A stretch of DNA of 55,324 nucleotides from the NCBI GenBank assembly GCA_001898035.1, contig MKRX01000014.1, positions 71,664 to 126,987 on the forward strand, written 5' to 3'. This DNA is from Armatimonadetes bacterium 55-13. Lineage in GTDB: Bacteria > Armatimonadota > Fimbriimonadia > Fimbriimonadales > Fimbriimonadaceae. Positions 1 through 55,324 of this stretch are shown here, piece after piece (position 1 is the first letter of the stretch; each line of letters opens with the position of its first letter). Both the position numbers and the translations under genes were made by a program. Below the pieces are notes generated by a model. It made no database searches. It saw only the letters and a list, made by a program, of their open reading frames with translations, and was not told where the DNA came from.

Positions 1-2
1 AA

Positions 3-953
3 GTCATCCCCGTTAAGTTTGACGACTCCATCAGTACCAAGACCTCCCGACGCGGAGATCGAGTATCGGCAACCGTGGAGGGAGACAAATACCTGCCCGA
101 AGGCACGAAGCTCGTCGGCATTATTCGCGAGATCAAGAAGAAAGACGGCGGTGATAAGGGCTTTGCTGAGTTGGAATTTACGGCGATCCAATTACCTAAC
201 GGCCGAAGAGTGGACATCAGAGCCTATCCAATCCCCTTGGGCGACAAGTACGTTTCCAAGGATCGCGATGGACGGATGGAGGCTAAGAAGGGGACTCGAA
301 GAGAAAACGTTGTCCTAGGAGGCGCGGCCGGTGGGCTGATCTTAGGCTCGATTTTCAGAAAGCCCTTGGAAGGGGCAATCATCGGTGTGCTGGGTGGCAT
401 TTTGGTCGCAGAAACCGACGCAATGAATACCAGTGGCGAAAAAATTGTGGATAAGGGGCAAAAGATGGGAGCGGCTTTCGACCGTGCCATTGCCTTTGAT
501 TACGACCCGCGGGATGACCGTGAAGACGCCTACGATGGACGCAGCCGAGACCAGGATCGAGATGGAAATCGAGATCGGGATTTGGATCGAGACGACCTTG
601 GGAATCGGGATTCCCTCAAGATCGAGTATCGAGATAGGACCATTCGATTTGAAGATTCATCGATTCCTTTCCGAGATGGCTCTACGGTGATGGTTCCCCT
701 GCTGTCAATGGCAGACGAATTGGGACTTGAAGTTACTAAGTCGGGGAGTCAGTCCTACTACCTGGAGGACGAAGAAAATATGCTGAAACTCGAACGGAAT
801 AGTTCAAGTTATCGTCTTAATGGTAAACGATTCGACTTGCCGAAGGAAGTTGTCGAACGAAATGGCATTCTTTTTGTTCCGATCGATTTATTCGCCGCGA
901 TCAAAGAGGATGCGATTTACGTAAACGGCACCAGAATCGCAAATCGATCGTAG
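3..953 (+). CDS. Copper-amine-oxidase-N-like stalk-domain protein, 5' end missing
   Basis: The reading frame is open to the left window edge, so the N-terminus, including any signal peptide, is missing; a GTG at 75 is probably an internal codon. The visible part starts with residues resembling VIPVKFDDSISTKTSRRGD, then has a glycine-rich hydrophobic stretch (about positions 310-420), a charged Arg/Asp-rich linker (about 500-620) and a C-terminal domain of about 90 residues (about 640-945). The last domain, with FRDGSTVMVPLL and GILFVPIDLFAAI, fits the copper amine oxidase N-terminal-like stalk domain, which usually mediates envelope association. The glycine-rich part may insert in or associate with the membrane. 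Function is unknown. A terminator follows. Confidence 0.6.
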   Translation, partial: VIPVKFDDSISTKTSRRGDRVSATVEGDKYLPEGTKLVGIIREIKKKDGGDKGFAELEFTAIQLPNGRRVDIRAYPIPLGDKYVSKDRDGRMEAKKGTRRENVVLGGAAGGLILGSIFRKPLEGAIIGVLGGILVAETDAMNTSGEKIVDKGQKMGAAFDRAIAFDYDPRDDREDAYDGRSRDQDRDGNRDRDLDRDDLGNRDSLKIEYRDRTIRFEDSSIPFRDGSTVMVPLLSMADELGLEVTKSGSQSYYLEDEENMLKLERNSSSYRLNGKRFDLPKEVVERNGILFVPIDLFAAIKEDAIYVNGTRIANRS

Positions 954-994
954 AAAAGAATAGAAGAGAATTCAAAGATTTCCTCCCTCCCCCA

Positions 995-1033
995 AGCCCC
1001 GCGTCTAGCCCTCAGACCGGGGCTCTTCAATTT
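995..1033 (+). terminator. Intrinsic terminator after the stalk-domain gene
   Basis: A stem of AGCCCCG (995-1001) pairs with CGGGGCT (1018-1024), extended by GTCT/AGAC, and is followed by CTTCAATTT. It lies between the end of the plus-strand gene and the convergent glycoside hydrolase gene. Confidence 0.55.
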
Positions 1034-2546
1034 ATGAGGAGGCAACGAGTTCGGTGTTCAGCGAGCTCGTTTCAACTTGCCATTGCCCGGCTTGGATCTG
1101 TGCGCAAGGGACCCTTCTCACTTTTTCCCCGGTGTAAGGATCTAGTGCCCACGCATCCCATCGGCGGTTTGATTTGAATCGATACGGCCCCATTACCGAA
1201 AGCTCCCTCACTGGCAGACCTCCTCGGTTGTCGACTTCCTTCACAACCTTGTCGGAGACAACGTGACTGGAAAAGCCAGTATTCTGAGCATCTCCGAATC
1301 TAATAAGGAGCATGTGCTTTGACTGGTCAACAGACTCTCCGTCAAGCGTTCCCAGGAAGTCGGCTCGGCGGGCAGCTGCGTCACCACGGACCTGGATAAC
1401 CGCCTGGTTGGACTCAAGGCGATAGGCTCCAGACGAAGTTTCCCATGCCGTCCTTAAACCCGTCAGTTTTCTTCGCAAAAGTAGGACGGCGATTCTATCT
1501 GTGGCGAGCCGGACTGGATCGGTATGAAAGGCAAACTGATCAATGGGCGCCTTAGAAGCCTCCATCATTGTTTCATTTGTGGCCAGAGCGTAGGAAATGA
1601 CTACGGACGTGGAACGTTTCACCATTTCTCCCACAAACATGAGACCGGTTTCTCCCCTCAGTTCATTGTAGGGAAGAGAGCCCCACTCCGTGCAGAATGA
1701 TGGCAACTCTGGAAGCATTCGACTAGGTAGTTGCCAGGGCTGGCGAACTCCTGAAGTCGTCAAGTAGCGATTGCCCTGGGGATGGTCCCAATAAACGTGG
1801 AAATCCTCCACGTCGAACTCTTTGGCAGCATCGAGGAGGGACTGATCTACACCTGAATTCAGTCCCCAGACAAGCCCTTTGTATCCCGTCACGCGCACGA
1901 CTTGCAGCATCCACTTAAAGGCAGGTTTGTATTGTGACGTGGGAACATTGAGGAATCTGGGATCATCCTCGTTGAGGGGGCAGATACCCAGGATGGCTGG
2001 CTCCTCTTTCCACGCGGCACAATCGTGGACACTTGTCTTTCGGGTCAAAAGTTGAGTCGCAAACGTCTTCCAGTCGGCTCGGATGCCTTGAGAAGCAGTG
2101 AGGACGCCCCTTTTGAATGCCTCGCGGTTATCGGCTCGATCGCTAAAGAGATCGATGACAATGTATACGCTTTGCCGTTTGAGTGCGGCGACAAATTCGT
2201 CCAGGCGATCCTTGTAACCCCAACCTTGGTCGCGTAAAACCCAATCGAAGTGGTGGAGTCGGACGATGTTGTAACCTCTGAGTGAGATGCTCTTGGCCCA
2301 TTGATTCGCTTGCGAAAGGTCTTTTGGAAAGCAGGCCATACCGGTGAGGTTCGTGCCGACAAATATCCGCTTTGAGCCTTTCGGATCCTTTTGAAATCTT
2401 AGGTTGGCGCCGTCTCGAACGACTCTGCCCAAGGAGCCGGGTATGGGGAATGGTTGCGAGAGGTCGAAGGCAGAATTAGCCTTTGGAGCAGGTCCGCTCC
2501 AGACAATGGTTGGAACGAGGCATAGAGGTAACCAGAATCGAGGCAT
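1032..2546 (-). CDS. Secreted clan GH-A (GH5-like) glycoside hydrolase
   Basis: A 504-residue protein with an N-terminal signal peptide (MPRFWLPLCLVPTIVWSG). The body reads as a TIM-barrel glycosidase: GYNIVRLHHFDW near residue 95, an Asn-Glu pair in ICPLNEDDPRF near residue 190 that fits the acid/base position of clan GH-A, and FCTEWGSLPY near residue 285 offering the nucleophile Glu. About 200 C-terminal residues probably form beta-sandwich or accessory domains. Substrate cannot be deduced. It lies 28 nt after pdxT on the same strand and may be co-transcribed. The family assignment rests on motifs only. Confidence 0.65.
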   Translation of the reverse strand: MPRFWLPLCLVPTIVWSGPAPKANSAFDLSQPFPIPGSLGRVVRDGANLRFQKDPKGSKRIFVGTNLTGMACFPKDLSQANQWAKSISLRGYNIVRLHHFDWVLRDQGWGYKDRLDEFVAALKRQSVYIVIDLFSDRADNREAFKRGVLTASQGIRADWKTFATQLLTRKTSVHDCAAWKEEPAILGICPLNEDDPRFLNVPTSQYKPAFKWMLQVVRVTGYKGLVWGLNSGVDQSLLDAAKEFDVEDFHVYWDHPQGNRYLTTSGVRQPWQLPSRMLPELPSFCTEWGSLPYNELRGETGLMFVGEMVKRSTSVVISYALATNETMMEASKAPIDQFAFHTDPVRLATDRIAVLLLRRKLTGLRTAWETSSGAYRLESNQAVIQVRGDAAARRADFLGTLDGESVDQSKHMLLIRFGDAQNTGFSSHVVSDKVVKEVDNRGGLPVRELSVMGPYRFKSNRRWDAWALDPYTGEKVRRVPCAQIQAGQWQVETSSLNTELVASS

Positions 2547-2574
2547 TTCTTCTTATTTAGACGCTCGAAGTCGA

Positions 2575-3147
2575 CTAGATTCCCAGGAACCACTGGTGAA
2601 GGCGAACATCATCCGTTAACTCAGGGTGAAATGAGGTGCCGAGAAGTTTGCCTTGACGCACCGCGACTACTTTGCCCTGATAGCTCGCAACTGGGATAGC
2701 TGGATCTTTGATATCAGTGACGATTGGTGCCCGGATGAATACTCCCATCACGGGAGTGTCGATGCCTTCCATTTGGACTTCGTCTTCAAAACTGTGGACT
2801 TGGGCGCCAAACGCATTTCGTCGGACAGTGATGTTAAGGAGTCCTAGAGAGAATTGGTGGGGGCGGTCCTCGATGGTTTGAGCCATAAGAATCATGCCCA
2901 TGCAGGTTCCCCATATGGGCATTCCGTTAGACGCCGCTTCCTGAAGAGCCTCGGCAAGACCAAACCGCTGCATCAACATCCCGACGGTTGTGCTTTCTCC
3001 ACCGGGAATGATAACTCGGTCCACTTGGGCCAGATCTTCGCCCACGCGGACTTCGCGTACGATCAGGCCAGGGATGGAACATCTTTCTAGGGCTTCAATG
3101 TGCTTTTCAAAGTCGCCTTGAACGGCAACAACCCCAACGGTAGGCAT
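2575..3147 (-). CDS. pdxT: Pyridoxal 5'-phosphate synthase glutaminase subunit PdxT
   Basis: This 190-residue class I glutamine amidotransferase releases ammonia from glutamine and passes it to PdxS for pyridoxal phosphate synthesis. Diagnostic motifs are VGVVAVQGDFEKH at the N-terminus, IIPGGESTT near residue 48, the nucleophile Cys in GTCMGM near residue 80, and the His-Glu pair in SFHPEL near residue 172. The length is normal for PdxT. No pdxS lies next to it here. The start is an ATG with a TAAACT box exactly 7 nt upstream and no Shine-Dalgarno, which suggests leaderless initiation. Confidence 0.93.
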   Translation of the reverse strand: MPTVGVVAVQGDFEKHIEALERCSIPGLIVREVRVGEDLAQVDRVIIPGGESTTVGMLMQRFGLAEALQEAASNGMPIWGTCMGMILMAQTIEDRPHQFSLGLLNITVRRNAFGAQVHSFEDEVQMEGIDTPVMGVFIRAPIVTDIKDPAIPVASYQGKVVAVRQGKLLGTSFHPELTDDVRLHQWFLGI

Positions 3148-3154
3148 TGCACCG

Positions 3155-3160
3155 AGTTTA
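3155..3160 (-). promoter_or_regulatory. TAAACT -10-like box before pdxT
   Basis: TAAACT on the minus strand, 7 nt before the pdxT ATG. The TANNNT form and spacing match leaderless-transcript promoters known in Deinococcus; no clear -35 is visible. Confidence 0.4.
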
Positions 3161-3221
3161 CTTGTTCACGATGAAAAGGGCAGAGTACATCGCCTTACCA
3201 CTACGCAAGGTTTTAGGGAAG

Positions 3222-3227
3222 TACACT
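3222..3227 (+). promoter_or_regulatory. TACACT -10-like box before arginase
   Basis: TACACT lies 7 nt (TTCGGGC) before the GTG start of the arginase gene, with no Shine-Dalgarno between. It is a candidate leaderless promoter. Confidence 0.4.
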
Positions 3228-3234
3228 TTCGGGC

Positions 3235-4203
3235 GTGATTGACATCATAGGCGTGCCGTTCGACCTTTGTGGAAAGCGACTAGGAAGTCGGCTAGGGCCA
3301 GCGGCTCTGCGTTTGGCGGGGCTGAATCAGGTGCTTCATGATCTCCATGTAGAAGTGAACGATATGGGCGATCTGGATTCCGGAGTTGAGTCCACGCAAC
3401 CTGGTGGGCTTCGGAATTTTGAACCTTTATTAGGCTGCCTAAAGGAATTAAAGGCTCGGGTGAGGGAGTCGTTGCAAAGCCATTCCATTCCAGTAGTGCT
3501 GGGGGGCGATCACTCTTTACCTATTGCTAGCGTGGCCGCGGCGCTGGAAGTCTACGAGGGCGATATCGCCCTGCTGTGGATTGATGCTCACGCCGACCTT
3601 AATACGCCAGGAACTAGCTCGACGGGAAACATCCATGGAATGCCTGTGGCCGCCCTACAGAGGTTGGAGAGTGGAGTTGGTGGGGTGGCGGATGTTCAAT
3701 GGAGTCAGCTTTTGAGTTCCGTAGTGCCGCATCAGGCTCTCTCGCCCGAGAGGTGCGCCTGGTATGGGCTTCGCGACGTGGACCCCTTGGAAGGACTGAG
3801 AATCCGGCAAACCCCCGGCGATCTCGCCATCACGATGCACGATGTCGACCGAAGGGGCGTGGTCGAAACGATCGCTTGGTTCGACCAGTGGATGAAGGAG
3901 TCGGGCGCACGGCACTTATGGATATCGTTCGATGTTGACGCCCTAGATCCTATTTTGGCGCCAGGTACGGGAACGGCCGTTCGCGGCGGGCTGAGCTATC
4001 GGGAATCACATCTTGTGGCTGAGCTACTTCGGGAGTGTCTGGATGCCCGGGACTGTCCTTATCGTCTCATTGGGCTCGACCTCGTAGAGACGAACCCACT
4101 CTTCGATTCCAATAACGAGACGGCGAAGATGGCAGTGGAATGGGTGGGCTCTTTATTCGGAAAGACGATTCTTGGCGGTAAATCGCCTCAGGGTGGACAA
4201 TGA
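3235..4203 (+). CDS. rocF: Arginase
   Basis: A 322-residue ureohydrolase that hydrolyses arginine to ornithine and urea with a two-manganese centre. Metal ligands are visible: GGDHS (His93), DAHAD (Asp117, His119, Asp121) and SFDVDALDP (Asp233, Asp235). GGLSYRE (Glu257) and the ETNPLFDSNNETAKMA end favour arginase over agmatinase. The GTG start at 3235 gives the expected N-terminus (IDIIGVPFDLCGKR). It overlaps kdsD by 4 nt (ATGA), so the two are translationally coupled although metabolically unrelated. Confidence 0.9.
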   Translation: MIDIIGVPFDLCGKRLGSRLGPAALRLAGLNQVLHDLHVEVNDMGDLDSGVESTQPGGLRNFEPLLGCLKELKARVRESLQSHSIPVVLGGDHSLPIASVAAALEVYEGDIALLWIDAHADLNTPGTSSTGNIHGMPVAALQRLESGVGGVADVQWSQLLSSVVPHQALSPERCAWYGLRDVDPLEGLRIRQTPGDLAITMHDVDRRGVVETIAWFDQWMKESGARHLWISFDVDALDPILAPGTGTAVRGGLSYRESHLVAELLRECLDARDCPYRLIGLDLVETNPLFDSNNETAKMAVEWVGSLFGKTILGGKSPQGGQ

Positions 4204-5162
4204 GTTTAGAGTTCGCTCGCACGGTGCTCAAGCGTGAGGCCGACGCGATTGGTCGGTTGGCCGATAACCTAGACGAGTCGTTCGAGACGGCCGTCAAATG
4301 GTTGCTCGACTGCCAGGGGCGTGTGATCACTTGTGGGGTAGGGAAGTCGGGACACATTGCCCGTAAAACGGCGGGGACTCTGAGCAGCACCGGTACGCCT
4401 TCTCTGTTCTTGCATGCATCCGAGGCGGTTCACGGGGACCTCGGCATGGTGACGGCAGGAGATGTGGTGATTCTTTATAGCCACAGTGGGGAGACCGACG
4501 AACTCGTGCGGCTCTTTCCTTCGATCCGTGCTCAAGGTGCGAGGAGCATTTTGATTACAGGTCGGCCTACGTCAAGTGCGGGGCGACTTGCTGACCTCTG
4601 CTTGAACACCCATGTCGACGAGGAAGCATGTCCGAATAATCTCGCGCCCACAACTAGCACAACCGCGATGCTTGCCCTTAGCGATGCGTTGGCTTTGGCG
4701 GCAATGGACCGGCGAGGGTTTGGTAGAGAGGACTTTGCGCGGTTCCATCCGAGTGGGGCGCTTGGAAAGAGGCTACTTCTTACTGTTTCCGATGTGATGC
4801 GACCGAGCGCGGACGTTGCGCTTGTTCAAGTGGGCGATCTAACCAGAGACGTTATTAGGTCGATGACCTTATCGGCAGTTGGAGCGGCACTGGTGGTGTC
4901 GAACGACCACAGTCTTTTGGGACTGGTTAGTGAGAGCGATCTGCGTAAGCACTTGCTGAATCATTCTGATCCTTTGAATGCTCCGGTTGAAGATGTGATG
5001 AATTCTCAACCATCCACGATCTCCCCCGACCTTCTCGCCGTAGAGGCTCTGGAGGTGTTCCAGAATTTTCCTGTCAAGATTGGCGAACTGCCCGTGGTCG
5101 ACGATGGCAAAGTAGCCGGCCTGCTCGTTTTGAAGGATCTCCTCCGAAGCGGCATCCTCTAA
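4200..5162 (+). CDS. kdsD: Arabinose-5-phosphate isomerase (KpsF/GutQ family)
   Basis: A 320-residue enzyme that interconverts ribulose 5-phosphate and arabinose 5-phosphate, the first step to KDO in lipopolysaccharide. The N-terminal SIS domain (about 1-190) shows GVGKSGHIARKTAGT, HGDLGMVTAGD, YSHSGETDEL and the family signature HPSGALGKRL. Two CBS repeats fill residues about 200-320, each opening with DVM or an equivalent. The length matches the family. Its presence implies a KDO-containing outer membrane. The start overlaps the arginase stop. A hairpin follows, but its T-run serves the opposite strand. Confidence 0.92.
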   Translation: MSLEFARTVLKREADAIGRLADNLDESFETAVKWLLDCQGRVITCGVGKSGHIARKTAGTLSSTGTPSLFLHASEAVHGDLGMVTAGDVVILYSHSGETDELVRLFPSIRAQGARSILITGRPTSSAGRLADLCLNTHVDEEACPNNLAPTTSTTAMLALSDALALAAMDRRGFGREDFARFHPSGALGKRLLLTVSDVMRPSADVALVQVGDLTRDVIRSMTLSAVGAALVVSNDHSLLGLVSESDLRKHLLNHSDPLNAPVEDVMNSQPSTISPDLLAVEALEVFQNFPVKIGELPVVDDGKVAGLLVLKDLLRSGIL

Positions 5163-5204
5163 AACAAAAGGGCCGCCAGAATCTTTGAGAGATCCTGGCG
5201 GCCC
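5160..5204 (-). terminator. Intrinsic terminator of the rplU-rpmA operon
   Basis: A perfect 10-bp stem, GGGCCGCCAG (5170-5179) with CTGGCGGCCC (5195-5204). Read on the minus strand it is followed by TTTTGTTTT. It probably also limits read-through from kdsD. Confidence 0.8.
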
Positions 5205-5217
5205 ATCAAAACTTCGC

Positions 5218-5472
5218 TTAGGCTTGGTCGTAGACGCTGATGCGACGCTTGTTCTTTGGACCTTCGAACTTTACTTGACCATCGATCAGCGAATAGATCG
5301 TATGATCGTTGCCCATGCCGACGTTGACGCCGGGGTGGAACTGGGTGCCGCGCTGACGGACGATGATGGAGCCCGGCTTGACGACCTCGCCACCGTACTT
5401 CTTCACACCAAGCATCTTCGGCTTGGAATCTCGACCGTTACGGGATGAACCTTGACCCTTTTTATGTGCCAT
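5218..5472 (-). CDS. rpmA: 50S ribosomal protein L27
   Basis: This 84-residue protein has the full L27 signature: [16 protein letters not shown], a KKYGGE segment, [10 protein letters not shown] and [10 protein letters not shown]. It sits at the peptidyl-transferase centre. It starts with MAHKKG and so lacks the cleaved N-terminal extension of Firmicutes L27. It follows rplU by 4 nt in the standard rplU-rpmA order and precedes a strong terminator. Confidence 0.98.
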
Positions 5473-5476
5473 CTAG

Positions 5477-5794
5477 TTAGTTACCTGCCTCGATCGCCGT
5501 CACTTTGAGGTGAGTCTGCGGCTGTCGGTGGCCCCAGCGCTTGCGCTCATTCTTCTTCGGCTTATAGTTAAATCCGTTGATCTTGGGACCCTTGGCCTGG
5601 CGGACAATTTCGCCGGTGACCTTGGCGCCCTTCACGAACGGAGATCCGACTTTGACCTTGCTTCCGTCGGCAACAAGCACGACCTCGTCGAGCACTACCT
5701 TGGTGCCCGGTTCGCCCTCCAGCTTTTCAATGATGAGGACTTCGTCTTTGGCTGCCTTAAACTGCTTGCCGCCCGTCTTTACAATCGCGTACAT
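5477..5794 (-). CDS. rplU: 50S ribosomal protein L21
   Basis: The 105-residue product starts MYAIVKTGGKQFK, the usual L21 start, and ends with the KRWGHRQPQTHLKVTAI region that contacts 23S rRNA. An upstream in-frame extension to 5848 is possible, but the ATG at 5794 has a good ribosome binding site (GGAGA, 7 nt before) and gives the normal length. It begins the rplU-rpmA pair, 62 nt downstream of the GGDEF gene on the same strand. Confidence 0.97.
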   Translation of the reverse strand: MYAIVKTGGKQFKAAKDEVLIIEKLEGEPGTKVVLDEVVLVADGSKVKVGSPFVKGAKVTGEIVRQAKGPKINGFNYKPKKNERKRWGHRQPQTHLKVTAIEAGN

Positions 5795-5855
5795 GAATCG
5801 GTCTCCAACGCCTTCTGGCGCAACTCGATATGATGGCACAACCGACAATCCGACG

Positions 5856-7778
5856 TCAAGCCGCCGACCGCCGTTCGTAAATCATTGCGACGATTTCCGG
5901 ATCGTACCGATGCGGATCGTCCGCCAATGGTTTGCCTTCGCCTTCAACAACGGCAAGGATCACCGCAAGGGTTCTTGCCAACAAAGGAATTTTAGCACCG
6001 CGTTGCTCGAAGCGTTCCTCGAGCGCGTCGATGCTAGGTAAAAGGAGCCTGAATTCCTCTGCATTTCGCATACGCTCAAAGAATTCTGGATCGACGTCTC
6101 GGACTCTTCGAACGGTGGGGATAACGCGCACGAGAGCTTGCAGAATGGCGGTTTGCATGGCCGAAAGATTTAGCTGGGCCGAGAGTCCTATTGCGTCGTG
6201 AAGGCACCGCTGATACAAGTCTTCGCTGTGTGATCGGTCCTCGTCCGGAATCCAGGCGATAATGCCCGGAAGGTTAAGGTCTTCGCGTCGACCGTCAAAG
6301 GACGTCTGTCCTTTGAAGACGACGACTCTGTTCCGGCCCGACCGCTTTGCTTCGAAGAGCGCGACATCGGCAGCTTTGAGGATATCGACGGCATCAACGC
6401 CCCCGTTGGGATAGCTGGCGGAACCTAGACTGACCGTGACATGGCGGTGGTGGCCCGTTCGCGTCACGAAGACGAGACTCTCCACTCGCTGCCGGATTCG
6501 CTCGGCTACTGATAGTGTGGTCTGTTCGGAACTGCCAGGCATGACGACAGTGAATTCCTCTCCTCCGTATCTTGCGGCCAGATCATATGGACGAACGCAG
6601 GTTTTTATCGCCTCAGCCACCAGTCGAAGCACTTCGTCCCCTGCGTCGTGCCCCTCTTCCTCGTTAAAGCTCCTGAAGTGGTCGACATCAATCATGATGA
6701 CCCCCAGTTCCTGCCCGGTGCGAGCCGCTTCGACGACCCTCTGGTGCAAGAACTCTTGAAGACATCGGTGATTCGCAATGCCCGTCAGAGCGTCGTTGGT
6801 GGCCAGTTTTTCAAAGTCCTCAAACATCACCGCCGCATTGAGGGCCAGGGCGAAATGTTCGGCTATCGTTTGAAATAATTCTTGTTGTTCATCGAAAAAG
6901 CCATCTCCTTCACGACTGACGAGTTCGAGAACACCTAGGAGGCGGTCTGAAATGACCAATGGATGTACGCTGGCTCCGCCTGGACGCAGGTAGCAGAACT
7001 TGGCCTCCAATTCGCTGGTGAGGACATGATCCGAAACGTCGGGAGTAAAAAAGCACTGCCGGGAAGCGGCGACAAGTTCGGCCACGCACGTAGAGCCGTT
7101 ATCGGGAGCCAACTTGCTGAGAATGTTCGTTCCGGCACGATTTGCCCCGACGCTGGCAGTAAGACGAAGACAGTTCTCGTTACTGTCCAGCGTCCAAATC
7201 AGCACGGCGGCTAGCTCGGTTGCCGAGGCTATTTCATGGGCGGCAGCGACGGCGATGCTGTGAACCTGTTGGTTCATCGTGAGAATTTTGCCGAGTCGCT
7301 TGAGGGCATTTGCCATCCGCCAACTTTTGCTGGCCTGACGTTTGGCGTTTCGTTCTTCTTGAGCGTTGACGATCAACACGAAAGCGTTAGTCGAGTCTTC
7401 GTGAGCCACGCTCGCGCTGTAGTATCGATATCCCTCAAAGTAGAGCGACCCATGAGATCCCTGGTAGCTTGCCTCCAAGAGATTTCCCAGAGGAGAATCC
7501 AGCATCGATTGGCTTGACCGAAAGAGAGCAATGCGATTCGCCAATCCCCAGGTTCTTCGGACCTTACCGGTGGGGTCGAGGATGGCTACGCCGATCTGGG
7601 AAGGATCAAGGCAGTTCAGCGGACTCGGAACCGGCAAATCAAGCACAATGTTCTGTCCGTCGTTCGTAGGGACGGATATCGGAAACCCAACTTTGCCGTC
7701 GCCCGAACGATCTTCGATCGTCCGAACTCCCAGCTCCTTGAGTAAGGTCAATAATTCGTGTACGGAATGGTCCGGCAC
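5856..7778 (-). CDS. GAF-GGDEF diguanylate cyclase with novel C-terminal region
   Basis: A 640-residue soluble protein. Residues about 20-140 look like a PAS-like sensor, about 165-320 a GAF domain, and about 325-490 a GGDEF domain with the active motif GGEEF (in AARYGGEEFTVVMPG), which would make cyclic-di-GMP from two GTP. The product-inhibition RxxD site is not obvious. The last 130 residues, including LSAMQTAILQALVRVIPTVRR and LARTLAVILAVVEGEG, form an alpha-helical region I cannot assign. The start is a GTG at 7778. It lies upstream of rplU-rpmA on the same strand and is divergent from the C11 peptidase gene. Confidence 0.8.
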   Translation of the reverse strand: MPDHSVHELLTLLKELGVRTIEDRSGDGKVGFPISVPTNDGQNIVLDLPVPSPLNCLDPSQIGVAILDPTGKVRRTWGLANRIALFRSSQSMLDSPLGNLLEASYQGSHGSLYFEGYRYYSASVAHEDSTNAFVLIVNAQEERNAKRQASKSWRMANALKRLGKILTMNQQVHSIAVAAAHEIASATELAAVLIWTLDSNENCLRLTASVGANRAGTNILSKLAPDNGSTCVAELVAASRQCFFTPDVSDHVLTSELEAKFCYLRPGGASVHPLVISDRLLGVLELVSREGDGFFDEQQELFQTIAEHFALALNAAVMFEDFEKLATNDALTGIANHRCLQEFLHQRVVEAARTGQELGVIMIDVDHFRSFNEEEGHDAGDEVLRLVAEAIKTCVRPYDLAARYGGEEFTVVMPGSSEQTTLSVAERIRQRVESLVFVTRTGHHRHVTVSLGSASYPNGGVDAVDILKAADVALFEAKRSGRNRVVVFKGQTSFDGRREDLNLPGIIAWIPDEDRSHSEDLYQRCLHDAIGLSAQLNLSAMQTAILQALVRVIPTVRRVRDVDPEFFERMRNAEEFRLLLPSIDALEERFEQRGAKIPLLARTLAVILAVVEGEGKPLADDPHRYDPEIVAMIYERRSAA

Positions 7779-7870
7779 TGTACTACGAATACTCGGCTCA
7801 CTTGAACCTAGCCGCGAGCCATACTGGACTGAACCAACACTAATAACAGGGCATCTAAGAACCGTAAAAT

Positions 7871-9631
7871 ATGTTTAAACGCATTAGCTTATCGATATTG
7901 CTGGCGGCACTATGCGCGTCGTTGCTCACAGGCTGTGGTGGAGGAGGCGGTGGAAGCTCGATCATTAACCTTGTGGTGAGTTCGGACTGGAGTCATCTCG
8001 ACCGCGGAATAACGGGCAAATCGATGAAGTGGAGCCTTTATGACTCTGCCGAAACTCTTCAACGGGCGATAGCGCTTTCGGACAATGGATCACTGACTCA
8101 ACAGGCGCTCATTTCCAACTTAGCCAAGGGCCAGTATCACCTCAAGGTCGAGTTATATGAGGATCCAGACTTGGGTGGAAGCGTCGTCGGGGTCCTCGAT
8201 GAGGCAATCACGCTTAACTCTTCTCGAACATATACGGCAGTCGCGAACACCGATCCTGTCTCAATTAAGGTCACTCCACAGAATGTGACGTTGAAGACCG
8301 GCCAAAGCAAGCGCTTTTATGCCGCAGGATACAACGCGCAAAAGAAAGCGACTTTTATCTCGCCCGGATCTTTCGCCTGGAGCACCACCGGAGGCGTCGC
8401 GACCGTTGGTTCGGATGGGTTGCTTTTGGGGACTTCCGCCGGGAACGGGACAGTTGTTGCTAGTGTGACAGGACTGGAGGGCTCGACTTCAATCAAGGTT
8501 GAAGAGAACCAAATTACACAGTCGAAGTGGACCGTGCTCGTTTATATGAATGCGGCCAATGACCTTTACACTTTTTCCGAGACGAACGTCAATCAAATGG
8601 AAACAGTGGCAGGAAATCCCGACGTTCGCTTTGTGGTGCAGTGGAAACAATCAACCGACCGTTACAGTGGTTCTACATTCAATGGAACTCGTCGCTATCT
8701 GGTTCGGCCGGACAATACGAGCAACATCGTTTCAGATCTGGTTCAGGACATGGGAACGAATGTCGACATGGGCAGCAAGACGACCCTCCACGACTTCATT
8801 GAGTGGGGCAAAACCAACTATCCGGCCGATCGATATGTGTTGATCATCTGGAATCACGGCAACGGCTGGAAGCGAGGCATCGACCAGAACTATCCAACGC
8901 GCGGGGTGAGTTACGACGATGAGACTGGCAATTCCATCCAAACTTGGGAGTTAGCGCAAGCATTGGGCAGCAATCACTTCGACATCATCGCCTGGGATGC
9001 GAGCCTGATGCAGATGATCGAGGTTGCCGACGAGATTCGAGATCAGGCCGATTACGTGGTAGGCAGTGAAGAGTCTCCTCCCGGCGAAGGCTATCCTTAC
9101 GATTTGGTTTTCCAGGGGTTCCGAGACAATCCCGATGCCACCACGTTGAGCCTGAGCAAGGGATTTGTCGATGGAATGCTGGCGGGGTATGCGGGAAGCC
9201 CGACAAAGAAGATTACGCAGAGTGTCCTCGATACGTCAGAGATTTCCAACTTGAACGCAAAGATCAGTGCTCTCGCTCAAGTTCTCATTGATAACAAGAG
9301 CGCGTTGGAACTGCTTATCGCTCAGGTTCGAACGAACGCCAAGTCCTTTAGCCCGCTATCCAATCGCGTGTACCGCGACCTCTGGGATGTTTGCGATCGG
9401 TTGCAAACAGGTTCCTCCATTACCGAGGTTCAGAGTGCTTGCGCCGATGTCAAGGCGGCGATTGAATTGGCGGTGAAATGGGAAGGACACAACACTACAT
9501 CCAATGGAAGTCACGGTGTGTCTATCGATTTCTCAAGCGCAACCACGTTCTCAGGATTTTCGGACGATTATGTTCAGCTACGATTCTCGAACGAAACGCT
9601 TTGGAATGAGTGGCTGACGGTAGCGCCCTAG
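7871..9631 (+). CDS. Clostripain-family (C11) lipoprotein with Ser at the nucleophile site
   Basis: A 586-residue protein with a lipoprotein signal (ASLLTGCGGGGGG, lipidated Cys near residue 22). Residues about 130-215 resemble a bacterial Ig-like (BIG2) domain, and from about 220 comes the C11 peptidase fold: WTVLVYMNAANDL, VLIIWNHGNGW with the catalytic His, and IIAWDASLMQMIEVA. In C11 enzymes the last motif is normally D-A-C-L-M. Here codon AGC at 9002-9004 makes it Ser378. The protein may be a pseudoenzyme or may use Ser. Its role at the cell surface is unknown. Confidence 0.75.
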   Translation: MFKRISLSILLAALCASLLTGCGGGGGGSSIINLVVSSDWSHLDRGITGKSMKWSLYDSAETLQRAIALSDNGSLTQQALISNLAKGQYHLKVELYEDPDLGGSVVGVLDEAITLNSSRTYTAVANTDPVSIKVTPQNVTLKTGQSKRFYAAGYNAQKKATFISPGSFAWSTTGGVATVGSDGLLLGTSAGNGTVVASVTGLEGSTSIKVEENQITQSKWTVLVYMNAANDLYTFSETNVNQMETVAGNPDVRFVVQWKQSTDRYSGSTFNGTRRYLVRPDNTSNIVSDLVQDMGTNVDMGSKTTLHDFIEWGKTNYPADRYVLIIWNHGNGWKRGIDQNYPTRGVSYDDETGNSIQTWELAQALGSNHFDIIAWDASLMQMIEVADEIRDQADYVVGSEESPPGEGYPYDLVFQGFRDNPDATTLSLSKGFVDGMLAGYAGSPTKKITQSVLDTSEISNLNAKISALAQVLIDNKSALELLIAQVRTNAKSFSPLSNRVYRDLWDVCDRLQTGSSITEVQSACADVKAAIELAVKWEGHNTTSNGSHGVSIDFSSATTFSGFSDDYVQLRFSNETLWNEWLTVAP

Positions 9632-9654
9632 GAACTTGCCGATGGCAAACGGAG

Positions 9655-9688
9655 CGAAAAGAAAAGGGCCCGCTGGCGAGGCGGGCCC
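9655..9688 (-). terminator. Strong leftward intrinsic terminator
   Basis: GGGCCCGC (9666-9673) pairs with GCGGGCCC (9681-9688). On the minus strand it is followed by CCCTTTTCTTTTC. No leftward gene lies to its right before 9,930; on the plus strand it may end the C11 peptidase transcript less efficiently. Confidence 0.65.
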
Positions 9689-10022
9689 GATGGGCTGGAG
9701 GGTGTGGAGGAATGTGTTGGGTTAGGGATGAGTCCTCCGGATGTCTTTGGAGTGTCACTTCGCGTTTCACTCACGTAGCAGTCTTTCCGCGCCTGAGGGC
9801 AAAGTTCTTACGGCGTTCCTACCAGGGTCGGGCTTTATGGCCTAAAACGCGAAATGTTACGCGCGTGGAATTGCCGGGCTAGGCTCGAAAACGCTCGTAC
9901 GGGTACCGGTATGAGGTGAGCGAAGCCGGGTTTTGGGTCGTTTCCTAAGACCTCATCGCTCCGAATCACGAGTGTGGTACCCTTTAGGGTCCGCGAGCCG
10001 AAGAGGCGTCGCCAGAGTAACC
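9689..10022 (-). other. Gene-free region, possible leftward small RNA
   Basis: This 334-bp gap before rpsR has no convincing ORF, tRNA, SRP, tmRNA or RNase P signature. Because a strong terminator for leftward transcription sits at 9655-9688 and no leftward ORF feeds it, a leftward small RNA is possible. Its 3' part would be pyrimidine-rich with two CCUCC stretches (minus strand of about 9697-9715). No clear promoter is visible. The rightward side must hold the rpsR promoter and leader. Confidence 0.2.
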
Positions 10023-10484
10023 ATGAGTGAAGAAGTAACCAAGCCGCAGAAGACGGAGACCCCCGCTTCTGCCGAAGGCCAAGGCATGAGGTCCGCCCCC
10101 CGGGGTGATAAGGATTCACCTGAACCCGGTCAGCGCTTTAAGAACAAGCGACGCCGAAAGGTGAGCTACTTGACGATCAACAAGATCGACAAGGTTGACT
10201 ACAAGGAGATCAACATTCTCCGCCGATTCCTGAATGATCGCGGCAAGATTCTTCCGAGCCGCCAGACGGGAAATACCGCGAAGCAGCAGCGCATGATTGC
10301 GAGCGCCATCCGAAAGGCTCGCGAAATGGCTCTTCTTCCTTTTGTAGTGACCGAGCAGAGCAACGAGCGACGAGAGTACACGCCTCGACGTGAGCGGTAC
10401 AACTCTGAACGCTCGGCTCCCCAGCAGGCTCCCGCTGCACCGGCCGCACCGGCGGCTGCAGAGAGCACGCCCGCCGCTGAGTAA
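10023..10484 (+). CDS. rpsR: 30S ribosomal protein S18 with N- and C-terminal extensions
   Basis: The S18 core lies at residues about 42-108: RRKVSYLTINKIDKVDYKEI, LRRFLNDRGKILPSRQTGN and KQQRMIASAIRKAREMALLPF. The 153-residue product is about twice the usual 75-80. It carries about 40 extra N-terminal residues (Lys/Pro/Glu-rich) and an Arg- then Ala/Pro-rich tail. The ATG at 10023 is chosen because the upstream in-frame extension is low-quality sequence. The usual neighbours rpsF, ssb and rplI are absent. A near-perfect terminator follows. Confidence 0.93.
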   Translation: MSEEVTKPQKTETPASAEGQGMRSAPRGDKDSPEPGQRFKNKRRRKVSYLTINKIDKVDYKEINILRRFLNDRGKILPSRQTGNTAKQQRMIASAIRKAREMALLPFVVTEQSNERREYTPRRERYNSERSAPQQAPAAPAAPAAAESTPAAE

Positions 10485-10500
10485 AACAAGGTTCGCGTTG

Positions 10501-10540
10501 GAGCCCGGATCGAAAACTCGATCCGGGCTCTTTTCTTTTA
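10501..10540 (+). terminator. Intrinsic terminator of rpsR
   Basis: GAGCCCGGATCGA (10501-10513) pairs with TCGATCCGGGCTC (10518-10530) around an AAAC loop, followed by TTTTCTTTT. It overlaps the last codons of the convergent gene. Confidence 0.92.
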
Positions 10541-11500
10541 GAACTTAAGGTTCAGTCGAATTCCCATGGTGAAGTCGGGGCCAATATTAGCCAGTTCGGG
10601 GAGATCTCGATTAAATATGTCCCCATCCTCACTAAAATACATGTCAATTGTTTGACTTGCACTGAGGCGTCGCTTGTAGCCGAACGTAAGGAGACGGTGA
10701 GTGGCATCTGAAGTGGGGATTCCCGTCTGAAGCGCGGATGACTCGCCCTGCCACTGGGCTATCCAAGCATCACGGCTGTTAGGTTGCCAAACGATTGCGA
10801 CGCCTTCTTGGTGGACGATTCCTCTCGCGCTCTCTAACTTCTTTGCCTTGCCCTGAAACACGGCTCCGAGCTGACCGTAAAGACTAATCTTGCGTGCGAG
10901 TTGCCATCTTTTTTGGAGGTTTAGGCCCGCATCCAGATTTCCGCTTCCAAGAAGTCGATCTGCATTTCCCGTTGGAGCTTTTAATGCCACCGATGCTATG
11001 AGGCCTCTGCCCAGATCTTTGGAGATGAATCCCGAAATATCGCCAATCCCCGTTGAAGATCCGAAGGTTTGTCCATCAATGTTCACTTGACTGCCACCAA
11101 ACGGGGTCGTATCTCGGCCCGGAATCGTGCGATGGATGATGTTAGCGTGCCACCAATCGATGATAGGATCTTGAAATCCGCCCCCCCGGGATAGAACTGG
11201 CACTTCGACGGACCACTCCCATCCTCGGGCGAGCCCTTCACGGTAGAGAAGGGACAAACGTTCGGTTTCCTGATCTTCAAAGATGTGATGACCGTCGGAA
11301 TCGGCAATTCTGAAATCGTTTGTCGAAACGAGACCTATTTCAAACGACTTTTTTCCAAATGCCAAAACGTTTGGCGATAGGTCGAACCGTAGAAATGCCA
11401 AGGAGGGGGCGCGGTGGTTCCTGGTACGTATAGGACCGAGGTCTTGAGCCTGAGACACTGCCGTCGTCACCAAAACAGAAGCGAGGAGGAGAGTTCGCAC
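10538..11500 (-). CDS. DUF3187-like outer-membrane beta-barrel protein
   Basis: A 320-residue protein with a signal peptide (MRTLLLASVLVTTAVSQAQ) and alternating beta-strand patterns throughout. It ends in a terminal Phe (GIRLNLKF), typical of barrel proteins inserted by BAM. The sections WEWSVEVPVLSRGGGFQDPIIDWWH and the late strands resemble DUF3187, whose function is unknown. The start is a GTG with TATCGT 6 nt upstream (11507-11512). It is convergent with rpsR and divergent from the efflux operon. Confidence 0.55.
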   Translation of the reverse strand: MRTLLLASVLVTTAVSQAQDLGPIRTRNHRAPSLAFLRFDLSPNVLAFGKKSFEIGLVSTNDFRIADSDGHHIFEDQETERLSLLYREGLARGWEWSVEVPVLSRGGGFQDPIIDWWHANIIHRTIPGRDTTPFGGSQVNIDGQTFGSSTGIGDISGFISKDLGRGLIASVALKAPTGNADRLLGSGNLDAGLNLQKRWQLARKISLYGQLGAVFQGKAKKLESARGIVHQEGVAIVWQPNSRDAWIAQWQGESSALQTGIPTSDATHRLLTFGYKRRLSASQTIDMYFSEDGDIFNRDLPELANIGPDFTMGIRLNLKF

Positions 11501-11506
11501 TGAGCC

Positions 11507-11512
11507 ACGATA
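11507..11512 (-). promoter_or_regulatory. TATCGT -10-like box before the barrel gene
   Basis: TATCGT on the minus strand, 6 nt before the GTG at 11500, with no Shine-Dalgarno between them. Confidence 0.35.
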
Positions 11513-11582
11513 CCGCAGGGGAAATAGGCCCAGGAAACGTCATTGCCCGTAACTTATAGGCTTTTTGGTGAGGATCGAAATT

Positions 11583-11630
11583 CATACTGAGGGCAAGTAG
11601 TATGAAAAGTATGATCAGCATGAAGGTATG
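11583..11630 (+). promoter_or_regulatory. Repeated AGTATG motif, putative operator of the efflux operon
   Basis: CATACT (11583-11588), AGTATG (11599-11604), AGTATG (11608-11613) and GGTATG (11625-11630) give one inverted and three direct copies just before the AbrB-type regulator gene. TATGAT at 11610-11615 could be its -10. A dimeric AbrB-type protein could bind here for autoregulation. Confidence 0.35.
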
Positions 11631-11632
11631 CC

Positions 11633-11890
11633 ATGAAGAATAAGACCAACTGTGGGTTGTTGGAAGACGGGTTCTATGGGACTTCAACGGTTGGTGAGCG
11701 CGGACAAGTCGTGATCCCGGCCGAAGCTCGCGAACAATTGGGGATTCACCCTGGAGATAAGTTAATGGTTATGAAACATCCAGCCCATCCGGGCGTGATG
11801 CTGTTTAAGATTGAGTCGGCTCGAGAGTTTATCGACGAGTTCCTGAAGACATTGGATCGAGCCGAAAAGGCCGAGGAGGGTAAGGCGTGA
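11633..11890 (+). CDS. AbrB/MazE/SpoVT-type DNA-binding regulator
   Basis: An 85-residue swapped-hairpin DNA-binding protein. The motif YGTSTVGERGQVVIPAEAREQLGIHPGDKLMV at residues about 17-48 is characteristic, and the C-terminal half is a charged helix. It has a ribosome binding site (AAGG, 6 nt before the ATG) and overlaps the TolC gene by 4 nt (GTGA). It is therefore the first gene of the efflux operon and its likely regulator. It could also be read as an antitoxin, but no toxin gene is next to it. Confidence 0.85.
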   Translation: MKNKTNCGLLEDGFYGTSTVGERGQVVIPAEAREQLGIHPGDKLMVMKHPAHPGVMLFKIESAREFIDEFLKTLDRAEKAEEGKA

Positions 11891-13185
11891 CGATTATTTT
11901 AACGATGGCCGCCATGATGGCAGCCCAGGGCGGCGACGTCTTGACACTCGATCAGGCGGTGGACATAGCCACCAAGAATGCGTTTTCGATTCGACTTCAA
12001 CAGTCGACCGTTGAGAAGAACCGCCAAAAAGTGAAAGAAAACGAGGGAGGATTGGGGCCCAAAGTGACCCTTTCTGGAACTTACACCCGGTTCGACAAAG
12101 AAGGGACGGCGAGCTTTGGTGGAAACACGATCGTAACTAGCCCGATCGATACCAAACAGGCCACGGCCTCCCTTCAGTTGCCGATCGACATCTCGGGCAA
12201 CGTTGGAAGAATCGTGCGGGCTTCCAAGGCAAATTTGGTTGCCAGCGAAGAGACGCTTCAAGCAACGCAAAACGATGTAAAGCTAAATGTTCGAAAGAAC
12301 TATCTGTCGGTTCTTCGGGCCGAAGATCAGGTTGAAGTCGCTAAGTTGGCGGTTGTAGAGGCGAAAGAAAGACTTAAGAATGCTCAGGCGGAGCGAGCGG
12401 CGGGAAGCAAGGCGGATGTAGATGTCATCCGAATTGAGGCTCAGGTTGCCCAAGCCGAGTCAGATGAGATCGTCGCTGAGAATCAGTGGACCCTTAGCAA
12501 GCAATCCTTGAATAACGTCTTGGGGCGTCCAATTGAGACGGACTTCAAGGTTTCGCACATTGAAGGGCTTCCTTCGAAGCCGAAGGTCGAAGTAGATAAG
12601 CTTGCCAAGGCCGCACAAGACAACCGACCTGAAGTTAAAGCCTTGGAACTGACCCAGGAAGCGCTGGCATTCATTCGTAGGGCCGCCGAGCGGGGCATGA
12701 ATCCTTCTTTGACCTTGGCGATTAACTACGTTCGAAACATCGATGCCGAAGGCTTTTCCGCAAGAGACGAGCAAACGACCGGAACGCTTACGTTGAACAT
12801 CCCAGTGTTCGACTCGGGAGTTACAAGAGCCCAAGTCAAGCAGGCTCGGCAGGACGAGGAACAGGCCAAGATTCAAACTGAGCAGGTTCGGCTCGGGATT
12901 TCATTAGAGGTTCGCCAGGCGATCACCAATCTCATCAATTCATCTACCCGACTTGAAGTTGCCCAACGTCAGTTAAAGTCGGCGGAAGAAAACTATCGTA
13001 TTGCAAAGCTCCGGCTTCAAGCGGGAGAGGGAATCACGCTTGAGATTACCGATGCTTTGCAGCAACTCACTCAAGCTCGTACCGGCGCAGTTGCCGCTCG
13101 GTACGACTATTGGACCGCATATTCCGAGCTTCAGCGAGCCGTGGGAACGGACGATCTGCAGAAGCTCATGGGAGGATCTAATTGA
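11887..13185 (+). CDS. TolC-family outer-membrane efflux protein
   Basis: The 432-residue protein follows the TolC plan: LTLDQAVDIATKNAFSIRLQQ near the start and two related halves rich in long amphipathic helices. The second half carries ETDALQQLTQARTGAV-like text (IT DALQQLTQARTGAVAARYDYWTA) near the end. It forms the trimeric outer-membrane channel for the pump encoded downstream. The GTG start lies inside the regulator stop. The signal peptide is short and weak (MTIILTMAAMMAAQG). It overlaps the adaptor gene start (TTGA). Confidence 0.88.
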   Translation: MTIILTMAAMMAAQGGDVLTLDQAVDIATKNAFSIRLQQSTVEKNRQKVKENEGGLGPKVTLSGTYTRFDKEGTASFGGNTIVTSPIDTKQATASLQLPIDISGNVGRIVRASKANLVASEETLQATQNDVKLNVRKNYLSVLRAEDQVEVAKLAVVEAKERLKNAQAERAAGSKADVDVIRIEAQVAQAESDEIVAENQWTLSKQSLNNVLGRPIETDFKVSHIEGLPSKPKVEVDKLAKAAQDNRPEVKALELTQEALAFIRRAAERGMNPSLTLAINYVRNIDAEGFSARDEQTTGTLTLNIPVFDSGVTRAQVKQARQDEEQAKIQTEQVRLGISLEVRQAITNLINSSTRLEVAQRQLKSAEENYRIAKLRLQAGEGITLEITDALQQLTQARTGAVAARYDYWTAYSELQRAVGTDDLQKLMGGSN

Positions 13186-14675
13186 AGCGATTAGGGCTAC
13201 TTAGCATAGTGGCCTTGGCTCTTGTCTCGGCAGGTTGCGTCAACCGGCCAGCTCAGGAACAAGCCAAGCGCACAGAATCCATCGTAAGTGACCCAACCGT
13301 AACGGTTTCGGCCAAGCCCTTGAGTTATCAAACTCTTAGCGAGACCTTGGAGATTACAGGGCAGATAACCACGTCGACCGACTCGCAGGTTGGAGCCAAG
13401 AACTCGGGGAAGATCATTGCCGTTTACGTCAAGGACGGCGATCCCGTCACAGCGGGTCAGGTTTTGGCCGTTCAAGATACAACCGCGTTGACCGCACAAC
13501 TTAACCAGGCTTTGGCGAGTGTCCAAACGGCAGCGGCGAGTTTGCAGTCGGCAACGGCTCAACTCTCTCAGGCCACTCAAACAGCCAAGGTTCAGCCGAC
13601 GAAGTCGGCATCGGCCGTGCGGCAGGCTGAGGCCCAGGTCCGCTCGGCTCGAGCTCAACTTGATAAGGCTCAGAAAGGCGCCCGCACCGAAGAGCGATCA
13701 CAAGCGGAATGGGCGGTGAAGTCCGCGAAATCCAACCTAGATAAAGCTCAGAAGGACCTAGATCGGTACACCCTGTTGGTGAGCGAAGGGGCCGTAGCAA
13801 AGTCACAATTGGAGCAAGCGCAAAACGCCTATAACGTCGCCCTTGCGCAATATAACGATGCGTTGCAGCGTCAACTGACAATTGCGAACGGTACGCGAGC
13901 GGAAGACCTGGAAGTCGCCAAAGAAGCGGTTCGTCAGGCCGAGGAAGGATTGAGAAGCGCAAAGGCGCAGCAATCTTTGGACGTCAATCTGAACGATCAA
14001 GTCTTGGCGGCTAGAGCGCAAGTGAACTCGGCTCGCGCTCAAATGCAATCGGCTCAGGCTCAGGTAACAATCGCTCGACAGGCGATCTCCGATGCCACCA
14101 TCAAGGCTCCTTTCTCGGGCAAGATCTCAGGTAACCCTGTCCAACCAGGAACCGTCGTCGCGCCCGGTACTCCTGTTGCCCGAATCGTGAGCAAAGAGGG
14201 GAGTTACTTCGAGGGAGACGTTCCGGAACTCAATATCGATAAGATCTCGGTGGGCAGTCCGGCGAGTATCGTGGTCAGCGCGTTGGGCTCGACGAAATTC
14301 TCGGGAATCGTGAAGGCAATTGGACCTTCGGGCGAGACCGTTGGGCGTCTCTTTAAGGTGCGCATTGCGTTCCAAGGCGATACTTCTTCGCTTAAGCCAG
14401 GAATGTACGCTACGGGCACGATCGTCCTCAGAACGATTCCCAATGCCCCAACCGTTCCCGCGACTTCGATCGTGAAGCGAAACGGTAAAGACGTCGTCTT
14501 TGTCGTCGATGGCGACAAAGCCAAGCAAGTGCCGGTTACGACCGGTCTTCGTACTGATGGTGTGGTCGAAGTCGAAGGAGTCGACTCGGCGGCAAAAGTT
14601 ATTGTCGCGGGTCAGGATTCTCTTGACGATGGATCCAAGATCAAGCAGGAAGAAGCCAAACAGGCAGGAGCGTAA
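13182..14675 (+). CDS. RND efflux periplasmic adaptor (HlyD/AcrA family) lipoprotein
   Basis: A 497-residue adaptor with a lipoprotein signal (LALVSAGCVNRP). A biotinyl-lipoyl half motif (SGKIIAVYVKDGDPVTAGQVLAVQD) is near residue 75. A very long Ala/Gln-rich coiled coil covers about 105-300. The second lipoyl half follows (ATIKAPFSGKISGNPVQPGTVV), then the beta-barrel and membrane-proximal domains. The hairpin is longer than in AcrA, fitting direct contact with a TolC partner. The TTG start has GGAGG 6 nt upstream and overlaps the TolC stop. Confidence 0.9.
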   Translation: MKRLGLLSIVALALVSAGCVNRPAQEQAKRTESIVSDPTVTVSAKPLSYQTLSETLEITGQITTSTDSQVGAKNSGKIIAVYVKDGDPVTAGQVLAVQDTTALTAQLNQALASVQTAAASLQSATAQLSQATQTAKVQPTKSASAVRQAEAQVRSARAQLDKAQKGARTEERSQAEWAVKSAKSNLDKAQKDLDRYTLLVSEGAVAKSQLEQAQNAYNVALAQYNDALQRQLTIANGTRAEDLEVAKEAVRQAEEGLRSAKAQQSLDVNLNDQVLAARAQVNSARAQMQSAQAQVTIARQAISDATIKAPFSGKISGNPVQPGTVVAPGTPVARIVSKEGSYFEGDVPELNIDKISVGSPASIVVSALGSTKFSGIVKAIGPSGETVGRLFKVRIAFQGDTSSLKPGMYATGTIVLRTIPNAPTVPATSIVKRNGKDVVFVVDGDKAKQVPVTTGLRTDGVVEVEGVDSAAKVIVAGQDSLDDGSKIKQEEAKQAGA

Positions 14676-14678
14676 CTC

Positions 14679-17600
14679 GTGGGTCTAACCAAAACAGCAA
14701 TTCAGCGTCCGGTCTTCGTACTGATGCTGATGTTGGCTGCCTTGCTCATGGGCAACATGGCCCTGAAGAGCATGCGCGTCGAGCAGAACCCCGACGTATC
14801 GTTTGGAACGGTCACCATCCTTACCACCTATCCGGGCGCGGGCCCTGAAGAGGTGGCCGAGCTCGTATCGCGAAAGATCGAAGAAGCCGTATCCGGCGTC
14901 AACGGTCTACGTGAAGTCACGAGTTCGTCTCAGGAAGGCGTTTCGAACGTCGTGGTTTCCTTGAACATCGGAATCGACGTCGATGTGGCGTTGAACGATA
15001 TTCGGTCCAAGGTCGATCAGGTAGTCAACCAGCTTCCGGACGATGCCGAGAAGCCAACGATTATTAAATTGGATGCGGGTAGTCAGCCGGTTCTTTACTA
15101 TTCTTTGAGTAGCAAGACCATGTCTTCTCGCGACCTTCGCGATTTGGCCGATAACACTCTAGTCGACCGATTTGCCCAGCTTGAGGGTGTGGGTGCCGCG
15201 ACGGCAACCGGTGGAGATCAGCGCGAAATCCAAGTGCAGATCAAACCCGAGCGGTTGACGGCGTATGGCATAAGTGCCGCTGACGTTTTGAACGCAGTGC
15301 GGAGTGCATCTCAGAACTTGCCTGCCGGTCGCAGTATCAACACTGATCAGGAATATTCCATCCGAATTCCGGCTGAATTCAAGAGTCCTGAGGACGTAGA
15401 GAAGACGATGATCTCGGTTCGAGATCAGAACAATCCGAATTCTCAGCCAAAAATGGTCAAGCTGACCGACGTTGCCACGGTCGTGGACACGTCAGTAGAA
15501 CGCAGAACCTACAGCCGTTTGGGTGGAGACGATTCGGTCGTCTTGGTCATTCAGAAGACCAAAGAAGGTAACGCGGTTGAGATTTCAAAGGCGGCAGAGG
15601 CCCTCTCTGAACAACTTGGCAAACAGTACGGTGTAACGTTCACCAAGACCTTTGACCAAGCCACCACCATCGAGTCTTCTTTGGAGGACTTGCAGGTTGC
15701 GATCATCTTTGGAATCATCTTGGTAACGGCCATCGTTTACCTGTTCCTCCACAACTTCCGTGGAATGTTGATCGTTGCCATCGCCATTCCGCTCTGTATC
15801 TTTGCCACCTTCATCGCGATGAAGGCATTCGGCTTTACGCTCAACAACATGTCGATGCTGGCGGTGTCGCTGGCGGTCGGTGTGTTGGTGGACGACGCGA
15901 TCGTTGTCCTGGAGAACATCTATCGTCACCTCAAAATGGGTGAAGATCCCCGTGACGCGGCCCTTAACGGTCGAGGTGAAATCGGCATGGCGGCCATCGC
16001 CATTACGATGGCCGACGTCGTGGTCTTCTTGCCCATTGGCTTCATGGGAGGCATCGTCGGTCAGTTCTTCCGACCGCTGGCTCTCTCCTTTGCAGCTTGT
16101 GTTGTCGTCTCTCTCTTCGTCTCGTTTGTTGTCACCCCGATGCTTGCTTCTCGGTGGTATCGAAAGGGCGAGGATTTAGAGCATCCGGTTGGCCGATTTG
16201 CCGTTGGATTTGAGAAAGCATTTGGCGCTCTGGAAGGCATCTATCGACGCATTCTTGAGTGGGCTTTGCACCACCGTTGGTTCGTCTTCCTCAGTGGCAA
16301 CGTCGTTCTCTTTGCCGTCTTCATGTTCATCGCAGGAAGCTTCTCGCCGGATTCAAAGTCTGTTCTATCCCAGGGTGGACAGCCGGGGCCGGCAATGATG
16401 CTGCTTGTTGTGACGGTCGTTATCGGCATTGGCGTGTTTGGCTACAACTACGCGAAAAACGCCTTTGAGGAGAAGATGCGATTCCGCATCTACTGGATCA
16501 CGGCGGCAGTTCTTGCGGTCGCGATGATCGGCATGACGAAGAATCCCGTGATGGGAATCCTTATGGGACTGTTGTTGCCATACGTAGTGCTTGGCATTCC
16601 GTTCCTGTTGATGAACGTGGTCACGCGAAAGTCGAAGTACCGACTGATCGGAAACGCTTTCCTCTTTGGTTTGGTGTTCCCAATGGCGGCCTTTGCCGGG
16701 TTCACTTATGCTCAGTGGAAGAAGGAGTCCGTCTTCAAATTCGGCTTCATGCCCGCAAGCGATGGTGGACAGGTCCAAATCGACATTACGCTTCCTCCAG
16801 GCTCAAGCTTGGAACGAACCCAGCGAGTCGTAGATCGAGTCGAGGCAATTGCCAAATCGGATCCCGATGCTAAGTACGTTCTGAGTCAGGTAGGAACGCT
16901 GGGTTCAGGCGGATTTGGCGATACCGGCAATCAAGGTTCGCAGTATGCGCGCGTCTCAGTCTCCTTGTACGACAAGAAGGCGTTTATCGGCGGGCACACC
17001 GATAAGAAGGTGAGAACTCGTTCGGATGAATCGGTCGCGGCGGACTTGATCTATAAGATTGGGCGAGTTCCCGGAGCCGATATCAAGGTTTCGGCGAATA
17101 ACGGACAGGGCTTTGGCGCTCCGATTCAAATGTCGTTCTCTTCTGACAATCGCAATTTGCTCGTGGAGACGGTTGCAAAGGTCAAACGGCGATTGGATGC
17201 GGGCGCGATCAAGGGTGTTATCAACCCTGACGTCTCCTCCAAGCCCGGTAAGCCCGAGCTTCGAATCCAGCCGGACCGCCAGAAACTGGCCAACTATGGT
17301 ATGACGGTTGCCGATGTGGCAACGATCATGCGTCTTCTTTATGAAGGCGACGACAATACCAAGATGCGCATCAAGGGCCAGGAATACCCGGTTCGCGTGA
17401 TGCTTGACATCCAGGACCGAAACAACCCGGATACGTTGTCAAAACTTCCTATCAAGTTCTCCAACGGCAATCCGATCTACCTATCATCCGTCGTGGACAT
17501 GGCAATGGGAGCGAGTCCGGACAAGATCGACCGCCGAAACCGTCAGGAAGAGGTTCGTTTAACAGCTAACCTGTTGCCTGGTTACGCGGCAGGTTCGGTC

Positions 17601-18284
17601 CAAACCGAGATCAACCAATTGCTCGATAAAGAGAAGCTCATTCCTGAAGGCGTCAAACTGAAGCCTCTGGGACAAGCCGACGCACAGGCCCGTGAGATGG
17701 GTTATCTCTTTGGTGCGCTTGGCCTCGGGTTCTTGCTGGTCTACATGTTGCTGGCGTCTCTCTACGATAACCTGCTCTACCCGCTGATCATTCAGCTGGC
17801 TCAGCCGCAGGCGTTCGTCGGAGCGTTGCTTGCATTGATCATTACGGACAAGGCCTTGAACATCGTGGGCTTCATCGGTCTGATCTGTTTGGTTGGATTG
17901 GTGGGTAAGAATGCGATTCTCTTGGTCGACTACACGAACACACTACGTGCTCGTGGAAGGAACCGACATGACGCCTTGGTTGAAGCTGGTCCGACGCGAC
18001 TTCGCCCGATCATGATGACGACGCTCGCGTTGATCTTGGGAATGCTTCCGGTTGCCTTGGCACTGGGACGCGGTTCTGAGTTCCGAGAGACGATCGGCAT
18101 CATCATCATCGGCGGTATGTCGCTCTCGACCATCTTGACGCTTGTGGTTATTCCTTGTAGCTACACGATTCTCGACGACATGTCGATCGAGATCGGCCGA
18201 AGGATGAACCGGCGACGTGGCGACGATGACTCCTCATCGGGATCTACGGATGCCGAGTTGGATCTGGCGCCTGCCGTACAGTAA
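14679..18284 (+). CDS. RND-family efflux pump permease with an extra hydrophobic insertion
   Basis: A 1201-residue inner-membrane proton-driven pump. The N-terminus (IQRPVFVLMLMLAALLMG), porter-domain text (TYPGAGPEEVAELVSRKIEEAVSG), TM4 with LAVGVLVDDAIVVLENIYRH and the TM10 repeat VGLVGKNAILLVDYTN are typical of AcrB-type pumps. Residues about 555-685, between TM7 and the second porter domain (FGFMPASDGGQVQIDITLPPG), hold about four additional hydrophobic segments not found in AcrB. This explains the extra length. The GTG start lies 3 nt after the adaptor stop. Substrate is unknown. A terminator ends the operon. Confidence 0.9.
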   Translation: MGLTKTAIQRPVFVLMLMLAALLMGNMALKSMRVEQNPDVSFGTVTILTTYPGAGPEEVAELVSRKIEEAVSGVNGLREVTSSSQEGVSNVVVSLNIGIDVDVALNDIRSKVDQVVNQLPDDAEKPTIIKLDAGSQPVLYYSLSSKTMSSRDLRDLADNTLVDRFAQLEGVGAATATGGDQREIQVQIKPERLTAYGISAADVLNAVRSASQNLPAGRSINTDQEYSIRIPAEFKSPEDVEKTMISVRDQNNPNSQPKMVKLTDVATVVDTSVERRTYSRLGGDDSVVLVIQKTKEGNAVEISKAAEALSEQLGKQYGVTFTKTFDQATTIESSLEDLQVAIIFGIILVTAIVYLFLHNFRGMLIVAIAIPLCIFATFIAMKAFGFTLNNMSMLAVSLAVGVLVDDAIVVLENIYRHLKMGEDPRDAALNGRGEIGMAAIAITMADVVVFLPIGFMGGIVGQFFRPLALSFAACVVVSLFVSFVVTPMLASRWYRKGEDLEHPVGRFAVGFEKAFGALEGIYRRILEWALHHRWFVFLSGNVVLFAVFMFIAGSFSPDSKSVLSQGGQPGPAMMLLVVTVVIGIGVFGYNYAKNAFEEKMRFRIYWITAAVLAVAMIGMTKNPVMGILMGLLLPYVVLGIPFLLMNVVTRKSKYRLIGNAFLFGLVFPMAAFAGFTYAQWKKESVFKFGFMPASDGGQVQIDITLPPGSSLERTQRVVDRVEAIAKSDPDAKYVLSQVGTLGSGGFGDTGNQGSQYARVSVSLYDKKAFIGGHTDKKVRTRSDESVAADLIYKIGRVPGADIKVSANNGQGFGAPIQMSFSSDNRNLLVETVAKVKRRLDAGAIKGVINPDVSSKPGKPELRIQPDRQKLANYGMTVADVATIMRLLYEGDDNTKMRIKGQEYPVRVMLDIQDRNNPDTLSKLPIKFSNGNPIYLSSVVDMAMGASPDKIDRRNRQEEVRLTANLLPGYAAGSVQTEINQLLDKEKLIPEGVKLKPLGQADAQAREMGYLFGALGLGFLLVYMLLASLYDNLLYPLIIQLAQPQAFVGALLALIITDKALNIVGFIGLICLVGLVGKNAILLVDYTNTLRARGRNRHDALVEAGPTRLRPIMMTTLALILGMLPVALALGRGSEFRETIGIIIIGGMSLSTILTLVVIPCSYTILDDMSIEIGRRMNRRRGDDDSSSGSTDAELDLAPAVQ

Positions 18285-18298
18285 CGGTAACACTGATT

Positions 18299-18334
18299 AG
18301 CCCCGGGGTTTTGATGCCCCGGGGCTATTTCTTT
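18299..18334 (+). terminator. Intrinsic terminator of the efflux operon
   Basis: AGCCCCGGGG (18299-18308) pairs with CCCCGGGGCT (18317-18326), followed by ATTTCTTT, 15 nt after the pump stop codon. Confidence 0.88.
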
Positions 18335-18464
18335 GGGTCGATATATGTGCCGCTTTTAGTTTGTTCAAAAATACAGATTGGTTCAATCAAACATATATGA
18401 AATGACATCATGGTCCCGTCGCTGCCCACGAAATTCAGCGTGATATGTCATCTTTAAATAAGAT

Positions 18465-20408
18465 ATGAAATTATTGAGAGACCCGCAGGTTTTGCTCACG
18501 ATTCTCTGTGGAATTGCCCTCGTTTTGGGTCTCTTTAGCGTTCACCCGGCCATCCCTTACTTTTCTGTTCTCTTTGGCTCCTACTTTGCTCTGAAGTCGT
18601 CCTGGGAATCCATTCGAGACAGAGTCGTGGACGTGAACATTCTTATGGTGTTGGCGGCAATCGGAGCCATTGTCGTTGGCCAACCGCTGGATGCCGCCGC
18701 CCTTTTGTTTCTTTTCAGTCTTTCCAGCACCTTAGAGTCTTTAGCAATGGCTCGTACTCGCTCCGCTATCGAGGGACTTATTCGGTTGCGGCCTGACCAA
18801 GCGGTGCGGATTATCAATGGAGTCGAAGAGAAGGTCAAGGTCGAAGAACTTCGAATTGGCGATACGATCAAGATTCCGCCGTTTGAATCGATACCTGTCG
18901 ATGGGCAAGTGATCTCCGGGCAAAGCGCTGTGGACCAAAGCGCAATGACGGGCGAGTCTGTTCCGGTCGCCAAGACCACCGGCGACTCCCTCTTGGCGGG
19001 AACCCGAAACTTGGATTCCTCTCTGGTCATGTCGGTAGCTTCGACAGTTGGAGATAGCACGCTCGATAAAATCGTTAACCTTGTTCAGGACGCCCAAGAG
19101 AACAAGGCGAGCGGAGAAAGGATTAGCACCTGGTTCGGACAAAAATACACGTTCTTTGTGATCGCGGCGTTTGCCGTTTCCTTTGGTATTCGGATTGCGT
19201 TGCAGACGCCAACTACCGAGGCGCTCTATCTCTCCCTAACCCTTTTGGTTGCGTTGAGCCCCTGCGCACTGGTTATCTCGACTCCAGCGACCACGCTTAG
19301 CGCCTTGGCTTGGGCGGCGAGAAATGGAATGCTTGTTCGAGGCGGCGAGTTTATTGAGATCGCGGGCAAGATCGATACCATCGCAGTAGACAAGACGGGA
19401 ACCCTCACTTTGGGCCGACCCCGGCTGGTTGAGATTTGTTTATGTGCACGATCTATGGTGTCGGTGGGGGCTGAGTCTCACGGCTGCACCGAGGAAGAAG
19501 CCTGTTGGCATGGAAGCGGAGCGCTCTCGCCAGATGCTCAGCGGTTGCTCAAGGCTGCCGCTGCAGCGGAGCAGTACACCGCCCATCCGGTGGCCGAGGC
19601 ACTCATGGCCGCCGTTCGAGAGAATGGAATGGTTGTTCCTGCCGCGTCGGGAGAGATTGTTGCGGCCGGATTAGGCGTCTCTGCAGTAGTGGATGGCAAG
19701 CGAGTTTATGTGGGCCAACGCAAGTATCTGGAGGCGGAAGGCGTCTCAATTTCCCCTGAGTTTATCGAGCACGTCGAAAACTTCCAGAAGAAGGGGATGA
19801 CGGTTGCGCTGCTGGCTCATGGCGATGATATCGCTGCTCTTGGTTTCATGGATGCACCGCGACAGGAGACAGCTCAGTTCTTAAAGGACGTCGAGCAGCA
19901 GGGCGCTAAGCATGTTGTGATGCTGACGGGTGACACGGAGCAAACGGCCAAGGCAATCGCCGAGGAACTGGGGCTACGCGAATATCGGGCGGCATTAATG
20001 CCCGCTCATAAGTCGGAAGCCATCGAAGCCCTCGTCAAGGAAGGGGGGAAGGTGATGATGGTGGGAGATGGCGTCAATGATGCTCCCTCGCTTGCTCAGG
20101 CGACGCTTGGCGTAGCAATGGGCGGGTTGGGCAGCGATATCGCGCTCAACGCCGCCGATGTGGTGCTTATGCACGATCGCCTTGATCGGATTCCGGAATT
20201 GATGGCGTTGGGCAAGAAGACAAACGCCATCATCCGTGCAAACTTGATCTTCGCGACCGGGGTGATCTGCACCCTCACGTTGCTTTCGCTTTTCACGCGG
20301 CTTCCGTTGCCCATCGCCGTAATTGGCCACGAAGGTTCAACGGTGTTGGTCATCCTCAACGGCCTACGAGTTCTTCGCGGACCGCAAATTACTCGACAAC
20401 CAGCGTGA
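18465..20408 (+). CDS. P1B-4-type heavy-metal-transporting ATPase (CoaT/CtpD-like)
   Basis: A 647-residue metal-exporting P-type ATPase with no N-terminal metal-binding domain. It has the TGES actuator loop, SPCALVISTP in the transport helix (about residue 265), DKTGTLT phosphorylation site (Asp about 309), AHPVAEAL nucleotide-binding motif, GDGVNDAP hinge (about 534) and HEGSTVLVILNGLRVL at the end. SPC together with HEG(G/S)T is the P1B-4 pattern, linked in the literature to Co, Fe or Zn export. Between the DKTGT site and the N-domain is a Cys/His-rich segment (about 325-350) that could bind metal. An inverted ATGACAT pair lies upstream (18402-18408, 18445-18451). Confidence 0.88.
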   Translation: MKLLRDPQVLLTILCGIALVLGLFSVHPAIPYFSVLFGSYFALKSSWESIRDRVVDVNILMVLAAIGAIVVGQPLDAAALLFLFSLSSTLESLAMARTRSAIEGLIRLRPDQAVRIINGVEEKVKVEELRIGDTIKIPPFESIPVDGQVISGQSAVDQSAMTGESVPVAKTTGDSLLAGTRNLDSSLVMSVASTVGDSTLDKIVNLVQDAQENKASGERISTWFGQKYTFFVIAAFAVSFGIRIALQTPTTEALYLSLTLLVALSPCALVISTPATTLSALAWAARNGMLVRGGEFIEIAGKIDTIAVDKTGTLTLGRPRLVEICLCARSMVSVGAESHGCTEEEACWHGSGALSPDAQRLLKAAAAAEQYTAHPVAEALMAAVRENGMVVPAASGEIVAAGLGVSAVVDGKRVYVGQRKYLEAEGVSISPEFIEHVENFQKKGMTVALLAHGDDIAALGFMDAPRQETAQFLKDVEQQGAKHVVMLTGDTEQTAKAIAEELGLREYRAALMPAHKSEAIEALVKEGGKVMMVGDGVNDAPSLAQATLGVAMGGLGSDIALNAADVVLMHDRLDRIPELMALGKKTNAIIRANLIFATGVICTLTLLSLFTRLPLPIAVIGHEGSTVLVILNGLRVLRGPQITRQPA

Positions 20409-21048
20409 GGGTCGGCTTGACTTCTGCCTTCTCCCAGTCCTTGGAATAGAACTTGTAGACCGATTTTTGGCCAACTTCGGCCGGGTCGATGGAAGAAGTG
20501 ATTGCAAGCGCCAACTCTCGTTCGGGCGAATCGGAAGCTTCCTTGAAGAATCGGGCGAATCTGCCTGGTCCTTTCAAAAGGTCGATTTCAAACTTCACGG
20601 GCTTTCCGGCTTCAATCTTTTCAGGGGCATACGAGCCAAAGACGGATTGGTTCGCCTTGTCCGGGTAAAGCGAACGGCAGATGTCGTATTCCCAATTCTT
20701 CTCTGAGAAATCGGGGCGAAGACCACGGGCTTGGAGCGGGTTTTGCTTGGCCAGATCGATATTCCAGCCTGGATCGGCAATATGCCAGATGACGAGCTTT
20801 GCTTCCTTGAGGGTGCCTTTCTCGGGGACCTTGGCGAGGGAAAATTTCAGATAGCTATAGGAAAAGTCATCCACGGCATCTGGATCGGGTGCTACGGCCT
20901 GCCCCGCAGAGCCCCAACACCGGATGTATCCGTCCTTCTCGGGGTCGGTAGCGTGAGGATAGACCCAAATATCGTCCGTTGGAGTTAATTGAATCGTCTG
21001 GGGCGCCGTTGAGTTAAGCACCAGTGCCGCTGCGAGTGCCGTAATCAT
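20389..21048 (-). CDS. Exported DNRLRE-type beta-sandwich protein
   Basis: A 219-residue protein with a short signal peptide (MITALAAALVLNSTAPQ). The rest, with YLKFSLAKVPEKGTLKEAKLVIWH and ending in KPTLTLVVE, resembles DNRLRE domains, a beta-sandwich fold found in surface and carbohydrate-active proteins. No catalytic motif is visible. Its 3' end overlaps the 3' end of the convergent ATPase gene by 20 nt. Function unknown. Confidence 0.55.
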   Translation of the reverse strand: MITALAAALVLNSTAPQTIQLTPTDDIWVYPHATDPEKDGYIRCWGSAGQAVAPDPDAVDDFSYSYLKFSLAKVPEKGTLKEAKLVIWHIADPGWNIDLAKQNPLQARGLRPDFSEKNWEYDICRSLYPDKANQSVFGSYAPEKIEAGKPVKFEIDLLKGPGRFARFFKEASDSPERELALAITSSIDPAEVGQKSVYKFYSKDWEKAEVKPTLTLVVE

Positions 21049-21173
21049 ATGTTTAGTCTGACCGATCTAAGAGTCGGTGTGATTGCATGGAATGACGGTT
21101 AGGGGCAAAGTCTGTTGAAAATGAGGTCCGCGCCAGTCCCAACCCCTAGATAAGAACCGTTCAAAATGAATAC

Positions 21174-23513
21174 GTGACGCATGCGTTGCGAGTCTTGGAG
21201 TTTGGCTCGATTCGAGAGCAGCTAGAGTTTCATTGCGAAACTCCGCTTTCGGCTGCCGCCTCCCAAGAACTCATGCCAACGCTGGACCCGGCAGAAGTCG
21301 ATCGTCTTCTTGACGAAACCAAGCAAGCGTACGATCTGATTTCCAAAGTATCGGCCCCACCCTTAGGCTCCATTCGCGACTATCGCCCCGTTCTTCAACG
21401 GGTCGCCAAGGGAGGCGTTGGCGGCGGGGAGGAACTCTTCGGCATTGGGGAAGCGATGGGACTGATGCGAGCGTGGAAATCGCTTCTATCCAACATTAGA
21501 AACGACTACCCTCTCTTGTGGCCCTTGGTTGAGTTCGTTCCCGAGCACCCTCGGCTTGAAGAGGCGATCGCCGACAGTCTTGAGGCAAATGGGGACGTCA
21601 AAGACAGCGCAAGCATGACCTTGGGCGGTCTGAGGCAAAAGAAGCGCTCAATCTCGGCTCGGATTGTCGATACCATTCAGTCGTACACCACCGGTAGCCG
21701 CCGCGACCTGCTCTCGGACCCCATCTACACCATGCGGGACGGTCGGTACGTGATTCCGCTGAAGGCGGAGAACAAAGGAAAGATACGAGGCATCGTCCAC
21801 GACACCAGCGGCAGCGGGCAGACCATCTATCTCGAACCGGAAGAAGTCTTGCAAATGGGAAACCAGCTGCGAGAGGTGGAAGCTGCCGAACGTGAAGAGG
21901 TGGTACGGATCCTGACCGCATTGAGTGGCAAGGTCGGGGCGGTGGCTCCAGAAATTGCGGGTGGCCTGGAGACAATCTCGGCGCTGGATCTTGTGTTGGC
22001 CAAGGCGCGCCTTGCCTTCGCGATGAAGGCTGCTCCCCCGCAACGAGGAGAGCCCCATTCGATTCAGGTTCAAGGGGCTAAGCATCCTCTGCTAGACCCC
22101 AAGAACGTCGTTCCCCTTGAGCTCTCGTTGGGCGGACGGCAAGGGAATATTCTGATCACGGGACCTAACACAGGTGGCAAGACGGTTGCGATCAAAACGA
22201 TCGGCCTCTTTGTCGCGATGCTCCAGTCCGGATTGATGGTTCCCGCGCTTGATGTTCGCTTTGGGCCGTTCACTCAGCTTTGGGCGGACATCGGTGACGA
22301 ACAGAGCTTGCAGCAATCCCTCTCCACCTTTAGCGCCCACATCAAGAACATTGGAGAGGCGCTTAGGACCCTGAAGTCTGGGGCGTTGGTCTTGCTTGAC
22401 GAAGTGGGCGCGGGGACTGATCCGGCCGAAGGCGCTGCGCTGGCAAGGGCGATTCTCTCTGAGATGCAGAGAAAAGGGGCGACGATCATGGCGAGCACCC
22501 ACTACGGCGAGCTGAAAGCGTTTGCCTATAGCACCGAGGGATTTACCAATGCCGCGATGGAGTTCGATGCCAAATCCTTGCGGCCAACCTATCGGCTCCT
22601 TGTCGGCGCCCCCGGAGCGAGCCATGCCCTCAAGATCGCCGAAAGATATGGCATCTCGAAGGACGTTGTCGAGGCGGCCAAAGAAGGACTCGGCGAGCAG
22701 CACCAAGACTTGGCGGCGATGCTTGAGCGACTCGAACAGTCCCAGAAGCTTGCGCGAATCGCACAAGGCGAGGCGGATCGAAGGCTCGCCGACCTTCGAA
22801 AGCGAGAAGAGCAAGCTTCCAAAAAATTGAGTGAAGCCGAAGAAATTCGAAAGACGGCGAGCGCCAAGGCTCAAGGACTCATCGAAGAAGCATTGCGGCA
22901 GATTCGACTTGAGGCGGCGGAGATCTTCGACCAGCTCAAACAGGCAGGCACCTCCCAGAAGGCGATGGATCAGGCGCGGGGACGCCTTAAAGATCTCCAA
23001 GAAGTTGGGCAGGACTTTGCCAACGAATTCAAGCCGAAGGCAAAGCCGAAAGCCGAGCCCACGGGAGCGGCGTTACTTTCAGGGACAACGGTCAAGATCG
23101 ATGGTTACTCCCAGACTGGCGTCCTTCTTGCCGATCCGAGGGACGGAAAAGCACAGGTTCAGGTTGGCCCGCTTAAGATGACCGTTAAGGTGTCTCAACT
23201 CACGGCCGTTGCGGCAAGTCCTTCCAAGGAAAAGCCGAGAGTCAACGTCGGCTTGCAAAAGGCACAGACGGCGACGACCGAAATCCACTTGCGAGGTACC
23301 CGGGCCGAAGACGCCATGGGAGAGTTAGAGAAGTTCCTGGACGAAGCCGTGTTGGCGGGGCTGCCGAGTGTGAGAATTGTCCATGGCAAAGGTGAGGGAA
23401 TCCTTCGCCAACTGACTCGGCAGATGCTGGGCCGCACTTCCAGTGTAAAGAGCTACCGCGAGGCTGAGCCTGCCGAAGGCGGGGCCGGTGTAACCATTGC
23501 GGTCTTTAAGTAA
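21174..23513 (+). CDS. mutS2: Endonuclease MutS2
   Basis: A 779-residue MutS2. It has the N-terminal core and clamp (LEFGSIREQLEFHCETPLSAAA), the ABC ATPase with Walker A GPNTGGKTVA (about residue 330), Walker B region ALVLLDEVGAGTDPAEGAAL (about 405) and the H-loop MASTHYGELKAFAYS. A KOW-like segment follows a coiled coil, and the C-terminal Smr nuclease domain shows LRGTRAEDAMGELEKFLDEA and VRIVHGKGEGILR. MutS2 proteins act on branched DNA and stalled ribosomes rather than mismatches. The GTG start at 21174 gives the expected N-terminus. Confidence 0.95.
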   Translation: MTHALRVLEFGSIREQLEFHCETPLSAAASQELMPTLDPAEVDRLLDETKQAYDLISKVSAPPLGSIRDYRPVLQRVAKGGVGGGEELFGIGEAMGLMRAWKSLLSNIRNDYPLLWPLVEFVPEHPRLEEAIADSLEANGDVKDSASMTLGGLRQKKRSISARIVDTIQSYTTGSRRDLLSDPIYTMRDGRYVIPLKAENKGKIRGIVHDTSGSGQTIYLEPEEVLQMGNQLREVEAAEREEVVRILTALSGKVGAVAPEIAGGLETISALDLVLAKARLAFAMKAAPPQRGEPHSIQVQGAKHPLLDPKNVVPLELSLGGRQGNILITGPNTGGKTVAIKTIGLFVAMLQSGLMVPALDVRFGPFTQLWADIGDEQSLQQSLSTFSAHIKNIGEALRTLKSGALVLLDEVGAGTDPAEGAALARAILSEMQRKGATIMASTHYGELKAFAYSTEGFTNAAMEFDAKSLRPTYRLLVGAPGASHALKIAERYGISKDVVEAAKEGLGEQHQDLAAMLERLEQSQKLARIAQGEADRRLADLRKREEQASKKLSEAEEIRKTASAKAQGLIEEALRQIRLEAAEIFDQLKQAGTSQKAMDQARGRLKDLQEVGQDFANEFKPKAKPKAEPTGAALLSGTTVKIDGYSQTGVLLADPRDGKAQVQVGPLKMTVKVSQLTAVAASPSKEKPRVNVGLQKAQTATTEIHLRGTRAEDAMGELEKFLDEAVLAGLPSVRIVHGKGEGILRQLTRQMLGRTSSVKSYREAEPAEGGAGVTIAVFK

Positions 23514-23542
23514 AAATCAAAACTCGAACGATCCGCCGAGAA

Positions 23543-24703
23543 CTATGCGTTCGCCATCGGCACAGCGGTCAAATTTCTAACCTTGGGCGCCGGTTCTTCC
23601 TCGCGAACGATCTCGTTGTAGAGGGAGTCGCGCTCGATCGGGATTCGATGAACTTCTTCGATCATCTTGATCATGTTGTCGCGGGTCAGAACTTGCGACT
23701 TGTTCCCGAACTCTCCGTCCTTGTAAGTGATCTCATACTCGTGAACGGTGCCATCCGCGTCGTCCGCTCCGTACCACAGGGCCATTTGGGTAACGGGAAC
23801 TGTGTTCATGATCCAGAAGCTCTTGATGTGCTCAAAGTTGTCGAGCATCAAACGAGAGACGGCGATGTTTCGAAGGTCGGTATCTGCCGTGGGAGCGGGG
23901 ATATCGGCGAGCTCGGTTGCTTCGGGGTGGAAGCTAAGCGGGGTCATGGTCAAGAAGTTCTGCGTCTCATCCTGCAACTCTCGGAGTTGGACAAGGTGAT
24001 CCACACGCTCTTCGTTCGTTTCGATGTGACCGTAGAGCATGGTGGCGTACTGTTTGAGGCCAAGCTTCGAGGCGGCTCGAGCAACATTCTTCCACTCTTC
24101 GCCGTTAAGCTTCTTGCCAAACAGTTCCTTGTGAACCCTCTCGCTCAGAATCTCAATGCCACCGCCGGGCAATGAATCAAGGCCAGCCTCAATCAGATCG
24201 GCAAGCGCCTGCTCCATCGTGACCTTTCCTTGCCGGGCGATCTCTACGATCTCGACGGCGGTGAAAGCCTTCACGTGCACTCCCGGGCGGACTTCCTTGA
24301 CGATGCGGACGAGGTCGAGATAGTACTGGTAGGGAAGGCGCGGATTAATGCCGCCCACCATGTGGATCTCGGTCATGGGAACATCGGCATGCCATTGAAG
24401 GCGCGTTCGCACTTCATCCAAGGACATCTGATAAGGAGCCGGACCGCCTTTCTTGGCATAGAAAGAACAGAATTTGCAGAACTTGTTGCAGATGTTGGTG
24501 TAGTTGATGTGCTGGTTCCGAACATAGTAGGTTCGGCCCCCGTGACGTCGCTCTCGAACGATATTGGCCATGTAGCCAACGGCATTCAGGTTGGGAGTTT
24601 CGTAGAGACGCATGCCGTCTTCAAAACTCAACCGTTGTCCCTCATCCACCTTTCGATAGATATCGATGAGGTCGCCGACGATATGTTCAGGAGTGAGTGC
24701 CAT
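23543..24703 (-). CDS. mqnE: Aminofutalosine synthase MqnE (radical SAM)
   Basis: A 386-residue radical SAM enzyme of the futalosine menaquinone pathway. It joins S-adenosylmethionine to 3-[(1-carboxyvinyl)oxy]benzoate. The 4Fe-4S motif is CNKFCKFC (about residue 71). HVKAFTAVEI, DSLPGGGIEI, YATMLYGHIETNEERVDHL and PLSFHPEATEL favour MqnE over the related cyclase MqnC. The ATG at 24703 has TAGGTT 7 nt upstream. Other mqn genes are not in the window. It is convergent with mutS2 (29-nt gap). Confidence 0.9.
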   Translation of the reverse strand: MALTPEHIVGDLIDIYRKVDEGQRLSFEDGMRLYETPNLNAVGYMANIVRERRHGGRTYYVRNQHINYTNICNKFCKFCSFYAKKGGPAPYQMSLDEVRTRLQWHADVPMTEIHMVGGINPRLPYQYYLDLVRIVKEVRPGVHVKAFTAVEIVEIARQGKVTMEQALADLIEAGLDSLPGGGIEILSERVHKELFGKKLNGEEWKNVARAASKLGLKQYATMLYGHIETNEERVDHLVQLRELQDETQNFLTMTPLSFHPEATELADIPAPTADTDLRNIAVSRLMLDNFEHIKSFWIMNTVPVTQMALWYGADDADGTVHEYEITYKDGEFGNKSQVLTRDNMIKMIEEVHRIPIERDSLYNEIVREEEPAPKVRNLTAVPMANA

Positions 24704-24710
24704 TCTTCTA

Positions 24711-24716
24711 AACCTA
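24711..24716 (-). promoter_or_regulatory. TAGGTT -10-like box before mqnE
   Basis: TAGGTT on the minus strand, 7 nt before the mqnE ATG, another TANNNT box at leaderless spacing. Confidence 0.35.
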
Positions 24717-24826
24717 GCTACGGCATGATACCCGTTGAGATTTCACTTTTTCTTGAAAGTTGATAGGCATTCTCCCTGCCGCGACCAAAATTGAAAATCT
24801 TTTTATAGGGGTAGGGGGTATGGGTA

Positions 24827-24832
24827 TATAAT
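24827..24832 (+). promoter_or_regulatory. TATAAT box directly before the pseudopilin gene
   Basis: A consensus TATAAT 6 nt before the GTG start at 24839. No Shine-Dalgarno fits in the gap, so the message is probably leaderless. Confidence 0.55.
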
Positions 24833-24838
24833 CTCATC

Positions 24839-25528
24839 GTGGTCATTCGCAAAGGGTTCACGCTAATCGAACTGCTGGTGGTGATTGGGATCATTGCCAT
24901 CCTCGCCGCGATTCTCTTCCCAGTCTTTGCTTCGGCGAAGATGTCGGCGAAGAGAACGCAGTGCGCAAGCAACATGCGCCAGATCGGATTCGGGATTCAG
25001 CTTTACGCGAATGACAACGACGGTTGGATGCCTTTGAGTAAGCACACGATCTCCTATGTGCAGGCGAGCTGGATCTACACGCTTGGCCCCTATCTGGGAA
25101 ACATCGATGAGATTCGGATTTGCCCGGCAGATCCTCGAAGAGAGAAGTTGCTTAAAGCAAAGGGCACCAGTTACGTGATGAACGAATACGTGGTTGCAAC
25201 TGGGCAGGAAGATTGCATTTCGCAATTGGATGCGCTTCCAAAACCCAGCGAAACCATGACGACCTTTATCGTGCAGGAAAAGCGAGGGGTCAGCACTTCA
25301 CAAGACCACACCCATTCCTCCCTTTGGTTCGCCGGAGGAGTGGGGGATTGGGATTCGGTGGTCTACGACATCCAGCCAGATCGACATCAAGTCGGATCGC
25401 CTGCCTATCCCAACTTGGAGGGGAGCTCGAACTATCTCTATGCCGATACGCACGTAAAGAGCTTTACGGCAAGGAGAGTTAGAGGGTGGGTGAGCGACAA
25501 CTTTAACTTTGCCATTCCACCTCAGTAG
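24839..25528 (+). CDS. Type IV pilin-like / type II secretion pseudopilin
   Basis: A 229-residue protein with a classic prepilin N-terminus: short basic leader, Gly before [25 protein letters not shown] and the conserved Glu at position 5 of the mature form. [20 protein letters not shown] segment follows, typical of the DUF1559-like pseudopilins abundant in Planctomycetes and Armatimonadota. An ADTHVKSF segment near the C-terminus resembles the usual H-X9-DG-like end. It would be processed by a prepilin peptidase and assembled in the envelope. The GTG start is set by the leader and the TATAAT box. Confidence 0.88.
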
Positions 25529-25566
25529 GTAACCGGGGTTGTGGCATCAAAGAGGAGGAGAACCTT

Positions 25567-25950
25567 TTGAAAAAAGGCGCTGCATTTCTATTTCTTTCGA
25601 TAGGGCTAATAGTAGCTGGAGCAAGTGATGCTCAAGCTGTTGAGATTCTTACTTCAGGTCACTACGATCTAGGGGTTGCCTATGAAGATGGCGGACTTGA
25701 ACCTCACATTCACGGACATACCGGAGGTGGGAACGAGTACGCACCTGACGAAGCCTATTTCTGGGCTAAAGATAATCATCTCTTCACCCGCCCTGCGGGA
25801 TCCCAGTGGAATTTCATTGGAGTTAGTAGTGGAGAACAGTACTACAAGCTGCCAACAACGAATCAGGTTGGAAAGATCTATCTTGGGTGGGGCGCCGAAG
25901 AGATTGATCCAGGAGTGTTAGATTCCTACCGGTTCCCGCCAAAGTTTTAG
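25567..25950 (+). pseudogene. Choice-anchor-M-type surface protein, apparently truncated
   Basis: A 127-residue product with a signal peptide (MKKGAAFLFLSIGLIVAGASDAQA) from a TTG start with a strong GGAGGAG ribosome binding site. The text HYDLGVAYEDGGLEPHIH, EYAPDEAYFWAKDN and KIYLGWGAEEIDPGV matches the N-terminal half of choice-anchor-M / TIGR03769-like surface domains. Such proteins normally continue for another 80 or more residues to a sorting signal. Here the reading ends about 15 residues later in unrelated sequence, exactly where the phage-like DNA begins. I read it as a gene cut by insertion. A naturally short protein is the alternative. Confidence 0.5.
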
Positions 25951-26040
25951 GTTCATTTAGCATACAGAAAGCGGTTCTGAGGCGGTCTCGAAACGGTTTC
26001 TGTATGCAGTTCTCGACCAGCCTGTATGCAGTCTTTGCCG
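25910..26040. other. Host/phage junction, candidate attL
   Basis: The last GATC is at 25906-25909 and the last CCGG at 25929-25932; neither occurs again to the window end. The truncated surface-protein gene stops at 25950. The crossover therefore probably lies between about 25,915 and 25,960. No duplicate core (attR) can be checked because the right end is outside the window. Confidence 0.45.
25960..26029. repeat. TGTATGCAGT repeat cluster at the phage left end
   Basis: GCATACAGAAA (25960-25970) and TTTCTGTATGC (25998-26008) are a perfect 11-bp inverted repeat. TGTATGCAGT occurs twice in direct orientation (26002-26011 and 26023-26032 region). The 16-mer TTTCTGTATGCAGTTC (25998-26013) recurs inverted at 49681-49696. 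It could be recombinase arm sites or a regulator operator. Confidence 0.6.
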
Positions 26041-26067
26041 CTCCTGCGGCGTTTTTCGAAAAAAGGG

Positions 26068-26099
26068 TTGACTCTCAACCTTGGTTCAGGATTCACACT
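26068..26099 (+). promoter_or_regulatory. MerR-type promoter/operator
   Basis: TTGACT (26068-26073) and CACACT (26094-26099) are separated by 20 bp, the over-long spacing typical of MerR-regulated promoters. A partial dyad, ACCTTGGT, is centred in the spacer. It lies 13 nt upstream of the merR-like ATG and implies autoregulation. Confidence 0.6.
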
Positions 26100-26112
26100 C
26101 CTCGCATCGGTC

Positions 26113-26535
26113 ATGAAAATCGGTGAGTTGGCAAGGGCGTCGGGCGCAAGCATATCAGCGGTTCGGTTCTATGAACGCAAGGGTCTATTGCCCTCGCCTG
26201 ACAGAACCGAGTCGGGATACCGCGCGTACGGCGCGGAAGACGTGAGTCGGTTGCGCCTTGTTTTGGCGGCGCGGCGAAACGGGTTCTCCCTTGCCGAGAT
26301 TGGTGCGTGTCTATCGACCTATATGGGCGAAGACCCGCCATGCGAGAATGTCGCCGTTCTCGTTGCCGATAAGGTCAAAACGCTCGACCGTCAGATTGAA
26401 GGCATGCGGGCGTTGCGGGCGCACCTCTCGAAACAGCTTGCGGCGTGGCAGTCGGGCGACCTGCCGCAAGTCAAGGGATGCTGCGCGATTCTTGAGAGTG
26501 CCCAAGGAGAACGTGAAGATGAAACGACAAGTTGA
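26113..26535 (+). CDS. MerR-family metal-responsive regulator
   Basis: A 140-residue MerR protein beginning MKIGELARASGASISAVRFYERKGLL, the winged-helix DNA-binding region, followed by the YRAYG(A)EDVSRL segment and a long dimerisation helix. Cys77 at the start of the dimer helix and Cys123-Cys124 near the end fit the heavy-metal subgroup (MerR, ZntR, PbrR, CadR). The ATG at 26113 is preferred over an upstream extension because it gives the canonical N-terminus. It overlaps the thioredoxin-like gene by 17 nt. It sits on the phage side of the junction and lacks GATC, CCGG and CTAG, so it is likely phage cargo. Confidence 0.87.
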   Translation: MKIGELARASGASISAVRFYERKGLLPSPDRTESGYRAYGAEDVSRLRLVLAARRNGFSLAEIGACLSTYMGEDPPCENVAVLVADKVKTLDRQIEGMRALRAHLSKQLAAWQSGDLPQVKGCCAILESAQGEREDETTS

Positions 26536-26791
26536 AGTGTTCATTGCGGGTTGCCCGCTTTGCGACGACGCGGTTAAGACAGTGCAGGGCGTCGCGTGTG
26601 AGTCATGCGAAGTCAAGGTTTACGACCTCCGCGAAGGATGCGCGACGAACGAGTGCCGCGATAAGGCGACTCAATACGGCATTCACAAGGTGCCCGCCGT
26701 GGTCATCGACGGCAAGTTGTGCGACTGTTGCCAACACGGTGCCGTGACCGCCGAAGGGTTACGCGCCGCTGGTTTGGGTCAGCCCGCTTAA
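26519..26791 (+). CDS. Small thioredoxin/glutaredoxin-like protein
   Basis: A 90-residue thioredoxin-fold protein: KRQVEVFIAGCPLCDD places CPLC (Cys12, Cys15) after the first strand, and KVPAVVIDGKL supplies the cis-Pro loop. Extra Cys clusters (CESC, CATNEC, CDCC) could bind metal. Homologues commonly accompany MerR regulators in metal-resistance loci; that it acts as a reductant or metal chaperone is inferred. It is translationally coupled to the MerR gene and ends before a hairpin. Confidence 0.75.
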   Translation: MKRQVEVFIAGCPLCDDAVKTVQGVACESCEVKVYDLREGCATNECRDKATQYGIHKVPAVVIDGKLCDCCQHGAVTAEGLRAAGLGQPA

Positions 26792-26820
26792 CTGGGGTCG
26801 GCGGCAACCGACAATCCGAC

Positions 26821-26853
26821 TCGCCGTGGTGTCAAATCACTCGACCACGGCGA
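26821..26853. terminator. Hairpin between convergent units, possible terminator
   Basis: TCGCCGTGGT (26821-26830) pairs perfectly with ACCACGGCGA (26844-26853). There is no T-run on either side, so termination is uncertain. It includes the stop codon of the small minus-strand gene. Confidence 0.35.
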
Positions 26854-26995
26854 GATATACGCCGCGCTCGTTGACCAGGACGCGACCAACCAGGTCGGGA
26901 ATCGGCGGGATGACGAACGGCGGCACAACCGTTTTCTCGAACTGACCGAAGGTGATGCCGAAGGCGCGAAACTTCACTTTGATAAACAGCTTCAT
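26837..26995 (-). CDS. Small phage protein of unknown function (52 aa)
   Basis: The minus strand from ATG at 26995 encodes 52 residues beginning MKLFIKVKFRAFGITFGQF and ending GVYLAVVE. It is basic at the start, rich in Val and Pro, and has no recognised family. The conserved late-promoter block (TACGTTCGGGCG) sits 8 nt before the ATG, which strongly supports this as a gene. It is the last unit of the structural region. Confidence 0.6.
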   Translation of the reverse strand: MKLFIKVKFRAFGITFGQFEKTVVPPFVIPPIPDLVGRVLVNERGVYLAVVE

Positions 26996-27003
26996 AGCGC
27001 CCG

Positions 27004-27009
27004 AACGTA
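27004..27009 (-). promoter_or_regulatory. Late-promoter block (TACGTT) before the 52-aa gene
   Basis: CCTACGTTCGGGCG on the minus strand; TACGTT ends 8 nt before the ATG at 26995. Confidence 0.5.
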
Positions 27010-27014
27010 GGGCG

Positions 27015-27401
27015 TTAAGAGGTTCTTTCGACTTGGGCGTTGAGTAGCGAGACGGGGCGTCGAGACTCGGGCAGCTCGACCGCCGCGCCCGATGAGAGAA
27101 TGACCTTCACCGCCATGTAATAGGTCTTGGGCGGCAAGTCACTGTCGCTGGTCGTGATGACGAACGAGAGTTGCGCCTTGCCAGAAGGGTCGCCGTCGTC
27201 GGTGACTTGCCCTGAACTGGTTGCGGTCGCCGTGATGGTCTTGGTAATCACCGCGTCAGCATCGACACTCTCGGGCGTCGGCTTGACCATGAGGTACGCC
27301 GTCTCGACCGACGTGGCGGCGGGCATGTCCTTCACCGTCACCTTGACGGTCTTGGAACTCTTGGCAATCAGGGTCATCGGCTTGATACTCATGGCGTTCA
27401 C
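27015..27401 (-). CDS. Phage tail/baseplate-associated protein, unknown
   Basis: A 128-residue beta-rich protein. Text such as TVKVTVKDMPAATSVETAYLMVKP and PPKTYYMAVKVILSSG suggests one Ig-like or BppU-like domain, common in phage baseplates and fibres. The GTG start overlaps the upstream fibre gene stop (GTGA); an ATG at 27392 is an alternative. Its position after the fibre gene suggests a small accessory of the host-binding structure. Confidence 0.6.
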   Translation of the reverse strand: MNAMSIKPMTLIAKSSKTVKVTVKDMPAATSVETAYLMVKPTPESVDADAVITKTITATATSSGQVTDDGDPSGKAQLSFVITTSDSDLPPKTYYMAVKVILSSGAAVELPESRRPVSLLNAQVERTS

Positions 27402-30307
27402 CCCAACGTAGTGCCGTGCGCCTCGATGTCGGCAACCAGGTCGAGTGCCGCCGTGGTCGCGTCCTCAAGGGCAAGTTCGGCCTCGGTCGCATCGACCAAT
27501 TCGAGACGCCATGTGAACTCATCGGTGAACGTCGTTTGAAACCCTGCGATGAGAACAGCCCGCGCCAACAACGCAATGTCGGCCTCGGCTGACAAGTTGA
27601 GTCTCACCGTCGCGCGACCGTTCGCCTCGACCGCGATTGTGGCGGTTCCTGACGCGAACTTTGCGACGACCAGGGTTGCGCCCGCGCTCACGCCAACCGA
27701 CGCCTCAGCGGGCATTCTAACGCGGTTTGTGACGGTGCCTTGAGTCGTCACCGACATCGACGGCGCACCGCTCATCGGCACCATGCGAACCATCGTCGCC
27801 CCGACCGTTACGCCGACCTCGGCGGCACCCGCCATGAACACGGCGTTGGTCGCCCCGATGGTCGCGTTCACCTGAATGGTCGGCGACGCCGAGAGGTGAA
27901 GAATCAGAGACGCGGCGGCGGTCGAGATAACCCCGACCTCGGCGGCACCCGCAAGGTTCTTCTTGGTTGTCGCCTCGGCCTCGGCGGTGACGCCGATTGA
28001 GGCGTTGCCGCTCATCGGTCGAACAACCGTCATCGTGGTCGAGACCGTCACCCCAATCGAAGGCGCACCCGAAATCGGCTTGATGACGGTTGCGTTGCCG
28101 CTGGTGAACACCACGGCGGTCGAAGTGCCAGACATCGGCACGGTCGGCGTGTACGCGCCCTCGGCGGCGACTCCGATGGTCGCGGTCGCCGCAAGGTTCA
28201 GGTCAACAACATTGACCTCATACGCGGCGGTTCCGACGACCGAGATTGCGGCGGTGCCGCTCATTGGCACCTTCTTGGTCATCACGCCCGACGCGTCGCC
28301 CTCGACCGTGCTGGTGCCAGACATGAACACCTTGTTGGTCAGGGCGGCGGTTGCCGCGCCCGTGATGGTTGCCGCGCCCGTCGCATATACCTTGCGAAGC
28401 ATCGTCGCCGACGCGGTGCCAGCGATGGTCGCACTTGCCGTCATCGGTACGACTCGGTGAATAGCACTCGACGCCGTGACCGCGATGGTCGAGACGTTCG
28501 GGAACACCTGAACAATTGGTTCGTCGGGCACGTACTCGACGCCATCGTTCAGAAGTCGGTAATCACCAACGCGAACCTCGCAAGGCGGCGAGAACAGCTC
28601 GACCGTATCGGTGACGACAAGTCGCCAATATCGGTGAGAACTCGGCGTGATTTCGCCGCCCGAACTGTTCCAAGCAAAGGTGCCGTCGCCAAACAGGTCT
28701 TCGTTCGTTACCTCAGTCCAAGACGTGCCGTCGTCGGAGTAGTTGAAGTTCGAAAAGTTGCCGTCGTGATGGTAGGCGTTGAAGTAGAACGCGTCAACGT
28801 TCCGCGATTCGCCAAGGTCGTAAACGATGGACAGGGCGCAAGAGTTGGTACCCGTCGCCGAGATGTACGTTGAAGTGTCGTCAAGGGTGTTGTCGTAAAC
28901 CTTGTTCGCCTGATACGGGCACTGAGAGAAGTTGAGGTTCGCGCCCCGACCGTAGCGAGCGCGAATCGGGAACGTCGCCTTCGGTGCCGTGGCAACGACG
29001 CCGATGGACGCGCTACCCGACGCGAACACTCTTGCCGAGTAAACAGCAGAAACCGCGCCCGCGATTGTCGCGGCACCCGTCAAGTTCTTCTTGACCGTCA
29101 TTGGCGCGGTCGATGTCACACCGATTGCCGCACTCGCCGACATCGAGACCACGCGAACCATTGTCGCGGTCGCCGTGCCTGAAACCGTCGCGGTCGCCGC
29201 CATGTTGGTCGGCGGCGTGGTGAAGCTCGGTATGTACTGGTTGCCACTTCCGTCGTAAAGTCGGAAGTCCCCAAGTCGAACATCCCACGGTTGCGTACAA
29301 CCACTGTTGGTGTCGCGAACCACCAGCCGCCAATATCGGTATTGCGTGGTCGTTATCGTGGTCGCGTTGATTTCATCCTTCCACGCGAACGTACACGACG
29401 GGAAATCATCAGGCAGCATGCCGCCCGTCCATGCGTCAATCCACGACGTGCCGTCATTCGAACCGTAGATGTTCCAACTGCCAGTGTCTTTGAACCCATA
29501 GCGGAACCGAAGACGCCCGACCGTGCTTGCCGTGGCAAGGTCGTAAATCGCGGTGATGTACTGGTTGGCGTTGCCCGTGGCCTGGTAGTAGGTCGAGTTG
29601 TCGCCCGCCGAACCGTCAACAAGGTCGGGTGCGTTCGTCGTCACCGAAGCGAGATTAAGGTTGTTGCCGCTTGCCCATTTCAGGGTTGTCGGTGTGCCGC
29701 CCGTTGCCGCACCAGTCGCCGTGACTCCGATGGTCGCGGTCGCGCTCATGTTCAAGGTGCCGTCGCCCTCGGTGTAGTACACGCGCATGCGCACTTGGTC
29801 AACAACGCCGTTGTCGCCAATCCCGCCAAGGCGAGTGAACGCCCAAGTCATCGAGAGTGCCGCGCCGAAGTTCGACGCCGTAACGTCGGTGTCGGCGATT
29901 GTCAAACCACCCTTCTCGGTCGAACTGCCATACACGTCGGCGGTCTCGGCTGTCGCCCAATCGGTGTCGCCCGCGATGTCGTTGCCCTGAATGGTGCCGC
30001 CCTTGACCAGCTTGACGACCGTTGCCGACACTGTAGGGTTGCCGACGCGATACTTGCGATACTCGACCTCGATGCCGTCGATGGTCGAACCACTCGGAAT
30101 GTCCGAAGTCGTAAATCCGAAGTTGGTGCATTTCAGGTAGTTCGTCGTCGCCGAACTGTTGCCGTAAACACCAGCGTACGTGCCGTTGTCCGATGAAACC
30201 TCGGTGCCTGACAATGCGCCCGCGTCGTTGAACAAGTGCCAACCGAGAGTGCCAACGCCCGTGTCATTCGCGACGGTGCCGCAAGACTTCCAGCCCGTTA
30301 CCGCCAT
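27398..30307 (-). CDS. Repeat-rich tail fibre with two discoidin-like domains
   Basis: A 969-residue protein. Residues about 200-365 and 440-615 each hold a discoidin (F5/8 C)-like segment, with GSNDGTSW...YRYWRLVV and SDDGTSW...HRYWRLVV patterns that usually bind glycans. The remainder is a long run of about 20-25-residue Ala/Thr/Val/Gly-rich repeats of the type MSGTATIGV, forming a probable fibrous beta shaft. It overlaps the methyltransferase-like gene by 10 nt. I infer a receptor-binding fibre; no enzymatic motif is seen. Confidence 0.65.
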   Translation of the reverse strand: MAVTGWKSCGTVANDTGVGTLGWHLFNDAGALSGTEVSSDNGTYAGVYGNSSATTNYLKCTNFGFTTSDIPSGSTIDGIEVEYRKYRVGNPTVSATVVKLVKGGTIQGNDIAGDTDWATAETADVYGSSTEKGGLTIADTDVTASNFGAALSMTWAFTRLGGIGDNGVVDQVRMRVYYTEGDGTLNMSATATIGVTATGAATGGTPTTLKWASGNNLNLASVTTNAPDLVDGSAGDNSTYYQATGNANQYITAIYDLATASTVGRLRFRYGFKDTGSWNIYGSNDGTSWIDAWTGGMLPDDFPSCTFAWKDEINATTITTTQYRYWRLVVRDTNSGCTQPWDVRLGDFRLYDGSGNQYIPSFTTPPTNMAATATVSGTATATMVRVVSMSASAAIGVTSTAPMTVKKNLTGAATIAGAVSAVYSARVFASGSASIGVVATAPKATFPIRARYGRGANLNFSQCPYQANKVYDNTLDDTSTYISATGTNSCALSIVYDLGESRNVDAFYFNAYHHDGNFSNFNYSDDGTSWTEVTNEDLFGDGTFAWNSSGGEITPSSHRYWRLVVTDTVELFSPPCEVRVGDYRLLNDGVEYVPDEPIVQVFPNVSTIAVTASSAIHRVVPMTASATIAGTASATMLRKVYATGAATITGAATAALTNKVFMSGTSTVEGDASGVMTKKVPMSGTAAISVVGTAAYEVNVVDLNLAATATIGVAAEGAYTPTVPMSGTSTAVVFTSGNATVIKPISGAPSIGVTVSTTMTVVRPMSGNASIGVTAEAEATTKKNLAGAAEVGVISTAAASLILHLSASPTIQVNATIGATNAVFMAGAAEVGVTVGATMVRMVPMSGAPSMSVTTQGTVTNRVRMPAEASVGVSAGATLVVAKFASGTATIAVEANGRATVRLNLSAEADIALLARAVLIAGFQTTFTDEFTWRLELVDATEAELALEDATTAALDLVADIEAHGTTLG

Positions 30308-30897
30308 GACGCCTCAACCTCCTGTCGTTCGTCCCACCAGCTCACAACCGCCGACGTGAACTCACAGAATCGGGCGATGGTCTCGGTCGAGACATCCTCG
30401 TATGCGTGGTCGAGAAAGGCGAAGTCAAACCGCCGCTTCGGGTCGTACGCGTCCGCGTCAGCCATCACCAGGGTCGGCGCAAGGCGGCGAAGATGAGGCG
30501 TTACCATCGGCAACACTAAGTCGGCAACGCGCTGGTCTCTCTCGACAACGGTGACACTCTTGACCCGCTGGTTGCGGTCGGCGAACACCAGGGCGACGCC
30601 CATGCCCAAACCAGTCAACACGACATCGCCAAAGGCGTCATCGAGAACAACGCGATGGTCGAGAAGGTCGGGCGGCGCGGCGGTCATCCAACACACGCCG
30701 TCGATGGTTAATGCGTAGGTCTCTCGGAACCGACCAGGCGACGAACGCAACTCGACGCATTTTTTGCTGGTCTCATGCCATACCTTCGGAAACCATGCGG
30801 TGACACCGCGCAACCACGCGAGTTGTTCGGCGGTGTAAGGCGTTCGGTCGAGATGTTGAAGTTCGGTCAAAGGAAATGCACCCGCATGTAAAGGCAA
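30298..30897 (-). CDS. Class I SAM-methyltransferase-like protein
   Basis: A 199-residue protein with a Rossmann pattern: DVVLTGLGMGVALVFA (motif I), SVTVVERDQRVADLV (acidic ribose-binding strand) and FDFAFLDHAYED (motif IV region). This resembles spermidine-synthase-like and other class I methyltransferase folds. Substrate is unknown; such genes recur in phage tail regions. The TTG start at 30897 is uncertain and lies in the tail of the preceding terminator. Confidence 0.6.
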   Translation of the reverse strand: MPLHAGAFPLTELQHLDRTPYTAEQLAWLRGVTAWFPKVWHETSKKCVELRSSPGRFRETYALTIDGVCWMTAAPPDLLDHRVVLDDAFGDVVLTGLGMGVALVFADRNQRVKSVTVVERDQRVADLVLPMVTPHLRRLAPTLVMADADAYDPKRRFDFAFLDHAYEDVSTETIARFCEFTSAVVSWWDERQEVEASWR

Positions 30898-30936
30898 GAA
30901 AGGGTTTGCGACATGGCGAACAGCCGCAAACCCTTT
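30887..30936 (-). terminator. Intrinsic terminator after the tail protein gene
   Basis: A perfect 12-bp stem, AAAGGGTTTGCG (30899-30910) with CGCAAACCCTTT (30925-30936), then a moderately T-rich tail on the minus strand. Confidence 0.65.
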
Positions 30937-30960
30937 GAGTTGTGAACGCGGCTTGTTTCC

Positions 30961-31389
30961 TTAGTTGGCCTTAACCTTCAACTCGCCAGCGTTGATAACG
31001 ACCTGGTTGCCGCTGTTGATGGTTTGCGATGTGTCGAACGCGAACCAAACGAGAACGTCAGAAATCGTGCCGCCGCTCGATACGGTCATTAGCGCACCGT
31101 GTGTGACGGTTCCCCAAGACGCGGTTGCGGTCGTGAACGAAATTGCGTTTGCGTTGCTGGTCATTTGCGAACCGCTATCGTCGGCGGGTGCCGACCAGTT
31201 CGACGTACCGACGCCGATGTTCGCGCGGGCGTATGCCGTGCCGCTGGTCGAGACTTCCGTTCCCAACGCTGAATCGGTACACGCGGTCGTAAACAGCGCC
31301 AAGTAACAGTTGGTCGGCTGAGTCCAAGACTGGCTTCTTAGCAGCCAGTTCAACAGGTTCGTCTCTTGGTTATTAGTCAGGTTTGCCAT
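30961..31389 (-). CDS. Phage tail fibre-type structural protein
   Basis: A 142-residue protein: LTNNQETNLLNWLLRSQSWTQPTNCYLALFTTA, then GTEVSTSGTAYARANIG and SFTTATASWGTVTHGALMTVSSGG. This is the recognisable pattern of the small phage tail-fibre family that sits near host-recognition genes. It forms its own unit with an upstream TACGTT block, a structured 5' leader and a downstream terminator, which suggests high expression. Confidence 0.7.
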   Translation of the reverse strand: MANLTNNQETNLLNWLLRSQSWTQPTNCYLALFTTACTDSALGTEVSTSGTAYARANIGVGTSNWSAPADDSGSQMTSNANAISFTTATASWGTVTHGALMTVSSGGTISDVLVWFAFDTSQTINSGNQVVINAGELKVKAN

Positions 31390-31395
31390 AAGTAA

Positions 31396-31439
31396 GTTGC
31401 CCTTCTCGCGGCGTTTCTCTCCGCGTTCGGGGCAACGTA
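31396..31439 (-). promoter_or_regulatory. Late-promoter block and structured leader
   Basis: TACGTT (31434-31439, minus strand) is followed by a leader in which CGCGG (31421-31425) pairs with CCGCG (31407-31411), and outer GTTGCCC/GGGCAAC arms lie at 31430-31436 and 31396-31402. Unlike most sites, it is about 45 nt from the ATG. Confidence 0.45.
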
Positions 31440-31460
31440 GTCAGGGCAATCTCTAAATCG

Positions 31461-34400
31461 TTACGTCCATGTAAACCCGTCTTCGCTGGTCAACCACGTA
31501 ATGACTTCATCCTTCATCACCAGTGCGCCGAAGACGCGCTTGCCCTTGTCGCCAACCGAGTAGTCGGCGACAACTCCTGAGTCTTCATCGACATCGGTTG
31601 TCACCGTGATTTCAGCGCCGACGTTGTTGTTTTGCGCGTCCTTGAACTGCGCCTTAATCGTCGTGCCGTCTTGCCAGAAGTCGAATCGCTTTCTGTCGTC
31701 GGTATAGATGAAGTAAGGGAACTTGCCCGCCATTGTGAGTTGCACCGCCGACCACGTAACACCACGGTCGTCGCTGTAACGTAGGGTTATCGTCGTGTCC
31801 TTGCCGACCATCAACCAAATGCGGTTGCCTTTGCTGGTCGGGTCAACTCGAATGCACACCGAGTCGGCCTCGATGTCGTCTTGCAAGGTGTCGTTCCAGT
31901 CGCCCGTTCGGAATCGGTAACCCGTCTTCGCCTTACCATCGGCGAGATACGCGCGGTACCAAGTGCCGTCAGGGTGACAATCGACCGAAGGAATCTTGCG
32001 GCCTTCGCCAAGGTCGAGAACGCAAGAGAACCCGCGCCAAGGCGCGACGTGTGCCCACTTCTTGCCGCCCTTGCGAACTCTGAAATTCACCGACTCAAGG
32101 TTGTCAACCTCATGCGTGTGAACGCTCGCACTCCAACCGTTCGGCACGTCCTCGAATACGGTTGTCCATTGCACCTCATCAGGGTCGAACAGGTGCGCGG
32201 GTTCGTCGCCCGCCGTGATGAGATAACGCGGTTCTTGCGCCCAATCCCAAACCTCAAGTTTGTAGTCGCCGTTCTGAACCCATGTCGTCGAGTTCCACGA
32301 CTTGTTAGGGAAACAACACAACGGCGGCCCTTCACTCATCGTGTTGACCAACGCGAACGGTAAACCCTGTTCGGTCGTGAGAGGATACGACACCGAGAAC
32401 TTATCGACTACGCCGATTGATTGCCCCTCATAGAAGTCATACAACTCGGTGCATTCGGTCGTAAGGTCGTCGTCGTGCGCTCGCGCTTCCCAAATGACCC
32501 GCAAGGTGCATAGTGCGTCGATGACAGTTGACTTGTAACCAGCGCCCGAAATCGCGGGCGGGTTGAGAAGTCCCATGCCTGGTATGTACCAAACCCAGTT
32601 GCCAAGGCGAATCATGCCGCCGTCTTCGAACAGCAACGCGACGATTTGCCCCGACTCCCAAACCATCACGGGCGTCGTCGGTGCCTTGAGAAAGACAGGG
32701 TGCGGTATTACAATCGGGTCTTCATCGTCAACAGGCACGATGTCGTATCGCAACTTCGCGATACCGTACGACGGCAACAGTTCGAAACCAACAAGCCTCT
32801 CAGGGTCAGACATCGTGTCGGGCGAAATGCCCTTGCCCGTGATGGTGTCAACGCCAAGGTCGTCAAGAACGCCAAGACCGTTGTCGATGCCCCAACTACC
32901 CGCGTAACGCTTGCTTCGCCCCTTTGGAATGTCCCACGTGCCCGCCGACGTGCAAAGTGTCGCCTCGGAACCATCGACGCCGATTGCGGTGACGGTGAAC
33001 GACGCCGCGTTTGTAAATGCGTTGTCGATTCTGATTCGGTCGCATATCAACGCGTAAAGGTACGGCGTTGACATGAAGTCGAGAACATCGACCGTGGCCC
33101 TGGTCGTGCCAACGTCGAGAGTGACACTCGCGCCGACCGTTCCTGAACCCGTCCATTCGCCCTCAACAAAGTCGCCGAAAGTCCATCGCGCCGCACCAGT
33201 TGCGTCGGTTGGTTTCTCGGTCGGAACTGTTGGTTTGCGCACCTTCCAACGCGAACAGCCCAACCACCTATAACCGCCAACGAACGCATCGAGAAACGGC
33301 GTGTGCCCCGATTCCTCATGACAAGAACCAATCATGTCACTACGGGTGCGCCGCTTCTCATCGGGCGGCAACGCCTCGTTGAATATCCACTGTTGGCGAC
33401 CAGGCCCCCAATAGTCGAGATACCCGATGTCTGACCAGTCCTGGTGCCAATGCAGATAATGCCAATGCAGGTTGCACCACGTGCCGAGATAACGCAGCTC
33501 ATCGTCAAGGTGCCATTGATAACTACCCTCATCGCCGACCGTCGCGACAAACGAGTAACCGACCGACTCACTCTCGCTTGAGTTGTCGTATTCGGGGCAG
33601 ACTTCGCCGCAAGCGATACCATAACCATCGGGGCACATTCCAGGGCCAACGTTGTTGAAGTCGCCGCACTCACAAATACCAGGCCCGTAAGACGTGTAGT
33701 TGATGGTTTCCGACTCACTCTTGCCCGCGTTTGTAGGCGAGTAAGTAGGCAACGCAAAGAAGTCTTCCATCGCATGCGTGTCGTCGCCGACCGCGCCAAG
33801 AAACTCGGCACTACCTGGGTAAACCTGCGGGTTAGAACTACCCGATGTCGTTACGCTGTCAATCGTGCAAGTGCGAGACGCCGACGCCGTTACTTGTGGC
33901 AATGGTAGTCGCAACCATAGCGCACGGTAGTTCTCTCGATGTCGCTTAATCGCGCGTTCCATGTCGGGCACGATGCGCATGCGACCACTCGCCCCACGGG
34001 TGCGCGTTCGACTCTTGTAAACGTCTCGGAACGGTTCGACAAAGTTTGGAAACCCAAGGCACGGGTCGATACAGTGCGCACCCGAAGCGTCGTAGATAAC
34101 GCAATTCGGTTCGCCGTCGCCGCCGTCATCTACCTCGGTGCAACAGACTTCAACAAGGTATTGGCACGTGTCGCGGCCTTCATACGTAAACTCGTGTTCG
34201 GTGTACGACTCAACGTTAATGTCAACGTCGTAAGTGTCGGTCGCCTCGACAATGCCAGCAGCGGAAAGACCGAACGGGCATGTGCCGCCCGTCGAAGGCG
34301 AGTCAACGTAATACGGTGTGCAAGGCAAGGTTTGCCAGTCGCCGCCAACCTCTTTGAACCGCCAACCGCCCTCGGCGGTGCCGCTCGCTTGCGTGGTGTA

Positions 34401-34958
34401 GGACTGAGGCGCGAAGTCGGCAGGGTCGCAAGGGTTCCATTCGAACGGGTCGATACCAGCTCGACCAGCAGAACAACCGCCCGTGATGTCGAGAGGCACA
34501 CCGATTATCGGTATGTAGTTCTGACCGACGCCCGCCGAACTCGCGTCGATACCGCTACCAGGCAAGGTGATGTTGAACGCGCCGTTCACATAGATGTCAA
34601 TTGCCGACCAGGTGATTCGGTATGACGCGCCCGTGAGTTGTTGGTAAATCTTGATGTCTCGCAAGACCGCCGCGATGGACGTTGCCATAAACCCAGAACC
34701 GCTAACAATGTAACCACCGAACGGCGCACCAGGCCCGTCATACACGACTTGCCATGTGCCAGACGTGCCGTCGAACGACGACGAACAACTAAGGTATATG
34801 CCGCCCTCGACAACGAACGCGTTTGGCGCGTATGCGGTCGTCGCGGTTGCGCCGTATGAATACGTGCTGTAACCCGCGCCGCTACCCGAACCCGATATAG
34901 CGCCCGCACAACGCAGTTCTAATGCGTCCCAAGCGATGACAAGACCGTTATTGGGCAT
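31461..34958 (-). CDS. Large Cys-rich tail-tip protein with Asp-box repeats
   Basis: A 1165-residue protein, the largest on the phage. Its N-terminal third is rich in Cys (for example SCSSSFDG, TGGCSAGR, CQYLVEVCCTE, CIDPCLG), and the middle contains many Trp and Tyr residues. The C-terminal part has two Asp-box-like motifs, SDDRGVTWS and SEDGFTWT, as in sialidase-type beta-propellers. It overlaps the preceding 91-aa gene by 11 nt. Position and size suggest a host-recognition tail-tip component; an enzymatic role on glycans cannot be excluded. Confidence 0.6.
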   Translation of the reverse strand: MPNNGLVIAWDALELRCAGAISGSGSGAGYSTYSYGATATTAYAPNAFVVEGGIYLSCSSSFDGTSGTWQVVYDGPGAPFGGYIVSGSGFMATSIAAVLRDIKIYQQLTGASYRITWSAIDIYVNGAFNITLPGSGIDASSAGVGQNYIPIIGVPLDITGGCSAGRAGIDPFEWNPCDPADFAPQSYTTQASGTAEGGWRFKEVGGDWQTLPCTPYYVDSPSTGGTCPFGLSAAGIVEATDTYDVDINVESYTEHEFTYEGRDTCQYLVEVCCTEVDDGGDGEPNCVIYDASGAHCIDPCLGFPNFVEPFRDVYKSRTRTRGASGRMRIVPDMERAIKRHRENYRALWLRLPLPQVTASASRTCTIDSVTTSGSSNPQVYPGSAEFLGAVGDDTHAMEDFFALPTYSPTNAGKSESETINYTSYGPGICECGDFNNVGPGMCPDGYGIACGEVCPEYDNSSESESVGYSFVATVGDEGSYQWHLDDELRYLGTWCNLHWHYLHWHQDWSDIGYLDYWGPGRQQWIFNEALPPDEKRRTRSDMIGSCHEESGHTPFLDAFVGGYRWLGCSRWKVRKPTVPTEKPTDATGAARWTFGDFVEGEWTGSGTVGASVTLDVGTTRATVDVLDFMSTPYLYALICDRIRIDNAFTNAASFTVTAIGVDGSEATLCTSAGTWDIPKGRSKRYAGSWGIDNGLGVLDDLGVDTITGKGISPDTMSDPERLVGFELLPSYGIAKLRYDIVPVDDEDPIVIPHPVFLKAPTTPVMVWESGQIVALLFEDGGMIRLGNWVWYIPGMGLLNPPAISGAGYKSTVIDALCTLRVIWEARAHDDDLTTECTELYDFYEGQSIGVVDKFSVSYPLTTEQGLPFALVNTMSEGPPLCCFPNKSWNSTTWVQNGDYKLEVWDWAQEPRYLITAGDEPAHLFDPDEVQWTTVFEDVPNGWSASVHTHEVDNLESVNFRVRKGGKKWAHVAPWRGFSCVLDLGEGRKIPSVDCHPDGTWYRAYLADGKAKTGYRFRTGDWNDTLQDDIEADSVCIRVDPTSKGNRIWLMVGKDTTITLRYSDDRGVTWSAVQLTMAGKFPYFIYTDDRKRFDFWQDGTTIKAQFKDAQNNNVGAEITVTTDVDEDSGVVADYSVGDKGKRVFGALVMKDEVITWLTSEDGFTWT

Positions 34959-35223
34959 TCGGCGTCTTCTTGTCTCCGCAACCGCCGCACGGCTTAACCG
35001 TGACGGTTCTTGTGCCGCTCTTGGCGTTACTTAACGCCTTCTCACGCAGTTGTTCGCGCGACGTTTTGTCGGCGGCGTTTCGGTTGGCGTCCTTGACCCA
35101 TTGGTTTGCCCAATCGACCAGGGCCATCGTAAAGTCTTCGATGCGACACGAGCAGCCTTGAACGGTAATGTTCGTCGTTACCTGTTCCTCATCATCCTTG
35201 CCAATGCGAATCGTAATGCCCAT
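34948..35223 (-). CDS. Small Cys-containing phage tail-region protein
   Basis: A 91-residue protein, MGITIRIGKDDEEQ at the start, with CSC near residue 24 and CGGCG near residue 80. The four Cys could bind one zinc. A central amphipathic helix includes VDWANQWVKDANRN. It starts immediately after the 59-aa gene and overlaps the large tail-tip gene. Function unknown; it could be a chaperone or connector. Confidence 0.6.
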   Translation of the reverse strand: MGITIRIGKDDEEQVTTNITVQGCSCRIEDFTMALVDWANQWVKDANRNAADKTSREQLREKALSNAKSGTRTVTVKPCGGCGDKKTPNAQ

Positions 35224-35403
35224 TTATTCCCCCGTGTAGTTGCGCGTCGGTGTGCCCAAGGCATTCGGGTCGGTGACGATGAGTCGTGAGATGAGAACGG
35301 GCGTCTTGGCAACGAGTTTGTCGCCGCCTTTCTTTACAACCGCCTTCGACATCAGCTTTAGGCGGTGTTCGTTAATGATTTGCGAAAGACTCTTGTTCGT
35401 CAT
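35224..35403 (-). CDS. Small phage tail-region protein (59 aa)
   Basis: The minus strand from ATG at 35403 encodes 59 residues: MTNKSLSQIINEHRLKLMSK, then GGDKLVAKTPVLISRLIV and a TPTRNYTGE end. It is packed between the baseplate protein stop (35410) and the next ATG, which follows its TAA directly. Basic, with no known domain. The tight packing supports it as a real gene. Confidence 0.6.
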   Translation of the reverse strand: MTNKSLSQIINEHRLKLMSKAVVKKGGDKLVAKTPVLISRLIVTDPNALGTPTRNYTGE

Positions 35404-35409
35404 GCGTCC

Positions 35410-37626
35410 TTATTCCTCTGGTTCCTCTGGCTGAATGTCACTCTCGGCAATCCATTCGCCCGTGTATCTCGCCTTGTAAAGTGCATAGAAGTTGGCGTTC
35501 ACCTCATCGTCAGGGTCGAAGTCCTTGTTGATGTCGAACGACATACTCGTGATGCGAAACTTGCCCAACAACGCGATGTCAACAACGTCGCCGCGCCAAA
35601 TGGCAACGCCTTCGTCGTCAAACAAAACATAGCCCGACCACTCGGCGATACGCCGCTTTGGTGTCAGCCGCTTAAACAGGATTTCGGCGACCTTCTCGCC
35701 GATGTCGAGATTGGTAACCGAAGGGTCAACGAGACCGTACTTGCGCGGGATGCCTAACCAGTTATCAGGTCTCTCGGACGGCAACAACTCAGGGTCGAGA
35801 CTGTTGGCGTCTTCGTAGATAACGAAAATCGGTCGCCCCGTGCGCGGTTCTTCGCCCGTGACGTTGATAACGTTTGCCTCGGGTTCAAGATAATGTTCCT
35901 TGTATGTCGAGACCGTGTAAAGATGCTTCTTCTTAAACGCGTCTTCTTCGGTCATGCCGAGAACGTCGATAAGGTGCGTCTTCGCCTCGGGGATGGTTTG
36001 GAACAGTTGAACCTTTGACGCTTGTTCGTTGTCGTTCTCGACAACGACGAACTGTACGTAGCCGTTGTTGGTCGGTCGCCAACCGAACGTGTACGTGCCA
36101 GCGTAGTCGTTAATGAGTTTCGCAACCCAATCGCCAATGGTGTCGCCGACCTGAACAGCGACGCCCCATTTGCCCTCAGCGCCCTTCGGCGAAATGGGCA
36201 ACTCGTAGTCGTCGAACGTCGGAATCTCCGACCAGTCGAGATGACTGAAACCAGCGATGGAAATTAGAAACTCAATGGCGTCATCGAGACGCAAACCATC
36301 GAGAGGGATGATGTCACTGAACGTGTAGGCGTCGAACGACGAATACCAGTCTTTTGCGTTGATGGTAACGGTCGTCGCCTCATCGGTTGAGTGCAGCTCC
36401 CATTCAGGTGCCTCGGTGCGGCCCCTGAAAACGTCAACGGGTTCGATGCCTTCTTGTTCCCAAGTCAGCGCCAACGGGCGGTTGGTTTGGTTTGCGACCT
36501 CGACAACAGGCACCTCGTACGCGTTGATGAAGGTGAAGGAGAGTGACGCCGCCTTGCCCGACTGGTCAACGCTGACGCTGACCTGTCGCACGTAGTCAAG
36601 GATTTCTTCTCTCTCGGCGTCGTCGGTCTCGGTGAACTCTGGCAAGTAGCCGCCCGCCCACCAATGGAAGTAGGGCGACGACGTGCCGTCACCGCTCATG
36701 TCAACGCGAAGGCGGCAAGTGTCGGCGGTGCCGTTGGCGGCGAAGGTCGTACCAATCGAGTCGGCGACCACCAGGCGCGGCGTCGTCACGGTGCCGCCGT
36801 TCGCTTCGCTTACATAAGAGTCGTCATACGTTTGCGTCGCGACTGGTGCGTTGCGAAACACCATGAGGCGCGACAACAAGTAACCCGAACTCTTGAACCC
36901 GCACTTGGCGACTTGGAACCGCCCCTTGCCGTTCGGGAAGTTGATACTTACCGCGCCCGTGGTAATCGCGGTGTCATCCTCAAGTTCGACAAACGAATGA
37001 GTGAAACCCGCGCCCTGGTTGGAGTGAACAAGAAGTTCCTTCTTGTTGTAAGGGATAATGATTAGGTCAACGGTGCTGTTCGCCTGTTGCTTCTCGTTGT
37101 CCTTAACGCGACCCGCAATCGAATAGTCTTCTTTGAACTTGCCGTTCTTCCAAACCTCGACGCGGCTGTTTGAGAAGATGCGAAGTTGAACGCCGTTCGT
37201 CCATGAGAGGCGCACGTTCTCGAATACATCGTTCCCGCTGTTGTAGGTGAAGAACGAGAAGAACAGCGGTTGATTATCGGCGAGTGCGGGCGTGGTAAGC
37301 GTCTCACCGCTTATGTCGCCCTTACTGTCAAGGTACACGTCACCGACCGACAAGTTGTCGGTGTTCTCCCAATTGCTACCCGCGCCGAGACTTGACTTGT
37401 TGTACTTGGCATAACCGCCCGTATGCGTGTAATGCCATTCGTCGGTTATTGGCAACGGCTTCAACATGCCGATGCGGTTGTAAGGGTCAACCCACACATC
37501 AGAAGATGTCAACGGGTCATCGGTCGATGAGACCTCGCATGGTCGCCAATCGTGCCCCGTGATTGTCAACCACATCAAGTCGCGCTTAATGCGCGGCTCA
37601 TTACCGTCGATGAATAGTTTGAACAT
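35410..37626 (-). CDS. Tail hub/baseplate protein with an N-terminal lectin-like domain
   Basis: A 738-residue protein. The N-terminal 260 residues look like a concanavalin/laminin-G-like beta-sandwich (FFSFFTYNSGNDVFENVRLSWTNGVQLRIFSN). The C-terminal half, with VSVSVDQSGKAASLSFTFINAYEVPV, NDYAGTYTFGWRPTNNGYVQFVVVE and GDVVDIALLGKFRITSMSFDIN, resembles phage tail hub or gpD/gp27-like proteins. It is the first tail-tip gene after the tape measure. TAAGTT precedes the ATG by 6 nt and overlaps a perfect hairpin (37635-37659). Confidence 0.6.
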   Translation of the reverse strand: MFKLFIDGNEPRIKRDLMWLTITGHDWRPCEVSSTDDPLTSSDVWVDPYNRIGMLKPLPITDEWHYTHTGGYAKYNKSSLGAGSNWENTDNLSVGDVYLDSKGDISGETLTTPALADNQPLFFSFFTYNSGNDVFENVRLSWTNGVQLRIFSNSRVEVWKNGKFKEDYSIAGRVKDNEKQQANSTVDLIIIPYNKKELLVHSNQGAGFTHSFVELEDDTAITTGAVSINFPNGKGRFQVAKCGFKSSGYLLSRLMVFRNAPVATQTYDDSYVSEANGGTVTTPRLVVADSIGTTFAANGTADTCRLRVDMSGDGTSSPYFHWWAGGYLPEFTETDDAEREEILDYVRQVSVSVDQSGKAASLSFTFINAYEVPVVEVANQTNRPLALTWEQEGIEPVDVFRGRTEAPEWELHSTDEATTVTINAKDWYSSFDAYTFSDIIPLDGLRLDDAIEFLISIAGFSHLDWSEIPTFDDYELPISPKGAEGKWGVAVQVGDTIGDWVAKLINDYAGTYTFGWRPTNNGYVQFVVVENDNEQASKVQLFQTIPEAKTHLIDVLGMTEEDAFKKKHLYTVSTYKEHYLEPEANVINVTGEEPRTGRPIFVIYEDANSLDPELLPSERPDNWLGIPRKYGLVDPSVTNLDIGEKVAEILFKRLTPKRRIAEWSGYVLFDDEGVAIWRGDVVDIALLGKFRITSMSFDINKDFDPDDEVNANFYALYKARYTGEWIAESDIQPEEPEE

Positions 37627-37632
37627 CGACGG

Positions 37633-37659
37633 AACTTAGGGCGCGACGTGCGCCCTAAG
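37633..37659 (-). promoter_or_regulatory. Late-promoter block overlapping a hairpin
   Basis: CCCTAAGTT on the minus strand (TAAGTT at 37633-37638), 6 nt before the ATG at 37626. CTTAGGGCGC (37635-37644) and GCGCCCTAAG (37650-37659) are a perfect 10-bp inverted repeat that may terminate the tape-measure transcript. Confidence 0.45.
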
Positions 37660-37671
37660 AACAGGCGGGCA

Positions 37672-39327
37672 TTAGAACTGGTTGCCGCGCCGAAGTTCCA
37701 TAAGAACTCTCATAACGATGTCTTCGATTGCCTCGTTGAGTTTCCGACCGCCCGCCTCGACCTTCACGGTCTTGTTCTTCATGGCGTTCATCTCAACGGG
37801 CGTGACGCCCAGCTTGCCCAAGTCACCGCCGCCGAGTACGTATCGTTGCAACGCCTCGCGTGATTCCTTGGTGTGTTGCGCGGTCTCAAAGGTGTTCTTC
37901 TCGATGCGCTCCATAACGGTCTCGCCGCGCAACGAGTCTTTGACCTTCGGCGCATCGACCTTGGTCTTCTTCGACTTCGATTGCCAAGACTGAAAGTCGC
38001 CGAACGCGTTGGTCGCATCGTTGCCGAAGAAGGCACCGCCGCCCATCAAGTTGCCAATGCCCGCCATGAACGTCGTCATGGCGTCCGACTGGTCTTGTAT
38101 GGCCTTGCCTACGTCAGCGAAGAACCCGCCGCCCAACCAGTCAGGCAGGTTGACGAGAAGACGCATGATGTTACCGAGAATGAAGTTCGTAATCTTGACG
38201 GCAAGGTTCAACACGCCGCCGACTATCGCGGCGGCGAGTAGTACGCCCTTGACGAACCACTTGCCCGCGCGAACGACGTAATCGACAATGTGCGGCACTC
38301 TCTCGATGAAGGCGGCAACGTCGCCAAGGAAGTTGTCAAGCATGCCGCCCGCGTCGGCTTCGCCGAACACCTTTAGAAGTGCCTGACCAACTCGGTCGAT
38401 TGGCCCGCCGTCACTCGCAAGGTACGTCATGAACGACTGTATCTTGTCCATGAACGGCGCGAGTACGGGCGCGACCATCTCGCCAATCTTAATGAACAAC
38501 GAGTTGAACGAGTCGCCAAGGTTTCCAAGACTGGCAGTGACAGAACCCGCCGCCGTCTCGGTAACGCCCGCAAGTTTGATGTTGATGGTCTTTACAACGG
38601 CGTCCATAATCGCCGCCGAGTCGCCAACCATCGACTCATCGAGACCACCGATTTCCTTTAGGTCTTTGAGTGCGATTACAAACCGACCAAGAGTCTCGCG
38701 CAGCTCGCCGAGTTGTGCGCCGCCCTTAATCCGCATGAACATGTCGGCGACCGCATCCATGTCGGCGGTCGAGAAGTTACCAGGCACGGTCGCAAGTCTT
38801 TCGAACGTCGGCAACAACTTCTCAACGTCTTCGCCCATCATCAGCAGCTTCGTAACGCCCGCCGCCAACGCTTCATATTGAAAGTTCGATGTCAACATGA
38901 AGTTGCGAATGTATTTCTCCATTTGCATCGCGGCCTTCATGCCGCCGTCGAGAAACGCACTCCACTTGCGAATGTTGGTGTCAACCACCGCGAACGATTC
39001 GAGACCCTTAAACGCTAACGCGCCCGCCGCCGCTGTTGCACTTACCAACAACGTGCCGTATGCCGCCGCCGCCGCCAAGACAACGGTTACAACGCTACCG
39101 ATTGCACCGACAACGCCCATTGCGGTGCCGCCAAGGGCGGTAAGACCGCCGCCGAGACGACCGACGATGCCCATGAGACCAGCGCCGCCGCCGCCCATAG
39201 CGCCGCCCGCCTTAGTTGCGGCGGCACCCATATTGTTCGTGGCACTTGTAACGTTCTTCGCCTTCGCCGAATAACGGTCGTCAAGGGTGTAACGCGTAAT
39301 GACCTCATCAACGGTAACAGCAGACAT
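37672..39327 (-). CDS. Tail tape measure protein
   Basis: A 551-residue protein starting MSAVTVDEVITRYTLDDRYS with an Ala/Gly-rich region and several strongly hydrophobic segments (VVGAIGSVVTVVLAAAAAYGTLL, WFVKGVLLAAAIVGGVLNLAV). Long helices follow, typical of tape measure proteins. It lies directly after the tail chaperones, as expected. At about 0.15 nm per residue, its size would predict a short tail of roughly 80 nm. Its own TACGTT block precedes the start by 8 nt. Confidence 0.85.
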   Translation of the reverse strand: MSAVTVDEVITRYTLDDRYSAKAKNVTSATNNMGAAATKAGGAMGGGGAGLMGIVGRLGGGLTALGGTAMGVVGAIGSVVTVVLAAAAAYGTLLVSATAAAGALAFKGLESFAVVDTNIRKWSAFLDGGMKAAMQMEKYIRNFMLTSNFQYEALAAGVTKLLMMGEDVEKLLPTFERLATVPGNFSTADMDAVADMFMRIKGGAQLGELRETLGRFVIALKDLKEIGGLDESMVGDSAAIMDAVVKTINIKLAGVTETAAGSVTASLGNLGDSFNSLFIKIGEMVAPVLAPFMDKIQSFMTYLASDGGPIDRVGQALLKVFGEADAGGMLDNFLGDVAAFIERVPHIVDYVVRAGKWFVKGVLLAAAIVGGVLNLAVKITNFILGNIMRLLVNLPDWLGGGFFADVGKAIQDQSDAMTTFMAGIGNLMGGGAFFGNDATNAFGDFQSWQSKSKKTKVDAPKVKDSLRGETVMERIEKNTFETAQHTKESREALQRYVLGGGDLGKLGVTPVEMNAMKNKTVKVEAGGRKLNEAIEDIVMRVLMELRRGNQF

Positions 39328-39335
39328 ATCGCGCT

Positions 39336-39341
39336 AACGTA
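39336..39341 (-). promoter_or_regulatory. Late-promoter block before the tape measure gene
   Basis: GCCTACGTT on the minus strand, 8 nt before the ATG at 39327. The (TGAGACAT)2 inverted repeat lies about 50 bp upstream. Confidence 0.5.
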
Positions 39342-39349
39342 GGCGATGA

Positions 39350-39385
39350 GGCAACAAGAAGGGCGACCGAGAATGTCGGTCGCCC
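39350..39385 (-). terminator. Intrinsic terminator after the tail chaperones
   Basis: GGGCGACCGA (39361-39370) and TCGGTCGCCC (39376-39385) form a perfect 10-bp stem, followed on the minus strand by TTCTTGTT. Confidence 0.75.
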
Positions 39386-39391
39386 CAGATG

Positions 39392-39432
39392 ATGAGACAT
39401 TGAGACATCGCGTGAATGTCTCAATGTCTCAT
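39392..39432. repeat. Inverted pair of (TGAGACAT)2 sites
   Basis: ATGAGACATTGAGACAT (39392-39408) is followed after 7 nt by its exact reverse complement (39416-39432). Each arm holds a tandem TGAGACAT octamer. Related single sites lie at 48947-48962, 50797-50812 and 55173-55189. Confidence 0.85.
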
Positions 39433-39435
39433 GTC

Positions 39436-39609
39436 TTATAGGCAATCAAACGGATTGGTGCCCATGTCGCCGCCACCCTCGGCGTTTCCGTTCTTCCGTT
39501 CCATCTCAACGAGATATAGCGGTATCCAATCGCGCTCGATTAGTTTGAGTTGCCGCGCGGTGAGTTCGTCAGGATGTTTGCGGTAAACCCAACGGCTGAC
39601 GAGTAGCAT
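39436..39609 (-). CDS. Second tail assembly chaperone ORF (GT-like)
   Basis: An overlapping reading frame of 57 residues from ATG at 39609 (MLLVSRWVYRKHPDELTARQ...) that ends at 39436. Its ATG overlaps the stop of the first chaperone ORF (TAATG). The same frame also stays open upstream of that ATG in the -1 frame of the first ORF, so a -1 frameshift fusion is possible, as in lambda G-GT. A GGGGGAA run at about 39645 is a candidate slip site but is not a canonical heptamer. The position between major tail protein and tape measure is diagnostic. Confidence 0.6.
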   Translation of the reverse strand: MLLVSRWVYRKHPDELTARQLKLIERDWIPLYLVEMERKNGNAEGGGDMGTNPFDCL

Positions 39610-40040
39610 TAACTGCCAGTATTCGTCAGCCCTGAGTCTTCCCCCTGAGTTTCGAGATGTTCCTTAACGGCGCGTTCCGTGTACTGGTTCTGTCGAATCT
39701 GCAACTCGGTCATGATGAGTTCGACAAGCCAACCCGCCTTTGTCGCCAGCTTGAGAAGGTCAGCTTGTGACCACTTCGGCGACTTTAGCGAATAGTGAAT
39801 GAAATAGACGTGACGCAAGGTCTCGTCATCCATCTTCTTATACGGCGCGTACTCTTTCGTCGCGACCGCCTTGCCTACTCCCCTAACCATCTTCGAGAAC
39901 CCCTCGGCGCGACGCTTGAGAGATTGCAACTCGGAGTAATCCGAGAGAGTGCGAAACTCAAGTTTCTCGCCTTGCGGCAACGTGACCTCAAAGGTCTCAG
40001 AAGACGGCCCGTAACTGTCAATAAGTGACTGAATATCCAA
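39609..40040 (-). CDS. Tail assembly chaperone (G-like)
   Basis: A 143-residue, mostly helical protein: GEKLEFRTLSDYSELQSLKRRAEGF, DDETLRHVYFIHYSLKSP and WLVELIMTELQIRQNQY. Its size, helical content, TTG start and place directly before the tape measure fit the first tail chaperone of long-tailed phages. The C-terminal 15 residues (QGEDSGLTNTGS region) overlap in sequence with the open -1 frame leading to the second chaperone. Confidence 0.65.
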   Translation of the reverse strand: MDIQSLIDSYGPSSETFEVTLPQGEKLEFRTLSDYSELQSLKRRAEGFSKMVRGVGKAVATKEYAPYKKMDDETLRHVYFIHYSLKSPKWSQADLLKLATKAGWLVELIMTELQIRQNQYTERAVKEHLETQGEDSGLTNTGS

Positions 40041-40055
40041 GGTGTTTCAGTCCCC

Positions 40056-40457
40056 TTATGCGCCCGCGTCAGACGGCACCAATGGCCCGTGTCCGACAAG
40101 CTGAATCTTGACCTTCTGTGCGCCCTGTCGGTTAAGCGTATGCCCGACCGACTTAATCACGGCTTCGCCGTCGTACTTCTGACCATCGGCGGCACTTGTG
40201 ACAACAACCGTAATCATTCGGTCGTCGGTCGCGGCCTTCAACATCAGCAAGGGAAAGTCGTTAATGAATGCGTCGGCGTCGAGAGACCAGGACGCGCCAA
40301 CTGGTACGTCATAGTTCCAACCGTCTCGCACCGCTCCGACGTTCTCGGTTGCAATCTCGATGTTAATGGTTGCGCCCTCGATGACACCGATGTAATCGGT
40401 CGCGTCGAGAGTGAACAGCGTAACATCAGCGCCTACTTTTCTAACAATGTTTGGCAT
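40056..40457 (-). CDS. Major tail (tube) protein
   Basis: A 133-residue beta-rich protein beginning MPNIVRKVGADVTLFTLDATDYIGVIEGATINIEIATEN. WSLDADAFINDFPLLML, a central segment, and GEAVIKSVGHTLNRQGAQKVKIQLVGHGPLV are typical of short tube proteins. ATG at 40457 is preferred to an upstream extension because a late-promoter block and a structured leader lie upstream. Its own promoter and leader hairpin agree with an abundant product. Confidence 0.7.
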   Translation of the reverse strand: MPNIVRKVGADVTLFTLDATDYIGVIEGATINIEIATENVGAVRDGWNYDVPVGASWSLDADAFINDFPLLMLKAATDDRMITVVVTSAADGQKYDGEAVIKSVGHTLNRQGAQKVKIQLVGHGPLVPSDAGA

Positions 40458-40465
40458 AGTTCCTC

Positions 40466-40505
40466 GTTCCTGACACCCGCAATGCGGGCAACTCGCGGGA
40501 ACATA
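40466..40505 (-). promoter_or_regulatory. Late-promoter block and leader hairpin of the major tail gene
   Basis: GCCTATGTTCCCGCG on the minus strand (TATGTT at 40500-40505). The leader contains CCCGC (40476-40480) paired with GCGGG (40484-40488), and outer GTTCC/GGAAC arms (40466-40470, 40498-40502). Confidence 0.45.
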
Positions 40506-40513
40506 GGCAAGGG

Positions 40514-41014
40514 TCAAACAGACTTGTGCAACGCGCGTAGTTTCTTAATCAGTTGGCGGTTGTGTTTGCGCCATGACTGTTTGAGAACACGCCACAACGG
40601 GCGCGTGACCATTTTGGAAGTGCCACCAGGCGACAACACGTATTTCGAGTAAGGCGCACGGTTGCGCATGTCCCAACGCTGACCGAAACCGCGTCTCGGC
40701 GTTCGCCTGATAATCCACGAACGGCGCAACAAACCCGACTGAACGTTAATCGGCAGCGTCGGCAACTTGCCCCGCTGACGCGCCCAAGTCGTGCGCCTGG
40801 TCTTGAGGTTGGACTTACTACCCATGCGGCGACCGAACGGGTGCCCCATGCGGCGCAACGTGCGGGTCGAGACGCGACCAGAAGAAAGGTCTTGCGCCTC
40901 TCGGTTCAGGTCTTCGACCATATCGGTATGGAGGCGTTGCGCCCTTACCGCAATCTTCTTCGCGCGGGCGTCCTGGTGACGTGCAAGCGCCTTGAACGAC
41001 GTGAACTTTGCCAA
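40514..41014 (-). CDS. Basic minor tail / tail completion protein
   Basis: A 166-residue very basic protein (LKTRRTTWARQRGKLP, RSWIIRRTPRRGFGQRW, HNRQLIKKLRALHKS). The order of segments, with NVQSGLLRRSW and APYSKYVLSPGG, resembles HK97-gp10 or Mu virion morphogenesis-like proteins (stubs near the head-tail joint). The TTG start at 41014 has GAGGTG upstream. It sits between the tail terminator candidate and the major tail protein. Confidence 0.55.
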   Translation of the reverse strand: MAKFTSFKALARHQDARAKKIAVRAQRLHTDMVEDLNREAQDLSSGRVSTRTLRRMGHPFGRRMGSKSNLKTRRTTWARQRGKLPTLPINVQSGLLRRSWIIRRTPRRGFGQRWDMRNRAPYSKYVLSPGGTSKMVTRPLWRVLKQSWRKHNRQLIKKLRALHKSV

Positions 41015-41017
41015 CGC

Positions 41018-41446
41018 TTACACCTCGACCAGCTTGCCGAGTACCCAGAACTGCAACTCAACCGTGAACTCGTATGAATCCTGTTGCGGTTCGTCACTCT
41101 CTGACAGGTCGATGTTCGTGACAACGACCATCGACGCGGCGTCGGCGTACGGTCGCGCCTCAGACATCACGGTTGCAATCAGTGCCTTCGCGTCGGTGAG
41201 TTTTTGCAGCTCGGGAGTTGTGTCTTCGGCAATCTTGCGAACCACCGTGACGGCAACGTTCATCGTGCATTCGTACACGCCACCAAGTGCGTTCTCGGCG
41301 ATGTCGGAGTAACCGACAATCACCACCGCGTAAGGTGCGGCGACATCATCACGCATGCCGCCAATCACGATGTCGTTAAGGTCGCCAAACGTGGTCGAGA
41401 TGTTCTCGGTCACTTTGTCGATAACGTCAAGGCATGCGTCAAGCAT
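41018..41446 (-). CDS. Probable tail terminator protein
   Basis: A 142-residue alpha/beta protein: VIGGMRDDVAAPYAVVIVGYSDIAEN, VYECTMNVAVTVVRKIAED and a C-terminal YEFTVELQFWVLGKLVEV. Alternating strands and position after head-closure genes fit tail terminator proteins, which cap the tail tube. Assignment rests on synteny more than sequence. Confidence 0.5.
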   Translation of the reverse strand: MLDACLDVIDKVTENISTTFGDLNDIVIGGMRDDVAAPYAVVIVGYSDIAENALGGVYECTMNVAVTVVRKIAEDTTPELQKLTDAKALIATVMSEARPYADAASMVVVTNIDLSESDEPQQDSYEFTVELQFWVLGKLVEV

Positions 41447-41782
41447 TTATTCGTCACCATCCTTGTCGGCGATGGTCACAATCGCGTAGTCGATACCTAC
41501 GCCGCGCCACACCCTAACGGGCGCGGAAACGACGTATTCTTGACTCTCATACGTGATGCGGTCGCCGACCTTCATGCCCTCGCCGTTAGCGACCGAGAGG
41601 TACACGTTATGCGGTCGATTCATCACGACGCCCGTAACGGCGAACACGGCGGTCGGGTTGGTCGGCTGTACCATTGCTTTCATCTCAACGGCGTCGCCAT
41701 AACTCGGCGTCTTCTTCACCTTGTTCGCACCCTGGTTGGCAACCTTGGGTTCGTGCGTGATGGTGTGCGGCATTGGAAACAT
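41447..41782 (-). CDS. Probable head closure (stopper) protein
   Basis: A 111-residue beta-rich protein with VEMKAMVQPTNPTAVFAVTGVVMNRPHNVYLSVANG, DRITYESQEYVVSAPVRVW and VTIADKDGDE. The barrel-like pattern and position fit SPP1-type head closure proteins. Its ATG overlaps the stop of the connector gene (TAATG). Confidence 0.5.
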   Translation of the reverse strand: MFPMPHTITHEPKVANQGANKVKKTPSYGDAVEMKAMVQPTNPTAVFAVTGVVMNRPHNVYLSVANGEGMKVGDRITYESQEYVVSAPVRVWRGVGIDYAIVTIADKDGDE

Positions 41783-42369
41783 TAGAAGAACCTCATGCGG
41801 CGGTATCGCTTAACCGTCGCGTCGTACTCATCGCGCCACAACTGGTGTTGCGATGTCGAATACTTGTAACTAACTTCGCCAACGCGAACGTCTGAAACGG
41901 CACCCGTCAGTTGTTGGTTGCCTTGCGTCGCGTATTTCGCGCCCTCGGCATACAGTGCAAGCAACACGTCACCAGGGAGTTCATCGACGACGCCCCGACG
42001 CCCGTTGACAACAACCGAGTTGACTGGTTGTCTGTCAAGGTTCAGCATCGAGTACGCGCCCTGTTCTTTGTTGGCGGTGAATCGTGGTGAACTCGTTGAG
42101 TTCTCGACCAACTCGACACCATCGACCGTCAACGAATCAATCTCGATGAATAGTGTTGGCAAGGTGAACGACTTGGTGTTGCCTCTCGGCACGTACGAAT
42201 ACTCATCGGCGTCTTCATCAGCCAAGAACGGCGCATTGGTGTCTTTCTCCCAACGCGCGGCGGCGGCAATCATCGCGGCGTCGTAAATGGCGTAATCGAC
42301 GGGCAACGAATCAATCGCGCCGAGACCATACATGTACTTCGCGAGTTCTTCGCCTGTCGGGTACGGCAT
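41782..42369 (-). CDS. Head-tail connector protein (gp6/gp15-like)
   Basis: A 195-residue protein. MPYPTGEELAKYMYGLG at the start, YAIYDAAMIAAAARWEKDTNAPF, then beta text (FIEIDSLTVDGVELVEN) and helices near the end. This resembles phage head-tail connector proteins that bind below the portal. It is flanked by the 102-aa gene and the stopper candidate with TAATG overlaps. Confidence 0.55.
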   Translation of the reverse strand: MPYPTGEELAKYMYGLGAIDSLPVDYAIYDAAMIAAAARWEKDTNAPFLADEDADEYSYVPRGNTKSFTLPTLFIEIDSLTVDGVELVENSTSSPRFTANKEQGAYSMLNLDRQPVNSVVVNGRRGVVDELPGDVLLALYAEGAKYATQGNQQLTGAVSDVRVGEVSYKYSTSQHQLWRDEYDATVKRYRRMRFF

Positions 42370-42677
42370 TACTTGTTCCCCTTCGCCTTGGCGACGCGCT
42401 TGTTCTCAGTCGGCTTGTCAACGCGCTTCTCGGTCAGGTCGGTAATGCCGACATCGCCGTTAACCTCTTGCGTGTCAAGGACATCGACCGACTCGACATC
42501 GGGCGTCGCGACTTCTTCGGCGGCGAGTTTGGCAAGGTACTTCTCGACGTGCCACATGTAGTCGTGCGGAATCGGCGAACCCTCGCGCACAACAAGCGAA
42601 GTGCAATCGGGATGTCGCAACGGCACCAACTCGCCAGTCTTGGTCTTGCCGATGGTAATGGGCGATAACTTTTCCAT
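42369..42677 (-). CDS. Phage head-tail region protein of unknown function (102 aa)
   Basis: A 102-residue protein: an N-terminal beta segment (MEKLSPITIGKTKTGELVPL), HPDCTSLVV, WHVEKYLAKLA, then a low-complexity acidic and Lys-rich tail (NKRVAKAKGNK). No family recognised. It begins a transcription unit with the TATGTTCGGGCG block 8 nt before the ATG and leads into the connector genes. Confidence 0.6.
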   Translation of the reverse strand: MEKLSPITIGKTKTGELVPLRHPDCTSLVVREGSPIPHDYMWHVEKYLAKLAAEEVATPDVESVDVLDTQEVNGDVGITDLTEKRVDKPTENKRVAKAKGNK

Positions 42678-42685
42678 GTCGCCCG

Positions 42686-42691
42686 AACATA
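42686..42691 (-). promoter_or_regulatory. Late-promoter block before the connector unit
   Basis: TCCTATGTTCGGGCG on the minus strand; TATGTT is 8 nt before the ATG at 42677. Confidence 0.5.
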
Positions 42692-42699
42692 GGAACGCA

Positions 42700-42738
42700 A
42701 CACATGAAAGAGAAAGGGCGACCCGTATGAGTCGCCCT
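42700..42738 (-). terminator. Intrinsic terminator after the capsid gene
   Basis: AGGGCGAC (42715-42722) pairs with GTCGCCCT (42731-42738), followed on the minus strand by TTCTCTTTC. Confidence 0.75.
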
Positions 42739-42768
42739 CTCCCCTTATCTACTGAATGTCGTTATTGA

Positions 42769-43917
42769 TTAGGCAGGGTCAGAGATGTCGATGATAACCA
42801 CGGCCTGCGGTCGGTAAACCACCGCCTCACCGCGCATCGTGCCGCGCATGGACTTCTTGCCCTTCGAGAAGTCGTCGGCGTTGTAGCCAACCTCAATCTC
42901 GGCGTCGCTTCGAAGACCGATGCGAACATGGTTCGTATCGACCGCAATGGCGGTGTCAGCGGGCACGGCGTCGTTCAGAAGAACGGTCTTGCCGTCGAGA
43001 GTCGGGTTGGTTCCCTCGCGCAGCTCGGCGTACAGGTAGTTGCCGTTGTCGTCCTTGGCAAGTCGCATCGCCGTGAAGTTGGCAGGGTTCATGATGTAGA
43101 GGTTGCAGTTGCCCGCCTTGCCCTCACGAATCTTGGAACCGCCCTTAATCATGGCGTCGCCGTGGTTCTCACCCGTGACGCGGGTGTACGTCTGAACGCC
43201 CGTGGTCGCGATGAGACCAAGCATCGTGTCAGAAGTGCCAGCGCCGTTGATAAACTGCGACTCGAAACGCTCGCGAAGCAGGTAGGACAGACGACCGTCA
43301 AGGAACGACTCAAGACCGTCGTTATCGGCAAGAACTTCGTCGGTGACAGGCAGAATGGTCGTGACCTTCTTTGCCACCGCAACCACGTCGGCGAGTGCAA
43401 TGTTCGCCTCGTTGTACGCGCCGCCCTCAGCCGCCTCAGCAGCGCCCGCCGAGATGGTCTCTCGCACGTACTTGAGTGCGTCGCCCTTAATCGGTTCGAT
43501 GTCGAAAACGTCGAACAGGTTAAGCTCGTTGCGCCGCGCGAAATCGACGTGACCGTTGCGGAAACGCTCAGGTGCCAAACCAGCGGAACGCGTGAATACC
43601 GCCTTGTACTCGATGCCGTCAACAAAACCGTTCTTCTTGCCGCCAGCAACGAACGCCTTACCAATTGTGTTCATCTTGATGCCCTCGTTCTCATCACCCT
43701 TTGCGTCAAACTCAGGGCGGGTGATGTCGTTTGCCTTGAGTTCGTTTAGTTCGTTGCGAAGTGCGGCAACTTCGGCCTTCTTCGCCTCAATCTCGGCAAG
43801 CTGGTCGCGGGTCATCTTGAACGCGCCGTTCTCATCCTTGTTGGTTTCGAACAGCGTCTTAATCTCCGCGCTTTTTGCCTCGATTTGAGAGTTCAGTTCT
43901 GCAATCTTTGCTTTCAT
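42769..43917 (-). CDS. HK97-type major capsid protein
   Basis: A 382-residue protein. Residues 1-65 are a charged coiled coil (KIAELNSQIEAKSAEIKTLF, RDQLAEIEAKKAEVAALRNELNELKA), the scaffolding delta domain that the protease would remove. The rest has the HK97 fold pattern: LNLFDVFDIEPI, AAEGGAYNEANIALADVVAVAKKVTTILPVTDEVLAD, RFESQFINGAGTSDTMLGL and CNLYIMNPANFTAMR. The ATG has GAGGA 6 nt upstream and follows the protease gene by 2 nt. A terminator follows. Confidence 0.9.
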   Translation of the reverse strand: MKAKIAELNSQIEAKSAEIKTLFETNKDENGAFKMTRDQLAEIEAKKAEVAALRNELNELKANDITRPEFDAKGDENEGIKMNTIGKAFVAGGKKNGFVDGIEYKAVFTRSAGLAPERFRNGHVDFARRNELNLFDVFDIEPIKGDALKYVRETISAGAAEAAEGGAYNEANIALADVVAVAKKVTTILPVTDEVLADNDGLESFLDGRLSYLLRERFESQFINGAGTSDTMLGLIATTGVQTYTRVTGENHGDAMIKGGSKIREGKAGNCNLYIMNPANFTAMRLAKDDNGNYLYAELREGTNPTLDGKTVLLNDAVPADTAIAVDTNHVRIGLRSDAEIEVGYNADDFSKGKKSMRGTMRGEAVVYRPQAVVIIDISDPA

Positions 43918-43919
43918 GG

Positions 43920-44780
43920 TTAATCCTCGAAATCGGAATGCACGAACTCGGCGTATGCGGCAAGAACGTCATCCTCGGCAACATAGTCATCGGCGACCGT
44001 AGTGTTGTCGGGTGTATCAGTTGTTGCATCGGCACTCGCGTCGTTCGCGGTGTTGCCCTCGGTCGTTGTTGCCTCGACTTCTTCGGTAACGGCGTCGGCG
44101 TCTTCTGTAGGCAGTAAGGCGGCGAGTTCATCAACGAGTCGGTTGAGACCTTCCAAGGTTTCGTGAACAGCGGCAACCGCTTTCTCGCTTAACGGCTTGC
44201 GCTTTTGCGCAACTCGCAATTCGATAAGGGCAGCGACACGCTGTTTGAAGTCCGCAACAGTCGTAAGCACATGCGCGGCGTCGTCGTCAAAGGTCTTGCC
44301 ACTCTTCGCGCCCGTAACAAGGGCTTGAGGATTGGCAGGAACAGTAACAACAGAAACTTCGAACAGGTCGATGGACTTGAGAAGACGCACACCCTCGGCG
44401 GTCGTCTCATCCTCAAGAACCACGTAACCAATCGAGAGACTTACGGATTTGCCCCGCGCCAATCTCTCGGCGACAATTGTTCGCACCTGTTGCGAACGCT
44501 CGTCAGAATGGAAGTGCGCGGTAATGCGCAACCCCTTGTCATCCTGTACGGCACTTGTGATACTGGCAACTGGTAGCGCGTCCCAATCGTGGTTAACGGT
44601 TATCCAACCGTCGCGAAGGAACACGTCAAGGTTGCCAAACGCGCCCTTCTCAACGACCTCGTTATGTCGGTCGATGTTGCCGAACGTCGATGCGTACCCC
44701 GTTAGGGTTCCGTTCTCATCAATGGTCGCGGCGTCGAGTGCTAATGCCTTGCGTTCGATATTCATAGTCGGCGAACTCAT
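43920..44780 (-). CDS. HK97-family prohead protease
   Basis: From ATG at 44780 the product is 286 residues. The S78/U35-type core (about 1-160) includes LTGYASTFGNIDRHNEVVEKGAF, the catalytic His in ITVNHDWDALPVAS and Ser in RGKSVSLSIGYVV, then FEVSVVTVPANPQA. The long acidic Thr/Asp/Ala-rich C-terminal region (EEVEATTTEGNTANDASAD) may act in scaffolding. It begins a unit with the late-promoter block 10 nt upstream and precedes the capsid gene. Confidence 0.85.
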   Translation of the reverse strand: MSSPTMNIERKALALDAATIDENGTLTGYASTFGNIDRHNEVVEKGAFGNLDVFLRDGWITVNHDWDALPVASITSAVQDDKGLRITAHFHSDERSQQVRTIVAERLARGKSVSLSIGYVVLEDETTAEGVRLLKSIDLFEVSVVTVPANPQALVTGAKSGKTFDDDAAHVLTTVADFKQRVAALIELRVAQKRKPLSEKAVAAVHETLEGLNRLVDELAALLPTEDADAVTEEVEATTTEGNTANDASADATTDTPDNTTVADDYVAEDDVLAAYAEFVHSDFED

Positions 44781-44790
44781 GTCTCGCCCG

Positions 44791-44796
44791 AACGTA
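44791..44796 (-). promoter_or_regulatory. Late-promoter block before the protease-capsid unit
   Basis: ACTACGTTCGGGCG on the minus strand; TACGTT is 10 nt before the ATG at 44780. Confidence 0.5.
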
Positions 44797-44819
44797 GTCA
44801 CGCACCCTGTTCAAACTGT

Positions 44820-45422
44820 TTACTTCGGTCGAAATCCTGTAACGCCGTCTTGCCAGCGAACAACAACGCACTTGCAATGCGTGAGACATTCGGTCTCGCC
44901 CGCGCCTGGGTAAGTCCAAAGATTGTCGGCGGTGTATGGACTGTCAGCCGCCATTGCAATGCAGTCGTCGCAATGTTCCGCGTCGCCTAAACGCCAAATG
45001 AAAGTTGACAATCGTGGCGAGTTGAGAACGAACGACTCGTTCGCGGTGCCGCGCATTCGGTGCGCATACATGTCGAGTCGCGCATTGATGTTCGAGAGGC
45101 GAAGGTTGCCGTCAGCATCGACGTAACGCGGGTCGCCCTCGGCAACCCTGTCGATGAAGTCGCCGAAGAAGTCCGACATCTCCTGGTCGGCAATGCCGCG
45201 CCCAAGAAAGTCGTCGTCGTCGTTGCGGGCACCATCGACACCAGCTCGACGCCGACCGAGTGACCAGGCGTCGCCGTGCGCATCCTGCAAAACCTCGTTC
45301 ACCAGGTCGCCCCACTGGTCAACGTCGATGTCGCCGCGCCCCAGCTCGTCGGTTGCCCGCCGCAATGCGGCCGAAACTCGGTCTTGGGCGGCGTGAAAGA
45401 CCGCGCTACTCGGTCGCGCCAT
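44820..45422 (-). CDS. Minor head protein (SPP1 gp7 / Mu gpF-like)
   Basis: A 200-residue protein from ATG at 45422 (GAGGGG ribosome binding site 6-7 nt upstream). A helical N-terminal half (AAQDRVSAALRRATDELG) is followed by FVLNSPRLSTFIWRLGDAEHCDDCIAMAADSPYTADNLWTYPG and a C-terminal CLTHCKCVV. The spaced Cys and His pattern is the zinc-binding end of minor head/morphogenesis proteins. It overlaps the portal gene end by 17 nt, the usual order. Confidence 0.7.
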   Translation of the reverse strand: MARPSSAVFHAAQDRVSAALRRATDELGRGDIDVDQWGDLVNEVLQDAHGDAWSLGRRRAGVDGARNDDDDFLGRGIADQEMSDFFGDFIDRVAEGDPRYVDADGNLRLSNINARLDMYAHRMRGTANESFVLNSPRLSTFIWRLGDAEHCDDCIAMAADSPYTADNLWTYPGAGETECLTHCKCVVVRWQDGVTGFRPK

Positions 45423-46737
45423 CGAGTTCACCCCTCAGCCGCTTCGCCTTGATTGCCTCTCGCCGACGCCAATGAGACTTGGCGCCCTCTGAGGCGCCCT
45501 CTCGACCAGGCGGTAACGGCGCGGCGGCGTACGCCTCGTGAATGAAAACGTCGTGTTCTGGCCCTACCCGATAACCGAGTTCGCCTCGACCTTCGCCAAG
45601 AGTGATGAGACCCGACTGATAGTCGGATTGAACGCGCGTATGAAGTGCGTCTTCATCCTCTTGCAACGCCCGCATGTCGGTTGTATCCCAACGGAAGCGA
45701 ACACCAGACTTGTCGATGTCGGGCAACAGTTGTCGATTTAGCGCGTCGGCAATCATCGACATCATCGGCAACAGGTAGTTTTCAACCGCCGCCTCTCGCG
45801 CCTGTTCGTAATTCGCGAAAGTCGAGACCTTGTTGCCACTTGCCAAACCAAGAACGAGAGGCGACACGCCGACCACGGCGCAAATGCGCTGTTCGACGAT
45901 GCTGACCATCTCGCCAAGCAACATGTCTTTTGGGTTAATGCCGATTGCGGTGATGTCAACAGGCAAAGACATAACGATTGGTTCGCCGCGCCCTTCTTCC
46001 GTAGTCGAGTCCTTGAACTTCTGCTTCAGCACGTCGGCAGAGTCAGGGTCAACAATCGCGTCGGCGTCCTTAACGGAAATCGCAACCGTCTGACCTGTTC
46101 TCGCCAACATGAGTTGCGAATATCGCGCGGCCTCGGTGTCAGTGAGAAGTTCGCGCATAACCGCGCGGGCGGGCGACAATCCGACTCGCGGGTTCGACGG
46201 GTCGATACTGTCTTTGATATGCACGATGTCGGCAACGGCGAACTCTTTAGGAACCGCGCCGCCCGTGTATCGGTAACCGTCGATGAACTGTTGACTACCC
46301 GCACGATATGTCGGCGTCACCTGGTGATGAGGCAAGTACCACAACTCACGCACCTTGCCGTTACCGTCGCGAGACTTGTAGAGATACGCGTTGCCGTCAA
46401 CGATAAGAGATAGCAACACACCCGACCAAAGAAGTCGCGAACCGTAGTAGGGGTTCGGCGTCTCGATGAGTTGTGCGGCGGCGTGGTTGTCGATGTACTC
46501 AAACACACCGTCGCCGTTCTTCTTGCCGACGTTAAGCGTCGCCTCACAAATGTTGCGTGATGTCCAACGCACAAGCGCCGCCATGACGCCGTTGTTCCAA
46601 GGCTGTTGACCTACCGCGTTCGGAGTCGTGGCGCTGTTACGCGCCCAACTGTCGCCGATGACGGTAAAGCCCTTTTTGTCGGTAGTCGGCGGCGTGTGCT
46701 TCGCCTTGCGCCCAATCTCTAAACCCAAAATGCGCAT
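45406..46737 (-). CDS. Portal protein (HK97 type)
   Basis: A 443-residue portal. WNNGVMAALVRWTSRNICEATLNVG, LLWSGVLLSLIVDGNAYLYKSRDG, ELWYLPHHQVTP, VADIVHIKDSIDPSNPRVGLSPARAVM and QRICAVVGVSPLVLGL all match HK97-type portals. The portal dodecamer is the DNA channel at one capsid vertex. It follows the terminase gene and starts with a late-promoter block 8 nt upstream. The C-terminus is Arg/Lys-rich. Confidence 0.9.
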   Translation of the reverse strand: MRILGLEIGRKAKHTPPTTDKKGFTVIGDSWARNSATTPNAVGQQPWNNGVMAALVRWTSRNICEATLNVGKKNGDGVFEYIDNHAAAQLIETPNPYYGSRLLWSGVLLSLIVDGNAYLYKSRDGNGKVRELWYLPHHQVTPTYRAGSQQFIDGYRYTGGAVPKEFAVADIVHIKDSIDPSNPRVGLSPARAVMRELLTDTEAARYSQLMLARTGQTVAISVKDADAIVDPDSADVLKQKFKDSTTEEGRGEPIVMSLPVDITAIGINPKDMLLGEMVSIVEQRICAVVGVSPLVLGLASGNKVSTFANYEQAREAAVENYLLPMMSMIADALNRQLLPDIDKSGVRFRWDTTDMRALQEDEDALHTRVQSDYQSGLITLGEGRGELGYRVGPEHDVFIHEAYAAAPLPPGREGASEGAKSHWRRREAIKAKRLRGELDGATE

Positions 46738-46745
46738 ATCGGGCG

Positions 46746-46771
46746 AACGTAGGCGCGGTGCGTGTTAGAAT
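46746..46771. promoter_or_regulatory. Divergent promoters of the portal unit and the small acidic gene
   Basis: On the minus strand GCCTACGTTCGCCCG (TACGTT at 46746-46751) precedes the portal ATG by 8 nt. On the plus strand TAGAAT (46766-46771) precedes the ATG at 46782 by 10 nt. Confidence 0.45.
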
Positions 46772-46781
46772 GGCGGGCAGT

Positions 46782-47213
46782 ATGGCTTACGAGTACAAGT
46801 CCATTTACGTGTACGGAATGACAACGGATGAGTTCGTCAATGCACTAAACGAAGAGGGCGAATACGGTTGGGTCTTTAAAGGGTTTTTTGGAACGCATGA
46901 AATCATCGGGAACAGTGCCCTCTTACAACGCTACTATGTGCCCGAAGAAGATGATGACGATGACGACGAGGAATTATTAACTCCTAAAACACGCGAAGAC
47001 GCTTGCGCATCGTTGACAACAAATAGGTCATCGCCCAAACGAGTGCATCGAGACGGTCGGGCGACTTCGCTGTTCTGTCATAAGGTGACCAACCGCACAA
47101 CTGTTTCTCAAGTTCGGCAAGGTTTGGCACGTGACGAACGCGCCCTTGTTCGTACAAGCCAACAACGGGTTCGGCGCGTCGTTCTTTGCCGCGCGTCGCA
47201 TACACCTTCTTGA
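46782..47213 (+). CDS. Small acidic DUF4177-like protein, overlapping terminase antisense
   Basis: A plus-strand ORF in the gap between portal and terminase genes. Residues 1-65 (MAYEYKSIYVYGMTTDEFVNAL, EEGEYGWVFKGFFG, then an EEDDDDDDEE tail) look coding and recall DUF4177-like proteins, which share the Y-E-Y-K start and an L-N-E-x-G-x-x-G-W-x-F core. After about residue 67 the frame runs antisense through the terminase 3' end for 230 nt with no protein-like signal. The true end may therefore differ. A TAGAAT box lies 10 nt upstream. Possibly a cargo gene. Confidence 0.45.
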   Translation: MAYEYKSIYVYGMTTDEFVNALNEEGEYGWVFKGFFGTHEIIGNSALLQRYYVPEEDDDDDDEELLTPKTREDACASLTTNRSSPKRVHRDGRATSLFCHKVTNRTTVSQVRQGLARDERALVRTSQQRVRRVVLCRASHTPS

Positions 47214-48288
47214 CGTTGGCGTTCGGGTCAACCGACTTGATGTTGTTTATCACAAGGTCGCCGCCGTTGTTCGCCTCGGCAATGATGAAGTCGGCGTTGT
47301 ACGACTCGTACAACTCAATCACCTTTGCCGCCCAACCGTTCGGCGTGTATACGCCGCTCGCGTCTTCCAACACGTAAAACAACTCATCTTCGCCGAGTGC
47401 CGCGACCACGATGCCCGTAAGGTCACTCTTTGCGTCGCTGGTAACAGCAGGGTCAACGCCGATGACGATAAACCGATGGTCGGTGACACATTCGCGGATT
47501 TGCGCGACGCCGATGAGTTCGGCACTCCACAAGGCACCAGGCGTGTCGAGTAAGAGTTGACCGTACAACTCCTGGTTGCCCATGCGGGTGCCCTCATACA
47601 ACTCTTTCAAGTAGTCGAGAGTTGACGCGGCGAGATTCGCGGCGTTGTCGAACGTCGAACCCTCGACGACGATAACGTTTGGTTCGCTGACGATTTGCTT
47701 GACCAGCGTTGAAGGCGTAGGCGTCGAAGTGATGAGACATTGCGGGTTGTCGCCAAGGCGTAAACCCATGCGAATGTTCATGTAGAACGTTGGCCCGTTG
47801 GAGTCATACGAACCAATCTCATCAAGCCAACAGTAGTGCGAGTTCTGACCGCGCGGCAGCTCGGGCATTTCAGCCGAGTAACAGACAATCAAGTTGTTGT
47901 TCGGCAAATTGACGATGCGTTGCTTCGACTCGATGTACTTGGGCCTGGTTTGCGGCGGGAACACGTTAACAATCGCCTTGGCAATCGTTTCGCGAATGTC
48001 TTTCTTAGTCGGTGCGCCGACAACGATAGTGAGATTCGAGTTGTTCTCGCACAACCACCGCACCCATTCGGCACCTGTTCGCGTCTTTCCCCAACCCCTA
48101 CCGCAACGACAAAACATCGTGCGCCAACCCTTCTCGGTGATTGGCATGAGTTGTTCGGGTCGCGCGTTCTGCAACCAGTCGTATTGCGCGTCTTCTGCCA
48201 GACGCCGCAAGATGTCATCAACCTCGGCAAGCTGTTCGGGCGTCAGGTGCGAGAAGTCGAGACCGTCGATGTCTTCGGGCGTGAACAC
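46984..48288 (-). CDS. terL: Terminase large subunit
   Basis: A 434-residue DNA-packaging motor. Walker A is GRGWGKT (residues 63-69), Walker B is CWLDE (Asp156, Glu157), and the coupling motif ITSTPTPS is near residue 188. The C-terminal RNase H-like nuclease has VIGVDPAVTSD near residue 275, AEANNGGD and a final SPDRLDALVWAMTYL. The GTG start lies 2 nt after the small-subunit stop. It is nearly the full family length. Confidence 0.93.
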   Translation of the reverse strand: MFTPEDIDGLDFSHLTPEQLAEVDDILRRLAEDAQYDWLQNARPEQLMPITEKGWRTMFCRCGRGWGKTRTGAEWVRWLCENNSNLTIVVGAPTKKDIRETIAKAIVNVFPPQTRPKYIESKQRIVNLPNNNLIVCYSAEMPELPRGQNSHYCWLDEIGSYDSNGPTFYMNIRMGLRLGDNPQCLITSTPTPSTLVKQIVSEPNVIVVEGSTFDNAANLAASTLDYLKELYEGTRMGNQELYGQLLLDTPGALWSAELIGVAQIRECVTDHRFIVIGVDPAVTSDAKSDLTGIVVAALGEDELFYVLEDASGVYTPNGWAAKVIELYESYNADFIIAEANNGGDLVINNIKSVDPNANVKKVYATRGKERRAEPVVGLYEQGRVRHVPNLAELEKQLCGWSPYDRTAKSPDRLDALVWAMTYLLSTMRKRLRVF

Positions 48289-48290
48289 CG

Positions 48291-48650
48291 TTAGTCACCC
48301 GCCTCGGCGTCGTTCTTCTTCTTGCCCAACTCGGTGAGGCGCGACAACATCGCGTTGCGGTCGGCGGGCGTCATTACAGGGTTCGCAATGCTGGTGTTCG
48401 GCCTACCCTCAAGGGCAAGTATCTTATCGACCGTGATGCCCAACGTCGTCGCAATAACCTTCGGGTCTTTGCATTCCTCGACCGCGTACGGCAACCTCTC
48501 GACGCATACGCCGACAATGCCGCGCAACGCGGTGATTAACGCCTTGTCATCGAGTGCGCCGCCTTGGGCAAGATGGTCTTTCAGTTGTTCGGCGACGGCG
48601 GTTGTTATGGCCTTCTTGGTCGCCTCGGTCGGTTTGGGTAGTTGCGGCAT
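48291..48650 (-). CDS. Probable terminase small subunit
   Basis: A 119-residue helical protein (EATKKAITTAVAEQLKDHLAQGG, ALITALRGIVGVCVERL, PKVIATTLGITVDKILALEGRP). Position directly before the large subunit, size and helix content fit a small terminase, which recognises the pac or cos site; a classic HTH is only faint. It overlaps the preceding membrane-protein gene by one base. Confidence 0.6.
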   Translation of the reverse strand: MPQLPKPTEATKKAITTAVAEQLKDHLAQGGALDDKALITALRGIVGVCVERLPYAVEECKDPKVIATTLGITVDKILALEGRPNTSIANPVMTPADRNAMLSRLTELGKKKNDAEAGD

Positions 48651-48904
48651 TACGCACCACCGCCGTCGTTGCCCGTCTTTGGCGTCTGGTTGCCCGTTTG
48701 CGACGTGTTGTCGTCGTTGCCGCCTTTCTTTACGGGCGGCTTGAGAAGATACGTGAGAAGGGCAACAGAACCCGCGTTGATGGTGCCGACCACGATGCGA
48801 AAGTTCGCGTCAAGTGTGTCGCCCGTTAGTAGGTAACCCGTCATCGCAACGAGTGCGATAAGAACAACCTTTACATGCCCGTATTCGGGTTTGAAGTCTT
48901 GCAT
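48650..48904 (-). CDS. Small membrane protein, holin candidate
   Basis: An 84-residue protein with two predicted membrane segments (VVLIALVAMTGYLLTG and FRIVVGTINAGSVALLTYLL) and a polar Asn/Gly/Thr-rich C-terminus (KKGGNDDNTSQTGNQTPK). Length and topology fit class II holins. It starts the terminase unit with the TACGTTCGGGCG block 6 nt before the ATG. No endolysin gene is next to it. Confidence 0.6.
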   Translation of the reverse strand: MQDFKPEYGHVKVVLIALVAMTGYLLTGDTLDANFRIVVGTINAGSVALLTYLLKPPVKKGGNDDNTSQTGNQTPKTGNDGGGA

Positions 48905-48910
48905 CGCCCG

Positions 48911-48916
48911 AACGTA
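48911..48916 (-). promoter_or_regulatory. Late-promoter block before the holin-terminase unit
   Basis: GCCTACGTTCGGGCG on the minus strand, TACGTT 6 nt before the ATG at 48904. A (TGAGACAT)2 site lies about 30 bp upstream. Confidence 0.55.
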
Positions 48917-48946
48917 GGCGGCGCAAGTGTTGTGTTGGTCAGAAGG

Positions 48947-48962
48947 TGAGACATTGAGACAT
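48947..48962 (+). repeat. (TGAGACAT)2 site
   Basis: TGAGACATTGAGACAT in the intergenic region upstream of the holin-terminase promoter. A weaker inverted GTGTCTC follows at about 48971. Confidence 0.8.
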
Positions 48963-48985
48963 CACGTCGCGTGTCTCGTTGTTGG

Positions 48986-49363
48986 TTAGCGGGCGCGTTT
49001 CTGTATTGCCCTCAGCACGGCGGCGTCGCCCTCGGAAACGTTGAACTCTGGCAACCGCGCCAAGTTCGCGCCACTCACCGCCCGTGCAAGGCATACGTCG
49101 AGCTGGTCGCCCCGTTCGGTGTAGGTGACGCCCGCCCGTCGTAGGCTGACAACCCATTCGGGCGAACCCTCATGCCTGTACGCCTCGACCTCATACCCGT
49201 CGTGCAATGGCCCTACGGTGAGAAGGGTTGTCATGGTGTCGATGGTTTGCCAATCGCCGCCGAGACCCTTGAACGCGTCCTTGATGTCGGCGCACGTCCA
49301 ATGCGAGTCACCCTCGGTTCGGTACCAGCGCCCTCGATAACTGAAGACTTGAACGTGCGTCAT
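48986..49363 (-). CDS. Phage protein of unknown function (125 aa)
   Basis: A 125-residue protein: VQVFSYRGRWYRTEGDSHWTCADIKDAF at the start, beta strands with GYEVEAYRHEGSPEWVVSLRRAG, and a helical C-terminus (EGDAAVLRAIQKRAR). It is not a member of a family I recognise. It overlaps the upstream 93-aa gene by 4 nt (ATGA), so the two form a pair. Confidence 0.6.
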   Translation of the reverse strand: MTHVQVFSYRGRWYRTEGDSHWTCADIKDAFKGLGGDWQTIDTMTTLLTVGPLHDGYEVEAYRHEGSPEWVVSLRRAGVTYTERGDQLDVCLARAVSGANLARLPEFNVSEGDAAVLRAIQKRAR

Positions 49364-49641
49364 TGCTGGTCTTCTTGTTTGTGTTCAACGTTGCGGTTTG
49401 CCCATGCCAGAATCTCAGGGTCTTCAGGGTCAAAGGTGATGTCGAAGTTCATGAAGTCTTTCGGCATGCCCTTTATGCCCATGTCGGTCGATATGTTGAG
49501 ACCACCTACGCCGAAGGCAACGTTCACCGCCTCTTGACCGTTCACCAGGATTCGGAACCGACCGACTCGCGGCCCCATACGGTTAGGCGCGTTCGGGTCT
49601 CTCTGGTCGTTGACGTTCACGGTGACAGTCGGCTTGTCCAT
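49360..49641 (-). CDS. Phage protein of unknown function (93 aa)
   Basis: From ATG at 49641: MDKPTVTVNVNDQRDPNAPNR, RVGRFRILVNGQEAVNVAFGVGG, DPEDPEILAWANRN. A small beta-rich protein with no recognised family. A CATACT box 7 nt before the ATG supports this start over upstream ATGs (for example 49689), which would place the 16-mer repeat inside the gene. It pairs with the 125-aa gene. Confidence 0.55.
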   Translation of the reverse strand: MDKPTVTVNVNDQRDPNAPNRMGPRVGRFRILVNGQEAVNVAFGVGGLNISTDMGIKGMPKDFMNFDITFDPEDPEILAWANRNVEHKQEDQQ

Positions 49642-49680
49642 GACCTCAAGTATGAAGGGTCGAGACCAGGCGCGGCGGGT

Positions 49681-49735
49681 GAACTGCATACAGAAACGGC
49701 GTGATTTCGGCTGAATCGACCAACTGTATGCAGTT
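49681..49735. repeat. Internal copy of the TGTATGCAGT repeat pair
   Basis: GAACTGCATACAGAAA (49681-49696) is the exact reverse complement of the 16-mer at 25998-26013. A second copy, AACTGTATGCAGTTT, lies at about 49722-49736 in the opposite orientation. It lies about 40 bp upstream of the 93-aa gene. Confidence 0.7.
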
Positions 49736-49784
49736 TGGGCACTTCTTGAACCTGACAATGTGTGAGTATGAATCTCTCACGACG

Positions 49785-49830
49785 GGCAAAAAGAGACGCC
49801 CGCCGACCGACGTTAACGGTTAGCGGGCGC
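49785..49830 (-). terminator. Intrinsic terminator of leftward transcription
   Basis: CGCCCGC (49797-49803) pairs with GCGGGCG (49824-49830), followed on the minus strand by TCTCTTTTTG. It would stop transcripts from the 74-aa sigma-like gene that run antisense through the SEC-C gene. Confidence 0.6.
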
Positions 49831-49885
49831 GGTGACGTGTTTTCTTTACGGTGTGAGTGTGCGCGGTGAGTGCATAATTCGGCGC

Positions 49886-50494
49886 ATGACCACACCAGGG
49901 GAAGTGTCACCGTTGGTATTACAGTTCTGTCGGCGCATCGAACCCGACGCCGAACCGCTATATGTTCCCGTCGCGCCCCTCGGCGGTGTTCCTACCAACT
50001 TCTGCAACCTTGTAGTGACGGCGAAGGTTGCCCGCGACGGCGGCGAAGCTCTCTCGGGTTGGACGATATGGCTGAACCCCGACGTGATGATTGAGGCAGA
50101 GGCACACATGGTTTGGCGTTCCCCTACGGGCGACCTCATCGACGTGACGCCCAAGCCAGACGGCGAGACCCGCATTCTGTTCTTACCCGCGTCTCAGCCG
50201 CACTCATTCGCCCGCAACATCCCCAACAGGCGTCAAGCCCTGGTTGACAGCATCGAGACCCGCGCGACCGTCCGCACCTACGCACTTTACGACCAGTTGC
50301 GCGACCGATACTGGCGCGGCGCGGCGGGTGCGGTGATACCCGCGAACGAGTTGCAGCAAGTGCAGGACATGCAAGACGCCCTTATGCGCGGCGACACGCC
50401 CGACAATTGGTTTTGCCCGTGTCGGTCGGGCAAGAAGTTCGGCAAGTGTTGCGGGCGACCAGAAGGGACGGTTGCGCCCTATACGAACTTCTGA
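49886..50494 (+). CDS. SEC-C metal-binding-motif protein
   Basis: A 202-residue plus-strand gene among minus-strand phage genes. The C-terminus, NWFCPCRSGKKFGKCCG, is the SEC-C motif (CxC, 8 residues, CC) that binds zinc, as in SecA tails and many stand-alone proteins. The N-terminal 160 residues are unassigned (VSPLVLQFCRRIEPDAEPLYVP). CATAAT lies 7 nt before the ATG at 49886, which supports this start over a GTG at 49832. Probably a cargo gene; function unknown. Confidence 0.65.
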   Translation: MTTPGEVSPLVLQFCRRIEPDAEPLYVPVAPLGGVPTNFCNLVVTAKVARDGGEALSGWTIWLNPDVMIEAEAHMVWRSPTGDLIDVTPKPDGETRILFLPASQPHSFARNIPNRRQALVDSIETRATVRTYALYDQLRDRYWRGAAGAVIPANELQQVQDMQDALMRGDTPDNWFCPCRSGKKFGKCCGRPEGTVAPYTNF

Positions 50495-50499
50495 CCGCG

Positions 50500-50724
50500 T
50501 TATTCGCCCGACTTCAACGCATCACGTGCCGACAACATCGCCGCCCGAACTTCTTTCGGCGTGATGTCAAGCCTTGCCGCAATCTCATCGACTGACAGCA
50601 TCTCCATACAGAACAGGTGTTGAACCATCTTCTCGCGCTCGGTCAGAAGACTCATCGCCCTCTCGTACTCGCCGAACACCCGCGCAAGCCTCAACAGTTC
50701 GTCGTAATCAGCATCATCGAACAT
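50500..50724 (-). CDS. Small sigma region 4-like HTH protein
   Basis: A 74-residue protein: LTEREKMVQHLFCMEMLSVDEIAARLDITPKEVRAAMLSARDAL. This is close to the sigma-70 region 4 / LuxR-type helix-turn-helix with no region 2. It could be a transcription factor that joins the host polymerase or the phage sigma-like protein. TATCGT lies 8 nt before the ATG. It converges on the SEC-C gene. Confidence 0.6.
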   Translation of the reverse strand: MFDDADYDELLRLARVFGEYERAMSLLTEREKMVQHLFCMEMLSVDEIAARLDITPKEVRAAMLSARDALKSGE

Positions 50725-50732
50725 GATGCATC

Positions 50733-50778
50733 ACGATAACACGGGCGGGCACCGTTTGTCAACACGTGTTGCCCGTGT
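50733..50778 (-). promoter_or_regulatory. Promoter and palindromes upstream of the 74-aa gene
   Basis: TATCGT on the minus strand at 50733-50738. ACACGGGC (50739-50746) and GCCCGTGT (50771-50778) flank it, with the perfect palindrome AACACGTGTT at 50761-50770. A likely operator of a regulatory gene. Confidence 0.4.
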
Positions 50779-50796
50779 CGGCTTGTTCGCTGGTGA

Positions 50797-50812
50797 ATGT
50801 CTCAATGTCTCA
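50797..50812 (-). repeat. (TGAGACAT)2 site, minus orientation
   Basis: ATGTCTCAATGTCTCA, the reverse complement of the tandem octamer; a lone TTGAGACA follows at about 50825. About 60 bp upstream of the TATCGT box of the 74-aa gene. Confidence 0.8.
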
Positions 50813-50827
50813 CGTGCTTCGGGCTTG

Positions 50828-50883
50828 AGACAAAAAGAAGTGCCCCGTTGAGACCAGGAAAGGAGATAACTGGCACGGGGCAC
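50828..50883 (-). terminator. Strong intrinsic terminator after the coiled-coil membrane gene
   Basis: GTGCCCCGT (50840-50848) pairs with ACGGGGCAC (50875-50883), extended by CCAG/CTGG, followed on the minus strand by TTCTTTTTG. A smaller TGACGT/ACGTCA hairpin lies just to its right. Confidence 0.8.
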
Positions 50884-50965
50884 GATGACGTATAGGAGAC
50901 CAAACGTCAATGGCTATTCTTCATCTTTGTTATACACCTGTTCGCCCGTCACCTGCATGTTCGCA

Positions 50966-51250
50966 CTACTTTTTGTGCGCCTCGATGAGAACTTGTAGGT
51001 GCGTCTCTATTCTTGCCAGCGTCACCATCATCGAGTTGTGCGCGGTGATGAGTGCTTGCACTTCGCCGTCTTGTTTGTGAAGCTGGGTTTCCAGTCTCTT
51101 GTTCTCGTTCTCGGCGTTTACAAGTCGCGCCTCAAGTGTTTGCACCCTCGATTGTGTGCGCCATATCCAAACCACCAGGGCGGGCACGACGACGAACAAC
51201 AGGTACTTGATTGCTTCGGTGATGATTACGGCAAGAGAGACGGGTTCCAT
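50966..51250 (-). CDS. Membrane-anchored coiled-coil protein, holin/spanin-like
   Basis: A 94-residue protein with one N-terminal membrane segment (AIKYLLFVVVPALVVWIW) and a long charged coiled coil (VQTLEARLVNAENENKRLETQLHKQDGEV). This topology is shared by small phage lysis-region proteins. TAAGTT precedes the ATG by 9 nt, and a strong terminator follows, so it forms its own unit. Confidence 0.55.
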   Translation of the reverse strand: MEPVSLAVIITEAIKYLLFVVVPALVVWIWRTQSRVQTLEARLVNAENENKRLETQLHKQDGEVQALITAHNSMMVTLARIETHLQVLIEAHKK

Positions 51251-51259
51251 TCTGCAAAC

Positions 51260-51265
51260 AACTTA
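51260..51265 (-). promoter_or_regulatory. Late-promoter-like block (TAAGTT)
   Basis: GCCTAAGTT on the minus strand, 9 nt before the ATG at 51250. The GGGCG part of the block is not conserved here. Confidence 0.4.
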
Positions 51266-51892
51266 GGCAACCCGCGCGTCATCCTGGTCGTTGTCGCCGA
51301 GTTCGTCAAGCGACCATTCGTCAAGGCAGTCAGCGCCGACACTCTCGCGAATGCGGTTGATGAGACAATGCACGTATGAACGGCTGAGTTTCACCGTGCG
51401 CGAGATTTCCGTTACCCTGTAACCCTCAGAGAGTAGAACCATAATCTCTCGGTCGCGCTCATCAAGCGACTCAAGGATTTGACCGAGAATGATTCTCTCG
51501 CACAACTGTTCTTCGTCGGGCAAAGTCTCATCAATGCTTATGCCGTCCCAATCCTCGACGCCCGATTGTTCTGGTCGCGCCTTGCTTCTCTGGTTGAGTT
51601 TGAACAGGGCGTTGCGTATGCAGGTTGCGCAATAAGTCTGAGGCTGAAACCCTCGGTCGGCGCGGAACTTGCGAATGCCGTTGAGAAGGGCAAGGTTGGC
51701 GGCAAGACGCTGGTCGTCGCTGGTCGGGTCAATGAGTTGTTCGACAAGGTACGAGAAGATGTCGAACAACCGCGCCTCGGCCTCTCGGTCGCCCGCGTGT
51801 GCCCTGTCGAAGATGTCGAGACAGTTGGCGGGAATGTTCGCCGCCGCCTTGGGCGATTGGTATACGCGCCCGTCGCTGTAAGTCGAAGGCAT
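51263..51892 (-). CDS. Phage-encoded sigma-70-family-like protein
   Basis: A 209-residue protein with a region 2-like half (LFDIFSYLVEQLIDP, ALLNGIRKFRADRGFQPQTYCATCIRNALFKLNQ) and a region 4 helix-turn-helix (LDERDREIMVLLSEGYRVTEISRTVKLSRSYVHCLINRIRE). Size and layout fit ECF-like or phage sigma factors. It could direct polymerase to the repeated late-promoter block; that link is inferred. It starts on the stop of the previous gene (TAATG). Confidence 0.7.
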   Translation of the reverse strand: MPSTYSDGRVYQSPKAAANIPANCLDIFDRAHAGDREAEARLFDIFSYLVEQLIDPTSDDQRLAANLALLNGIRKFRADRGFQPQTYCATCIRNALFKLNQRSKARPEQSGVEDWDGISIDETLPDEEQLCERIILGQILESLDERDREIMVLLSEGYRVTEISRTVKLSRSYVHCLINRIRESVGADCLDEWSLDELGDNDQDDARVA

Positions 51893-52257
51893 TAGGCGGC
51901 ACCGTCCTGGCCCTGGTCGGCGTCGTCATCGTCCTCATCGGTGTCGTACTCGGCAAGGATGTCGTCGGTCGTGTTGGTGCTGGTTGCGTCCTGCCACAAC
52001 TCAAAGGGCATTTCGATTGCTTCGCCGATGTCGAAACCGTCAACGCCGAAACCCTTGAGTTCGCGGGCGAATACGCTTGCGTCGCGTTCAACGCTTGCGC
52101 GGGCGTACTTGATACACGCCGCCAACTTCATGTTGTCGGGCACGATGTTAAGTAGGCGCGAACACTCAACGTGTAACTCGCGCAAGTAGTTAAGGGTTAG
52201 GCGTAGTTCGAAGATTCGCGCAACGGCGTTTTGTGCGAACTCATCTTGTTCGTGCAT
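51892..52257 (-). CDS. Acidic phage protein of unknown function (121 aa)
   Basis: From ATG at 52257 (GAGAGG ribosome binding site): MHEQDEFAQNAVARIFELRLTLNYLRELHVECSRLLN, a helical core, then a very acidic tail (DTDEDDDDADQGQDG). No family recognised. Overlap with the sigma-like gene suggests it could bind or regulate it, as acidic anti-sigma or DNA-mimic proteins do. That is speculation. Confidence 0.5.
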   Translation of the reverse strand: MHEQDEFAQNAVARIFELRLTLNYLRELHVECSRLLNIVPDNMKLAACIKYARASVERDASVFARELKGFGVDGFDIGEAIEMPFELWQDATSTNTTDDILAEYDTDEDDDDADQGQDGAA

Positions 52258-52317
52258 AGCAATACCTCTCAGGGCAAAACAGGGCGGGCGACAACGCGCC
52301 TCGCAAGACAACAGTTG

Positions 52318-52536
52318 TTAGCGACCGAAATGGTCGAAGAATGCTTTTAGGGCGGTGTCGGCTTTGATGGACGCAAGAACATCGGCGTCAGTAATTTGCC
52401 TTTCGAGTGCCGTGATGTATTGTCGAGTTGAACTCTCTTTTCTTTCGAGATTCTTAATCTCTTTGGCCTGGTGCCAGTTCTCGACGGTGAGAATGACAAT
52501 AAAACCGATAAGGGCGAAGAACAGCAACCACGCCAT
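52318..52536 (-). CDS. Inner-membrane spanin-like protein (72 aa)
   Basis: From ATG at 52536: MAWLLFFALIGFIVILTVE is an N-terminal membrane anchor, followed by a charged coiled coil (QAKEIKNLERKESSTRQYITALERQI). This is the topology of i-spanins, which help disrupt the outer membrane at lysis. A longer upstream frame is not used because ATG at 52536 overlaps the previous stop. No clear outer-membrane partner was found. Confidence 0.5.
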   Translation of the reverse strand: MAWLLFFALIGFIVILTVENWHQAKEIKNLERKESSTRQYITALERQITDADVLASIKADTALKAFFDHFGR

Positions 52537-52691
52537 TACTTGTCTTCCTCGCGCTTTATATTTTCGTTGTGGTCGATGACGGTGAACGCGGCGACGGCGT
52601 TGAGTTGTTGTTTCGGTTGCCGTGGCAAGGAACACTTGCGCCCGATGATGAACGCCGCCGCGATTGCTACGGCAAAGAGTAGGTAAATCAT
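52536..52691 (-). CDS. Small membrane-anchored protein (51 aa)
   Basis: The minus strand from ATG at 52691 encodes MIYLLFAVAIAAAFIIGRKC then a polar tail (SLPRQPKQQLNAVAAF, ending KREEDK). One membrane segment followed by Cys; the Cys context is not a good lipobox. Its start overlaps the nuclease-like gene stop (TGATG) and its stop overlaps the next ATG (TAATG), so it is packed as a true gene. It could partner the spanin-like protein. Confidence 0.55.
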   Translation of the reverse strand: MIYLLFAVAIAAAFIIGRKCSLPRQPKQQLNAVAAFTVIDHNENIKREEDK

Positions 52692-53395
52692 CAACCGTTG
52701 TCGCCCTCGCACTCATCGTCGTCGTAACCGTTGGCGTCGATGAACGATTGCGTCCATGCCTCAAGTTCTGTCGCGAATCTCGGCAATTCCTTAACGCGGT
52801 CGTAAGGGATAATCACCATCGCGTCGCCACTGCCCGCGCACGGTCTTACTTCTACAGGAATCTCGCGCCATTCCTCGACCGTTCGCGCGAGTCGGCGATA
52901 CTCTTTGCGTTCTTCGATAGAACACGATTCGGGAACGATGATTCTGCTTACCAGCGGCACCAGCTCTTGTATCCACGCGGCGCGTGGTGCCAGCTTGGGT
53001 CGGTGCCGCTCTTTCGGCACGTCCTCATGGCAGTAACCAAGGTCTTTGTAAACGTACAGGGTGTCGGTGCGATTAACCACGTGTGCGAACCAACTGTTGA
53101 CGACGGGTCGCATCTCTACCGCCCAATTCGCATGTTTGCCGTCGTTGCTTTTCACCTCGACGTTAAGGGTTAGGTCGTACTGCTCGTGGTTGCAGAGAAG
53201 GTCGGGTTTCGTGCGATACGCTTGCGCGGTCGGGTTGTATCGCTTCTTGAGAATCTTAACGGCGTCGCTTGATAACACGTCGTGATAACCAACCGACTCG
53301 ACGTGCCATTGTCGTTTGCGCATGTAGTCGGCAACCGCGTCTTGAAACGCGTCATGATAGCGGGCGAACTCGTCGCCCGTGTTCTGTAAAGTCAC
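52691..53395 (-). CDS. PD-(D/E)XK-like nuclease
   Basis: A 234-residue protein. KPDLLCNHEQYDLTLNVEVKSNDG near residue 65 gives the D...E-x-K arrangement of the PD-(D/E)XK fold, and QDAVADYMRKRQWHVESVGYHDV near the start fits its first helix. Restriction, recombination or resolvase roles are possible. The GTG start at 53395 has GGGAGA 6-7 nt upstream. It is the first gene of the leftward unit facing the polymerase gene. Confidence 0.55.
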   Translation of the reverse strand: MTLQNTGDEFARYHDAFQDAVADYMRKRQWHVESVGYHDVLSSDAVKILKKRYNPTAQAYRTKPDLLCNHEQYDLTLNVEVKSNDGKHANWAVEMRPVVNSWFAHVVNRTDTLYVYKDLGYCHEDVPKERHRPKLAPRAAWIQELVPLVSRIIVPESCSIEERKEYRRLARTVEEWREIPVEVRPCAGSGDAMVIIPYDRVKELPRFATELEAWTQSFIDANGYDDDECEGDNG

Positions 53396-53686
53396 TGATT
53401 GTCTCCCTTCGGGCGCGGTGAAGAAGTCGCGCCTCTAAGGGTGTCTTTAAGGAAAACTCACGTCTCGACCTGCATGATTTGCGCTCAAACACGTATTTTC
53501 TGCAACTTTCGGTAGAAAGGGCGCAACATGCAGGTGAAAGGGCACGATATGTATAAGTAAGGTAAGGCGCGTCGCGTGTTGGTAGCAGAACGGCGGCGAA
53601 GTAGAATAGGATTGTCAGGGCGATTGCCGAACGCGGGTCTGCTACCCCGTCGTAGGCGTCGCCCTTCCCATTGGTCAAGTAGCAGA
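53396..53686. other. Divergent intergenic region with a nested inverted repeat
   Basis: CCTGCATGATTTGCGC (53469-53484) is complementary, with a 2-nt bulge, to GCGCAACATGCAGG (53521-53534). TTTCT/AGAAA arms are nested inside. TAGAAT at 53602-53607 could drive the polymerase gene. In its leader AGGGCGA (from about 53617) pairs with TCGCCCT. TAGCAGAAC/TGGCG occurs twice (about 53583 and 53680). It is a candidate origin or control region. Confidence 0.4.
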
Positions 53687-55159
53687 ATGGCGAGAACGAG
53701 AGAGAGAAAGAGAGATGAGAATTGGAATCGGTACACGTGCGCGTACGTGACGACCTCTCACCGCGCGGCCCTGGCGGGACTCCTGAACCTCGACCTCGAC
53801 AACCCCTCTCACCGCGAACACCTACGCCTTGCCGACTACCTGTTGTTCGGCACCTCTCGCGACCGAGAGTCGGGGCAGCTCATCTTGTCGGTGCGGCACA
53901 TGCAGGACATTTGCGGTCGCAGTAAGAGAGGTTGGCGGTTGTGCGTGTACGACCAGGTGAAGGAGTTTGAGGCGTTGACGGGCGCGAAGGTGACGTTCTG
54001 GCACCCCATCGACGACGGTTACAAGTCGATAGGCATGGCCCGCCGCGTCGAGTCGGTGGACTGGGGAACCAACGCCGCCGAAATTGACCAGCTCGCCCGC
54101 GCCATTCGCCGAACCTCGGTGCCGCTCGACCAGCGGGTTGCCCTCGACACGGGCAAGAAACCGACGCGGGCGCAACTGAGGGTGATGAGAGAGGCGACGC
54201 AAGAAGAATGCCTTGCCACCATCGCCGAGTGCGGCAACCCTGACGCGGCCCGCCTTCTCACCTATCTGAACAACTTGCCGCCGCACCGCTGGTCGCAGGT
54301 CGCGCCGCTGGTGCCTGAACTCCGCGCCCTCGCCGACCATGAAGACAACGCCGAACACACGTTGTCGATTCTCCTGAAGACTGAGGCGACGCCCCAACCC
54401 TTCTATCGACCGTCGCCCAAGAGTGCCCGCGTGTACGCGGTCGGGTCGAACGTGTTGGGTATGCACCGAAGCGTTCGCAAGGCGTTGTTCGGTTATCTCG
54501 GTTGGCACTCGTTCGATTTGAAGTCGGCGCAACTCGCCATTCTCTCGGTGACATGGGACGTGCCCGAACTCCGCGAGTTCCTTGAGTCAGGGCAATCGTT
54601 CTGGTCGGAAATCCTCGGTCACATGGGTTGGGATGACTCGCGAAAGGAGTTGGTGAAACGCGCCCTTTACGGCCTCGCCTTCGGTGCTGGTCGAGACCGA
54701 CTCATTAAGGTGTTCGCAAGTGCCGAAGGCGACGACATCGAGAAGGGCAAGGCGTTGTTCAACCATTGGCGCGAACACGCATTGATTCGCGCCCTCTGGC
54801 TTGCCCGCGTTCGCCAAATGAAGAAGATTCGCGCCGCTGGTCGCGCTCACGACGTGTACGGCAAAGAGTACGTCGTTGTCACTCAACGGAAAGACAACAA
54901 ACACGGCGGCGACTATGAGGAGAACAACGTTCGGTCGATTCTCGCATGCCTTGCGCAAGCGTATGAGATGAAGTTGTTGGCACCAGTTGTCGAAGTGATT
55001 GAGAATGCCGACAAACGTGTTCAACTCACGTATTGGTTGCATGACGGGTTCGGCATATCTTGCCCTGACTCGTTGGCATACATACTCGATGAGATTGTTG
55101 AGAAGGTCAACTTCCAATGCAAGGCACTTGGAGTGCCTACGTCGTTGGAAAGAGAGTGA
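53687..55159 (+). CDS. Compact family A DNA polymerase-like protein
   Basis: From ATG at 53687 the product is 490 residues. The C-terminal half holds the polymerase A motifs: SARVYAVG before the palm, motif A FDLKSAQLAIL (like DYSQIELR), motif B RKELVKRALYGLAFGAG (with O-helix Lys and Tyr) and motif C YWLHDGFGI. No 3'-5' exonuclease domain is seen; the N-terminal 200 residues are unassigned. It probably replicates the phage or primes a special step. The last gene on the window; the plus-strand direction is opposite to the structural genes. A longer start at 53576 is less likely. Confidence 0.72.
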   Translation: MARTRERKRDENWNRYTCAYVTTSHRAALAGLLNLDLDNPSHREHLRLADYLLFGTSRDRESGQLILSVRHMQDICGRSKRGWRLCVYDQVKEFEALTGAKVTFWHPIDDGYKSIGMARRVESVDWGTNAAEIDQLARAIRRTSVPLDQRVALDTGKKPTRAQLRVMREATQEECLATIAECGNPDAARLLTYLNNLPPHRWSQVAPLVPELRALADHEDNAEHTLSILLKTEATPQPFYRPSPKSARVYAVGSNVLGMHRSVRKALFGYLGWHSFDLKSAQLAILSVTWDVPELREFLESGQSFWSEILGHMGWDDSRKELVKRALYGLAFGAGRDRLIKVFASAEGDDIEKGKALFNHWREHALIRALWLARVRQMKKIRAAGRAHDVYGKEYVVVTQRKDNKHGGDYEENNVRSILACLAQAYEMKLLAPVVEVIENADKRVQLTYWLHDGFGISCPDSLAYILDEIVEKVNFQCKALGVPTSLERE

Positions 55160-55172
55160 TTCTCTGAGAATG

Positions 55173-55189
55173 ATGAGACATTGAGACAT
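55173..55189 (+). repeat. (TGAGACAT)2 site after the polymerase gene
   Basis: ATGAGACATTGAGACAT, identical to the left arm of the site at 39392-39408. It lies 14 nt after the polymerase stop, just behind ATTCTCTGAGAAT. Confidence 0.8.
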
Positions 55190-55324
55190 TCGGTCTGGTC
55201 ATCCCTTGCTTTGTATTTTTTCTCTTATAGAGAACTGCCCATGCACGTATTCATACTGTTCAGCCCAATTCTCCAAATATCATCATCCATCATCATCGGG
55301 ATTCATTACCTGTCTAACACCACC
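55190..55324. other. AT-rich end of the window, no gene seen
   Basis: The last 135 bases hold no ORF or RNA I can support. The stretch is more AT-rich than the phage genes but still lacks GATC, CCGG and CTAG, so it is probably still phage. Confidence 0.4.

Follow-up and report, generated by a model that had tools for sequence, protein, structure and literature searches.

The polymerase gene and the prophage that carries it

The window, that is, the whole stretch of DNA analysed here (55,324 nucleotides), comes from contig C14 of Armatimonadetes bacterium 55-13 (C14:71664-126987). Near its right edge, an open frame on the forward strand (53687-55159) runs from an ATG to a TGA codon and encodes a 490-aa product with the motifs of a family A polymerase (Table 1). 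With an in-frame GTG at 53576 as the start, the product would be 37 aa longer (527-aa form), and the ATG is considered the putative start. The right edge of the window is also the end of contig C14, 165 bp past the polymerase gene, and the prophage is therefore cut at this point. Left of about 25 kb, the genes of the window are those of a bacterium, with MutS2 and a radical SAM enzyme among their products. The segment with the polymerase also encodes an HK97-type capsid protein, a head maturation protease, a portal protein and a large terminase subunit; the polymerase is thus carried by a real tailed prophage in a Fimbriimonadaceae bacterium (Armatimonadota), and the placement of the gene on a phage in an earlier note, made from the sequence of this DNA, is borne out. 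A SEC-C motif protein (49832-50494, + strand; phrog_37148, 1e-15) is encoded in the reverse direction to the prophage genes around it.

Table 1. Features of the prophage polymerase, of the segment that carries it and of the associated AAA+ family (window positions unless a locus is named)
Feature	Position	Strand	Evidence or remark
Compact family A polymerase gene (TV-Pol-like), 490 aa	53687..55159	+	ORF, fold, family profile hits among family A polymerases of the PDB
N-terminal half up to R248	53687..54430	+	No family match or confident fold
R248, invariant Arg, Klenow R668 equivalent	54428..54430	+	19/19 members; equivalence by alignment
Motif A, D277-LKSAQLAI	54515..54541	+	D277 = catalytic Asp; Q282 at Pol I steric-gate Glu (E710) position
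Motif B (fingers), K324-RALYGLAFGAG	54656..54691	+	K324/Y328/F332/G333 = K758/F762/Y766/G767 equivalents
Motif C, LHDG, H452-D453-G454	55040..55048	+	D453 = catalytic Asp; Gly replaces Pol I Glu (HDE)
16-bp repeat just past polymerase stop codon	55174..55189	+	Exact copy
Two 16-bp repeat copies, starts 39393 and 39416	39393..39431	.	Inverted orientation
16-bp repeat	48947..48962	+	Intergenic gap
16-bp repeat	50797..50812	-	Intergenic gap
16-bp repeats on C3 end	L152 4287 and 5923
HK97-type major capsid protein	42769..43917	-	phrog_10 2.6e-49, PF05065 1.8e-32
Head maturation protease	43920..44801	-	phrog_80 3.7e-40
Portal protein	45406..46737	-	phrog_2662 4e-54, PF04860 3.6e-49
Terminase large subunit	46984..48288	-	phrog_979 3.9e-33, PF17289 6.5e-20
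Sigma-factor-like regulator, prophage early region	51263..51892	-	phrog_351 3.9e-8
Last 15 bp of contig C14	55310..55324	.	Overlap with reverse complement of contig C3 end
Prophage AAA+ ATPase	L152 3338-4294	-	phrog_1250 (unknown function), weak clamp-loader match
AAA+ family members	L075 9881-10699; L077 7270-8085; L181 6648-7544

The other end of the prophage very probably lies on contig C3, as indicated by the 15-bp terminal overlap between the two contigs and by a 16-bp repeat confined to both pieces. The C3 end (locus L152) encodes an amidase (phrog_822, 4.3e-12), an AAA+ ATPase and a tyrosine integrase (phrog_1, 1.1e-23). When C14 and C3 are joined, the amidase gene comes next after the polymerase gene, and after it, on the strand of the polymerase, the AAA+ gene.

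The genome (4.5 Mb) contains seven exact copies of the 16-bp repeat, TGAGACATTGAGACAT. Five of them lie in the prophage part of C14 and two in the last 2 kb of C3; elsewhere there are zero further copies, and a reversed control pattern gave 0 matches. All seven copies are intergenic or close to prophage gene starts, an arrangement that resembles dispersed operators (stoperator-like) or origin sites. As for iterons beside the polymerase gene, only a weak pair of adjacent 21-nt direct repeats (76%) was found at 53502-53543; this pair lies in the divergent intergenic region upstream of the gene.

Active-site residues

Nine residues of the protein (R248, R264, D277, K324, G333, Q424, E427, D453 and G454) are invariant in an alignment of 19 family members, two of which are at least 60% identical to another member. 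The Klenow equivalents given by alignment are R668, D705, K758, G767, Q849 and D882, while Q282 takes the position of E710 and G454 that of E883; these equivalences follow from the sequence alignments and the usual Klenow numbering. The position of the steric gate is filled by Gln in 18 of the 19 members and by His in one, and Tyr is found at the position of Y328 in 18 of 19. The fingers motif reads K-xxx-K in 17 members and R-xxx-K in the remaining two (TV-Pols, the compact mobile-element polymerases considered below, have RxxxK). At motif C, the family shows [HYF]DG where Pol I has HDE.

Assignment to family A

Taken as a single sequence, the 490-aa protein has no match in Pfam, PHROGs, NCBIfam, PDB sequences, 50,697 phage genomes or IMG/VR, and comparison with Pfam DNA_pol_A (PF00476) gives no match at E 1. 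The assignment comes from the family as a group and from the fold. A profile of nine members reaches Pol nu in the PDB (E 3e-5) and Taq Pol I (E about 0.02-0.04), and in the matches to PDB polymerases the Asp of motif A, the Lys of motif B and the Asp of motif C fall in the same register. The AlphaFold model, computed from an alignment of four sequences, is confident from about residue 258/270 to residue 490 (block pLDDT mostly 71-94), with the exception of loop 400-411 (pLDDT <50). Its C-terminal part can be superposed on Bst Pol I (VIA-align Z 15.8, 218 residues aligned) and matches Taq Pol I (Foldseek E 3.6e-8). Profile register, predicted fold and invariant catalytic residues together place the protein, as palm and fingers, in family A far beyond chance.

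The protein is not the housekeeping enzyme of its host, since the host has a separate Pol I on contig C15; this Pol I is the sole PF00476 match, and the prophage gene is not one. The features that mark a Pol I orthologue (PolA1), namely a Pfam match, exonuclease domains and the combination of E710 with HDE, were not found in it.

Most of what the earlier note had described at this locus holds. The 490-aa frame with motifs A, B and C is confirmed by the ORF, the profile register, the fold and conservation across the 19 members, and the protein is indeed much shorter than Pol I. Motif A is unusual, as claimed, its odd feature being the Gln at the position of the steric-gate Glu. Of the checks suggested at the time, structure prediction yields a palm fold of the Pol I type in the C-terminal part, and the HMM search reaches family A with the family profile, the protein alone having no match.

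The N-terminal half

The N-terminal half, up to R248, may contain the thumb as well as an accessory domain. In two AlphaFold runs (alignments of three to four sequences), residues 1-260 have pLDDT <50 and give no usable fold. Comparison with the exonuclease/thumb region of Pol I detects no similarity (hhalign E 0.51), and the N-terminal halves of the family and of three TV-Pol representatives, compared in isolation, are not significantly similar (hhalign E 0.1). An apparent TV-Pol similarity reaching into this half, obtained with unsplit hhalign profiles, was dropped, split profiles giving E 0.1. In one relative (L076), the N-terminal part matches a winged helix. The small size and the N-terminal half devoid of detectable Pol I similarity support, at the level of sequence, the exonuclease-less character proposed in the earlier note. 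Its suggestion of an own accessory domain stands only insofar as this half has no assignment, and in L076 a winged-helix match is found instead.

Comparison with TV-Pols and other family A polymerases

Compact family A polymerases of mobile elements have been known since 2008, when TV-Pols were described as exonuclease-less proteins of 400-600 aa in transposons, viruses and the cyanophage Ma-LMM01 (Iyer, Abhiman and Aravind 2008, PMC2579912). Their genes neighbour integrases, resolvases and restriction operons, and the proteins were predicted to both prime and polymerise (PMC2579912). Three representatives were used here, i.e. MAP_030 of Ma-LMM01 (506 aa, adjoining transposases) and homologues from Polaromonas and Calothrix plasmids. 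MAP_030 was taken as the TV-Pol of Ma-LMM01 by its motif and its transposase neighbour; no other Ma-LMM01 protein matches the wider family profile better, although the E value is only 0.015 in an unfiltered search. On the Calothrix (plasmid6, L091) and Polaromonas (pH8NP1, L092) plasmids, of 11-14 kb and with resolvase genes, the TV-Pol genes are unannotated or misnamed.

Aligned with the three TV-Pols, the polymerase domain of the family gives an hhalign E of 4.5e-15 and a score of 106; with 31 Armatimonadota Pol I sequences it gives E 1.6e-10 and a score of 77. The domain is thus closer to these representatives than to Pol I. In the tree, whose branches are very long, the family forms its own clade (support 99/93), next to Pol I (97/95) and the weakly grouped TV-Pols (83/31); it may lie inside TV-Pol or be a sister branch. 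Like TV-Pols, the family is compact, has no detectable nuclease domains, occurs on mobile elements and phages near integrases or resolvases and restriction genes, and keeps the hairpin Arg and the two Asp invariant. The Q/H gate and the HDG of motif C are also common to the family and the three representatives, in which motif C reads QHDG. It differs from TV-Pols in its recurrent small AAA+ partner and in an N-terminal half that is not detectably homologous in isolation, and it appears to differ in its fingers motif (K/R-xxx-K instead of RxxxK). Fusion or linkage to a D5-like helicase, a further TV-Pol trait, was not seen among the prophage and neighbouring genes scanned, where the AAA+ protein is of another family.

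A second point of comparison is provided by the SCC elements. CCPol of SCCmec, counted among TV-Pols, was shown to polymerise and, in complex with MP, to prime (PMC7581432), and this work was later extended to PolA-SSB pairs of Bacillota (Rice 2023, PMC10061031). The prophage family resembles these CCPol-MP and PolA-SSB systems (Bebel 2020, PMC7581432; PMC10061031) in that a family A polymerase of a mobile element, with nuclease domains truncated or lost, belongs to a replication module, a putative one in the case of the family. In contrast, CCPol keeps E174 and F225 where the family has Gln and Tyr (E710 and F762 positions), and the CCPol/PolA-SSB operons, from Bacillota hosts, include an OB-fold SSB and a D5/DUF927 helicase. 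No OB-fold SSB gene was recognised adjoining the polymerase, OB folds being of the kind that calls for structure prediction, and a general scan of the prophage and neighbouring genes yielded no replicative helicase of the D5/DUF927 type.

Bacterial Pol I and the PolA1-PolA3 groups share with the family the palm and fingers fold and the catalytic residues, but no nuclease domain is detectable in the family. In the bacterial groups, a 5'-3' nuclease is found in PolA1 and an active or inactive 3'-5' exonuclease in PolA1-PolA3, as stated in the section considered here of a 2026 survey of bacterial polymerases (PMC12926913); that section describes no compact exonuclease-less A-family group.

Distribution and neighbourhoods of the relatives

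Family profile searches identify carriers in nine of 85 Fimbriimonadaceae and 14 of 291 Armatimonadota genomes, a sparse distribution that, in these searches, is a mobile pattern. Members outside Armatimonadota occur on plasmid pDEIPE01 of Deinococcus peraridilitoris, on Synechococcus elongatus plasmids (24 and 31.6 kb) and on two IMG/VR phage contigs. The latter (L030 and L031) were found with an exact DNA pattern for motif A; two further exact DNA patterns gave no new loci. The nine-member alignment being too diverse for a degenerate scan of the collections, closer subsets were used, and these gained a single genome locus and no viral loci. The CyRepX proteins of cyanobacterial plasmids, considered as possible relatives, were rejected as they are described as helicase-like (PMC10899382).

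The neighbourhoods point to mobile elements of several types. Two distinct 24-kb S. elongatus plasmids have a common block of ParA, ParB and polymerase and different CRISPR cargo (type I-E versus I-MYXAN); no other Rep is found among their listed genes in the PLSDB gene table, which is incomplete. The 31.6-kb plasmid pIITB7_1 has a CyRepA1 gene as well as the polymerase relative. Among the chromosomal relatives, tyrosine recombinases adjoin the polymerase in L076, L080, L083 and L084, all from a recombinase cluster common with plasmids; L075 has a separate tyrosine recombinase outside this cluster. Defence genes are frequent: DISARM genes follow soon after the polymerase in the islands L072 (8433-17495; DrmD/DrmMI) and L073 (7943-12727; DrmD), type I restriction genes are near it in L074, L075 and L077, and the Synechococcus plasmids with relatives have CRISPR or DISARM aboard. 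In phage contigs L042 (6180-8628) and L043, a polymerase stands among head and tail genes (Mu-like by eye) and is followed by a DUF3223 gene, in the manner of an inserted cassette.

The distinct phage/plasmid branch suggested in the earlier note is supported by the position of the family on its own side of the tree (99/93), apart from Pol I and the three TV-Pols, and the proposed setting by members on plasmids, phage contigs, prophages and integrase-linked islands. The note had named close similarity to an already described family as evidence against its claim, and such kinship is found in part: compact exonuclease-less family A polymerases of mobile elements are the TV-Pols known since 2008.

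A recurrent AAA+ partner

In elements of Armatimonadota, the polymerase repeatedly occurs together with a small AAA+ family. The prophage AAA+ protein is 31% identical to those of L075 and L077 (E about 1e-36), and in these two loci the AAA+ gene overlaps the start of the polymerase gene. A profile of three AAA+ members finds five of the 291 Armatimonadota genomes, four of which are polymerase carriers (hypergeometric P 1.7e-5, shared ancestry of the genomes being ignored). One of the four carriers is G016 (C6:30655-32019; L014, L178, L180), where the polymerase gene and the AAA+ gene are neighbours, each broken by stop codons, with type I restriction genes close by. In the fifth genome, G012, the AAA+ gene adjoins what by eye is a type I restriction gene, with no recognisable polymerase. 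At most other polymerase loci, the partner is absent within about 9 kb. By eye, the C-terminal stretch of the AAA+ protein is HTH-like.

Possible functions

The fold, the intact catalytic residues, the prophage or mobile-element context and the recurrent AAA+ pairing are best explained by a catalytically active DNA polymerase of family A, of the TV-Pol type and lacking proofreading, that probably replicates prophage DNA after excision, together with the AAA+ ATPase. The polymerase would be the prophage's own low-fidelity replicase, and the ATPase, whose gene lies some 2 kb past that of the polymerase on the far side of the contig gap, would bind the origin or serve as a loader. On plasmids, the relatives would be the Rep or work with it. 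More speculatively, the enzyme could synthesize its own primers in the manner of CCPol-MP, helped by the Gln gate, the N-terminal half or a partner; priming is plausible by analogy with CCPol-MP (PMC7581432) and in line with the TV-Pol prediction (PMC2579912). Several points speak against the replicase reading: the general scan of the prophage found neither a D5/DUF927-type helicase nor an SSB partner, and the AAA+ gene is absent near most other polymerase loci. Another Rep is present on pIITB7_1 (CyRepA1) and, with a TV-Pol, on Polaromonas pH8NP1 (RepA), so that initiation may lie with a protein other than the polymerase. The changes E710->Q and HDE->HDG might lower activity.

A bolder version of this scheme would make the polymerase a self-sufficient initiator-replicase that starts DNA de novo without D5 helicase or SSB, is guided to the origin by the AAA+ protein (possibly through the 16-bp repeats), begins with a ribonucleotide admitted by the Gln gate, and serves as the Rep of cyanobacterial CRISPR plasmids and defence islands. 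We regard it as rather unlikely.

The coexistence with another Rep on pIITB7_1 and, for a TV-Pol, on pH8NP1 agrees with a more modest role, in which the polymerase fills lagging strands, repairs DNA or takes the place of host Pol I as fitness cargo, replication being left to the host machinery and another Rep; TV-Pols are not known to be essential for their elements. However, the host already possesses a Pol I, the prophage gene has no detectable nuclease domain of the kind needed for Pol I gap repair, and the AAA+ pairing and the replication and partition neighbourhoods are at odds with such a role, which makes it improbable.

The nature of the product can also be questioned. An RNA polymerase or a pure primase making RNA primers, instead of a DNA polymerase, has in its favour a Gln gate that removes the main exclusion of ribonucleotides, and Q/H at the E710 position with HDG at motif C is seen in both the family and the three TV-Pol representatives. 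T7-type RNA polymerases likewise have no steric-gate Glu. Nevertheless, Y328 in motif B stands at the position filled by Tyr in T7 DNA polymerase. CCPol, so far alone among the relatives in having been characterised, synthesizes DNA primers and has retained its Glu (PMC7581432). An RNA product thus seems a doubtful prospect. Least probable of all is a component of anti-phage defence: the DISARM, type I restriction and CRISPR genes near the relatives vary by locus and belong to three unrelated kinds, as expected of cargo, none lies beside the polymerase in the window prophage or in phage contigs L042 and L043, and restriction cargo near TV-Pols was already noted in 2008 (PMC2579912), which is why this association is put down to cargo.

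Novelty and significance

An exonuclease-less family A polymerase of mobile elements with a possible primase activity is a kind already known, first from TV-Pols in 2008 and then from the CCPol/PolA-SSB primases. What looks undescribed is the branch with a Gln gate, an HDG motif C and an AAA+ partner that is found in Armatimonadota, Deinococcus, Synechococcus plasmids and phage contigs; in the open-licence TV-Pol literature, no description of this branch, its residue signature or its AAA+ partner was found. For primases of family A, as opposed to the two canonical families, the CCPol-MP system is at present the foundation. A further branch, distant in sequence and with another steric gate, no evident SSB and another AAA+ protein, would put to the test whether exonuclease-less family A polymerases are generally able to prime. 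The branch, which spans prophages, defence islands and small plasmids of Synechococcus elongatus, a cyanobacterium that is easy to handle in the laboratory, is also a candidate Rep for plasmids that list none. In plasmid records its polymerases are annotated as 'hypothetical', and these labels, together with the missing Pfam and PHROGs matches, make it likely that the branch is under-counted.

Some of its residues recur in phage PolA proteins, which typically possess a 3'-5' exonuclease. The motif B pattern KxxxYGxxxGAG is shared with T7-type phage PolA, and motif A is near the DLSSAQLAI of a phage PolA of more than 900 aa from IMG/VR (L039 1900-4623, - strand), in which a Gln steric gate is thus found in a full-length polymerase. 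The N-terminal stretch of this L039 protein is, by eye, uracil-DNA-glycosylase-like.
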